Shown here one piece after another: positions 1 to 41,602 of a DNA stretch of 41,602 bases. Location of the stretch: NCBI GenBank assembly GCA_903893625.1, contig CAITND010000238.1, positions 1 to 41,602 of the forward strand, in the 5' to 3' direction. The notes below the pieces were generated by a model. It was not told the DNA's origin, ran no database searches, and saw only the letters and a program-made list of their open reading frames with translations. This stretch comes from an uncultured Oscillatoriales cyanobacterium. Lineage in GTDB: Bacteria > Cyanobacteriota > Cyanobacteriia > Cyanobacteriales > Microcoleaceae. The stretch's first letter is position 1; every line of letters starts with the position of its first letter. A program made the position numbers and the translations under genes.

Positions 1-77
1 GGGAGCAGGGGGAGCAGGGGGAGCATCGGGCATCCTCCCTCGCTAATAGTCAACAGTCAACAGTCAACAGTTAACCC
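1..77. repeat. G-rich and CAACAGT heptamer (STRR) repeats
   Basis: The window opens with three copies of GGGAGCAGG-like sequence and then three to four tandem copies of the heptamer CAACAGT (about 48-75). The same composite, G-rich block then CAACAGT/CAACAGC block, occurs at 16987-17048. It is a cyanobacterial STRR-type repeat with no visible coding content. Confidence 0.7.
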
Positions 78-150
78 CCTTTTAAATTGTTAAAATCCAT
101 TAAGATAAAAGAAGAACCATATTGTTTTAGAAGTTAAGAGTAAGCCTTCC

Positions 151-714
151 ATGACATCACAAGTTTTAGTTGAAAAGAAAAAGTTAGAAAAACCGCCCTT
201 TGAGATCCACTATTTAGGCGATCGCGCCTTAAGAACGCCTGCAAAACGAGTTTCCCGAATTGATGATGAAATTCGCCAACTTGTGCGGGAGATGTTACAA
301 ACGATGTACAGTGCGGATGGTATTGGTTTAGCAGCGCCCCAAGTCGCCGTTAATAAACAGGTGATTGTGATTGACTGCGAACCGGATAACGCTGTTAACC
401 CGCCTTTAGTGTTAATTAATCCCACGATTATTAAAAGCAGTGCCGAAATTTCACCGTTTCAAGAAGGGTGTTTAAGTATTCCGGGGGTTTATCTGGATGT
501 GACTCGCCCAGACGTGGTGGAAGTGTCGTTTAAAGATGAAAATGGCAGACCTCGAACCCTGCGGGCTACGGAATTATTAGGTCGTGCTATTCAACATGAA
601 CTGGATCATTTGAACGGGGTTTTATTTGTAGATCGAGTCGAGAATCAATTGGCATTAAATGAAGAGTTAGCCAAGCATAAATTCTCACACAAAGCTGTTA
701 AACCCATTAAATAA
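151..714 (+). CDS. def: Peptide deformylase
   Basis: Removes the formyl group from the N-terminal methionine of nascent proteins in the cytoplasm, using a metal ion (usually iron). All three signature motifs are visible: GIGLAAPQV (motif 1), EGCLS (motif 2, metal-binding Cys) and QHELDHLNG (motif 3, HExxH with two metal-binding His). The length of 187 residues fits the family, with a short N-terminal extension of about 15 residues before the conserved domain. It starts at an ATG about 75 bases after an STRR repeat block. A small membrane-protein gene follows 16 bases downstream and may be cotranscribed. The identification is secure. Confidence 0.96.
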   Translation: MTSQVLVEKKKLEKPPFEIHYLGDRALRTPAKRVSRIDDEIRQLVREMLQTMYSADGIGLAAPQVAVNKQVIVIDCEPDNAVNPPLVLINPTIIKSSAEISPFQEGCLSIPGVYLDVTRPDVVEVSFKDENGRPRTLRATELLGRAIQHELDHLNGVLFVDRVENQLALNEELAKHKFSHKAVKPIK

Positions 715-730
715 TATAGGATAATTCAAC

Positions 731-934
731 ATGGTTGGCACTCCAAAAAGCATGGTTTTGTTATTAGGGTCTTGTGTGGCTGCGATCGCCGCAGTGGGTT
801 CAGTGTTTGAACTCTCTTCGGGAGTTCCACAACTGGGAAGTTTAACCACCAGTGTGATTTTAGCCTTGAGTATTCCGTTAGGTGTGTTTCTATTTTTTGC
901 CGCAGTTAAAGATGCTCAAATGAATCAAGAATAA
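731..934 (+). CDS. Small two-helix membrane protein, unknown function
   Basis: A 67-residue protein that I do not recognise by name. Two hydrophobic segments (about residues 7-25 and 38-57) are separated by a short polar loop, and a charged tail (KDAQMNQE) follows. This topology is common among conserved cyanobacterial small membrane proteins. AGGA at 718-721 lies nine bases before the ATG and supports the start. The gene follows def by 16 bases, so the two probably share a transcript. Nothing in the sequence shows a catalytic or ligand-binding role. Confidence 0.7.
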   Translation: MVGTPKSMVLLLGSCVAAIAAVGSVFELSSGVPQLGSLTTSVILALSIPLGVFLFFAAVKDAQMNQE

Positions 935-943
935 ACTGGGTTT

Positions 944-970
944 GTAGGGGCGAAGTCTCCTCGCCCTTAC
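944..970. terminator. Hairpin between convergent genes
   Basis: GTAGGGGCGA and TCGCCCTTAC form a near-perfect 10-bp stem with a 7-base loop, between the plus-strand small membrane gene and the convergent minus-strand gene at 1026. There is no long U-tract. The stem resembles dispersed cyanobacterial GTAGGGGCG repeats and may serve as a bidirectional terminator. Confidence 0.45.
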
Positions 971-1025
971 ACCTTGTTAACATCTCGATCGTGAGAAGTA
1001 CCGCAATTTAAGCAAATCCATAAGT

Positions 1026-1724
1026 CTATTGAGCCACTGGAATTCCTGACATCTGTAACTGCATTTTTTGGTCAGGATAATCGGTTAAACTCATGGTCAA
1101 TTCTTTAGAATTTTCCACTAATGCCGTTGGAATTGTTACGGTTCCCGCATAGACTTTGCTATTCGGTGGCAATTGACCCGGTAATTCTTCAACACTGGCG
1201 CTCAAAGCCCGACCCTTATCATCCGTAACATTTAAAAAACTATAGAGAAAACGAACAGACTGTTGGCCTTCATTTTTCAAATTCACGTTTAAAACCAAAG
1301 AATTGCCTTGGCGAGTTGTTTCCACCACTTCTAAACTCACCCCTCCATCGCGGCTAACAATGGGAAACACCGATTTATTATTCGCCGATGCTGAGGTGGA
1401 ATTTTCAGTTTTCGGCTTCTGGGCTTGAGCAGAGGTTGGCTTCTTGGCATCTTTACCAGGGGATCTCGCTACTTCTGCATCTTTCCCTTCCATGCGTTTC
1501 TTGACCGTTGCCAAGATATCCTTTTCTTGGAGTAAGATCACGCCGTCATGGTGGGTAGCGTTTTTATTTTTATTAGCTAAATTATTCGGACGCACATCCG
1601 GTTGCGTAATTTCTTTCAAGGCAGAACGACCTAGACCATAACCCCAGACGGCACTGGTAAAGCCAGCCCCAAACATCATGGTCAGTAAAACGACAGTCAG
1701 AACAACAGTTGAATTTAGTCCCAT
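1026..1724 (-). CDS. Membrane-anchored protein with a C-terminal beta-sandwich-like domain
   Basis: A 232-residue protein without a firm family name. Residues about 5-30 form one hydrophobic helix that looks like a signal anchor. A low-complexity Lys/Ala/Ser/Thr linker (about 75-120) follows. The C-terminal ~110 residues alternate hydrophobic strands with a pattern like DUF4352-type domains (GVSLEVVETTRQGNSLVLNV, then a loop and TVTIPTALVENSKELTMSL). The likely location is the periplasmic face of the plasma membrane. It points towards def across a shared hairpin. The domain comparison is an impression, and function is unknown. Confidence 0.65.
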   Translation of the reverse strand: MGLNSTVVLTVVLLTMMFGAGFTSAVWGYGLGRSALKEITQPDVRPNNLANKNKNATHHDGVILLQEKDILATVKKRMEGKDAEVARSPGKDAKKPTSAQAQKPKTENSTSASANNKSVFPIVSRDGGVSLEVVETTRQGNSLVLNVNLKNEGQQSVRFLYSFLNVTDDKGRALSASVEELPGQLPPNSKVYAGTVTIPTALVENSKELTMSLTDYPDQKMQLQMSGIPVAQ

Positions 1725-1860
1725 CTCAAGATTTAGATATGATCTAACTCGCTATTTTAACGGCTAATGCCTAGAGGATATGCTATCACCTACACAGTCA
1801 ACTCAAAATTTAGGCCGAATTAACAATCTTGCCTGTGGGTATGGTATTGTATTATTGGAA

Positions 1861-1933
1861 GCGCCCTTGGCCGATTGGGGAGGCAGCGAACTCATAATTC
1901 GCCTTCAGACTGGTTCGATTCCAGTAGGGCGCA
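1861..1933 (+). tRNA. tRNA with CAT anticodon, tRNA-Ile2 (lysidine type) or elongator tRNA-Met
   Basis: A 73-base cloverleaf. The acceptor stem GCGCCCT/AGGGCGC pairs perfectly, the anticodon stem GCGAA/TTCGC encloses loop CTCATAA, and the T stem ACTGG/CCAGT encloses loop TTCGATT. The discriminator is A and CCA is not encoded. The D stem is short, and the variable loop has six bases (CTTCAG). That loop and the TTCGATT T-loop recall plastid trnI-CAU more than plastid elongator trnM, so decoding of AUA after lysidine modification is my favoured reading. A possible -10 box (TATTAT, 1850-1855) lies just upstream. An STRR-like repeat follows. Confidence 0.93.
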
Positions 1934-2099
1934 CTTGTCAATTAACAAATTCATCTTGACAGTTAACAGTTGGCTGTTGGCTGCATTAGATATTGGGGAG
2001 CAACCCATAAAATTAAAAACCTGGGTACTTCACCAATTGAATTAAATCATCCTTGATCCTGAAAGGATCTTCTATTTTATCCATTCATATTGTCTTTTT

Positions 2100-2480
2100 A
2101 TGAGTAAAAAATTTCGTCAACCCGGCTATCATCCGATGCGAAAGTTTAAAATTATCTTATCAGGACTCTATTTTGCAGTCGTGTCTGATTTTAGTGTTGC
2201 CTATAAGGTGGTTTTATCTATCGTGGTATTGGGTCTTTCTTTCATTTTTCGTCAATGGGTAGATTTTACCCTAATTCTGTTAGGAACAGGACTGATGCTA
2301 ATTGCTGAATTATTTAATAGCTGCATCGAAGCCTTATGCGATTTTATGAAAGAACAGCTAGATGAGCGAATTCGGATCATTAAAGATATTGCTGCGGCGG
2401 CGGCTGGAATCAGTATTTTGGTTTGGGCTACTATTTTAATTATTGAAATTAGTCATATTTGGGGGTTATTGAAACATTAA
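2100..2480 (+). CDS. dgkA: DgkA-type diacylglycerol/undecaprenol kinase
   Basis: Integral membrane kinase of the prokaryotic DgkA family, which phosphorylates diacylglycerol or undecaprenol at the plasma membrane. The 126-residue length is normal. Visible family features are an amphipathic N-terminus, three hydrophobic helices (about 42-60, 62-82 and 100-120), the conserved segment AELFNSCIEALCDF with its catalytic-region Glu, and KDIAAAAAGI in the last helix. Many Gram-positive and cyanobacterial members prefer undecaprenol; the substrate here cannot be told from sequence. A minus-strand restriction operon ends downstream, across a MITE-like palindrome. Confidence 0.88.
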   Translation: MSKKFRQPGYHPMRKFKIILSGLYFAVVSDFSVAYKVVLSIVVLGLSFIFRQWVDFTLILLGTGLMLIAELFNSCIEALCDFMKEQLDERIRIIKDIAAAAAGISILVWATILIIEISHIWGLLKH

Positions 2481-2533
2481 ATTGTCAGTTAAATAGCCTA
2501 TTGTTTAGATAATATTTTCCCAAAAAACAAGTA

Positions 2534-2644
2534 ATATGAAATCTAGTTATTAACGCTACATATGATCCCCCCTGCCCCGCGTACACGGGGGTTTGGGGGG
2601 AGGAAATTTGTAGAATATGTAGCATACATTTAGGGATTTCATAT
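2534..2644. mobile_element. MITE-like palindromic element with CCCCGTACACGGGG core
   Basis: An element of 111 bases bounded by inverted repeats. The left end ATATGAAATC...GCTACATAT matches the reverse complement of the right end ATATGTAGC...GATTTCATAT over about 30 bases with a few mismatches. The centre is a C/G-rich hairpin (CCCCGCGTACACGGGGG). It contains no ORF. It fills the gap between dgkA and the convergent res gene and would fold into a strong hairpin on either strand, so it may also terminate transcription. Confidence 0.7.
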
Positions 2645-2648
2645 AACT

Positions 2649-5465
2649 TTATCTTGACTGAAATGCAGCTTTCTCCAAGATTGGTCTAACGTCAGATGGA
2701 TTTCTTGAGACTTCACGTTGCCAATGACCAAAGCCACCATGCTGATTAACAGCTTGAATCCATTGATCTAAAAATCCCCATTTAGCCTGATCTTGGCGAG
2801 TTGGTTGCCCTTTTGTTTCCAAAATCAAGAAATTACCATTTTTCAGACGAACTATAAAGTCGGGGCGGTATTTGCGAACAATTCCATCAAAAATATACAG
2901 AATTTCAAATCCCAAGTGTTCGTTTTTCATCCAAGCATCAACATGATCATTCCGATCCAATTCAAAGGCTTCACTGGCTTCCCATGCACTATCAAAAATG
3001 CAACAATTAATATGAGATTTTTGGCTATATTCGCAAGGTTTACCCGTGTACCAAGGACGCATATCACCCGTAGATTGGATGGGATGTTCTGGATCAAATA
3101 CGGGTTCAAGTTTTTCTGTATTTTCTAAATAAATAGCCTGCCAAATGTGCTGAACAATTTTTCTCAGATTAAGGGTAATTAGGATACGCCGTCGAATTGC
3201 ATCCTGATTGAATAAGGTTGGAGTAATTTCGATAAAATCTGATTGGATCAATTCTTCGACTAATCGAATCAGCTTTGCCAGTAAGTATTCTCGATTACCC
3301 TGCCAACCCGGTTTCATCTGGTCAAAAATATCTCTAGCAACTTCAAAAGCAATTTTTTGGAATCGAAATTTTCGACCTAAATCTTCTAGGTCAATCGATT
3401 TAATTTTGGTCACATCCGGTTTACCATCGACACTGGGAGCGAGTTCTGCTAAGGTAATATTTTCAAAGGCATCTAACTTTAAAGGTTCAACCTGACTCAG
3501 ATCGAGTTTGAGTTCTGGCTGATAAATATAATCAATGCGAACAATATTGGGAAAGCTTATTTCAAACTGCTGCTTTTCAATATCGGGTTTAATTTCAGTC
3601 TTAGGATTAGGTGGTGGTGGCGGAGTTCCTTCATTAGATTCGTGGGGAAGAAAGGTAAAAGGAACACCAAAAATATTAACATATTCAGCTTCAAGTAAAT
3701 TAGTTTCTGGGTTAATATCATAAGCAGTTCTCCGTAAACCTCTACCTACAACTTGTTCACACAAAAGTTGGCTGGTAAATGCCCGAATCCCCATAATATG
3801 TGTCACAGTTTTGGCATCCCAACCTTCAGATAACATCCCAACAGAAATAACATTTTGAATCTGTTCCCCAGGTTTCCCAACTTGACCAACTGTATCAACT
3901 GTTTTTCGTAAAAGTTCTGCTTGTTCTTTCTTTGAAAGTTTGCGAATAGGTTCATCCTCAGAGTTATCATCTTCGCTATTTTCTGCGGCTGTATCTTGTA
4001 TTTCGGTGCTTTCTTCTTGGGATTCTGCCATTTTTAAAACATTAGAATCAATGTGTAAAGTGCGTTCTGAATTGCAGAGTTCTTCAATATGAATTTTGTG
4101 ATGATCGAAAGCATATTTAATTCTAGCCGCAGTTTCAGTACGGTTGGCAATAGAAATCATGGCTGGTGGAACTTTATGCCCCGATTCTTGCCATGCTTTC
4201 GCAGTTTCTAGCCAATCTTTTCCCAATAAAAGATAGCCATTAGCAAGCAAATCAGGCAGGGATTCATCAGGTTTAGCTTTACGATTAACATTATCATAAA
4301 CTTCGGGATCTCGATAAAGATGATAAAGACGGGATTTAAAGTCTTTTACATTCAGTCTGGCATCGTCACGAATCACCACGCGAGGGGTTTTAACTAAACC
4401 AGATTCAATGGCATCGTTTAAGCCAAAATCACTAATAATCCAGCCAAATAAAGCTTCTTCTGAACTCTTTTTACCAGAAGGTGCAAAGGGTGTGGCAGAA
4501 AAGTCAAAACAGGTAATAATTTTTCTAGCTTGGTGAATGCGATCGAGTCCACCAACCCATTTTGTAGCCTCGTCTAAATCGTCTTTACTGACACCTTTAA
4601 CTTTGGATTCAGCAGGTATGCGCCATGCGTGGTGTGCTTCGTCGTTAATAACAACAATGTTGCTAGAATTGGCAATTTCTCCTAATACTCCTCTGGCGTA
4701 GGCTTCGTTACTTTTTGCACCACGTTTATCAACTCCTTTTTTCTTCTTAATTTGTTCTTCTGTTTCCCAATTCAAGGCGTGCCAATTGCGGATTAAAACT
4801 TTCCCTTGACGAAGTTTATCGAATAATCCCAGAGGAACAATATTGAATATTTCATAATAGTTATTTTCCGCAGAGGGAATCAGAACTTCCAGACGATTTC
4901 TTACAGTTAGTCCGGGGGCAACAATAAAAATGGCTTTAGAAAAACGGGTATCTTGGGGATAGGTAATTTTATTGATAATTTGCCATGCAATTAACATCGC
5001 CATGACAATAGTTTTGCCCGAACCTGTTGCCATTTTGGAACAAAGGCGTTTGAAGTTTCCGCCATCGTCAGGAATATCAATGCCTACTTTTGCAGATGGT
5101 GGGGATTCTGTTAGCCAGATTAGGGTTTTTATGGCTTCTAACTGACAGAAAAAGAAGGGAAAATCGCGTTCTTCTGATTTGTCCCAGTGTTCTAGCAAAC
5201 GCTTGGTAACGCCTGTGACACCGGGGTATTCTTCATCGCACCAAGCTTTAACGCGGGGGCGGATTTGATTTACTAAAGGAATTTCGATAAATTTACCGGG
5301 ATCGTCGAAAGTTTTGGAGTTTTCCGAGGCGATAATATAGCCTGCGGGTCGTCTTCCTGCTGTACGATTAAATAGGCGAGAATTGCGATCGTAGTGCCAA
5401 TATTCTTGCGGTTCTTCGTAAGGAGAATTGATGATAAGTTGATTAATTGTAGTTTTTGATGACAT
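2649..5465 (-). CDS. Type III-like restriction subunit, DEAD/DEAH helicase with C-terminal nuclease
   Basis: A 938-residue ATP-dependent restriction subunit that would translocate on DNA and cut unmodified sites with the partner methyltransferase encoded upstream. Superfamily 2 motifs run in order: ATGSGKT (Walker A, about residue 146), INDEAHHAW (DEAH-like Walker B, near 275), FDFSATPF (motif III, near 323), then SEGWDAKTVTHI and QVVGRGLRR (motifs V and VI). Near the C-terminus YRPDFIVRLKNGNFLILETKG has the D...ExK pattern of a PD-(D/E)XK nuclease. It is probably the last gene of an operon with mod (9799) and a Uma2 gene (6125), and lies 54 bases after the latter. No frameshift is visible, so it is probably functional. 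Confidence 0.9.
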   Translation of the reverse strand: MSSKTTINQLIINSPYEEPQEYWHYDRNSRLFNRTAGRRPAGYIIASENSKTFDDPGKFIEIPLVNQIRPRVKAWCDEEYPGVTGVTKRLLEHWDKSEERDFPFFFCQLEAIKTLIWLTESPPSAKVGIDIPDDGGNFKRLCSKMATGSGKTIVMAMLIAWQIINKITYPQDTRFSKAIFIVAPGLTVRNRLEVLIPSAENNYYEIFNIVPLGLFDKLRQGKVLIRNWHALNWETEEQIKKKKGVDKRGAKSNEAYARGVLGEIANSSNIVVINDEAHHAWRIPAESKVKGVSKDDLDEATKWVGGLDRIHQARKIITCFDFSATPFAPSGKKSSEEALFGWIISDFGLNDAIESGLVKTPRVVIRDDARLNVKDFKSRLYHLYRDPEVYDNVNRKAKPDESLPDLLANGYLLLGKDWLETAKAWQESGHKVPPAMISIANRTETAARIKYAFDHHKIHIEELCNSERTLHIDSNVLKMAESQEESTEIQDTAAENSEDDNSEDEPIRKLSKKEQAELLRKTVDTVGQVGKPGEQIQNVISVGMLSEGWDAKTVTHIMGIRAFTSQLLCEQVVGRGLRRTAYDINPETNLLEAEYVNIFGVPFTFLPHESNEGTPPPPPNPKTEIKPDIEKQQFEISFPNIVRIDYIYQPELKLDLSQVEPLKLDAFENITLAELAPSVDGKPDVTKIKSIDLEDLGRKFRFQKIAFEVARDIFDQMKPGWQGNREYLLAKLIRLVEELIQSDFIEITPTLFNQDAIRRRILITLNLRKIVQHIWQAIYLENTEKLEPVFDPEHPIQSTGDMRPWYTGKPCEYSQKSHINCCIFDSAWEASEAFELDRNDHVDAWMKNEHLGFEILYIFDGIVRKYRPDFIVRLKNGNFLILETKGQPTRQDQAKWGFLDQWIQAVNQHGGFGHWQREVSRNPSDVRPILEKAAFQSR

Positions 5466-5519
5466 AAGTTTTACTGTCTTAAAAAAATATTAACTTTGAA
5501 TTGAATATCGTCTGAATAC

Positions 5520-6125
5520 TTACTCACCATTAAAAATCTGCACGGCGGTCAAATTCAACTCTGGAAAAACTACTGATTCAACTCTTTCATCTCCTCGAAA
5601 CAGCTTAATTTGATACTCACTATCTACTAACTGATAAACCGATAAAGTTGGCTGTTTTGGAGAACCAATATAACGGCTACCACCTAAACCCAAATAATCG
5701 ACAATCCAATATTCGGGAATGCCTAATGCTTCATAATCGATCATTTTGTGGGCATAATCATCGCGCCAATTTGTGCTGACGACTTCAATGATTAGGGGAA
5801 TGGACAAGCCTTGCGTAATTGTTGAGGATTTTTTCCACAAAGGTTCTAGGGCTAAAGCATCACCTTTGACTACCAAAATATCAGGTAAATAGCCCGTTTC
5901 TTCACTCGGAGATTTAACCAAAGCATTCTTAGGAAATCGATAAGGAAGTTGCAGCCTGCCAGTTTCTAGGATTAGAGATGTCTGTAAAAATTCAACAACC
6001 TCTTCGTGTTTTCCTGTAGTTTGCATTTCTACAATAGCTCCTCGATGTAGTTCATAGCGTCCGTTTTCTGGTTTCCATTCCAGAAATTCATCAAAAGTCA
6101 TTAACTTAGATATAGTTTGAATCAT
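5520..6125 (-). CDS. Uma2 family (DUF820) putative endonuclease
   Basis: A 201-residue member of the Uma2/DUF820 family, which is greatly expanded in cyanobacteria and has a PD-(D/E)XK-type fold. Visible family features are an N-terminal MTFDEFLEW...GRYELHRGAIVEM segment, LPDILVVKGD with the catalytic-type Asp, and IIEVVST...YEALGIPEYWIVDYLG carrying the second acidic position. The biological role of the family is unsettled. It sits between mod and res of a restriction operon, with about 55 bases on each side and the same strand, so it is probably cotranscribed. Whether it contributes to restriction or merely inserted there is unknown. Confidence 0.88.
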   Translation of the reverse strand: MIQTISKLMTFDEFLEWKPENGRYELHRGAIVEMQTTGKHEEVVEFLQTSLILETGRLQLPYRFPKNALVKSPSEETGYLPDILVVKGDALALEPLWKKSSTITQGLSIPLIIEVVSTNWRDDYAHKMIDYEALGIPEYWIVDYLGLGGSRYIGSPKQPTLSVYQLVDSEYQIKLFRGDERVESVVFPELNLTAVQIFNGE

Positions 6126-6181
6126 GGTAAAATCTCCAAGGCTCTAACATCATTTTAACGTACAAATAATCTGAGAAATAA

Positions 6182-9100
6182 TCATGGCGTTAACCGAATA
6201 ATCTTCAAACTTTCAATCCCCCGATCGTCCACAATTTTAACAGCAACCCGCTGATATTCTCCCATTTCAAAAGGTAACGAAACAGTTCCCTGATAAGACT
6301 CGATTAAATCCTCATCAATTTCAGCTTTCAAATTCTTAGCTAAACGCGACCAAGCATCTTTTTCCCCTGCCATTGGAAAGAAAACCTGACGGGGGAAAAT
6401 ACTTCTACCATCATAATCGGTATCTAACATCCAAACAGCTATTTTTTCAACACTGCCCGACTCGATATTTCCCGTCTTAGTGTTATAATAATCGAAGCCA
6501 AAAACTTCTACTTCCCACTTACCTTTATTTTCCCCTTTCTCGATCCGCCGCAGGGTGACATCTGGCTGCCCCATCAACCAAAAACTCTCATTACTAGCAC
6601 GTTTTTTCTTCAGGTCTTCTGTTAGCAAATCGGCGTTCATTTGCGCTTTTAATAATGTTACTCCTGGCCAGTTAGTTTCTTCGATATCTTTGGCAGCTTC
6701 GGGGTCAAATTGAAAGGCGGCAAAGATAATTAATTTCGGTTTTGGGACTAAAGTTTGTGCTTCTTCAATGGCTTGGGCAACTTGTCTTTGTTCTAAAGGT
6801 GCGTATTCTGGGCCGAAGGAAATTACCACTCGCATTGGTTGACCATAACTACCACCAGTTTCTTTTACTGTATTAGCACCAAGGTCATTTGGTTTGGTTT
6901 CGGCATCGGCGTGAAGCCAACGAGTGCCGGGTAAAGCTTCAACTCTGGAGAATAAAATATATTGCCCGTTTTTACCGCGAATCCCCGTTTTTAGCAGTTC
7001 ATCTCGCCATTCTGATTGGCGCAATGTTTCGCCAGAACGAGCAATTGAATTATCAAGAATGGGTGAATTAATAATATCATCAATGGGTTTAACTGTGGGT
7101 GCGGGGACGGCTTCAACGGTGAAGGGGCCAGTAACTCTGGCTTTGGATTTGTCTAATAATGGTTGGTCATAAAGTGTTTCTTGGTCAGCGTATTTATTAA
7201 TGGCTTGTTCGATTTCTATGCGTTTCATGCCTGACCGAATTTCGGGGTTATTGGCAATAGATTTGAGGGTGATATGAGGGACGGTTTTGTATTTGAAACC
7301 ATCGCTTACGCCTGCTTGGGAATTTGCGAGTTGATAATAGTCAAAGGTGGCGGTCATTAACCTTTGTTTGGCTAGGGTTATTGCTACTCTTGAGGTATCG
7401 CAGGTTATCCATCTGCGTCCCCATTGTTCGGCTACATAGGCAGTTGTACCACTCCCACAGTTGTGAACTGTACAAACTTCAGTAATAAAAGAATGACTAC
7501 CTTCAATCTCTAAATCATAGACAGTTTCATTTGACCAACAATTTTCTACTTTTGCAATTTCAACACATTGAAGACTAATCTTTTCTCCCCCTATTTCTCC
7601 CCCCATTTCTCCCCCCATTTCTCCCCCCATTTCTCCCCCTATTTCTCCCTCTCTTTCTCCCCCCGTACACGGGGGGTTGGGGGGGGACACAAGTGCACTA
7701 AAAACAATATCTCCTGGTTTTAAATTACCTGCTTGAACCCAACTTGCACCCTCAATTGATTCAGTGCGGATGCGACATTGAGATTCAATTGCTAAACAAA
7801 CTCCTTCTAAATTTTCGTAAATTTCTTTTGTCGTAAAGCGCAGCACATCAAGACCAAGACTACGCATAAAACTATCTCGTTGTCGATCATATTCTATTGC
7901 TTCTGGTTCAAAGTGGGTTGCGCCATCTATTTCTACAACTAAATGAGCATCTCGGCTATAAAAATCAGCAATATATCGACCGATAGGATGTTGACGACGA
8001 AACTTAAATTCTAGTTTTTTCCCTCGTAAAACATCCCACAATTTCTGCTCAGGAGGTGTCATTTCTTTACGAAGTTTTCGGCGAAGTTCTAGGTGAGTGT
8101 AGGGGGTTGCTGACCAGTCTTGATTACCTCCTAAACTGCGCGGTCTAAGTTTTGCTAGTACGCGATGATCGGCTGTTAACCACATAGTTGTATTGTTGTT
8201 TTTACAGGTTAACCCAATCATTTCTCCTTGGTATTGTTTTTGGATAATGCGTAGGACTCGGTGCGGTTTTTGGTCGTGACTGTAGACTAAAGTACCGGGT
8301 TGTATTTCTTCGATGGGAATGAGTTTTCCCCCCCTAAATTCCCCCGTAAATCCCCCCCTAAATCCCCCCGTGTACGGGGGGACTTTGAGTTCTCTTGCTC
8401 CCTCCCCATTCATGGGGAGGGTTGGGGTGGGGGTCAATATTTTTGTTCCTTTTCGCAAACAGGTAATATCTAGGACTAAATCGCCTGGGTCGGTGGTCAT
8501 TAGGAGACAGCGTTCAATAACTTTAGTGTTTGTCTGAACAACGTAAATCTTGGATGCTGAAAATGTACTTAGTCTTGTGTCACTCCAAGTATTTGAAATA
8601 GGTGTTACTGGAAAATCATTTCGATATCGCTTGTAGCAAAGAGTCTTACCAACTACCATCAAACGTTGAGCATTCTTTAAAACATCTAAACCTTCTAAAC
8701 TTGTTTTCCAATGATTTTTACCAGGATGAAATACTTTATTTTCAAATTCAAAATCAACGGTTGTATTAGGACTGAATCCATCTGATGTTAGATTATCAGA
8801 ACGGAAAACCATAGCATTTTCGGGTATATTTATTGGATTTCTTAATTCTTCTGAAGTAGGTTTTCTGAGATTTCCATTAACTTCTTGTATCCAATCATTT
8901 GAAGACAAATATTCTTTGCTACCAGTCCAAAATATCTTATTATATTTAACTTTTATTTTGTCTTTTGCGTACCAAATCAAATAATCAGCAATTGAAGGTA
9001 GTAATGCCGAACTTTGACCAGTTGTTGTCTGAAAATTTACAAGAGAACAAAAGTTATCTATTCCAAAAACCTCATCCATCAATTCCCTAACATGATGCAC

Positions 9101-9799
9101 ATTCTCATCCGAAATCTGCACAAAAACACTACCAGTTTCCAACAATAACTCCCTCGCCAATAACAATCTATCTCTTAAATAAGTCAAATAAGAATGTATC
9201 CCCAATTCCCAAGTATCCCGAAATGCTTTAATCATTTCCGGTTCTTGAGTCAAATCCTCATCTTTCCCATCTTTCACATCCCGCTTATTCACAAACGGCT
9301 GAAAATTTGAACCATATTTAATCCCATAGGGCGGATCGAAATAAATCATCTGCACTTGTCCCGCCATTCCCTCTTTTTCTAATAGGGAGTTCATCACTAA
9401 AAGCGAATCTCCAGCAACTAAACGGTTACTCCAATTATGCTTATGTTTGTAAAATTCGATCGCTTGACGAATCGGCGGATTTTCTTCTGGTATTTCAAAC
9501 AGAGATAACTGCACACCCTCACTTTGATTTTGCTTACGAACTGCTTCTATAATGCTACGAGGATCGATACGTTCGTGAACGTGCAAAGATACAGTTGGCA
9601 CTTCAAAATTAGTATGTTCAGCCTTACCCGCCCAAACTAACTGCGGATCAAGGTGCGGATCATAGCTATAATTTTTCTGATCCCCATCAGGATCAGTTTC
9701 TGGCGTCACCAGTCCCACAGGTGGATTATTCACTCGTTGCTGATTTTCGTGATTATATTGATCTATCTGTCTTTGATCCGGTTTCTTTTGCCTTGCCAT
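6182..9799 (-). CDS. Site-specific DNA methyltransferase (type III Mod-like) interrupted by an intein
   Basis: A 1205-residue precursor that methylates DNA with AdoMet and partners the restriction subunit encoded downstream. The catalytic motif MIYFDPPYG (DPPY at 155-158) precedes the AdoMet-binding motif I, the order of beta-class N6-adenine/N4-cytosine methyltransferases. Motif I is split: ...VLDIT (to residue 446) continues only at CGSGTTAYVAEQWGRRW (from residue 781). The intervening 334 residues (447-780, bases 7460-8461) are an in-frame intein, listed separately. Splicing would give an 871-residue enzyme with a long C-terminal region rich in beta and helical segments, probably for target recognition and Res contact. 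The unspliced precursor should not bind AdoMet properly. The start is an ATG 25 bases after a possible small gene. Target sequence unknown. Confidence 0.93.
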   Translation of the reverse strand: MARQKKPDQRQIDQYNHENQQRVNNPPVGLVTPETDPDGDQKNYSYDPHLDPQLVWAGKAEHTNFEVPTVSLHVHERIDPRSIIEAVRKQNQSEGVQLSLFEIPEENPPIRQAIEFYKHKHNWSNRLVAGDSLLVMNSLLEKEGMAGQVQMIYFDPPYGIKYGSNFQPFVNKRDVKDGKDEDLTQEPEMIKAFRDTWELGIHSYLTYLRDRLLLARELLLETGSVFVQISDENVHHVRELMDEVFGIDNFCSLVNFQTTTGQSSALLPSIADYLIWYAKDKIKVKYNKIFWTGSKEYLSSNDWIQEVNGNLRKPTSEELRNPINIPENAMVFRSDNLTSDGFSPNTTVDFEFENKVFHPGKNHWKTSLEGLDVLKNAQRLMVVGKTLCYKRYRNDFPVTPISNTWSDTRLSTFSASKIYVVQTNTKVIERCLLMTTDPGDLVLDITCLRKGTKILTPTPTLPMNGEGARELKVPPYTGGFRGGFTGEFRGGKLIPIEEIQPGTLVYSHDQKPHRVLRIIQKQYQGEMIGLTCKNNNTTMWLTADHRVLAKLRPRSLGGNQDWSATPYTHLELRRKLRKEMTPPEQKLWDVLRGKKLEFKFRRQHPIGRYIADFYSRDAHLVVEIDGATHFEPEAIEYDRQRDSFMRSLGLDVLRFTTKEIYENLEGVCLAIESQCRIRTESIEGASWVQAGNLKPGDIVFSALVSPPNPPCTGGEREGEIGGEMGGEMGGEMGGEIGGEKISLQCVEIAKVENCWSNETVYDLEIEGSHSFITEVCTVHNCGSGTTAYVAEQWGRRWITCDTSRVAITLAKQRLMTATFDYYQLANSQAGVSDGFKYKTVPHITLKSIANNPEIRSGMKRIEIEQAINKYADQETLYDQPLLDKSKARVTGPFTVEAVPAPTVKPIDDIINSPILDNSIARSGETLRQSEWRDELLKTGIRGKNGQYILFSRVEALPGTRWLHADAETKPNDLGANTVKETGGSYGQPMRVVISFGPEYAPLEQRQVAQAIEEAQTLVPKPKLIIFAAFQFDPEAAKDIEETNWPGVTLLKAQMNADLLTEDLKKKRASNESFWLMGQPDVTLRRIEKGENKGKWEVEVFGFDYYNTKTGNIESGSVEKIAVWMLDTDYDGRSIFPRQVFFPMAGEKDAWSRLAKNLKAEIDEDLIESYQGTVSLPFEMGEYQRVAVKIVDDRGIESLKIIRLTP
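7582..7690. repeat. 12-bp tandem array plus palindrome inside the intein
   Basis: About six copies of TTTCTCCCCCCA-like 12-mers, encoding GGEM/GGEI on the minus strand, run into the hairpin CCCCCCGTACACGGGGGG (7659-7676) and a G-run. All units are multiples of three, so the reading frame stays open through the array. The palindrome is the same core as at 2573, 8365, 33449 and 33864. Confidence 0.85.
8326..8436. repeat. Two palindromic repeats inside the intein N-terminal region
   Basis: Reading along the plus strand, CCCCCCTAAAT-type units lead into CCCCCCGTGTACGGGGGG (about 8365-8382). A second, different palindrome, CCTCCCCATTCATGGGGAGG (8401-8420), continues into GGTTGGGGTGGGGGTC. They encode residues lying between splicing blocks A and B (TPTPTLPMNGEG and VPPYTGGFRGG). 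Both are dispersed cyanobacterial repeat types. Confidence 0.8.
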
Positions 9800-9824
9800 G
9801 CGACTTCCTCCAGCCTCAAAGCCT

Positions 9825-10019
9825 TCACTTTACATTTATATCTAACCACACTGGAATCACAGGCTGACCCAACTTTAAGAAAGCGATCGCACTTTCCATC
9901 TCAAACTCTACCAGTTGAAGCGATCGCTCTTGTAAAAAAAAGGACTCCTCGTATGGAATCCTTTCTGCTAAATTAATAATGTGGACAAATAATTGATCAA
10001 ACCGACAACAATCTGTCAC
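9825..10019 (-). CDS. Possible small protein of 64 residues
   Basis: A short open frame just upstream of mod, ending 25 bases before its ATG, on the same strand. The translation has a protein-like composition (FDQLFVHIINLAERIP, then LVEFEMESAIAFLKLGQ) with an amphipathic helical pattern. I recognise no family, signal peptide or motif. Two HIP1 octamers fall within it. It could be a leader gene of the restriction operon or a chance frame; confidence is low. The remainder of the gap between mod and tRNA-Pro holds nothing I can identify. Confidence 0.35.
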   Translation of the reverse strand: MTDCCRFDQLFVHIINLAERIPYEESFFLQERSLQLVEFEMESAIAFLKLGQPVIPVWLDINVK

Positions 10020-10053
10020 TACAAATTAAAATAAAATAGTTACCGACTTAGAA

Positions 10054-10127
<74 letters not shown>

Positions 10128-10171
10128 ACACAATTAATTAAGGTAGCATAGCAAATATGAATTTGTCAAGT

Positions 10172-10543
10172 CTATTTCAAAAAAATTTTAAAAGTTTTTG
10201 TTGCTTGTACCAATTCGGCCGCCACTTCCACGGGCCAACTCCCCTCCGCCCGACGCCCCGTATTCAATATCAACTGCACAGTATAAGCATGGGGATAGCC
10301 TTCGACCTGTATCCACAACCGATCACTTTCGGCTTCACAGGCTATTTTTTCTTCATCCATCAACTCCCCGGCCATTTTGGTCATCGTCTCGGCCAATTGA
10401 CCCAACAGCCGACAAAAATCATCTAACTCTGTTGCTGTCAATTCCATCGCCCAAGTTTCGCCCCCGACTAATCCTTGAAATTCCGTTGCTTCGGGGTTCC
10501 AACCCAAACGCCATCCAGTTCCCGTTTTTAGAATTCTCTCCAC
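10172..10543 (-). CDS. DUF1818 family protein
   Basis: A 123-residue soluble protein matching the cyanobacterial DUF1818 family in length and layout: an N-terminal GTGWRLGWNPEATEFQGLVGG segment, a central helix rich in Leu and Glu (ELDDFCRLLGQLAETMTKMA), and a C-terminal half with EGYPHAYTVQLIL and RRAEGSWP. The function of the family is not established to my knowledge. It lies 10 bases after the upstream minus-strand gene at 10554, so the two probably form one transcript leading toward tRNA-Pro. No signal peptide or catalytic motif is seen. Confidence 0.85.
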   Translation of the reverse strand: MERILKTGTGWRLGWNPEATEFQGLVGGETWAMELTATELDDFCRLLGQLAETMTKMAGELMDEEKIACEAESDRLWIQVEGYPHAYTVQLILNTGRRAEGSWPVEVAAELVQATKTFKIFLK

Positions 10544-10553
10544 GTTCTACCTG

Positions 10554-11189
10554 TTATTTCAGTAATTCCGCATCCCCCGACTTAGGAAGAGGGGTTAGAC
10601 CAGGATTAGGCGTTTTAGGGGTTGTTGATGAAGAATTGGGTTTCGGAATTGTTCTATTTTGAATATTGGCTGCATTAGGATTAAATAAACTAACCAGCGT
10701 ATTGACTAACGCCTCCCGTTGGGTTCTATTTAACTGTTGAATCGCTTTTTGATCCCGTTCTAAGGGATTTTCTTTTAGTGCTTCTTGACCGGGATAATCT
10801 AACACTAACATCGGTTCATTTACCCCTAAATAATCAGCTAGGGTGAGTTTCCAATCTAAACGATATTGGGTAGGTCGAGCTTTAACATAAACATGATAGC
10901 GAATTAACCGACCAATTAAAGTATTGTCTTCCGCAACTTTTCCGGTTTCTTGGGAAATATATTGATTTTCCTGGGGTAAATTCGGTAACTGTTCATATAC
11001 TTTTTTCCAAACCTCTGAGACTCTCACCCGTCCCGATGAGGAGGTTGTTTGTTCAGGGGGAGTTTGGGCGAGTCCCTGCATTTCTAGGGAATCAAAAAAA
11101 CCACCCAAAACAATTAACAGGGTGATGCTAAAGGCGACGAATAGAAAACTTAACCCTCGTTGTTTTTGAGGTTTTCGAGGTTTCAACAT
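10554..11189 (-). CDS. Membrane-anchored hypothetical protein
   Basis: A 211-residue protein. After a basic N-terminus (KPRKPQKQR) one hydrophobic helix (about 14-31) would act as a signal anchor, leaving the rest outside the cytoplasm. The mature part is mainly helical and polar (VSEVWKKVYEQLPNLPQENQYIS, then a conserved-looking RYHVYVKARPTQYRLDWKLTLADYLG split by charged residues) and ends in a Pro/Ser/Thr-rich tail. I do not recognise a domain. It precedes the DUF1818 gene by 10 bases. Location and topology are inferred from hydrophobicity only. Confidence 0.65.
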   Translation of the reverse strand: MLKPRKPQKQRGLSFLFVAFSITLLIVLGGFFDSLEMQGLAQTPPEQTTSSSGRVRVSEVWKKVYEQLPNLPQENQYISQETGKVAEDNTLIGRLIRYHVYVKARPTQYRLDWKLTLADYLGVNEPMLVLDYPGQEALKENPLERDQKAIQQLNRTQREALVNTLVSLFNPNAANIQNRTIPKPNSSSTTPKTPNPGLTPLPKSGDAELLK

Positions 11190-11240
11190 AACGTTGTAGA
11201 TATTGTTTGAAAGTTAAGAGGGGGCGATACCAACAACTCA

Positions 11241-11304
11241 AGAAACCGGGTTTCTCATTGAGATTAATGGGATCAAATTAACGTCTATTCAGAAACCCGG
11301 TTTC
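11241..11304. repeat. AGAAACCGGGTTTCT palindrome pair
   Basis: The perfect-stem palindrome AGAAACCGGGTTTCT (11241-11255) is echoed at 11291-11304 by AGAAACCCGGTTTC. This is another dispersed cyanobacterial palindrome type. It lies in the gap between rpoZ and the upstream end of the gene at 10554-11189, and could fold as hairpins in a transcript. Confidence 0.6.
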
Positions 11305-11364
11305 AGGGGCGATCGCACTTTTCCTGATGATTAAATCCGACACCCGACACCGCAAAACACCCTA

Positions 11365-11598
11365 TTAACGATGATCAGAAATAATTTCCGGTTGGGTCAG
11401 TTCATCGGACATTTCAATAATGGCCCGTAAAACGGGTTTGATGGTATTCTCATCCCCACTATCAAAGTCTTCATACCGACACCGTTTTGCTCGGTTTGCT
11501 ACTTGTACCGTAATCCGATAGCGATTAGACGCCGCACTGACGAGATCAGCAGCGCGACGGGTAAGTTCTATAGAGTCAATCGTTGAACGCTTTTGCAT
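11365..11598 (-). CDS. rpoZ: RNA polymerase omega subunit
   Basis: The 77-residue omega subunit helps RNA polymerase assemble by chaperoning beta-prime. The family pattern is clear: an [30 protein letters not shown] core, where the N-terminal helix with the (A/S)NRY segment contacts beta-prime, followed by [14 protein letters not shown]. Length is typical for cyanobacteria. It is followed downstream on its strand by the AGAAACC palindromes and the anchored hypothetical gene. The region 11600-11833 on its upstream side has GGGTGTC-type repeats near 11660 and no further gene I can support. Confidence 0.92.
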
Positions 11599-11833
11599 GA
11601 AGTTATGATTTCCTGGCCCTAGAGTTGCTTCTATTGTACCAAAACCCAGGATATCGGGTGTCGAGTGTCGGGTGTGGGAATGGGTAACTAAGGGCCTATT
11701 GATAAAAAAATTGCAAAATGTAGCATAGGAATCTAGTCAAACGCTCGCAGAGGTGTTAACTTTTATGAACAGCCTGTAGGAAGAAATAACTATTCTCCCA
11801 GGCCTATCGTCCATAAATTAGGATTTTCAAGCA

Positions 11834-12529
11834 ATGCAAGCAGCGATAAATCCAACCCTAATCAATTTATCCGTTGTTACCCAACGTCAACCTCTGAAAG
11901 TCGTGGTTTTGGGGGATAGTCTCGTCTATGGATTTGGTGATCCTGAAGGAGGGGGTTGGGTTGAACGACTGCGACGTCAATGGATGTCACCGGATACAGT
12001 CGGGCCAATCCTTTATAATTTAGGAGTCCGGGGAAATCGTGTGATTCAAGTCCGCGATCGCTTAGAACAGGAATTTCGCCATCGGGGAGAATTGCGAAAC
12101 CGTTTACCGGACGCCAGTATTTTTTCTGTGGGATTAAATGATTCGGCGCGGATTCAATCTTTTCAAGGTCGCAATTACACCGAATTTAATGAGTTTGAAA
12201 CAGCCTTACACAGTATGTTAGACCAAGCCCAACGGCTGTGTAATGTCTTGTTTGTGGGGATGGTTCCCGTTGATGAAAGCAAAATGCCGTTTCAAGGCTG
12301 TTTATACTATACGTTGGCGGATCAATTTCGTTACAAAGAAGCCACTCGTCTCGCCTGTTTAGATCGCAATATCCCCTATTTGGATTTATTTGAAATTTGG
12401 TTAAACCGAGGGGAATATTGGTGGAAACCTCGGTTATGTTGCGATGGGTTACATCCCAATGTTATCGGATATGAAGCGTTATTGCAAGATATTTGCCAGT
12501 GGGAACCGATTCAAAAATTAGCACATTAA
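11834..12529 (+). CDS. SGNH/GDSL family esterase-lipase
   Basis: A 231-residue hydrolase with the four SGNH blocks: VVLGDSLVYGFG (nucleophile Ser, about residue 29), LGVRGNRV (Gly block), VGLNDSAR (Asn block) and CDGLHPNVIGYEAL (Asp-x-x-His). It probably acts as a cytoplasmic esterase or thioesterase, since no signal peptide is visible; the substrate is unknown. The start ATG follows an upstream region of about 230 bases with no other gene. A heptamer repeat array follows the stop. Family assignment is firm; specificity cannot be read. Confidence 0.87.
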   Translation: MQAAINPTLINLSVVTQRQPLKVVVLGDSLVYGFGDPEGGGWVERLRRQWMSPDTVGPILYNLGVRGNRVIQVRDRLEQEFRHRGELRNRLPDASIFSVGLNDSARIQSFQGRNYTEFNEFETALHSMLDQAQRLCNVLFVGMVPVDESKMPFQGCLYYTLADQFRYKEATRLACLDRNIPYLDLFEIWLNRGEYWWKPRLCCDGLHPNVIGYEALLQDICQWEPIQKLAH

Positions 12530-12566
12530 CCCTGAGTGTTGCTAAATGGTTTAAACTGTTTTTTAT

Positions 12567-12643
12567 AGTAGGGAATAGGGAACAGGGAATAGGGAATAGG
12601 GAATAGGGAATAGGGAATAGGGAATAGGAAACAGGGAACAGGG
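12567..12643. repeat. GGGAATA heptamer tandem array
   Basis: About eight to ten tandem copies of GGGAATA with GGGAACA variants. This is a classical cyanobacterial STRR heptamer array in the gap between the SGNH gene and the first Rieske gene. Copy number is likely to vary between strains. Confidence 0.85.
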
Positions 12644-12743
12644 TTAATACTTTTTCCTGTTTCATTTTCATGCAAAACCCTAATTTTCTCTAGGCTGAAA
12701 GAGACATTAACAAGGATTTATTCATAAAATTTGTGAGTTAATT

Positions 12744-13112
12744 ATGAACCGTCGAACCTTTTTAACTTGGGTCGGTGTCGGAAGTTTAGCCAGTTTCTTT
12801 CCTATGGCTTTAGCACTTTGTTCTAACCCGAAAGATGCTGCCAATCCCTCCACTCGTCCTGATGGTTTTATCCCGGTGGGAACGATTCAAGAACTGGATC
12901 AAAATGGATCTATTTTGAATTCAAAACTTCCGGCTTGTCCCCATGCAGGTTGTGTTGTGAAATGGAAAGCTGATAAACAAGAATTTATATGTCCTTGTCA
13001 CGGTGCTGAATTTAGAGCAGACGGTCAACTGATGAAAGGCCCTGCTCATAAAGGATTAAAACCTTACATTGCTAAAGTAGAAGGAAATATAATTTTAATC
13101 AAAACCAGTTAA
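12744..13112 (+). CDS. Tat-exported Rieske [2Fe-2S] protein, internally shortened copy
   Basis: A 122-residue electron-transfer protein. The N-terminus MNRRTFLTWVGVGS is a twin-arginine signal, so a folded cluster would be exported. The Rieske boxes are intact: CPHAGC (Cys65, His67, Cys70) and CPCHGA (Cys83, Cys85, His86), supplying two Cys and two His ligands plus the disulfide pair. Compared with the paralogue at 14094 it lacks 18 residues immediately before box 1, where the paralogue reads LIIRNPKNTQEVSAVNPN. The lipobox position is LALC, weaker than LAAC in the paralogue. It could be a functional compact version or a decaying copy; the good ligand set argues for the former. Confidence 0.82.
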   Translation: MNRRTFLTWVGVGSLASFFPMALALCSNPKDAANPSTRPDGFIPVGTIQELDQNGSILNSKLPACPHAGCVVKWKADKQEFICPCHGAEFRADGQLMKGPAHKGLKPYIAKVEGNIILIKTS

Positions 13113-13183
13113 CGAAGTAAGTGGGCGGGAAAAAGGATTTTTGTGCTTTATGACATTGATGTATGGGGCTGTATATTTTAGGC

Positions 13184-13217
13184 TTGTCACGAGATTGTCA
13201 CTTTTTAGGTTTACCCT
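13184..13217 (+). promoter_or_regulatory. 11-bp direct repeat operator and -10 region for rubrerythrin
   Basis: TTGTCAC occurs at 13184-13190 and again at 13195-13201, exactly one helical turn apart. TACCCT (13212-13217), matching TAnnnT, follows ten bases later. The arrangement is nearly identical to 39482-39515. It looks like a PhoB/OmpR-type site overlapping the -35 position. This is inference from sequence alone. Confidence 0.55.
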
Positions 13218-13269
13218 TAATTTTCAGTAACAAAACAGTTATCTGTTCAATACTGAGCCAGGAAACCTC

Positions 13270-13980
13270 ATGAACTATTCCTTAAAATTGCGTCCCCTAT
13301 TTCGCCAAACAGCCAGTCTAATCACGGTTACGCTTTTAAGTGGGTTGAGTTTGGTCGGTTGTAATTCAACTCCACCCACAGCCATAAACACTCCAGCGAC
13401 ACCTGAAGCAGCAACCTCGGTTACTCCTGTAGCGAACACCGAATCCGTCACCCTGAAAAATTTACAAGCGGCTTATAATGGGGAATCTAATGCTCATGCT
13501 CGTTATCTAGCCTTTGCCCAAAAAGCAAAGGATGAAGGATACCAGCAAGTTGCTTCTCTATTTCAAGCGGCGGCTGATGCAGAAGCGATTCATGCGGCAA
13601 ATCATGGCGCCGTCATTCGCAAATTAGGGGCTACACCTGAAGCTAAAATTGAAACTCCCACCGTGAAATCAACGGCTGAAAATTTGCAAGAAGCAATTAA
13701 GGGAGAATCCTATGAACGAGATACAATGTATCCCCAATTTATTGAACAGGCGCGTACTGAAGGCAATAAAGATGCAGTTGTCACCTTTACTTATGCGATA
13801 GATGCTGAAAAACAACACGCTAATTTTTATACCCTAGCTAAAGATAATTTAGCCGATTGGCAAGAAGCTAAAATGACGTTTTATGTCTGTCCTGAATGCG
13901 GTTTTACAACCAATGCTTTAGGCTTTACAAACTGTCCTGAGTGTAATACGGCTGAAAATCTTTTCTTAAGTGTTGCTTAG
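13270..13980 (+). CDS. Lipoprotein rubrerythrin
   Basis: A 236-residue peroxide-scavenging diiron protein placed outside the cytoplasm. The signal peptide ends in lipobox LVGC (Cys31), so it should be lipid-anchored after cleavage. A Pro/Thr/Ala linker follows, then a ferritin-like four-helix domain (about 60-200) with Glu-bearing helices: YNGESNAHARY, DAEAIHAANHG, IKGESYERD and DAEKQHANFY. A rubredoxin-type knuckle (FYVCPECGF and NCPECN) closes the protein and could pass electrons to the diiron site. The Rieske genes on either side are plausible redox partners. A direct-repeat operator lies 70-85 bases upstream. Most rubrerythrins are cytoplasmic, so the lipobox is notable. Confidence 0.88.
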   Translation: MNYSLKLRPLFRQTASLITVTLLSGLSLVGCNSTPPTAINTPATPEAATSVTPVANTESVTLKNLQAAYNGESNAHARYLAFAQKAKDEGYQQVASLFQAAADAEAIHAANHGAVIRKLGATPEAKIETPTVKSTAENLQEAIKGESYERDTMYPQFIEQARTEGNKDAVVTFTYAIDAEKQHANFYTLAKDNLADWQEAKMTFYVCPECGFTTNALGFTNCPECNTAENLFLSVA

Positions 13981-14021
13981 TTGTTTAAACTCTTGTTTAT
14001 TACTCCATTTTTTAATTCCAG

Positions 14022-14057
14022 TTATGTAGAGATGTTGCCTAAAACGTCTCTACATAA
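14022..14057 (+). terminator. Palindrome after rubrerythrin gene
   Basis: TTATGTAGAGATGTT pairs with AAACGTCTCTACATAA in a stem of about 15 bp. It belongs to the dispersed GTAGAGACGT palindrome family (also 24074, 39589 and 40251). Position after the stop suggests use as a terminator or mRNA stabiliser, but no U-tract follows. Confidence 0.5.
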
Positions 14058-14093
14058 TAGTAAGAATTTATTCGTAAAATTTCTGAGTTGATT

Positions 14094-14516
14094 ATGAACC
14101 GTCGAACCTTTTTAGCTTGGGTGGGTGTGGGAAGTTTAGCCAGTTCTTTTCCCGTCGCTTTAGCTGCTTGTTCTAACTCTAAAAATGCTGCTAATATTGC
14201 TACTCGTCCTGATGGTTTTATCGCGGTGGGAACAATTCAAGAACTCGATGAAAAGGGATCTATTTTGAATTCAGAACTTCCCGCTTTAATTATTCGTAAT
14301 CCTAAAAATACACAAGAAGTTTCTGCTGTTAATCCTAATTGTCCTCATTTAGATTGTGTCGTGGAATGGGAAGCCAGTAAAAAAGAATTTGGGTGTCCTT
14401 GTCACGCTTCCCAATTTACGCCAGACGGTCAAGTAATTAAAGGGCCTGCTAATAAAGGATTAAAACCTTATCTTGCTAAAATAGAAGGAAATATAATTTT
14501 AGTCAAACCTAGTTAA
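14094..14516 (+). CDS. Tat-exported Rieske [2Fe-2S] lipoprotein, full-length copy
   Basis: A 140-residue Rieske protein paralogous to the one at 12744. The twin-arginine segment NRRTFLAWVGVGS is followed by lipobox LAAC (Cys26), so it is probably a Tat-exported lipoprotein. Cluster boxes are CPHLDC (Cys83, His85, Cys88) and CPCHAS (Cys101, Cys103, His104). The Gly residues usual after the ligands are replaced by Asp and Ala, which may shift redox potential. I chose the ATG at 14094 because the sequence from about 15 bases upstream matches the other copy; an upstream TTG would add two residues. It probably supplies or accepts electrons for the neighbouring rubrerythrin, by inference from context. 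Confidence 0.87.
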   Translation: MNRRTFLAWVGVGSLASSFPVALAACSNSKNAANIATRPDGFIAVGTIQELDEKGSILNSELPALIIRNPKNTQEVSAVNPNCPHLDCVVEWEASKKEFGCPCHASQFTPDGQVIKGPANKGLKPYLAKIEGNIILVKPS

Positions 14517-14709
14517 TTTAAGTTTGAATCAGTAGGAATTGAGTTCGGAAATTAATGACTGATATCAAGCATCGAAAAGTATGTTACGATACAAAGTATG
14601 GCTTGTCTAACAGAACTATATTAAACTCTAAACCCATTTAATTTAATGGGTGTATGCCAGTCTAAAAAAATAAATCTCAAAACTGATATTAGCATTTAAT
14701 TATGAACTC

Positions 14710-15939
14710 ATGTATACTTCATCTAATTCCCTAAAACCTCTGTTAGAATCTCGATTTACAGGAAATCCTTGGAGTGCTTTCTGGGGTGAACTTTTAAGTA
14801 ATAGTGGTTATTTTTTGATCTTAAAAAGTCTCTCTACTATTATTCACAAAAGTTGGATTGAATATTTAACTAATCCAACAGAATATTTATTAATTATAGC
14901 CATGTTAGTACAAGCATGGGTTCTTTCTCGTCCGAAATCTAATAGATTTTGGGGGAATTTGGTTGGTGTTGGTTTGTACACAGCAATGGATTTACCCCTT
15001 GATGGAGTAATATTTTTTAAAGAGCCAGTTCATCTGGTATTCTTAATATTTTCTTTTCTAATTGCTACTCTCCAAGGATTAAGATTTCATAGCAAATTAA
15101 AAGCAGATTGGTTATTTTTTCCTCTGGAAAGTATAACCAGAACTTTAATGATTATTGCCTTCTATATTGTCGTTGAAATTCCTACGGATTCTTCTCGATT
15201 ATACTGGCGAACGTTTCTGGATTTTCTTCAAAGTAAGACCCATTCATTTTTGACATTCAGTATGATTTTAATTGGGTTACTTTTGGGGTTACAATCTTTT
15301 CAATTATCACAACAGCGAAATCAACTCCAACAAACGGCAAGACTATTAGGAAATATGGCAGAATGGGGGATGGGAAGTTATATGGTAGCAACAGCTTTAA
15401 ATAATCCTGAAGCCTTAGCCTTTCAAAAATGCGATCGCACAATTTTATTTATGGATATTCGCGGTTTTACTCAATGGTGTGAACAAAGAAAACCGGATCT
15501 TGCCGCCCAAGTTTTAAACCATTATTATCAAACAGTAGAACCGGAAGCTTCACGATATAATCCTTTAAAAGTTACCCTAACCGGGGATGAAATTATGGCG
15601 ATTTATGCCAGCCCACAACAAGGAATTCAAGCGGCTCAAGCGATGCAAGAAGCAGCTAGAAATGTTCTAAATCCCTACGGTTTGGGGGCAGGTTGTAGCC
15701 TCCACTGTGGAGGAGTAATTGAAGGATTATTTGGCGGAAAGGATGTTAGAACTTATAGCGTTATTGGAGATGTGGTTAATACGGGTAAACGTTTGGAAGG
15801 CATTACTCCGGCTGGAGAAATTACGATTTCTGATGCCATGTATCAAGCACTCAATCATAAATTAAACGTTGAACCTTGTGATCCAATTTTTGTGAAAGGT
15901 AAAGTTGAACCTTTAATTGCTTGGCGTTTAACTGCTTAA
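14710..15939 (+). CDS. Membrane-bound class III adenylate/guanylate cyclase
   Basis: A 409-residue signalling enzyme that makes a cyclic nucleotide. Residues 1-205 contain about five or six hydrophobic helices and form a membrane domain I cannot name. A short coiled linker (LSQQRNQLQQTARLLGNM) leads to the catalytic domain (about 235-400). Metal-binding Asp residues sit in ILFMDIRGFTQW and TLTGDEIMAIY, and VIGDVVNTGKRLEG carries the Asn/Arg transition-state pair. The substrate choice (ATP or GTP) is not safe to call. The membrane module may sense an envelope or membrane signal. The 190 bases before it hold no gene. Confidence 0.87.
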   Translation: MYTSSNSLKPLLESRFTGNPWSAFWGELLSNSGYFLILKSLSTIIHKSWIEYLTNPTEYLLIIAMLVQAWVLSRPKSNRFWGNLVGVGLYTAMDLPLDGVIFFKEPVHLVFLIFSFLIATLQGLRFHSKLKADWLFFPLESITRTLMIIAFYIVVEIPTDSSRLYWRTFLDFLQSKTHSFLTFSMILIGLLLGLQSFQLSQQRNQLQQTARLLGNMAEWGMGSYMVATALNNPEALAFQKCDRTILFMDIRGFTQWCEQRKPDLAAQVLNHYYQTVEPEASRYNPLKVTLTGDEIMAIYASPQQGIQAAQAMQEAARNVLNPYGLGAGCSLHCGGVIEGLFGGKDVRTYSVIGDVVNTGKRLEGITPAGEITISDAMYQALNHKLNVEPCDPIFVKGKVEPLIAWRLTA

Positions 15940-15997
15940 AATTGAGGAGGAAAGCCTCCAAATATGCAGGATTTCCGCCAGTAATTGCAGGAGAATA

Positions 15998-16070
15998 TGG
16001 AGAATAGGGGATTCGAACCCCTGACCTCTGCGGTGCGATCGCAGCACTCTACCAACTGAGCTAATTCCCC
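15998..16070 (-). tRNA. tRNA-Ala (anticodon CGC)
   Basis: A 73-base cloverleaf on the minus strand. Acceptor GGGGAAT/ATTCTCC, anticodon stem CTGCG/CGCAG with loop ATCGCAC (anticodon CGC, decoding GCG), T arm GGGG-TTCGAAT-CCCC, discriminator A. The HIP1 octamer GCGATCGC spans the 5' anticodon stem and the anticodon itself. Confidence 0.94.
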
Positions 16071-16125
16071 GAATTATTGGAGCCATTTATCGGTGAGGAA
16101 TGACATCTGACTCCGATTCACTATC

Positions 16126-16854
16126 TTAACATAAGGGAACCCCAGATTGTAAAGGTTCTTGTAAAAATTTTTTTTGAATTCTCTCTAATTCCAGATCCGA
16201 GAACCGATCCACCGCCCAATTTGCCCAGCGTTGCAGCAAATGCAGGGGATAGGTATGGGCAATACCCACGACTTGCATTCCGGCTCGTTGGGCTGCGATC
16301 ATGCCCACAAAGGTATCCTCCAGGGCGAGACAGTCGGAGGGTTGTAAATTTAAGTGCGGGTAAACCTGGTTTAACCGTTCTACCGCTAACAAATAGCCTT
16401 CCGGTTCGGGTTTGCTGAGGGTAATATCATCTCCAGTCACAATAATGGGAAAATTATTCCTCAGTCCACTGTGATTTAAGACAAGTTCCACTTCCTCCCC
16501 CATCGCCCCCGTCACCAAAGCTAATTTTAGATCAGCGGCTTGCAACTGTTGAATTAAGTTCTGAAGACCGGGATACAGGGGCAGGGGTTCTAACTGTTGT
16601 AAGCGATTTTGATAGGCGATAGATTTACGTTCAATTAACTGATCTAAGTAGGAATTGCTAACAGCACGACCTCGATAATTTAACAGGTCTATTAAACAGG
16701 CGCGATCGCTACGTCCTAAACAAAATTTGCGAATTTCCTCCCTTTTAGAACGCAGGTTTTCTGTCAGCAATAGTTCTTCAATGAGTTGCTCATGGATGGG
16801 TTCATCATTAATTATGACTCCATTAAAATCAAATAGAACTGCCTTTAAACTCAT
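16126..16854 (-). CDS. HAD-superfamily hydrolase, beta-phosphoglucomutase-like
   Basis: A 242-residue HAD protein with an alpha-helical cap of the phosphoglucomutase/phosphatase subclass. Motif I is VLFDFNGVIINDEPIH, motif II is LALVTGA, motif III Lys lies in LSKPEPEGY, and motif IV is CLALEDTFVGMIAAQRAG. The nucleophile Asp is present, but the usual second Asp (DxD), the general acid/base, is Asn. Family members lacking it often have weak or altered phosphatase activity. Substrate is unknown; its neighbour is a glycogen debranching enzyme, so a sugar phosphate is a reasonable guess only. Confidence 0.85.
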   Translation of the reverse strand: MSLKAVLFDFNGVIINDEPIHEQLIEELLLTENLRSKREEIRKFCLGRSDRACLIDLLNYRGRAVSNSYLDQLIERKSIAYQNRLQQLEPLPLYPGLQNLIQQLQAADLKLALVTGAMGEEVELVLNHSGLRNNFPIIVTGDDITLSKPEPEGYLLAVERLNQVYPHLNLQPSDCLALEDTFVGMIAAQRAGMQVVGIAHTYPLHLLQRWANWAVDRFSDLELERIQKKFLQEPLQSGVPLC

Positions 16855-16876
16855 CGTCGCAAACCTATGATTCTGG

Positions 16877-16986
16877 GAATTACGAATTACGAATTGGGAA
16901 TTACGAATTACGAATTACGAATTACGAATTACGAATGGGGAATTACGAATTACGAATTACGAATTACGAATTACGAATTACGAATG
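16877..16986. repeat. AATTACG heptamer tandem array
   Basis: About twelve or more copies of the heptamer AATTACG with occasional GGG interruptions, directly upstream of the HAD gene start. It contains a spurious open frame encoding NYELRIT repeats, which I do not regard as a gene. It is an STRR-type array. Confidence 0.9.
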
Positions 16987-17048
16987 GGGGGAGTAGAGGA
17001 GCAGGGGGAGCATCCTCGTTCTCCAACAGCCAACAGCCAACAGTCAAC
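16987..17048. repeat. G-rich block and CAACAGC/CAACAGT heptamers
   Basis: GGAGCAGGGGGAGCATCC followed by CAACAGCCAACAGCCAACAG. It matches the composite repeat at the window start (1-77). It ends four bases before the stop codon of the debranching enzyme gene. Confidence 0.8.
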
Positions 17049-17051
17049 AAA

Positions 17052-19034
17052 TTAACGTTCTAAAGCAGACCACGCCCGGAGAATTTCTCCTACTGACCAA
17101 GCTTGGGCAATACAACCCTGGGGGTACATGGGGGCATTACCATCAAAAATTTCGCTGATACTTCCGAGTCCGGCGGTCGTGATATGGTTGGCAATGGGGT
17201 CTAAAAAACTACGGGCGACATGGGGATTTTGGAATACCCGTAAATGGGCGATCACATAAGGCCCCAGAAGCCAAGCCCAAACAGTACCTTGATGATAGGC
17301 GCTATCTCGCTGTACGGGATTTCCCCCATAATACCCTCGATAGTGAAGATGATTAGGAGCGAGCGAGCGCAATCCTGATGATGTTAACAAAAACCGTCCA
17401 CAGGTTTCAACGACGGCCCGTTGTTGTTCGGGAGATAGGGGGCTGTGAGGTAGAGAAACGGCAAAAATTTGATTGGGACGCAGGGTGGCATCATCTCCAT
17501 AGATTCCATCCACAACATCATAACAGTAGCCCAATTCAGGATGCCAGAACCGTTCAAACCGAGCTAAAGCCCGATCCGCTAAGGCATCATATTCTTGATA
17601 GGGTCTGCCAATTTGACGGGCAAATTTCCCCATAATTCGCAAAGCGTTATACCAAAGGGCATTAATTTCAACGGGTTTACCGATGCGGGGAGTCACAACC
17701 CAATCTCCAATTTTGGCATCCATCCAGGTTAACTGTGTTCCTGGTTCTCCGGCATATAGTAAACCATCAGCCGGATCAAGGTGAATATTATAGCGAGTTC
17801 CGCGACAGTGATATTGAATAATATCCGCCAGCACTGGAAACAAATTCTCGATCACATCAATATCTTCAGTGACTTCATAATATTGACGAACGGCTTCAAA
17901 ATACCACAGGGTAGCATCAACGGTATTGTATTCGGGGGTTTCTCCGACATCGGGGAAACGGTTAGGTAACATCCCTTGATCAACATATTTGGCGTAAGTA
18001 TAGAGGATGGCACGGGCGATTTGTAGACGACCTGTAGTGATGGCAATGCCTGGTAAACTAATCATCGTGTCCCGTCCCCAATCCCCAAACCAGGGATATC
18101 CGGCAATAATGGTTTTACCGACTGGATTTTCAGGAATGGCACGATTAACCACAAATTGATCCGCCGCCAACACCAATTGTTTCACCCATTCAGGAATTTC
18201 TCTAGTATTCACCGGACAGCTATCTTGCCAAAATCCTAATAATTTGCGTTCGTGGGTGCGACGGACTTCTAAGGCAGCTTCTGCATTTAAACTGGGGTTA
18301 GGTTCAGTCGTAGCTACAAAACATAAGGATTCTCCGGGGTTCAGGGTGACGGTGAAGGTAGCCGCATGAAGATGATCTTCGTGATCCATCAAGCCCCGCT
18401 CTCGTTCCCGTGCTAAATCAAAGTTATAGTACCATTCATGGGCTGGGGTTACGGTGGCCCGATCTGTTAATAAATAAAAGGGAACAGCATCGGAAAATGC
18501 AGTCACACAAACCCCATTTTCAACGGGTTCTACCTGCATTTTCCAGTTCCAAGAGTGGGTATCGCTGTGATAATCTCGATAGTTGACTAAGGCTTTCAGG
18601 GTGAGGGTGATTGGCCCAGAGGCGCGAGTTAAGCTATAGCGAATGTATGTCATATTGGCTTCTGGCTGCATCCAAATCCGTTTTTCTAGGAGGGCGTCAG
18701 CACAGGCAAATTTCCAGGTGGGAACGGTACGATCTAAGTGAAACCGTTCAATATGGTGATGTCCATAACCGTTAATATTGCCTCCGGCCCAACGATTGGT
18801 ATACAGAGGATAAACTTGTCCCTGGTATTCTACAATCTCGTCTATTTTCGCTACCAATAAGGTACGTCCTAATGGGGGTTTTAAAGCCGCCACTAATAAA
18901 CCCTGATAACGTCTGGTCAGTAAGCCTGCTATTGTGCCTGAAGCATAGCCACCGATGCCATTGGTCACTAACCATTCTCGTGCTTCTGCACTGGGCAAAT
19001 CACAGCACGTTTCTCGTCCAAAATTAATAGTCAT
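17052..19034 (-). CDS. Glycogen debranching enzyme, amylo-alpha-1,6-glucosidase (GH133-like)
   Basis: A 660-residue enzyme that hydrolyses alpha-1,6 branch glucose in glycogen. The N-terminal domain (about 1-270) has EWLVTNGIGGYASGTIAGL and RRYQGLLVAAL, typical of the prokaryotic GDE N-terminal domain. The (alpha/alpha)6 catalytic domain (about 290-655) has GYPWFGDWGRDTMISLPG, the MLPNRFPD segment, TLWYFEAVRQYYE, and HQGTVWAWLLGPY near the end. Acidic residues in these segments form the active site in the family. It is divergent from a GH57 gene, so a shared role in storage glucan turnover is likely. No signal peptide, so it is cytoplasmic. Confidence 0.92.
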   Translation of the reverse strand: MTINFGRETCCDLPSAEAREWLVTNGIGGYASGTIAGLLTRRYQGLLVAALKPPLGRTLLVAKIDEIVEYQGQVYPLYTNRWAGGNINGYGHHHIERFHLDRTVPTWKFACADALLEKRIWMQPEANMTYIRYSLTRASGPITLTLKALVNYRDYHSDTHSWNWKMQVEPVENGVCVTAFSDAVPFYLLTDRATVTPAHEWYYNFDLARERERGLMDHEDHLHAATFTVTLNPGESLCFVATTEPNPSLNAEAALEVRRTHERKLLGFWQDSCPVNTREIPEWVKQLVLAADQFVVNRAIPENPVGKTIIAGYPWFGDWGRDTMISLPGIAITTGRLQIARAILYTYAKYVDQGMLPNRFPDVGETPEYNTVDATLWYFEAVRQYYEVTEDIDVIENLFPVLADIIQYHCRGTRYNIHLDPADGLLYAGEPGTQLTWMDAKIGDWVVTPRIGKPVEINALWYNALRIMGKFARQIGRPYQEYDALADRALARFERFWHPELGYCYDVVDGIYGDDATLRPNQIFAVSLPHSPLSPEQQRAVVETCGRFLLTSSGLRSLAPNHLHYRGYYGGNPVQRDSAYHQGTVWAWLLGPYVIAHLRVFQNPHVARSFLDPIANHITTAGLGSISEIFDGNAPMYPQGCIAQAWSVGEILRAWSALER

Positions 19035-19415
19035 ACTGTCTTAAACACTCAAAGTTTTGCATCAACAATAAAATTTAAGATTTAGAAGCCTTTCACTGTC
19101 TCAATTCAAAAATTAAACACCTACAACGGATGAATGATCATTTGTCCAATTTAAGGATAGAATATCAGCAATAACTGTTCATCAGCAGAAAGGTTGTCTT
19201 CGTTACCTCCCAGCAAAGACCCATCGTTATTAACTATAACGTTTTATCGTCCAAATCAAAACCCCCATGCCCTGAAATTGAACACAGATTAAACAAATTT
19301 ATCAAATTTGACGAAATATGGCAGATCATCAACAGCCATTTTTTTGTTCTCTGTGTTCTAAAGTGTGACTGAATTTGTATTTTTCTCCCATTCCAATTGA
19401 TCAAGATTTAGTTTT
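19035..19415. other. Divergent intergenic region, no gene seen
   Basis: The 381 bases between the divergent debranching enzyme and GH57 genes must hold both promoters. The region is AT-rich. I see no ORF worth reporting, no tRNA, and no strong hairpin. No promoter pair is clear enough to call. Confidence 0.5.
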
Positions 19416-20903
19416 ATGACAAAGCCTGACTTATTGACCCGTTTACCTGTTTTAGAAGACTTGCGTTCCGGTCTACCCAATTTGTGTGGGTGGGAAGTTG
19501 AAATCGAAAGCGTTGTTAATCACAATCAGCCGATTTTCTTGCCCCATACTCATTTAAAGTTAGATCAAATTCAAGCCGGATTTGCTTGTGCTTTACATTT
19601 TCATCAACCTACAATTCCAGCAGGTATTAATGGGGGATTAATTAGCAATCTTCAATATATGTTTGAACATCCCCAAGAAGGGGATAACCATAATGCTGAA
19701 CCCTTTGCCGGGTGTTATCGTCGCATGGGAGAGTTTATTCCTCAATTAATAGCAGAAGGGTGTAATCCTCGAATTATGTTGGATTATTCGGGGAATTTAT
19801 TATGGGGATTACGCCAAATGGGGCGGGATGATATTCTAAATTCTTTGAAAACAATTACTTGTAATTCTGCATATCAACCTTATGTGGAATGGTTAGGAAC
19901 GATGTGGAGTCATGCGGTGATTCCTTCGACTCCAATTCCTGATATTTTATTACAAATTCGAGCTTGGCAACATCATTTTGCCTCTATTTTTGGGATAGAA
20001 GCGTTGAAGCGAGTTAAGGGTTTTTCTCCCCCAGAAATGCACTTACCTAATCATCCTGATACGTTATATGAATATATTAAAGCGTTGAAAGCTTGTGGTT
20101 ATCAGTGGTTATTAGTTCAGGAACATTCGGTGGAAACTTTGGAGGGTTTAGGTTTACCCCAAGACCAAAAATATATTCCGAATCGCTTAATTGCCAGGAA
20201 TTCTAACGGGGAAGTAGTTAGTATTATTGCTTTAATTAAAACCCAAGGTTCTGATACTAAATTAGTTGCTCAAATGCAGCCTTATTTTGAAGCCAAAACC
20301 AAGGAAAAACAATCGATTAGTGGGGTTAAAGTTCCGCCTTTAGTGTCACAAATTGCTGATGGGGAAAATGGCGGTGTGATGATGAATGAATATCCTCGTG
20401 ATTTCTTTAGAATTTTCCAAGAATTACGAGATCAAAATTCTGGGGTTGTGGCGATGAATGGAACGGAATATTTAGAACTTTTAGAAGCGTCGGGGGTGAA
20501 CTCGGAAGATTACCCCACTTGTCAAGGTGTTCATCAGCATAAAATTTGGCAACAAATTGATCCCAATCAAGTGACACCGGAAGCTGTGGAAGCCGCGATC
20601 GCTATTTTAAAACAAACCGATCATCAATTTCAAATGGAGGGCGCATCTTGGACAAATCATTTAAGTTGGGTTCAAGGATATGAAAATGTTTTAGAACCGA
20701 TGAAACAATTAAGTATTGCTTTTCATCAAAAGTATGATTCTTTAGTTCAAAATAATCCGAATATTACCCAAGAATTCGATTATCAACAAGCGTTATTGTA
20801 CAACTTGTTATTACAAACCAGTTGTTTTCGTTATTGGGGACAGGGAACTTGGACAGATTATGCTAAAGAACTTTATCGTCGAGGAATGGAAGCGTTGAAT
20901 TAA
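19416..20903 (+). CDS. Glycoside hydrolase family 57 protein
   Basis: A 495-residue GH57-type protein; the family includes amylopullulanases, 4-alpha-glucanotransferases and branching enzymes. The (beta/alpha)7 core is visible: ACALHFHQPTIPAG (block 1 with His), NPRIMLDYSGNLLWGL (block 2), VKGFSPPEMHLPN (block 3, with Glu as likely nucleophile), and a C-terminal helical region with FQMEGASWTNHLSWVQGY. Exact specificity cannot be read. The divergent debranching enzyme supports a role in glucan metabolism. No signal peptide is seen, so it is cytoplasmic. Confidence 0.87.
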   Translation: MTKPDLLTRLPVLEDLRSGLPNLCGWEVEIESVVNHNQPIFLPHTHLKLDQIQAGFACALHFHQPTIPAGINGGLISNLQYMFEHPQEGDNHNAEPFAGCYRRMGEFIPQLIAEGCNPRIMLDYSGNLLWGLRQMGRDDILNSLKTITCNSAYQPYVEWLGTMWSHAVIPSTPIPDILLQIRAWQHHFASIFGIEALKRVKGFSPPEMHLPNHPDTLYEYIKALKACGYQWLLVQEHSVETLEGLGLPQDQKYIPNRLIARNSNGEVVSIIALIKTQGSDTKLVAQMQPYFEAKTKEKQSISGVKVPPLVSQIADGENGGVMMNEYPRDFFRIFQELRDQNSGVVAMNGTEYLELLEASGVNSEDYPTCQGVHQHKIWQQIDPNQVTPEAVEAAIAILKQTDHQFQMEGASWTNHLSWVQGYENVLEPMKQLSIAFHQKYDSLVQNNPNITQEFDYQQALLYNLLLQTSCFRYWGQGTWTDYAKELYRRGMEALN

Positions 20904-20918
20904 TTTGACTTGTTTTCC

Positions 20919-20950
20919 TAGGGTGCGTGCGATGCAGCTTACGCACCCTA
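20919..20950. terminator. TAGGGTGCGT hairpin between convergent genes
   Basis: TAGGGTGCGT (20919-20928) pairs perfectly with ACGCACCCTA (20941-20950) around a 12-base loop. It sits between the GH57 stop and the stop of the JmjC-type gene, so it could terminate both. GGGTGCGT hairpins are dispersed in cyanobacteria. Confidence 0.6.
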
Positions 20951-20957
20951 CGAATGC

Positions 20958-22118
20958 TTAATAATGACCGAAGGAGGGATTTTTCCAATCATAATCATTA
21001 GGGAATTTAAAATTAATAAAAGAAACAGAAATACTGATTTCTAAACTTTTGACATAATGCCACCATCCCACCGGAATAAAAATCACTTCTCCGGGATGTA
21101 AAATTACATCAATGGAACGAACATTGCGATATAAAGGATAACGATTATAATCAGGATTAGCCGGATCAATGGGACTGAAAACCCCAATATTATTATAGAG
21201 AAATGGGGTTTGTTCAGGGGGGATCATTTTAATCAATTTTCGCCCAGAAACTTGAGCTAAAAAGATATTAATGGTATCATGATGTAAAGGGGTAACAGTT
21301 CCGGCTGAACCATACCAAAAAAACGTTTTTCCTACTTTTTGGGCTGAGTCTAAATATTCGGGAAAGATTTCCATATCCTCAAAAAGTCCCTGCATTTCTT
21401 CCCGATTCAGGGTATTATTATTGGCGACCATATAGTAATCATTGGTTTCCCCTGCCCGGACGACCCAATCAATATAATCTTCAAATAACATCGTTTTTCG
21501 ATGTTGTTCTAAATTAATTTCATAATTCGGGTCAGCATTACGATTTCCTTGAACTTGAATACTAACCTGACCATATTTTTCTTTAAAATATTCGGGAGTC
21601 CATCGTTGCATTGCCTGCCAATTTTTCATAATATCCGTGAAAATAACGGGTTTATTTTGTGAATAATATTGATCTAAAAATTCGTTTTGGGATAAAAAAG
21701 GAATTCGCAGAATACTATTATAACTGGGAGCTAAAGTAGCGAGTTGATGTTGAATTTGTAAAAGAGATTCTAGTTTTTGGAGCTTTTGCAAAATCTCTTG
21801 TGCGGCTTGAAAATAGGGTTGATTAGCAATGCCTGTAACTTCCTCGACGGCTAACTTAACATCAATCCCATTTTTGACCATACATTCAATTAAAGCTTCA
21901 TCGGATTGATTGATAAATTTATTAGCAGCAATCCATTTTTTCCAGCCATCAGGAAGTTGAGGCGGTTGAGGATGTTGAGGATGCTGAGGCAGTTGAGAAG
22001 GTTGAGGAGACTCCGGCAGAGGGGATTGAGGCAGCCATTGTAAACTAACTTGCTGTCCATCATTTAAGGTAATTTGTAATGGGGGAAGGGTGATTTTCAA
22101 GGGTTGAATATCGGTCAT
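20958..22118 (-). CDS. JmjC/cupin-like Fe(II) 2-oxoglutarate-dependent hydroxylase
   Basis: A 386-residue protein with a C-terminal JmjC (cupin-8) domain (about 145-380) that resembles protein or small-molecule hydroxylases such as the FIH group. The metal triad is visible: TPLHHDTINIF supplies His-x-Asp and PVGWWHYVKSL supplies the distal His. A Lys in SGRKLIKMIPP may bind 2-oxoglutarate. The N-terminal part has a Pro/Gln/His-rich repeat stretch (residues about 31-55), then a helical region starting DGWKKWIAANKFIN. The substrate is unknown. It stands alone on its strand, with about 130 bases of AT-rich sequence upstream. Confidence 0.85.
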   Translation of the reverse strand: MTDIQPLKITLPPLQITLNDGQQVSLQWLPQSPLPESPQPSQLPQHPQHPQPPQLPDGWKKWIAANKFINQSDEALIECMVKNGIDVKLAVEEVTGIANQPYFQAAQEILQKLQKLESLLQIQHQLATLAPSYNSILRIPFLSQNEFLDQYYSQNKPVIFTDIMKNWQAMQRWTPEYFKEKYGQVSIQVQGNRNADPNYEINLEQHRKTMLFEDYIDWVVRAGETNDYYMVANNNTLNREEMQGLFEDMEIFPEYLDSAQKVGKTFFWYGSAGTVTPLHHDTINIFLAQVSGRKLIKMIPPEQTPFLYNNIGVFSPIDPANPDYNRYPLYRNVRSIDVILHPGEVIFIPVGWWHYVKSLEISISVSFINFKFPNDYDWKNPSFGHY

Positions 22119-22248
22119 AGAGTGACAACCTTTTGTGCTTAAAAATACGATGGTTTAATAAAAATTGGAACGGGTAAAACCGGAAGAATATATGCTAATT
22201 ATATCCTAACTGTTTCTAATTGTCTACAATATCATAGAAGTTGGCAAT

Positions 22249-23106
22249 TTATTGAATCCATTGCCGAGTTCCAAAATGCAGGCAAGACTGAGTAGCAATT
22301 TGAGCGGATTCGGTTAAGGCAGTTGCAAAGTTTTGGGATAATATAAAGTGACAAAATGCCCCATGAAAAATATCTCCCGCACCTAAAGTATCAATGGCTT
22401 GAATAGTGGGAACGGGGATACTCCCGTTACCTTCTTTGATGCTAACATATTGAATAGGTTTTTCTCCTTGGGTAATCGCAATATAAGGAATATTCATGGC
22501 TTTGAGATAAGCAAAAACATCTTCGGAAGTTTGACAGTGAGGAGGATAAAAGTTATCGGAACAAATTGCATAGTTAATATCCGGTAAAATCGTTTCTAAT
22601 CCCGGTTTCCAACTCCCCCCATCTAAAACAATCGGAATTTGTTTGATTTTTGCCTGTTGAATTAAGGCGTGACTGATAGGGATTTGATGACCATCGATTA
22701 AAATAATCTCAATATTGTCTAAATCTTGAGGTAAATTTGATAAATTTAAGATTTGGGATTTTGTGGCATTAATAGAAACAACTGTGCGATCTCCTGTGGC
22801 GGGAGTTACAACAATGGAAGAGACTGGAGGAGTGTCTAAACAAGTTGGATCTAAGTCTATAATATTAACAGAATATTGTTGTAAATCCGTCCGAATCAGT
22901 TGGGTGAGGGCATGGTTTCCTAATACACCCAATAGGGTAGATTGGTTTCCTAAACTGTTAAAAGTAACGGCGGCATTTGTCGCTGGCCCTCCGGCGGCAA
23001 CGGTATAATCAGAAGCGACAATTTTTTGATTTTTATGCGGATATTCGTTAACCGCATAAATTAAATCGAGGGTAATTAATCCCACAAATAAACCATATTT
23101 AGGCAT
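22249..23106 (-). CDS. PfkB-family sugar kinase
   Basis: A 285-residue ribokinase-like (PfkB) kinase that transfers phosphate from ATP to a sugar or related alcohol. Signature segments are AAGGPATNAAVTFNSLG (PfkB signature 1, substrate side) and AIDTLGAGDIFHGAF (signature 2, with the catalytic Asp and anion hole). Members of this kind act on ribose, fructose, nucleosides and other compounds, and I cannot choose among them. It is divergent from rsmI with about 75 bases between the starts. Length is at the short end of the family. Confidence 0.9.
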   Translation of the reverse strand: MPKYGLFVGLITLDLIYAVNEYPHKNQKIVASDYTVAAGGPATNAAVTFNSLGNQSTLLGVLGNHALTQLIRTDLQQYSVNIIDLDPTCLDTPPVSSIVVTPATGDRTVVSINATKSQILNLSNLPQDLDNIEIILIDGHQIPISHALIQQAKIKQIPIVLDGGSWKPGLETILPDINYAICSDNFYPPHCQTSEDVFAYLKAMNIPYIAITQGEKPIQYVSIKEGNGSIPVPTIQAIDTLGAGDIFHGAFCHFILSQNFATALTESAQIATQSCLHFGTRQWIQ

Positions 23107-23181
23107 AAAATTAGGAGTCAGGAATAAAATAAAGTAAAGTAGTTGTGCGAAATCCTGATAGCGTAAGGCCTTTAATTAAAC

Positions 23182-24027
23182 ATGACAATTCAAGCTGGAA
23201 CCCTTTATATTGTTGGTACTCCCATTGGCAACCTTGAAGATATAACATTACGCGCGATCAAAATTTTACAAAGTGTCGATGGGATTGCCGCCGAAGATAC
23301 TCGTCATACGGCCAAGTTATTACACCATTTTGACATCAAAACTCCGCAACAGAGTTATTATGAACATAATCAACATCGCCGGATTCCGACTCTGGTTGAA
23401 TCTCTGCGTCAGGGAAAGACAATCGCCTTAGTTACCGATGCTGGAATGCCAGGAATTTCTGACCCCGGATATGAATTGGTTAAGGCTTGTATTGAAGCGA
23501 ATATTCCAGTCATTCCTATTCCTGGGGTTAGTGCTAGTTTAACGGCTTTGAGTGCTGCGGGACTGCCAACGGATCGATTTATTTTTGAAGGCTTTTTACC
23601 GACGAAAAATAAAGAGCGCCAAAACCGTTTAACCATATTACAAACGGAATCTCGGACAATCATATTATATGAAGCGCCCCATCGTCTTCTGGAAACCCTA
23701 GAAGATTTAGATCAAAGTTTAGGATCAAAACGGCCGATTGTCATCGCACGGGAATTAACAAAACTGCATGAAGAATTTTGGCGAGGAACGTTAGCAGAAG
23801 CCGTACAATATTATCAAAATCACAACCCTAAAGGAGAACTAACTTTAGTGATTGCGGGTGTTGAGGAAACGACAACTCCTCTCACCGAAGATCAAATTAA
23901 AGCCGAGCTCCAACGTCTAATTCAGCAGGGGATGTCCCGCTCTGAAGCCAGTCGTCAACTCGCTGAAGCCACCTCCGTTCCCCGTCGCCAAATCTACCAA
24001 CTGGCTTTAACTTTACTTGATAGTTGA
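23182..24027 (+). CDS. rsmI: 16S rRNA (cytidine-1402-2'-O)-methyltransferase
   Basis: A 281-residue SAM-dependent enzyme of the tetrapyrrole-methylase fold that 2'-O-methylates C1402 in the ribosomal P site. Clear motifs: LYIVGTPIGNLEDITLRAI at the N-terminus, AAEDTRHTAKLL, VTDAGMPGISDPGYELV (AdoMet region), PGVSASLTALSAAGLP, and a C-terminal GMSRSEASRQLAEATSVPRR helix-turn-like segment. The family assignment is secure. It is followed by STRR and GTAGAGACGT-type repeats. Confidence 0.95.
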   Translation: MTIQAGTLYIVGTPIGNLEDITLRAIKILQSVDGIAAEDTRHTAKLLHHFDIKTPQQSYYEHNQHRRIPTLVESLRQGKTIALVTDAGMPGISDPGYELVKACIEANIPVIPIPGVSASLTALSAAGLPTDRFIFEGFLPTKNKERQNRLTILQTESRTIILYEAPHRLLETLEDLDQSLGSKRPIVIARELTKLHEEFWRGTLAEAVQYYQNHNPKGELTLVIAGVEETTTPLTEDQIKAELQRLIQQGMSRSEASRQLAEATSVPRRQIYQLALTLLDS

Positions 24028-24128
24028 CAGTTGACAGTTGACGGTTGAAGATTAGGGGTTAAGCGTTAAGCCAGTAGAAACGTTGCACGCAACGTCTCTA
24101 CACAGCCAACAGTCAACAGCCAACAAAC
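24028..24128. repeat. STRR heptamers and GTAGAGACGT palindrome
   Basis: Tandem TTGACAG heptamers follow the rsmI stop. A hairpin follows at 24074-24101 (GTAGAAACGTTG / CAACGTCTCTAC), then CAACAGT/CAACAGC copies. The hairpin may terminate rsmI. The flanking heptamers are complementary to each other and could extend the stem. Confidence 0.75.
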
Positions 24129-24135
24129 AACCAAT

Positions 24136-25392
24136 ATGGCTTATATCACCCAGCGCCGTCGGTCTGTGCGACCTTCTTCTGTTCGAGGCTATTCTTTAAG
24201 GAGATCGCCTGTTAAAGTTAGGTCTAGATCTCCTCATCCCTTAGCACGGTTAAAATACTCTCGAATTCTATTTTTAATTGCCCTATTATTAACCGTTAAC
24301 TGGACAATGGGAGCGATTTTAAAACTATTATTTCCACCCGCGAAACCCCAACCCCAAACTCAGAATATTACGATTTCTGCTCCGGTTTCCGAGAGCGATA
24401 AAACCGTTGTTTATAATATTAAAAATCCTCCCAATTTAATCCCCAGTAAAGACTTACAAGTTATTGTTGATGGGGCCGTTGATATTGCCAAAACTCAAGG
24501 ATTACCCACCGAATCTTTATCAATTACCTTAATTGATGTTAGTAAAGCTGCCAGTCATAGTATTGCTGGATATAATAATACTAAGCTGAGATTTCCAGCT
24601 AGTGTTGCTAAATTATTTTGGATGGTTGCCTTTTTTGGTTATGCAGAAAAAGGATATATTCCCAAAGAATCCCCCTTTTATACTGACCTATCCCAGATGT
24701 TGCGAATTTCCGATAATGATTCAGCCAGTCGCATTGTCGATGCGATCACGCAAACTGAATCAGGAGAAAATTTAGACAAAACTGAATTAGACAAATGGGT
24801 ACAAAAACGCAGTCAAGTTAATCAATTTTTTGAAAAATCGGGTTATAGTGGAATTAATTTAACAACTAAAAATTATCCCATTACAGGGATAGGAGAAGAA
24901 CCCACAGGTCGAGATTTACAACTCCGAGAAAATCCCCCCTATTCCAAAGGAAATCTCGTCACCACCGACCAAACTGCACGATTAATGTATGAAATTTACA
25001 CAAAACAAGCCATTTCTCCCTTAGCAAGTACAAAAATGGCTTATTTATTAACCCGTGATTTAAACCCGAATGCTTGGAAAAATATTGATGCTAACTCCGT
25101 TGAAGGCTTTTTAGGAGAATCCTTACCTCCTGATATTTACTATGGGTCTAAAGTTGGTTATACCAGTCGTTCTCGTCAAGAAGTTGCTTTTGTTAGAACC
25201 TTAAATGATAAAGCCATTTATATTCTAGCCGTATTTGGAGATGATCCCGCTTATGCTAAAAATGAACAGGTTTTCCCTAAAATTTCCCGTTATATTTTTG
25301 ATCGTTTAAATCAAACTCCCTTAAAATCCACCCCCGAAAAAGTTACTCAACTCAATTCCCTATCTTTCCCGATGGTGGGAATGAATAATTAA
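24136..25392 (+). CDS. Membrane-anchored beta-lactamase-like serine hydrolase
   Basis: A 418-residue protein with an Arg/Ser-rich cytoplasmic N-terminus (residues 1-45), one transmembrane helix (about 48-68) and a periplasmic penicillin-binding/class A beta-lactamase fold (about 110-390). Catalytic elements: SVAK (Ser-x-x-Lys) in RFPASVAKLFWM, SDN in LRISDNDSASR, and SKVGYTS at the KTG position, with Val for Thr. This set suggests a serine acyl-enzyme hydrolase, possibly acting on peptidoglycan. Real beta-lactamase activity is not implied. It starts right after an STRR repeat block with no clear ribosome binding site. Confidence 0.85.
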   Translation: MAYITQRRRSVRPSSVRGYSLRRSPVKVRSRSPHPLARLKYSRILFLIALLLTVNWTMGAILKLLFPPAKPQPQTQNITISAPVSESDKTVVYNIKNPPNLIPSKDLQVIVDGAVDIAKTQGLPTESLSITLIDVSKAASHSIAGYNNTKLRFPASVAKLFWMVAFFGYAEKGYIPKESPFYTDLSQMLRISDNDSASRIVDAITQTESGENLDKTELDKWVQKRSQVNQFFEKSGYSGINLTTKNYPITGIGEEPTGRDLQLRENPPYSKGNLVTTDQTARLMYEIYTKQAISPLASTKMAYLLTRDLNPNAWKNIDANSVEGFLGESLPPDIYYGSKVGYTSRSRQEVAFVRTLNDKAIYILAVFGDDPAYAKNEQVFPKISRYIFDRLNQTPLKSTPEKVTQLNSLSFPMVGMNN

Positions 25393-25437
25393 ATTGTAGT
25401 AAGCCCTTTAGGGCTTAATTCCCCTCTATTTTTATCA

Positions 25438-25545
25438 ATGAAAAATATGATTCTGCATCAATCTTGCCCCCATTGTCAAGGAAAAGGCTATATAGAAATG
25501 AGTCAACGCAGGAAATACCAGAAACTCTATAGCAATCCTAAATAG
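25438..25545 (+). CDS. Possible 35-residue CPHCxGKGY protein, 3' end altered by a MITE
   Basis: A short frame beginning MKNMILHQSCPHCQGKGYIE. The CPHCQGKGY segment resembles one zinc-binding repeat of DnaJ-type zinc fingers. The final codons and stop (from 25528) fall inside the MITE described next, so the original gene may have been longer. It could be chance; evidence is limited to the motif. Confidence 0.35.
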   Translation: MKNMILHQSCPHCQGKGYIEMSQRRKYQKLYSNPK

Positions 25546-25654
25546 GTTGTAACATTTTATCGTAGGGGTTGGGTCTCCCAACCCAGGCGTCAAGAGGGTT
25601 GGGAGGGACGCCACCCCTACGGATTTTTATCACAAATCATTTAGGATTGCTATA
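25528..25654. mobile_element. MITE with TATAGCAATCCTAAAT terminal inverted repeats
   Basis: A 127-base element. The left end TATAGCAATCCTAAAT (25528-25543) is the exact inverse of the right end ATTTAGGATTGCTATA (25639-25654). Inside, GTAGGGGTTGGG...GGGTTGGGAGGG...CCCCTAC can pair further. No transposase is encoded. A partial relative (GGATTGCTATA) is seen near 40334. Confidence 0.85.
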
Positions 25655-25700
25655 TTTGGCTAATAACTGAAACTCCGAGTTCCCTGCTATAATTCGATAT

Positions 25701-25732
25701 AAAAAACCTGATTTCTGAATCAGAAACCAGGT
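25701..25732 (-). terminator. Rho-independent-type terminator after rplL
   Basis: On the minus strand, ACCTGGTTTCTGA and TCAGAAATCAGGT form a 12-13 bp stem followed by TTTTTT. It lies about 40 bases after the rplL stop, the expected end of the rplJL transcript. Confidence 0.85.
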
Positions 25733-25773
25733 GAGGAATGAACTAAAAAAACTAAAATCAAGCCACATTAAAA

Positions 25774-26163
25774 TTATTTAATGGAAACTTTAGCGCCAGC
25801 TTCTTCCAGTTTTTTCTTAGTGGCTTCAGCATCATCTTTGTTAGTACCTTCTTTGACGGCTTTGGGAACTGCTTCCACTAAATCTTTAGCTTCTTTCAGA
25901 CCTAAACCTGTCAGTTCACGCACCACTTTCAGAATGGTGATTTTCTTATCAGCAGGGTATTCTTCGAGAATGACATTAAATTCAGTTTGCTCTTCAACTT
26001 CTTCCGCAGGTGCAGCTGCACCAGGAGCAGCCATCATGAAACCACCGACGGCAGGCGCGGCACTCACACCGAAGGCTTCTTCGATTTGTTTGACTAATTC
26101 AGCCGCTTCTAACAGGGTTAAAGACTTCAGTTGTTCCAGAATTTGATCAGTAGTTGCAGACAT
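25774..26163 (-). CDS. rplL: Ribosomal protein bL12 (L7/L12)
   Basis: The 129-residue stalk protein, which binds as dimers to L10 and recruits translation GTPases. It has an N-terminal dimerisation helix ([28 protein letters not shown]), an Ala/Pro/Gly hinge (about 35-55), and a C-terminal domain with [30 protein letters not shown] in its usual place (here DKKITILK). It directly follows rplJ, as is universal, and ends at a strong terminator. Confidence 0.97.
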
Positions 26164-26228
26164 TCGTTAAACTCCTAGACAATGTAACGGTTTGTAGTTA
26201 AGACTCGTTGCCAAAGCATTCCGAGAAA

Positions 26229-26777
26229 CTATGCAGCTTCGTCGTTTGAGCCATCTTGATCTTTTTCGACATAGGCATTAAGTGCCCGCGCCAAAGACCC
26301 AGGAACTTCGTTGATGCCCACGGCCAGTTTGGTAGCCACACCATTGATAGCACCCGCAATTTGAGCCATAAGTTGCTCTTTAGAAGGCAACTCTCCTAAT
26401 GCTTTAACGTCACTTTCACTCAGCAGTCGCCCTTCCATAACCCCACCGCGAACTTCCGATTTCTTGGAAGCTTTTTGGAAGGCTTGGTAGGCTTTAATAG
26501 CGCTGCCAAAGTCTTCTTTAACTAATAAGAAAGCATTAGAACCCTTCAGTAATTCATTCAGAGGCTCCCAATTGCTTTGACCTTCAATCGCAATTCGCAT
26601 TAAGGTGTTTTTTGTCACCTTGCAAACACTACCTGAAGGACGAAGCTGTTGCCGTAAATTGGTGATTTCCGCAACGGACAAGCCGCTGTAATCAATCACA
26701 ATTGCCAGTTGTGAGTCTTTGAGCGTTTCCTTGAGTTCGGCAACAATTTCTTGTTTATTTTCTAGGGTTCTTCCCAT
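26229..26777 (-). CDS. rplJ: Ribosomal protein uL10
   Basis: Base of the ribosomal stalk, carrying L7/L12 dimers. I place the start at the ATG at 26777, giving [19 protein letters not shown] as in other cyanobacterial L10 proteins (182 residues). An upstream ATG at 26801 would add eight unusual residues. Family features are the [20 protein letters not shown] core, [11 protein letters not shown], and a C-terminal L7/L12-binding helix ([12 protein letters not shown]). An L10 leader with a terminator hairpin precedes it, so synthesis is probably autoregulated by L10 binding to the mRNA. Confidence 0.95.
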
Positions 26778-26886
26778 TCTTGTTGAAACTCCGTGTGGCA
26801 TTGCCGTTTATCTTTACCCGTTGAAAGGGATAGAATAACTAGCAATGGTTGACTCCTGACCCGATTAAACAGCAGCGATTTCGCCA

Positions 26887-27065
26887 TAAAAAACCTCGGT
26901 GAAAAACCGAGGTCAAGACTTAAAACTCAAACATTAACTCTAAAGACAGACTGATAAATTAGGTCTGTAACCTTATTCTGATTGTTTAGTTTTAAACTCG
27001 TTTAGCCTCGGCAGGACATTAAGCGTTTTGCCCCTGCTGTCTGCGGTAAGTTAGTCGTTTATTGG
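26887..27065 (-). promoter_or_regulatory. Ribosomal protein L10 leader with attenuator hairpin
   Basis: On the minus strand the leader carries AACGCTTAATGTCCTGCCGAGG (two conserved pieces typical of L10 leaders). Further on is a terminator, ACCTCGG-TTTTTC-ACCGAGGT followed by TTTTT (26887-26913). GCCGAGG at 27007-27013 can pair with the 5' arm CCTCGGT of the terminator, giving an antiterminator. L10 binding would favour termination. Known for the family; here inferred from sequence. Confidence 0.8.
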
Positions 27066-27084
27066 TTTAAATACGCAATTTTTG

Positions 27085-27113
27085 ATCATTGCATATTTTG
27101 TTGAATTTGTCAA
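27085..27113 (-). promoter_or_regulatory. Promoter for rplJ-rplL
   Basis: On the minus strand, a perfect -35 TTGACA (27108-27113), a 17-base spacer and a -10-like AATGAT (27085-27090) lie just after the rplA stop. They would start a transcript that contains the L10 leader and rplJL. Confidence 0.6.
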
Positions 27114-27120
27114 GCCCCAA

Positions 27121-27837
27121 TTAAACTACATCTGCAATTTTCAGTTCTCGCAGTGCTGTAATATCCACTTCAATCGCTGGCCCCATTGTTGCCGTGATAA
27201 ACACACTGCGCCAGTAACGACCTTTAGCCCCAGAGGGACGGTTGCGGTCAATACATTCTTGCAGGGCCGATAAGTTCACCAGCAAATCCTCTGCGGAGAA
27301 GGCTGCTTTGCCAAACATAACGTGAACGATTCCGGTACGATCTGCCCGGAATTCTAACTTCCCGGCTTTAAATTCTGCGATCGCTTGTGTTACATCCATC
27401 GTCACCGTTCCGCCTTTGGGTGATGGCATTAAGCCTTTAGGCCCTAGCAACCGTCCCAGTTTTGCCACTTGAGGCATCATATCCGGCGTGGCAATTAAGC
27501 AATCAAAATCCAGCATTCCTTTCTGGATATCATTAATTAAATCTTCAGAGCCAACGATATCAGCCCCAGCCGCTTGAGCTTCGGTGACTTTTTCCCCTTT
27601 AGCCAATACCGCAACTCGCACCACTTGACCCGTGCCTTTCGGTAAGCTCACCGTTGTCCGCAGTTGTTGATCCGTATATTTAGGGTCAATCCCTAAACGA
27701 ATATGGGCTTCGGCTGATTCAGGAAACTTAGCTGTAGCGGTTTCCTTCAACAGATTAATCGCCTCTAAAGGTTCGTAAGGTCGTTCTTCAACCTTTTTTC
27801 TGAGTTCTCGTAATCGACGGGATTCTTTTCTTGCCAT
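27121..27837 (-). CDS. rplA: Ribosomal protein uL1
   Basis: The 238-residue L1 stalk protein binds 23S rRNA and can repress its own operon. Features include a basic N-terminus ([17 protein letters not shown]), [21 protein letters not shown], the strong family signature [20 protein letters not shown], and the closing [16 protein letters not shown]. It follows rplK after an unusually long spacer of 189 bases that holds a GTTAAC inverted repeat (27861 and 27893) but no other gene. Confidence 0.97.
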
Positions 27838-28026
27838 TCTATCTATATCTCCTGGGGTGGTTAACGAAGATCTACTTCTCCCCCACTAAAGGGTTAACTT
27901 AAATCTCCTGGCATCAGCAGGAATTCAAGGATCAGTTATTGAGGATCAAATACAGTTCGCTTACAGTCAGCATTGAGTCCAACCGCATCGGTTTACTACT
28001 GCCCTCTGTCTAAAACTGAATCAGCC

Positions 28027-28452
28027 TCAATCAACAATCGTGACTCCCATATTACGGGCAGTGCCAGCCACAATTTTCATCGCAGCTTCCACATCATTTG
28101 CATTCAGGTCGGGCATTTTAGTTTCGGCAATTTCTCGTAACTGAGCTTGCGTAATTTGGCCGACTTTCTTGCGGTTGGGTTCCCCTGAACCCCGTTCAAT
28201 TCCGGCGGCTTTGCGAATTAACACTGAAGCCGGAGGAGTTTTGAGGATAAAGGTGAAACTGCGGTCTTCAAAAACCGAAATTTCAACTGGAACTACAAGA
28301 CCGACTTTATCTGCGGTTTTGGCGTTATATTCTTTACAAAACGCCATAATATTCACCCCGTGTTGACCCAAAGCTGGGCCAATTGGGGGCGCAGGGTTGG
28401 CTTTGCCCGCAGTAATTGCCAACTTAATAACTGCTACAACTTTCTTTGCCAT
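28027..28452 (-). CDS. rplK: Ribosomal protein uL11
   Basis: A 141-residue component of the GTPase-associated centre, binding 23S rRNA with L10. The N-terminal domain has [20 protein letters not shown], the Pro-rich segment where thiopeptides act, and [19 protein letters not shown]. The C-terminal RNA-binding domain ends with the signature [14 protein letters not shown]. Length is exactly typical. It lies three bases after the nusG stop, in the classical secE-nusG-rplK order. Confidence 0.97.
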
Positions 28453-28455
28453 TCC

Positions 28456-29130
28456 TTAGCCTTGTTTTTCAACCTGATTAAACTCTAATTCTACTGGGGT
28501 ATCTCGCCCAAAAATCGAAAGTAAAGCTTTAAGCTTACTTCGTTCTGGACTGACTTCAATCACATCCCCTTCAAAGTCTTTAAACGGCCCTGAAAGCACA
28601 ATGATATGATCCCCAACGGCCATTGCTGCCTTGACAATGGGTTCCTGTTGTTGCGCTTGTCTGAAGATTCGCTCCACTTCGGCATGGCTCAATGGTAGAG
28701 GTTTAACGTGACCTCGACCCCGACCCGAATGCCGTTTTTGTTCCGCCCCTACGAAGTTAATTACGTGCGGCGTGTTCTTGACCACCTGCCAAGCTTCATC
28801 GTCAATTTCCCAGCGATTGAGTTCGTTATTCCATTTCAGCCTCATCTGAATGAGGACATAACCTGGAAAGACTTTCTCTTCACCATGTTGACGACTGCCA
28901 TCCTTCCGCAGTTTAATCATCGGGGTGTGGGGGATTTCCACCTTCAAAATTCGATCCGCAACATCCAGGGTTTGTACCCGTTGCTCCAGGTTCGCTTTGA
29001 CTCGTTTCTCACAGCCAGAAGCCACCTGAACAGCATACCAACGACGCTCTCCCGGTGAAAACTCCTGGGAAAGTTCGTTTGCATCTGCCATGAGGTCTGA
29101 ATGTTGTGATTCGTCCGATGTAAAAGTCAT
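28456..29130 (-). CDS. nusG: Transcription termination/antitermination factor NusG
   Basis: A 224-residue factor that binds RNA polymerase and couples it to elongation and termination. The NGN domain begins RRWYAVQVASGCEKRVKANLEQR, and the C-terminal KOW domain includes VGDHIIVLSGPFKDFEGDVIEV. I start it at the ATG at 29130, which overlaps the secE stop as ATGA and implies translational coupling. A longer version from 29154 would lie within secE. A basic insertion (KRHSGRGRGHVKPLP) lies between the domains. rplK follows at once. Confidence 0.95.
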   Translation of the reverse strand: MTFTSDESQHSDLMADANELSQEFSPGERRWYAVQVASGCEKRVKANLEQRVQTLDVADRILKVEIPHTPMIKLRKDGSRQHGEEKVFPGYVLIQMRLKWNNELNRWEIDDEAWQVVKNTPHVINFVGAEQKRHSGRGRGHVKPLPLSHAEVERIFRQAQQQEPIVKAAMAVGDHIIVLSGPFKDFEGDVIEVSPERSKLKALLSIFGRDTPVELEFNQVEKQG

Positions 29131-29357
29131 CCGAAGATTTGCCCCGACGCCCAACGAAGGAAGTTGTCTGCTAAATAGATCAAGGTAGCCGAGAGCGTGA
29201 CCATCAACAATACGCCTGCCGACTCACTCAACAGTTGCTGTCGGCTTGGCCAGACCACTTTGTCCAATTCCTCTTTTGTTTCTTTGAGGAATGTAGAAGC
29301 GTTAAAGCCAGAAGTTGTTTCTTTAACTCCAACTTCTTCTTTCTTGTTGACCACCAT
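29127..29357 (-). CDS. secE: Preprotein translocase subunit SecE
   Basis: A small membrane subunit of the SecYEG channel. From the ATG at 29357 the protein has 76 residues. That start has GGGGAG a few bases upstream, and the frame's extra N-terminal 23 residues from 29426 look unrelated. The conserved cytoplasmic helix FLKETKEELDKVVWPSRQQLL and the single C-terminal transmembrane helix (GVLLMVTLSATLIYLADNFL) fit the family. Its TGA overlaps the ATG of nusG. Confidence 0.94.
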   Translation of the reverse strand: MVVNKKEEVGVKETTSGFNASTFLKETKEELDKVVWPSRQQLLSESAGVLLMVTLSATLIYLADNFLRWASGQIFG

Positions 29358-29487
29358 GAACTCCCCTTGCGATCTTACGGTATCTGATCCTGATCTTAGC
29401 TGAAAGAGGGTAACACATCCGCCCAAACTTCTTAAACTATCACACTGAATCCCTCAAAACAATGTTCCTTAATGTTGCTTTTCGGAA

Positions 29488-29526
29488 CAATGCCCAGACG
29501 TAAGATTTCCTTTCGTCTGGGCATTG
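29488..29526. terminator. 13-bp hairpin between tRNA-Trp and secE
   Basis: CAATGCCCAGACG (29488-29500) pairs perfectly with CGTCTGGGCATTG (29514-29526) around a 13-base loop. It has no U-tract on the minus strand. It may end or process the tRNA-Trp transcript before secE. Confidence 0.6.
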
Positions 29527-29537
29527 GAGGTATCCAG

Positions 29538-29610
29538 CGCGCCCTGGAGGACTTGAACCCCCGACATCAGGTTTTGGAGACCTGCGTTCTACCAACTGAA
29601 CTAAGAGCGC
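29538..29610 (-). tRNA. tRNA-Trp (anticodon CCA)
   Basis: A 73-base cloverleaf on the minus strand: acceptor GCGCTCT/AGGGCGC with one T-G pair, anticodon stem CAGGT/ACCTG around CTCCAAA, T loop TTCAAGT, discriminator G as usual for tRNA-Trp. The position between rplS and secE is a cyanobacterial arrangement. Confidence 0.97.
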
Positions 29611-29724
29611 ATAGCGGAGTGGCTGATCTTTTACCTTATCTAGCTTAACACAACTTGCAGACTTTAGTTAAAATTTTTTCCGAAAGTCCCCAGGGGAATC
29701 ATGGATTGTCTGGTTTTGCCCAAT

Positions 29725-30111
29725 TTATAGGCTCCGATCAAAGCGTTGTTTAACGCGAGTGGCTTTACCGACGCGATCGCGCAGATAGTAGAGTTTTGCC
29801 CGACGGACTTTACCGCGACGCAGAACTTTAATACTGGCAATTCTAGGAGAATGAATTAAGAAAACTCTCTCAACACCCACTCCTTGAAAAATCTTCCGCA
29901 CGGTGATCGTGGCATTAATACTGCCATGACGTTTGGCAATTACAACTCCTTCGTAGGGCTGAATGCGTTCTTTCCCGCCTTCTTGAATTTTGACTCCAAC
30001 TTTCACCGTATCCCCGACATAAATCTCAGGGAGATCGGGTTTATTCAGTTGTTGTCGGAGGTTTTCAATTTCTGCCGTTTCAATAAAACGGATGATTTCT
30101 CCCGCCTTCAT
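29725..30111 (-). CDS. rplS: Ribosomal protein bL19
   Basis: A 128-residue protein at the 30S-50S interface. Family features: [35 protein letters not shown], the conserved [35 protein letters not shown] core, and a basic C-terminus. The ATG at 30111 gives [11 protein letters not shown], a reasonable N-terminus for cyanobacterial L19. It lies upstream of tRNA-Trp and secE on the same strand and is divergent from the phosphate transporter gene, with about 80 bases between. Confidence 0.96.
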
Positions 30112-30194
30112 GATGATTTTCCAAAACTCACAAGCCCCTATTATAGATCGAAACGGATTGCAAAATCTATCAGTAATCAGTCAACAATTCTAGA

Positions 30195-31481
30195 ATGTTA
30201 AACCTTTCAATGGATTCAATTGTGCCCATCGTCCTGTTATGCGGGTTAGCCTTCTATGTCGCCTGTAATTTAGGGGCTAATGATGTGGCGAACTCGATGG
30301 GGACATCGGTGGGTTCCAAAGCACTGACGCTCAAACAAGCGATTATCGCAGCCGGGATATTAGAATTTACCGGGGCGGTATTATTTGGAGAACGAGTCTC
30401 TAAAACCTTAGCAACGGGGGTTGTCAATCCCGAAGTCTTTCTCTCCATACCAAGGGTATTTGTGATTGGGATGGTATCGGTATTGATTTCCGCCGGACTG
30501 TGGTTACAAATTGCTACCCGTTACGGATTACCCGTGTCTTCGTCCCATGCGGTTGTGGGGGCGATCGCCGGATTTAGTTCCATCGCCGCCGGACTCAAAG
30601 CTGTAGACTGGCGCACCATTGGTGTGATTTCCCTAACTTGGTTAATCACGCCCCTGATGAGTGGCCTAATTGCGGCTTTATTCTACACGCTGATCAAACG
30701 TTGGATTTTAGACCAACCCGATCCCCATCGCCAAATTCGAGAATGGATTCCTTGGTTGAGTAGTTTCTTAATCGGAATTTTTGGGGTGATTGTCTTCCCG
30801 ATTTTGAGTGTTCCGTTACAAAAAACCTTAACCCAATGGGGTTGGACGCTACCCGTTCATGATATTCCTTTAGCGATTGGGGGAATAGCGGCGGTGAGTT
30901 TAACTTGGATTAGTTGGCGACAATTAGAGCAACAGCAGAGTCCTTCTATTTCTAATTCCACACCCGAAAAATTCCCAGGGATAGAAAAACAAATGGCTCA
31001 ATTTCAGGTGATTAGTGCCTGTTTTGTTGCCTTTGCTCACGGGTCAAATGATGTGGGGAATACGATCGCGCCCTTAGCTGCAATTTTAACAGTGATCAAA
31101 ACGGGTTCCGTTCCCTTAGCCGATATTGAAATCCCCACTTGGCTTTTACTCTTAGGGGGGAGTGGGATTGTGACCGGATTAGCCATCTGGGGCAAAAACG
31201 TGATTATGACAGTGGGAGAAAATATTATTTCCCTGGTTCCCAGTGAAGGATTCTGTGCAGAATTAGCGACCGCAACAACAGTATTATTAGCCTCCCGTTT
31301 AGGATTACCCGTTTCCACCTCCCATGCTTTAGTCGGGGGTGTGGTGGGAATTGGACTGGTGCAGGGTTTAAAATCTGTGCGTTTGGATACAGTGCGTTCG
31401 ATTGCCTTAGCTTGGGTGATCACGGTTCCCAGTGCTGCCCTTATGAGTGCGATTCTGTTTAAAATTATCACCTGGATTTAA
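30195..31481 (+). CDS. PiT-family inorganic phosphate transporter
   Basis: A 428-residue membrane transporter with about ten helices and the internal duplication typical of PiT. The signature occurs twice: GANDVANSMGTSVGS (about residues 27-41) in the first half and HGSNDVGNTIAPLAA in the second. SSSHAVVGA and STSHALVGG are the matching later repeats. It moves phosphate, probably as a metal-phosphate complex, with H+ or Na+. A second ATG at residue 6 is possible. It stands alone and no Pho box is obvious in the short upstream region. Confidence 0.92.
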   Translation: MLNLSMDSIVPIVLLCGLAFYVACNLGANDVANSMGTSVGSKALTLKQAIIAAGILEFTGAVLFGERVSKTLATGVVNPEVFLSIPRVFVIGMVSVLISAGLWLQIATRYGLPVSSSHAVVGAIAGFSSIAAGLKAVDWRTIGVISLTWLITPLMSGLIAALFYTLIKRWILDQPDPHRQIREWIPWLSSFLIGIFGVIVFPILSVPLQKTLTQWGWTLPVHDIPLAIGGIAAVSLTWISWRQLEQQQSPSISNSTPEKFPGIEKQMAQFQVISACFVAFAHGSNDVGNTIAPLAAILTVIKTGSVPLADIEIPTWLLLLGGSGIVTGLAIWGKNVIMTVGENIISLVPSEGFCAELATATTVLLASRLGLPVSTSHALVGGVVGIGLVQGLKSVRLDTVRSIALAWVITVPSAALMSAILFKIITWI

Positions 31482-31690
31482 ACAACCCTGATTTTAATCC
31501 TCTAAAATTTCGTGAATCACTAGAGAATAAGCTATTGTTTAGTTGAGGTTTTTTGGGGATAACTCTCCCCCAGTCCGCCATTTTTCCCGTTGTGCCTTTA
31601 TCGGAGTCAGATTGTGAAACCCGGACACAGGCAGCGTTGGTCTTTTGGCGGTATAGCTGAATGAGCAGATCAATAAGAGGTTAATCACGA

Positions 31691-33403
31691 ATGGGGACAC
31701 AGGACAATCAACCGCCACCCTTTGGATCGGGAGAAACCAGACCCGCAGAAGAAATCCTCAGTTCGGTGATGCAGGAGTTGGAAACATTCCATCGCCAAAT
31801 GAAGGAGCAAATGTCTCAGGACATTCAACGACTCCAACAGGATAAGGTTCGCCTAATTGATGATATTGAAAGTCTGCAAACGGAATATCGGCGACTGCAA
31901 TCTCAGCAGTTCCAAACGCTGTCCGATCGGATTCCTCCTAATCCAGCTTGGCTGAAACAACTGACCCAAATTGTTGCTCGTAATGTCGAACAAGCTTTAA
32001 TCACACGGATCAATCAAATTAAAGCAGCCAGCGATCCACCTTTCTTGGCGACTGATGCCAGTGGACTGGTTCCCCTGTCCGATCACGGCAATGAAAACTT
32101 GAATAATCGAGAGTTGGAAGCGGTTTTGGAAACCAGCCTTAACCATACATTCCAATCGTTACAGCAGGAATTAAATCACTACCAAAGTGACCTGTCTCGA
32201 CGCTTGAATAATATGCAAACCCTGGAACAGCAAGTGGAAGCTTTGCTGGAAACCATTGTTGCTCGTTTGCAAGAACAGGCGGTCGCGCCCTTTATTCGAG
32301 GAGATCACGACCGACCGGAACTACCGAGTGGACGTCCTGAAGCACTGCCCCCGGCTAAGGCTGCATTGACCAAGCAACCGGAAACTGTTCCTTCTGGGCC
32401 AAAGCCATCTTCTCCTGTACAACTCGGTCTATTTTTGGCGTTACTCTCGGCGGTATCCCTATCGTTGTTTAACGTTTGTCTCAAGATTATCCTCAAAGGG
32501 CCACACCCCCGTGAAATCTTTGGTCTATTTTCACTAGAAGGAATTATTTCTCCGGGGATTGGAAATTCCTTATTAATTTTGTTACTCCGCATGATTGTGG
32601 TCATGGGACTGATGCCGATTGTGGCGTCGTTCCTGTATCCTCCGGTGTGGACGGATCTTAGACGTTTTCTCCAGTCCGGTGATCGTCGCTTAATGTTGAC
32701 GGTAATTGGCAGTGGATTTTTCTTATTTGTATCTCAAGTCGCTATCTATGTGGCGATTGGTGAAATTCCAACCGGAATTGCGATTACGATTTTCTTTATC
32801 TATCCCATTGTCACGGTGCTGGCATCTTGGGGTTTATTTGGAGATAAACCGACGTTCATCCGAGTGATTGCCATGATTACGATTTTGGCTGGAGGTATTC
32901 TCTGTTTACCCGCCCGAAATCCAAATATCGCCATGGGAAATGTACAGGTGGGGGTTTTGGCTGCAATTCTTGCAGGTGTGACTTTTGCTGCTTATGTGTT
33001 GCTAACTCAAGTGGCGGGGGGAAAACTCCATCCTATGCCCTTTACTTTGGTTAACTTTGGCTCAATTTTTGTCTTTTCTTCCGTGAGTTTAATGCTATTA
33101 CCCGATAACTTAGGGATTAGTCTTGAACCCGGAGTTTGGAATGGATTAATTATTGGGGGTGTTGTTTTAGGCGTTCTCACCCTATCGAGTTATTTATTAA
33201 ACAATTTTGCCATTCGTTCGGCGGGAGCTTCCTTAGCCTCGATTATCGGGACAACGGGGCCAGCATTAACGACGTTGTTTGCGTTCTGGATTATTGGTGA
33301 GGCGATTAAACTCCAACAAATCTACGGGATGGCTTTAGTTATTTTGGGTGTGGGCGCAATTGGTGTTGAACGCTGGATCGTCACCAAGCGTAAAGCCAGC
33401 TAG
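31691..33403 (+). CDS. EamA/DMT-family transporter with long coiled-coil N-terminal domain
   Basis: A 570-residue fusion. Residues 1-235 are soluble and mostly helical, with heptad-like stretches (ELETFHRQMKEQMSQDIQRL, and LQQELNHYQSDLSRRLNNMQ) followed by a Pro-rich linker. Residues 240-565 hold about ten hydrophobic helices in two EamA repeats (IPTGIAITIFFIYPIVTVLAS and SAGASLASIIGTTGPALTTL), the usual drug/metabolite exporter fold of about 300 residues. The transported compound is unknown. The N-terminus could mediate oligomerisation or septum/membrane localisation. A convergent LysR gene follows across a palindromic element. Confidence 0.85.
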   Translation: MGTQDNQPPPFGSGETRPAEEILSSVMQELETFHRQMKEQMSQDIQRLQQDKVRLIDDIESLQTEYRRLQSQQFQTLSDRIPPNPAWLKQLTQIVARNVEQALITRINQIKAASDPPFLATDASGLVPLSDHGNENLNNRELEAVLETSLNHTFQSLQQELNHYQSDLSRRLNNMQTLEQQVEALLETIVARLQEQAVAPFIRGDHDRPELPSGRPEALPPAKAALTKQPETVPSGPKPSSPVQLGLFLALLSAVSLSLFNVCLKIILKGPHPREIFGLFSLEGIISPGIGNSLLILLLRMIVVMGLMPIVASFLYPPVWTDLRRFLQSGDRRLMLTVIGSGFFLFVSQVAIYVAIGEIPTGIAITIFFIYPIVTVLASWGLFGDKPTFIRVIAMITILAGGILCLPARNPNIAMGNVQVGVLAAILAGVTFAAYVLLTQVAGGKLHPMPFTLVNFGSIFVFSSVSLMLLPDNLGISLEPGVWNGLIIGGVVLGVLTLSSYLLNNFAIRSAGASLASIIGTTGPALTTLFAFWIIGEAIKLQQIYGMALVILGVGAIGVERWIVTKRKAS

Positions 33404-33404
33404 A

Positions 33405-33485
33405 TGTTGACGGTTAACGGTCAACGGTTAACCGTCCCCCCCAACCCCCCGTACACGGAGGGCAAGGGGGCTTCAACCGTCAACA
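33405..33485. mobile_element. MITE-like palindrome between EamA and LysR genes
   Basis: An 81-base element with TGTTGACGGTT (33405-33415) and AACCGTCAACA (33475-33485) as exact 11-bp inverted ends. Its core is CCCCCCGTACACGGAGGG, the same core found at 2573 and inside the mod intein. It would fold on either strand and so may end both convergent transcripts. Confidence 0.75.
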
Positions 33486-33490
33486 CTCCT

Positions 33491-34399
33491 CTACTGTGAA
33501 AATACTCCTGTTCCTCTTAAGACATCAAGAAAGGCGAAGACGGCGGGGACATGACAGCCATTTGACCAGATTGCAGCACCGATGACTCGTTCTAGGGGAA
33601 CAGGTAAGGCTCGGACTTGGACTTGAGACGGAATGGGTAAGGCGGCTAAACGGGGTAAAATTGCGGCCCCTAATCCCTGAGCCACCATGCTGACAATGGT
33701 TGAATCTTCTTTAATTTGATAGGCGACTTTTAACGATTGTCCCGATTTAGCCCAATGTTCGCGCACCGCAGAGGTACATTCGGCATAATTAAACAAAATG
33801 AAAGAGTAGGTCGAGAGTTCTTCCCAGGTTAAGGTTTCGGGAATTTGACCCGCCCCCGCCAAACCCCCCGTACACGCAGGGCTTGGCGGGGTGGGAAGCA
33901 AAACCACATATTCATCTCTAGCAATTTCCCAGGTTTGAAATTCTTCAGAACGGGGTAAAGGAACTAACCCAATATCCACTTGACCCGTGCGTAAAGTCTG
34001 TTCGACTCCTAACGGGTCGGTTTCGGTAATGGTGATTTCCACATCGGGAAAACGGTTGCGAAACTGAGCAACTTTTGAGGGGAGGATGTGGGTTGCCGCA
34101 CTGCGGAAGGACGCCACCCGAATTTTTCCTCGATGTAAACCTTTTTCTAAATTGACTTCATAATCAATGGTTTCACGCAGTTCTAAAATTTTACGTGCGT
34201 GTAGCATCACCCGTTCTCCAATTAGAGTGGGACGAGCGCCAAACCGTCCTCGCAATAGCAAGGGGACTCCGAGTTCATCTTCTAAAGCAGCGATCGCTCG
34301 ACTGACGGCAGATTGAGAGATACTTAAACTCAATCCTGCTTCTGAAAAGCTTCCTTGTTCTGCTACCGCCAGTAAAATTTCAAGTTGGTCAATGTTCAT
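33491..34399 (-). CDS. LysR-type transcriptional regulator with repeat-encoded insertion
   Basis: A 302-residue LysR regulator. The N-terminal winged helix (about 1-60) includes LAVAEQGSFSEAGLSLSISQSAVSRAIAALEDELG. The C-terminal periplasmic-binding-like effector domain (about 90-295) starts GKIRVASFRSAATHILP. A foreign-looking segment, PTPPSPACTGGLAGAG, is encoded by a 46-base palindromic repeat at 33849-33894 and lies within the effector domain, in frame. It may extend a surface loop. The convergent EamA gene is a plausible target, as such pairs are common, but this is inference. Confidence 0.88.
   Translation of the reverse strand: MNIDQLEILLAVAEQGSFSEAGLSLSISQSAVSRAIAALEDELGVPLLLRGRFGARPTLIGERVMLHARKILELRETIDYEVNLEKGLHRGKIRVASFRSAATHILPSKVAQFRNRFPDVEITITETDPLGVEQTLRTGQVDIGLVPLPRSEEFQTWEIARDEYVVLLPTPPSPACTGGLAGAGQIPETLTWEELSTYSFILFNYAECTSAVREHWAKSGQSLKVAYQIKEDSTIVSMVAQGLGAAILPRLAALPIPSQVQVRALPVPLERVIGAAIWSNGCHVPAVFAFLDVLRGTGVFSQ
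33849..33894. repeat. Palindromic repeat inside the LysR gene
   Basis: CCCGCCCCCGCCAAACCCCCCGTACACGCAGGGCTTGGCGGGGTGGG has a long GC-rich stem (CCCGCCAA / TTGGCGGG). Its GTACACG core is the same as in the other copies in the window. It adds about 15 codons in frame. Confidence 0.8.
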
Positions 34400-34673
34400 C
34401 TTCGTTAAGCTGTTAGCTATTAGCCGTTAGCTTCTGTATTTTGGAGAAAAAGTTGGAAGTGGGTAGGTTAGAAATCAGCCTCAAAAAATTAAATTGTAGG
34501 GTATTGAGGGCAACCATTGGTGTCAACTTTTCTAACAACCTTGAGTTAACTTTAATAAACTAAGTTATATTATAGTAAATTTTCATTCCTTTTTGCCTCA
34601 AACCCGCTATAGTAAATTCAGCATCATTCATGAATGTTGCTACGTTGTTTATATTAAATTTAGAGTCAAAGAT

Positions 34674-35180
34674 ATGTCTAAACTTGCTTTTTTAAATTCA
34701 AAAAAAGGATGGCTGTATTTATCTTTTTCTGGTGTGGTTGTGATTTTATTAATAATTAGTTTATTTCATTTTGATAATAAAATTCGTCGAGGTCAGCAAG
34801 CACAAGGCAGATCAATTTTAAAGAGTTTAATTAAAAATCAAAATAAACAATTTAGAAAATATGATAAATTTACACCTAACTTAGAAAACTTATATCGAGG
34901 GACTTCAACAAGGATCGGAACCTATCGATTTAAAATGACGGTTGAATCCGATCAAGTATTTTTTGAAGCGATTCCTATTATTTGGCGGCGGGTCAGTTAC
35001 TCTGGAGCTTTATTTAAGATTAAAAGAGGTCAATCTGTTGTGCTGGTGGGAGGAATTTGTAAAAGTCCTCGCTCCTCCTTTACGGCTCCAACTCCGATTC
35101 AGCCTCCTCTCCCCAACTTTTATCAAGTTCGCTGTCCTCTTGATGCTGAATTGATGGAATCGATGAAATTCCTCAAATAA
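34674..35180 (+). CDS. Type IV pilin-like G/H protein, first copy
   Basis: A 168-residue protein from the ATG at 34674; the frame upstream to 34593 adds 27 unlikely residues. It has a short basic N-terminus, one hydrophobic helix (about 14-31), then a helix with SILKSLIKNQNKQFRKYDKFTPNLENL. A beta-rich part follows with TYRFKMTVESDQVFFEA and YSGALFKI. This layout, and the pattern of Phe-Thr-x-x-Leu-x-x-Leu then a strand domain ending in a paired-Cys region (GGICKS, VRCP), resemble cyanobacterial pilin-like G/H proteins. It lacks an obvious prepilin peptidase site. A paralogue follows 36 bases downstream. Confidence 0.6.
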   Translation: MSKLAFLNSKKGWLYLSFSGVVVILLIISLFHFDNKIRRGQQAQGRSILKSLIKNQNKQFRKYDKFTPNLENLYRGTSTRIGTYRFKMTVESDQVFFEAIPIIWRRVSYSGALFKIKRGQSVVLVGGICKSPRSSFTAPTPIQPPLPNFYQVRCPLDAELMESMKFLK

Positions 35181-35216
35181 AATTTCAAAAATAGCTAGAA
35201 ACGTCACTCAATATTA

Positions 35217-35744
35217 ATGGCTGCATTTAACTTATTTTTGATTAAAAATTTAAAAAAGTTAGGTCAAACCTGTTTAGCAATCTTGATTTGTTTTGGACTA
35301 TTGTTATTAATTTGTTTTCCTTCCTTTGATGCTAAAGTTCGCAAAATAAAACAACTTGAAGCAAAACAAATTTTATTAGCTCTAATTACGAATCAAAATT
35401 ATCAGTTAAAACATTATAATAAGTTTACACCTAAATTAGAGAATTTATATCGAGGCATTGCTCAGGGAACCCGTAACTATCAATATAAAATGAAAGTGGA
35501 ATCGGAGCAAGTATTATTTGAAGTTTCCGCAAACCTTCCTCGGATTAAAAGTTATTCTGGTGCATTATTTACTGTTAAAATAGAAAGTTCTGTAGTCAGA
35601 GTCGGCGGAATTTGCCAAAGCGATGACCCAACCTCTATTCCTCCCACTCCCATTCTACCTCCCTCCCCAGGTTCTAAAGAAATTCGTTGTCCTGCGGGTT
35701 CTCAATTGATCGAAGCCATGCAGTTTGCAGATGAAAGTGATTAA
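35217..35744 (+). CDS. Type IV pilin-like G/H protein, second copy
   Basis: A 175-residue paralogue of the gene at 34674. One hydrophobic helix (about 18-37) is followed by AKQILLALITNQNYQLKHYNKFTPKLENLYRG, which aligns closely with the first copy, and the same YKMKVES, SYSGALFTVK and GGICQS elements. The two Cys near the C-terminus (GGIC and RCP) are conserved in both and could form a disulfide outside the cytoplasm. A Pro-rich spacer (TSIPPTPILPPSPG) lies between them. The pair arose by tandem duplication and has since diverged. Function is inferred only from resemblance. Confidence 0.6.
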   Translation: MAAFNLFLIKNLKKLGQTCLAILICFGLLLLICFPSFDAKVRKIKQLEAKQILLALITNQNYQLKHYNKFTPKLENLYRGIAQGTRNYQYKMKVESEQVLFEVSANLPRIKSYSGALFTVKIESSVVRVGGICQSDDPTSIPPTPILPPSPGSKEIRCPAGSQLIEAMQFADESD

Positions 35745-35815
35745 AACATGACGAAATCGCTACAGTTTCATTTATTCTATACTTATCCTCGAACTAGAAT
35801 TTGAGTCAATCAACT

Positions 35816-36562
35816 ATGAATCAGTCTCAACAATGTTTAGGTAAAGTCTATCTGGTCGGTGCTGGGCCAGGAGATCCAGGCTTGTTAACCGTTAAAGGAA
35901 AAACTTTATTAGAATTTGCAGATGTGGTGATTTATGATGCCTTAGTTAGTCCTCAAATCGTAGATTTAATTAACCCTAATGCTGAAAAAATTCATGCGGG
36001 AAAACGGCGAGGACGACACTCATTATTACAAAAAGAAACAACTCAATTGTTAATTGAAAAAGCTCAAACTCATGCCATTGTTGTGCGACTGAAAGGAGGA
36101 GATCCATTTATTTTTGGTCGCGGTGGGGAAGAAATGCAAGATTTAATTCAAGCTGGAATTTCTGTGGAAGTAGTACCTGGAATTACTTCGGGAATTGCAG
36201 CACCAGCTTATGCAGGAATTCCCCTTACCCATCGAGATCATAGTTCTTCTGTGACGTTTGTAACGGGTCATGAAACCGCCGGAAAATATCGACCCGCAGT
36301 GAATTGGGAAGCGATCGCCAAAGGTTCGGAAACCATTGTAATTTATATGGGGGTTCACAATTTACCCTATATTATTCAACAGTTAACCCAGGCTGGACAT
36401 TCCCCAGAAACTCCTATCGCGTTAATTCGCTGGGGAACTCGACCGGATCAAGAAGAGTTAATTGCAACCTTAGAAACGATTGTTCAAAAAGTAGCAGAAA
36501 CAGGTTTTGAAGCTCCTGCGATCGCCGTTATTGGTTCTGTTGTTAATTTAAAACGGTGTTAA
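35816..36562 (+). CDS. cobA: Uroporphyrinogen-III C-methyltransferase
   Basis: A 248-residue AdoMet enzyme that methylates uroporphyrinogen III at C2 and C7 to precorrin-2, the entry to siroheme and cobalamin. Clear segments: VYLVGAGPGDPGLLTVKG, ADVVIYDALVS, VRLKGGDPFIFGRGGEEM, VVPGITSGIAAPAYAGIPLTHR and TLVIYMG-like TIVIYMGV. I use the ATG at 35816; a TTG at 35801 would add five residues. It is a single-domain form without the CysG or HemD fusions. STRR heptamers follow the stop. Confidence 0.94.
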   Translation: MNQSQQCLGKVYLVGAGPGDPGLLTVKGKTLLEFADVVIYDALVSPQIVDLINPNAEKIHAGKRRGRHSLLQKETTQLLIEKAQTHAIVVRLKGGDPFIFGRGGEEMQDLIQAGISVEVVPGITSGIAAPAYAGIPLTHRDHSSSVTFVTGHETAGKYRPAVNWEAIAKGSETIVIYMGVHNLPYIIQQLTQAGHSPETPIALIRWGTRPDQEELIATLETIVQKVAETGFEAPAIAVIGSVVNLKRC

Positions 36563-36610
36563 CTGTTGTTTGTTGTTTGTTAATAGTCAACAGTCAACAG
36601 TTAACAGTTA
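36563..36610. repeat. CAACAGT/TTGTTTG heptamer repeats
   Basis: Tandem TTGTTTG-like units followed by CAACAGT copies in the gap between the convergent cobA and NrdG-like genes. The ends are partly complementary and could form a hairpin. Confidence 0.7.
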
Positions 36611-36611
36611 T

Positions 36612-37235
36612 CTAATCTCCTAAATTCATCTGACCTTGAAATCCAGTAATAATTCGTCGTCCATCTTTGAGAATATGAATTTCAATTTGATCCGATGCCC
36701 AAGTGAGTTGATCTTGCAAAGCCGGATTAAAAACATGAACCCGTTGATTGCGAGAAGATACCAAAGAATCAGCAGAATGAATCGCCAAGGATTCCGTATA
36801 AGGCCCATCAATTAAAATATCCAATTCCGCTAATAAATCTTGAGCGTGAGGGGGGGCTTTTGGAGATTCTAATTCTGCTAATGTAAACCCTGTAAACGAC
36901 ATGACATTGAATCCTTTAGCTTTGACAATTTTAGCTAATTGGGTTAAAGCTTCAGCTTGCCAAAAAGGTTCACCGCCCGAAAATGTTACCCCTTGATTTC
37001 GAGGATTTTGTAAAATTTGTTCGGCTAAATTTTCAACAGTAATTAATTGATTGGGTTCAAATGACCAAGATTCAGGATTAAAACATCCCGGACATTCCCG
37101 CAAACACCCCTGAACCCAAACCACTGCGCGACATCCAGGGCCATTGACCTCGGATTCATCGACATAACCCATGATATTGAGGTATCCTGGTGGGATGGAT
37201 AGGTCGGAAGGGGATAAATTGTTCACTGTTTTCAT
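36612..37235 (-). CDS. Radical SAM activase of the NrdG type
   Basis: A 207-residue 4Fe-4S radical SAM protein of the ribonucleotide-reductase-activating family. The cluster motif is CLRECPGC (CxxxCxxC), followed by NQGVTFSGGEPFWQAEAL (AdoMet-binding GGEP) and LDILIDGPY. Such proteins generate a glycyl radical on a partner such as NrdD. No nrdD-like gene is in the window, so its partner is unknown. It has an N-terminal extension of about 17 residues. It is divergent from the response regulator gene. Confidence 0.85.
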   Translation of the reverse strand: MKTVNNLSPSDLSIPPGYLNIMGYVDESEVNGPGCRAVVWVQGCLRECPGCFNPESWSFEPNQLITVENLAEQILQNPRNQGVTFSGGEPFWQAEALTQLAKIVKAKGFNVMSFTGFTLAELESPKAPPHAQDLLAELDILIDGPYTESLAIHSADSLVSSRNQRVHVFNPALQDQLTWASDQIEIHILKDGRRIITGFQGQMNLGD

Positions 37236-37461
37236 CGCGTTATCCTTAAATTTATTTAGCCGCTAACAGGTGAAAATATTGATCTCTACCTTAGCTTAAT
37301 TTTTGAGAATTTATGCAAATATTAACTATTTTTACAAGCTCTTTCCCAACCCCTATTGCAATAATTATTAATCCATCCCCTGATTTGATTTTTTCCAAAA
37401 TTTAAGTCAACCTAATTTAACTACATTAAGCTGGGTTAAATCGCTTGCAAACGAGGTGAGA
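37236..37461. other. Divergent promoter region, no gene seen
   Basis: The AT-rich 226 bases between the NrdG-like gene and the response regulator. I see no ORF, tRNA or strong hairpin, and no copy of the TTGTCAC repeat found near 39482. GAGGTGAG just before 37462 is a good ribosome binding site for the regulator. Confidence 0.5.
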
Positions 37462-38142
37462 ATGAGGGTTTTATTAGTAGAAGATGATGAACGGATTACC
37501 AAAGCCTTAGCAGAAGCACTCATGGATCATCATTATGTAGTGGATGTTGTTCATGATGGTCAGATGGGTTGGGAGTTTGCGGAAGCGGCTGCATACGATG
37601 TGATTATATTAGATGTGATGTTACCTCGACTTAATGGCATTCAGTTTTGTCAACGATTAAGACAACAAGGGAATACTACACCTGTATTGATGTTAACGGC
37701 AAAAGATACCAGTGCAGATAAAGTTTTAGGCTTAGATGTAGGAGCCGATGATTATGTAATAAAACCCTTTGATTTACAGGAATTATTAGCCAGAGTTCGG
37801 GCTTTATTAAGACGAGGAAATTCCGCTTTACCTCCTGTGTTAGAATGGGGAAATCTTCGCTTAGATCCCAATAATTGTGAAGTGACTTATTCAGAAAAAC
37901 TACTTTCTTTAACGCCTAAAGAGTATGGTTTGTTAGAGTTATTTTTACGGAACCCAGGACGAGTGCTTTCCCGTGAAATGATTTTAGATCACCTTTGGTC
38001 TTTTGAAGATATTCCGGGTGATGATACTGTCAAAACCCATATCAAAAGATTGAGACAAAAACTCAAAATAGTCGGTGTACCCTCTACATTAATTGAAACA
38101 GTCTATGGCTTGGGATATCGGCTCAACACGCAACGCAATTAA
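37462..38142 (+). CDS. OmpR/PhoB-family response regulator
   Basis: A 226-residue DNA-binding regulator. The receiver domain (1-115) has acidic EDDE near the N-terminus, phosphoacceptor Asp in DVIILDVMLPRLNG, and Lys in LMLTAKDTSADK. The winged-helix output domain (about 130-225) includes LTPKEYGLLELFLRNPGRVLSR and DDTVKTHIKRLRQKL. I use the ATG at 37462, supported by GAGGTG; an in-frame GTG six bases earlier would add two residues. The kinase gene overlaps its 3' end. The direct repeats at 39482 and 13184 have the spacing expected for this family's sites. Confidence 0.93.
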   Translation: MRVLLVEDDERITKALAEALMDHHYVVDVVHDGQMGWEFAEAAAYDVIILDVMLPRLNGIQFCQRLRQQGNTTPVLMLTAKDTSADKVLGLDVGADDYVIKPFDLQELLARVRALLRRGNSALPPVLEWGNLRLDPNNCEVTYSEKLLSLTPKEYGLLELFLRNPGRVLSREMILDHLWSFEDIPGDDTVKTHIKRLRQKLKIVGVPSTLIETVYGLGYRLNTQRN

Positions 38143-39439
38143 CCCTCAATTTCGAGCTTTAAGTTGGCGGTTATTGCTGTCTTATTTAGGGGTAATGATG
38201 GCAATTTCAGGAACATCAATGATTGCTGTCTATGAATTTTTTTCCTTTAGTTTGTATCAACAATTAGATCGTCAACTTCTAATATTAGCAGATGCAGCTA
38301 CTCATGATTTTGAAGAAATTCAAGAACATAAAAAAACTTTTGAAGCCTCTGATTCTCTGGAATTAGATAACGATAGTGATCTGGATATTCCTTGGCAAAA
38401 TATTCAGCAACCGAATCAAGGAATTGAATGGTTTGATGCAAATCGCCGACTGATTACTAAAGCTGGAAAAATTTTTCCTCCTCTTGATTTATCCCATTAT
38501 CATCGGACTTATACAGTTAATGATAAAAAACTTCGTACTCTAACTTTAGAGATTAACAAAAAACCTGAAGCACCCCAACAGATTATGGGTTATGTACGGA
38601 TCAGTGAGTCTGCCGAACCCATTGAAATGGTGTTAAAAAAATTAAGATTAGGGATGATGTTAGGAGGAATATTAGTATCAGGATTAACGGCTTTTGGAGG
38701 AATGTGGTTAACAAAACAATCCTTAAAACCCATTGAACAAAGTTTTGAAAAACTCAAACAATTTACCGCCGATGCGTCTCACGAATTGAGAAATCCTTTA
38801 GCCGGAATTAGAGCTTGTGTGGAAGTGATGCAGAGTCATCCAGAACGGATTCATACTGCTGATATTGATAAATTAAAAGCGATCGCGAGTGGTGTCAATC
38901 AAATGACTAGCTTAGTAGAAGATTTATTACTCCTCGCGCGCACCGATCAAAATTCTATTTCTTTAGCAATGAATTGGGTGATTATTCCCCTCCATGAACT
39001 GTTAGAAGATTTAGTGGAATTTCTTTCTTTTCAAGCCGAACAAAAGCAAATTGAATTAATCTTAGATATCAGGACAGATATTAAAATTAAGGGGGATGGA
39101 AATCAACTTTGGCGATTATTTTTGAACTTAATTGAAAATGCCATTTATTATACTGACACTGGCGGAAAAGTTAGAGTATCCCTAGAAGATCGAGAAAAAT
39201 GGGTTTGGGTGCGAATAGAAGACACGGGAATGGGAATTTCTGCTGAACAGTTACCCTTTATTTTTGATCGGTTATGGCGTGCTGATCAAGCTCGAACTCG
39301 ACAAGAAGGGGGATCGGGGTTAGGGTTAGCGATCGCTCAAACTTTAGCCCAACATCATCAAGGGGAAATTACTGTTACCAGTCAGTTAGGAAAGGGTAGC
39401 TGTTTTATTGTGCGTTTTCCCGCTCTACCCAACACCTAA
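38105..39439 (+). CDS. Sensor histidine kinase
   Basis: A 444-residue membrane kinase paired with the regulator at 37462. A first transmembrane helix (about 27-46), a periplasmic sensor region of about 130 residues rich in Asp and Glu, and a second helix (about 180-203) are followed by a short linker. Next come the dimerisation helix with FTADASHELRNPLAGIRA (phospho-His) and an ATPase domain with NLIENAIYYT (N box), EDTGMGIS (G1) and GGSGLGLAIAQ (G2). The ATG at 38105 overlaps the regulator by 38 bases; a TTG at 38093 is an alternative. The signal is unknown; the acidic region could bind a metal. Confidence 0.9.
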   Translation: MAWDIGSTRNAINPQFRALSWRLLLSYLGVMMAISGTSMIAVYEFFSFSLYQQLDRQLLILADAATHDFEEIQEHKKTFEASDSLELDNDSDLDIPWQNIQQPNQGIEWFDANRRLITKAGKIFPPLDLSHYHRTYTVNDKKLRTLTLEINKKPEAPQQIMGYVRISESAEPIEMVLKKLRLGMMLGGILVSGLTAFGGMWLTKQSLKPIEQSFEKLKQFTADASHELRNPLAGIRACVEVMQSHPERIHTADIDKLKAIASGVNQMTSLVEDLLLLARTDQNSISLAMNWVIIPLHELLEDLVEFLSFQAEQKQIELILDIRTDIKIKGDGNQLWRLFLNLIENAIYYTDTGGKVRVSLEDREKWVWVRIEDTGMGISAEQLPFIFDRLWRADQARTRQEGGSGLGLAIAQTLAQHHQGEITVTSQLGKGSCFIVRFPALPNT

Positions 39440-39481
39440 CACCCAATTAAAATCAGCAAATTCAATGGGTAGCATCTTAAT

Positions 39482-39515
39482 TTGTCACCAGTTTGTCACC
39501 TTTTGGGTTTATAAT
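39482..39515 (+). promoter_or_regulatory. 11-bp direct repeat operator and -10 box
   Basis: TTGTCAC occurs at 39482-39488 and 39493-39499, one helical turn apart, followed after ten bases by a perfect -10 TATAAT (39510-39515). The second repeat overlaps the -35 position, as in PhoB-type class II activation. The same layout occurs at 13184-13217. The predicted transcript starts near 39522. Confidence 0.65.
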
Positions 39516-39588
39516 GAAATTCAGGGTTAGGATCATTGTCTTTCTGGTGTTATATTAAGAAGTATTTCCTGGGTCATGTACCTACCTT

Positions 39589-39615
39589 TAGAGACGTAAA
39601 AATTTTACATCTCTA
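39589..39615. repeat. GTAGAGACGT-family palindrome in a 5' leader
   Basis: TAGAGACGTAAAA and TTTTACATCTCTA pair with one mismatch. It falls within the predicted untranslated leader of the gene at 39644, between the TATAAT box and the ribosome binding site, so it could affect translation or mRNA life. Confidence 0.6.
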
Positions 39616-39643
39616 CAAACCTATAATTATTGAGGCTAATGAT

Positions 39644-40231
39644 ATGCAAAATGTCCAATTTCGGAAATTTCATCGCAAAATTGCACCGATTATATTTATT
39701 CCTTTATTTTTAACTACCTTAACAGGAGTAGCCTATCGCCTGGGAAGGACTTGGATGGGAATGCCGGGAGATCAGGCAGATATTTTTCTGATGATTCATC
39801 AAGGAGAATTTTTAGGAGAACCCCTAGTTCCTATTTATGTATTATTGGTAGGTTTAGGGCTAATTGCCATGCTTGTCACTGGAGTGACCATGGTTCGGTT
39901 AGCACAACAAAAACGTAAAAATCCCCCCAAAGATCAGCCTTTAAATAATAGAAAAGTTCATCAAATTTTAGCACCAATTGTATTCTTACCCTTATTTGTA
40001 AGTGCGTCAACAGGCATTTTGTCTCGACTTGGTGAGGATTGGTTTGGTATGTCGAGTGATGCTTCTGAATTCTTGCTGGGAATTCATCAAGGTTCTTATT
40101 TCGGCAAATTCGGAAGATCGATTTATGTGGCTTTAGTCGGTTTCGGATTAATTGCTATGTTAATCACCGGACTTAATTTGACAGGAATTTTCCGTAAAAA
40201 ACGGGCTAAAGCTTCTTCAGAAGAATCTTAA
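39644..40231 (+). CDS. Internally duplicated four-helix membrane protein, PepSY-TM/cytochrome b-like
   Basis: A 195-residue protein built of two similar halves, each with two transmembrane helices. The first half has FRKFHRKIAPIIFIPLF, TGVAYRLGRTWMGM and IHQGEFLG; the second has NRKVHQILAPIVFLPLF, TGILSRLGEDWFGM and IHQGSYFG; both end GLIAMLITG-like. Each half keeps two His (HRK/HQI and IHQG) on opposite helices, the kind of pair that could bind heme b or a metal. The ATG at 39644 has GAGG eight bases upstream; the longer frame from 39536 runs through the palindrome. It lies downstream of the two-component genes with its own promoter. Function is inferred. Confidence 0.7.
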   Translation: MQNVQFRKFHRKIAPIIFIPLFLTTLTGVAYRLGRTWMGMPGDQADIFLMIHQGEFLGEPLVPIYVLLVGLGLIAMLVTGVTMVRLAQQKRKNPPKDQPLNNRKVHQILAPIVFLPLFVSASTGILSRLGEDWFGMSSDASEFLLGIHQGSYFGKFGRSIYVALVGFGLIAMLITGLNLTGIFRKKRAKASSEES

Positions 40232-40250
40232 GTTTAAACGAAATCTACAC

Positions 40251-40284
40251 CATGTAGAGACGTTCCATGGAACGTCTCTACATG
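40251..40284. repeat. Perfect 34-base GTAGAGACGT palindrome
   Basis: CATGTAGAGACGTTCCATGG and its exact inverse form a palindrome without a loop. It is a member of the family at 14022, 24074 and 39589. It lies 20 bases after the stop of the four-helix protein and may stabilise or end its transcript. Confidence 0.8.
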
Positions 40285-40377
40285 GGGAATCTGTAGCCAA
40301 CATTTCATGGTGGAATATTACAACCTCGGCGCGGATTGCTATAGTTTTACCCGAATAAAAGTTTTAACTTTAGTTGA

Positions 40378-41127
40378 TTAAAGATTATCTGGATCTACGC
40401 CTAATTCTCGCAGTCGTGCTGCCAGACGTTCGGCTCGTTGTTGTTGTTGTTCTGCTTCAGTTAAAATCAAATTTCCTGATAGGTCATACCAGCGTAACCA
40501 TAAACGTTCAATCCCTTGATATTTACCCTGCCATAATCCTAAACCTATCTTCAAAGTTGGCATTAAAATTCTAAGTTGATGGTCTAACGAAAGTTCCTGA
40601 TATTGTCCCCCGACTAACTGAAAAACTCGCAGTTGATTCGTGCGACGATCAAAAACAACATAATAGGAAACCCGCAAAATTTGCTCATAGACTTGCCATT
40701 TTGTCGGAGGTGTATTCTCCCGTCCTTCTGTTAGGCCCAAATCCTCATCTTCTGTTCCAGGGGAAAGTAATTCTACCACCACTGCGGGACTGACTCCCTC
40801 CTGCCAAATTACATAGCTGCGCCGTAAGTCCCGATTTTCGTAGAGGCGAGGCACTCCCACCACCGCAAACCAGTCTGGACGTTTATGCCAGAGGGGATGA
40901 TGAACATGATAATAGAGGTTAAGATCGCCACTGGTAAAAATGCGATCTTCTGTGTAATTGGGTATGCGAAAAGTTTGACTTAATAGGTGCGGTTGTAAAT
41001 AATGAAACTCGTCTGGCAAACCAGGCTCCTCTGGATCTTCATCCGGTAAATCATACATCGTTGGTAACGTCTCTTTAGCAGGACGTGGGGGTTCGGTTTG
41101 TTCAATAAAATCTTTTGCTAAGGACAT
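40378..41127 (-). CDS. Uma2 family (DUF820) putative endonuclease, second gene
   Basis: A 249-residue Uma2 protein from a different subgroup than the one in the restriction operon. It has an N-terminal acidic/Pro-rich part (DLPDEDPEEPGLPDE), then KRPDWFAVVGVP with an Asp at the catalytic position, VIWQEGVSPAVVVELLSPG (second acidic position) and YYVVFDRRTNQLRVF. The C-terminal tail is a charged helix with QQQQRAERLAARLRELG, probably a coiled coil, common in this subgroup. It stands alone. Cellular role is unsettled for the family. Confidence 0.88.
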   Translation of the reverse strand: MSLAKDFIEQTEPPRPAKETLPTMYDLPDEDPEEPGLPDEFHYLQPHLLSQTFRIPNYTEDRIFTSGDLNLYYHVHHPLWHKRPDWFAVVGVPRLYENRDLRRSYVIWQEGVSPAVVVELLSPGTEDEDLGLTEGRENTPPTKWQVYEQILRVSYYVVFDRRTNQLRVFQLVGGQYQELSLDHQLRILMPTLKIGLGLWQGKYQGIERLWLRWYDLSGNLILTEAEQQQQRAERLAARLRELGVDPDNL

Positions 41128-41185
41128 CAGGCTAATAGGAATTTGAGACTTTGTATTAATTATCAGAAAAGTCTGGGAGCTTGAA

Positions 41186-41602
41186 AACTCAGTGTCTTCA
41201 GACCCGAGATGAAAAGCGACCCAAGGGAATTTATTCCCCGTGAATATTTCTCCAATCCATGTTAATATATCCAGTAACAGGAAAGGTAAACAACCTGTAT
41301 AAAAACCTAGTCGCCTAACGGCAAAACGCGCTCACCTTGACAATTGAATCTATAGGGTTCTACTGCAAAGTTCTAGTCCCCCCCAGCAGTGGGTAAAAGA
41401 TTCATGGGAAGCTCAACAACCAGTTTTTGAAACAAATTTGTTTCAAGCTAAAAAAGAACTCGCAGCAATGCGAATAGGGTAGGGCATACCCAAATTTACG
41501 CTTGGGGAGAATCCCACCTCTGGTTAAAGCACTGCAAGGTACTTTAATTAAGTGGTTTCGTTGAACCAAGAATCTCAGCGTCTTCAGACCTGAGAGTGTC
41601 AA
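41186..41602 (+). pseudogene. Eroded IS200/IS605-type tnpB end with right-end hairpin
   Basis: No intact gene is found in the last 470 bases. In one plus-strand frame (about 41465-41535) the sequence reads SNANRVGHTQIYAWGE, which resembles the C-terminal tail of cyanobacterial TnpB proteins. A second frame just upstream gives KKELAAMRIG, suggesting a frameshift. At 41571-41602 CTCAGCGTCTTCAGACCTGAGAGTGTCAA is a hairpin ending TGTCAA, as at right ends of such elements. A related hairpin, CTCAGTGTCTTCAGACCCGAG, occurs near 41190-41210. I read this as decayed tnpB/right-end material, possibly continuing beyond the window. Confidence 0.5.

Follow-up and report, generated by a model that had tools for sequence, protein, structure and literature searches.

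The endonuclease carried by an intein is usually a LAGLIDADG enzyme. The REP/RAYT systems and the Rickettsia palindromic elements are known examples of palindromic repeats that go with a nuclease gene or lie in frame in coding genes. The kind of element nearest to the one described here is the class-1 intein into which a homing endonuclease is inserted (for example PI-SceI; Mtu RecA splicing domain, 3ifj); the near relatives of its nuclease are the EDxHD or Vsr-like homing endonucleases (I-Bth0305I, PDB 3r3p), and its host protein belongs to the same family as the type III Mod proteins (EcoP15I Mod, 4zcf; Mod, 6k0w), with a ResIII-type partner nearby. An actinophage intein is reported to lie likewise in a DNA methylase and to have been transferred over long distances between divergent hosts, with a separate LAGLIDADG-type endonuclease encoded outside the intein in these phages (PMC9957025). 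A second paper describes, under inteins, a DUF559 EDxHD gene of two Thermosynechococcus strains, which may or may not be the intein described here (PMC9403480); PMC11855218 is a further paper for comparison. The titles and abstract openings of the open-licence papers searched yielded no account of this intein, or of a link between DUF559 genes and palindromes.

Here we describe an intein in a 41,602-nucleotide stretch of DNA from an uncultured Oscillatoriales cyanobacterium, hereafter the window. A homing-type intein is of a known kind; the association of its nuclease family with palindromes is the more novel part of this work.

The host methyltransferase and its neighbours

The intein lies in a 1205-residue open reading frame on the minus strand (6182..9799), identified by Pfam and by structure-database search as a type III Mod-like N6/N4 DNA methyltransferase; an N6_N4_Mtase match is present in the Pfam results for the precursor. 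Alignment to intein-free homologues delimits an N-extein (residues 1-446; 8462..9799, minus strand), which contains the DPPY motif and the target-recognition part and ends in DIT, and a C-extein that runs from motif I, CGSGTT, onward (6182..7459, minus strand). The DPPY motif stands ahead of motif I, an order that we take to be that of the beta class. With the intein-free homologue of Argonema as the query, the closest solved structures are the type III Mod proteins 6k0w and EcoP15I (4zcf), and this relationship, together with a ResIII partner, makes it a predicted type III system.

That partner is a restriction (Res-like, ResIII) subunit of the BPTD_3080 family, encoded on the minus strand at 2649..5465 and recognized by Pfam and NCBIfam; a sequence search of it against the PDB gave no match at E 0.01. 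The initial annotation described an intact, adjoining restriction subunit; it is indeed full length (NF046055, profile positions 2-969 of 970), but a Uma2-family gene found by Pfam (5520..6125, minus strand) stands between it and the methyltransferase. The locus differs from the described type III Mod proteins in its Mod of ~870 amino acids, its BPTD_3080-family partner and the intervening Uma2 gene. Genes related to this Uma2-family gene also occur in the loci examined from Argonema, G129, G255 and G502.

Anatomy of the intein and its nuclease

Profile matches, alignment to intein-free homologues and a fold search define an intein of 334 amino acids (residues 447-780; 7460..8461, minus strand), with exactly the boundaries first proposed, so that the precursor without it comes to 871 residues. 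Its features all read on the minus strand. The block A nucleophile, Cys447 (8459..8461), and the T, D and H of block B, T542-A-D-H545 (8165..8176), are invariant in 11 of 11 aligned inteins; blocks F and G (7460..7528), located by an NCBIfam profile and the 11-copy alignment, end in VCTVHN (His779-Asn780), and comparison with empty sites puts Cys781, the first residue of the CGSGTT of motif I, at the +1 position (7457..7459). Every splice residue named in the initial annotation was found, and together they make up the class-1 set of a block A Cys, TxxH, HN, and C, S or T at +1. The NCBIfam model TIGR01443 (intein_Cterm) scores above its cut-off (22 against 15.6), and the Pfam Intein_splicing match is sub-threshold (1.4e-05; 25.4 bits against 35.8). 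The predicted model has the Hint fold, with the last 12 residues, including block G, below pLDDT 50. Judged by its Hint splicing fold, Cys1, TxxH, HN and +1 Cys, the insert is a complete class-1 intein that is predicted to splice.

The nuclease is a DUF559 domain of the PD-(D/E)XK or Vsr-like type (residues 573-675; 7775..8083), identified by Pfam (PF04480, 1.1e-29, 102.9 bits against a cut-off of 20.6), alignment and fold search. The fold search of the intein returned the intein splicing fold and a DUF559 nuclease near 3hrl and the homing endonuclease I-Bth0305I, and the domain has the fold of I-Bth0305I and Vsr. Residues D612, E623, D625 and H629 are invariant in 11 of 11 intein relatives; the three acidic residues, which had been singled out at the outset, are presumed to be catalytic, and the EDxHD assignment is made by the fold and these conserved acidic positions. 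No LAGLIDADG domain was matched by Pfam at E 0.001 in the precursor or the intein, in agreement with the original reading of a DUF559/Vsr-like enzyme. Relative to the known class-1 inteins with an inserted endonuclease, the intein of the window stands apart in its DUF559 nuclease and in the C/G palindromes that follow block A.

Occupied and empty insertion sites

The intein interrupts the methyltransferase between DIT and CGSGTT, at the AdoMet-binding motif I. In a tblastn search of the precursor against loci L001-L089, intein-free homologues align over residues 1-447 and 781-1205 with a single shared Cys codon; this codon-exact joining, of the kind expected for a class-1 intein, upholds the initial placement of the insert inside the AdoMet-binding loop. 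The site reads D[PIS]TCGSGT in 47 of the 47 intein-free rows taken into our extein tree, which come from intein-free loci whose open reading frame spans at least 500 amino acids and includes both a motif-I-like string and D/N-PPY; the selecting pattern allowed C, F, A or S at the site position. Occupied and empty sites also line up at the nucleotide level (11 occupied loci, and 11 empty loci out of 12 requested), and close relatives, Argonema among them, are without the intein. The host site in G011 reads DFF/CGSGTT, where the usual form is D-x-T/CGSGTT.

Distribution of the intein family

Fourteen genomes carry members of this intein family at the same motif-I Cys, ten of them cyanobacterial and four from the phylum to which an Anaerolineales MAG belongs (Chloroflexota). 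Twelve copies are complete (G000, G255, G502, G247, G011, G310, G592, G561, G709, G699, G682 and G1122) and two are damaged (G520 and G548). Occupation of this Cys was seen in the 11 inteins first compared; G1122 reads alike and, having been found after those analyses, is left out of the 11-copy counts. By eye, the protein of the G1122 locus (L229) has long arrays of palindrome-type repeats within its intein loop, and its C-extein holds a further repeat peptide.

Genomes were searched with a profile built from four inteins. Carriers made up five of 386 genomes of the cyanobacterial phylum and seven of 388 of the order (G520 being partial), two sets that overlap; a sixth match in the phylum search, G058, which also appeared in the order search, was set aside as a free-standing DUF559. 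In Chloroflexota, the phylum of the Anaerolineales MAG (G677, locus L024), four of 400 genomes are carriers, three of them already present among 201 genomes searched earlier. The window's genus, represented by ten genomes, has three complete inteins (the window, Planktothrix rubescens PCC7821, which is G255 at locus L006, and G502) and one interrupted copy (G548), and in the remaining six, one of which is 73% complete, nothing matched at E 1e-25. The G548 intein (L226, L227) is broken within its palindrome tracts, with both pieces at contig ends; by eye, a 15-base sequence recurs in the two pieces in inverse orientation and may mark the ends of an insertion element.

The full intein was not found in viral contigs (four loci, every match confined to the DUF559 region), plasmids (43 records, none with a place covering 80%) or phages (three records), nor in 11 genomes with intein-free homologues, four of which gave DUF559-only matches. 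At E 1e-36, 148 genomes from the phylum to which G671 belongs also gave no full intein, an empty answer that is uninformative at this setting.

Mobility, homing and selection

That relatives of the intein occupy an identical position in related genes from two phyla suggests a mobile element rather than an enzyme switch. The best explanation of the data, to which we assign a probability of about 0.8, is a homing-type class-1 intein with a DUF559 endonuclease, one family settled on the motif-I Cys codon of type III Mod-like methyltransferases. The precursor would splice itself and restore the normal 871-residue enzyme; the DUF559 nuclease would cut intein-free alleles at the conserved motif-I site; and repair of the cut allele from an occupied copy would spread the intein. 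The in-frame C/G palindromes of the loop after block A are dispersed repeats of the sort found beside DUF559 genes. A contiguous DUF559-intein family on one catalytic methyltransferase codon in two phyla offers a test bed for homing by nucleases other than LAGLIDADG enzymes.

The DUF559 nuclease is under purifying selection within the genus, with dN/dS values of 0.00-0.04 in three Planktothrix pairs. When G592 is compared with G561 and with G310, the domain gives 0.14 and 0.19, respectively, and G310 against G561 gives 0.77, on eight changes; the N-terminal splice part gives 1.42, on six changes, for G255 against G502, and the repeat tracts range from 0.6 to 5. The intein-borne DUF559 domains sampled form a single clade (support 99/92; ten distinct domains of 75 rows, 101 columns), with identical domains collapsed, as are those of the window and G502, and the clade is nested among free-standing DUF559 domains.

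An extein tree made by a quick method carries the intein in eight of 55 rows and needs six gains or losses, four of them forced by starred branches; it has long branches that make parts of it unsure, and the broken exteins of G247, G561 and G682 and the intein-free G179 and G033 are left out. When the labels were shuffled, 12 of 500 draws were as low as the observed number of changes, so the presence of the intein is partly clustered on the tree, as descent would also give. In G502 an intein-free second copy of the methyltransferase (L225, on the 52-kb contig G502:C4) exists beside the intein-bearing one, the two agreeing at 82 of the 90 bases that surround the site, and homing is thus not complete in this genome. 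This empty copy, the G310/G561 dN/dS value, the rarity of carriers and the clustering on the extein tree all count against the homing reading.

Some of these observations are what would be seen if the intein still splices and no longer homes, the nuclease being kept for another reason, such as stabilization of the fold or cutting of palindromes, and the patchy distribution reflecting old transfer and loss. Such an account fits the co-resident alleles of G502 and the low frequency among genomes; it sits poorly with the G011 intein, which is 55% identical to that of the window though the methyltransferases that share it are only 26% identical, and with the invariance of the presumed catalytic residues in all 11 copies. 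We regard it as a possible but rather unlikely history.

Palindromes in the intein and beside DUF559 genes

The intein of the window contains two in-frame repeat tracts on the minus strand, holding three strict C/G palindromes that the initial annotation did not record. The loop after block A (residues 455-495; 8315..8437), mostly below pLDDT 50, contains CCCTCCCC-N6-GGGGAGGG (8400..8421), detected by the strict palindrome scan (perfect arms of at least 8, a loop of up to 6, 75% GC), and CCCCCCGTACACGGGGGG in the minus-strand reading (8364..8381), located by a genome repeat search. The second tract (residues 704-740; 7580..7690), defined by the 11-copy alignment and the model, is confined to the three Planktothrix inteins among the 11 copies, and the same repeat search located in it CCCCCCGTACACGGGGGG on the plus strand (7659..7676), in the opposite orientation to the first copy. 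Elsewhere in the window there is one strict palindrome, near 25573 and with the G arm first, and at 33445-33462 one of the intein palindromes recurs in imperfect form.

Each of the 11 inteins tested has an in-frame C/G palindrome in its post-block-A loop; these loops hold 21 palindromes in 2031 nt, where shuffles give 0.28, and the intein sequence beyond them holds two in 8508 nt. In four inteins the LP..GEG codons have a wobble identity of 0.80, against 0.38 elsewhere, a level reached by 0.064% of random draws for a motif picked after being seen; this implies either that the DNA sequence itself is constrained or that the same repeat has arrived more than once.

The association extends beyond the intein. 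At 30 DUF559 loci, the best-scoring locus from each of 30 of the 84 genomes with a match, we counted 41 palindromes against 0.3 in shuffles, at 2.28 per kb near the gene and 0.14 per kb far from it. A palindrome lies within 300 bp of the DUF559 gene at 23 of the 30 and on both sides at ten; the controls gave one at 1 of 48 methyltransferase loci, mostly from other genomes than the DUF559 loci, and at 4 of 31 other ORF ends within the DUF559 loci. The 30 loci are not independent, since 19 belong to one family (f31) and several share the same PriA insertion. In an earlier, hand-picked set, 31 of 44 loci have a palindrome within 450 bp. The C arm comes first in 43 of 43 palindromes near DUF559 genes. 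DUF559 nucleases may travel with C/G palindromes, a link that is correlational.

One could go further and take the DUF559-plus-palindrome element as the primary mobile unit, which inserted a single time into a Hint element and has since travelled with it, its palindromes serving as ends or recognition sites. The concentration of palindromes in the same loop of every intein tested, their enrichment near DUF559 genes over both controls, and the nesting of the intein-borne clade among free-standing domains are consistent with this. It must however contend with the 31 distinct places at which the CCCCCCGTACACGGGGGG palindrome occurs in the genome of the window (at most one mismatch), for which the two DUF559 genes of that genome cannot account; with a strict palindrome past the first loop in only two of the 11 inteins (the window and G502); with the seven of 30 DUF559 loci that have none within 300 bp; and with flanking pairs that follow no one arrangement, being inverted at 16 and direct at eight of the 24 two-sided loci among 69 loci (two further two-sided loci, L215 and L216, are intein pieces of G502 and were excluded). 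We think it doubtful as the primary account.

Only tentatively, and as something we would not expect to hold, can it be proposed that DUF559 and the C-arm-first palindromes are one mobile system, RAYT/REP-like in kind and inserting in frame, one lineage of which became an intein endonuclease aimed at the methyltransferase cofactor motif in two phyla, with the first-loop palindromes as working parts. The palindromes resemble the REP/RAYT and Rickettsia elements in going with a nuclease gene or lying in frame in genes, and the gene associated with them is DUF559 where REP/RAYT systems have a tyrosine transposase. The link gives a new lead on the role of the common DUF559 proteins; one of these, VsrA of Caulobacter, is reported to be tied to DNA damage and has a proposed role in mismatch repair (PMC12907096).

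A proposed role of splicing in the balance of modification and restriction

The initial annotation raised the possibility that splicing governs the balance between modification and restriction, which would make it a timed switch. The position of the site within motif I, from which we predict that the unspliced methyltransferase is likely inactive, and the intact Res gene would both suit such a role. However, the intein is sporadic and occurs in broken host genes, the host reading frame being broken or shortened in G502, G247, G561, G682 and G520, where assembly error is possible. Moreover, Res restricts only together with Mod in type III systems, so that an unspliced or slowly splicing Mod would lower both activities and leave their balance untilted. 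On these grounds the regulatory idea is not supported, and we consider it very improbable. The insert does lie in frame and is shared by three conserved Planktothrix copies, but that it is an ordinary extra domain of the methyltransferase has practically no chance of being correct, as this is already refuted by the empty sites, none of the 47 intein-free homologues in the tree carrying the insert as a domain. The full set of splice motifs also speaks against it.

DUF559 domains in other proteins

Long DUF559 reading frames were considered as candidates for further inteins; ten proteins were scanned, and none gave a Pfam intein match at E 0.001 (L094, L096, L100, L102, L103, L105, L110, L111, L114 and L116). 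In these the DUF559 domain lies in frame in unrelated hosts that include PriA, a GHMP kinase, PrmA, an M14 peptidase, and Eco57I-, MmeI- and type ISP-like enzymes, as well as a radical SAM protein with the domain at its end. A C/G palindrome lies no more than 450 bp away in eight of the ten. In the PriA protein of L105 (G206), the DUF559 insert occupies residues about 240-385 and is missing from PriA in six of six relatives searched; by eye, it sits just ahead of the Walker A motif.
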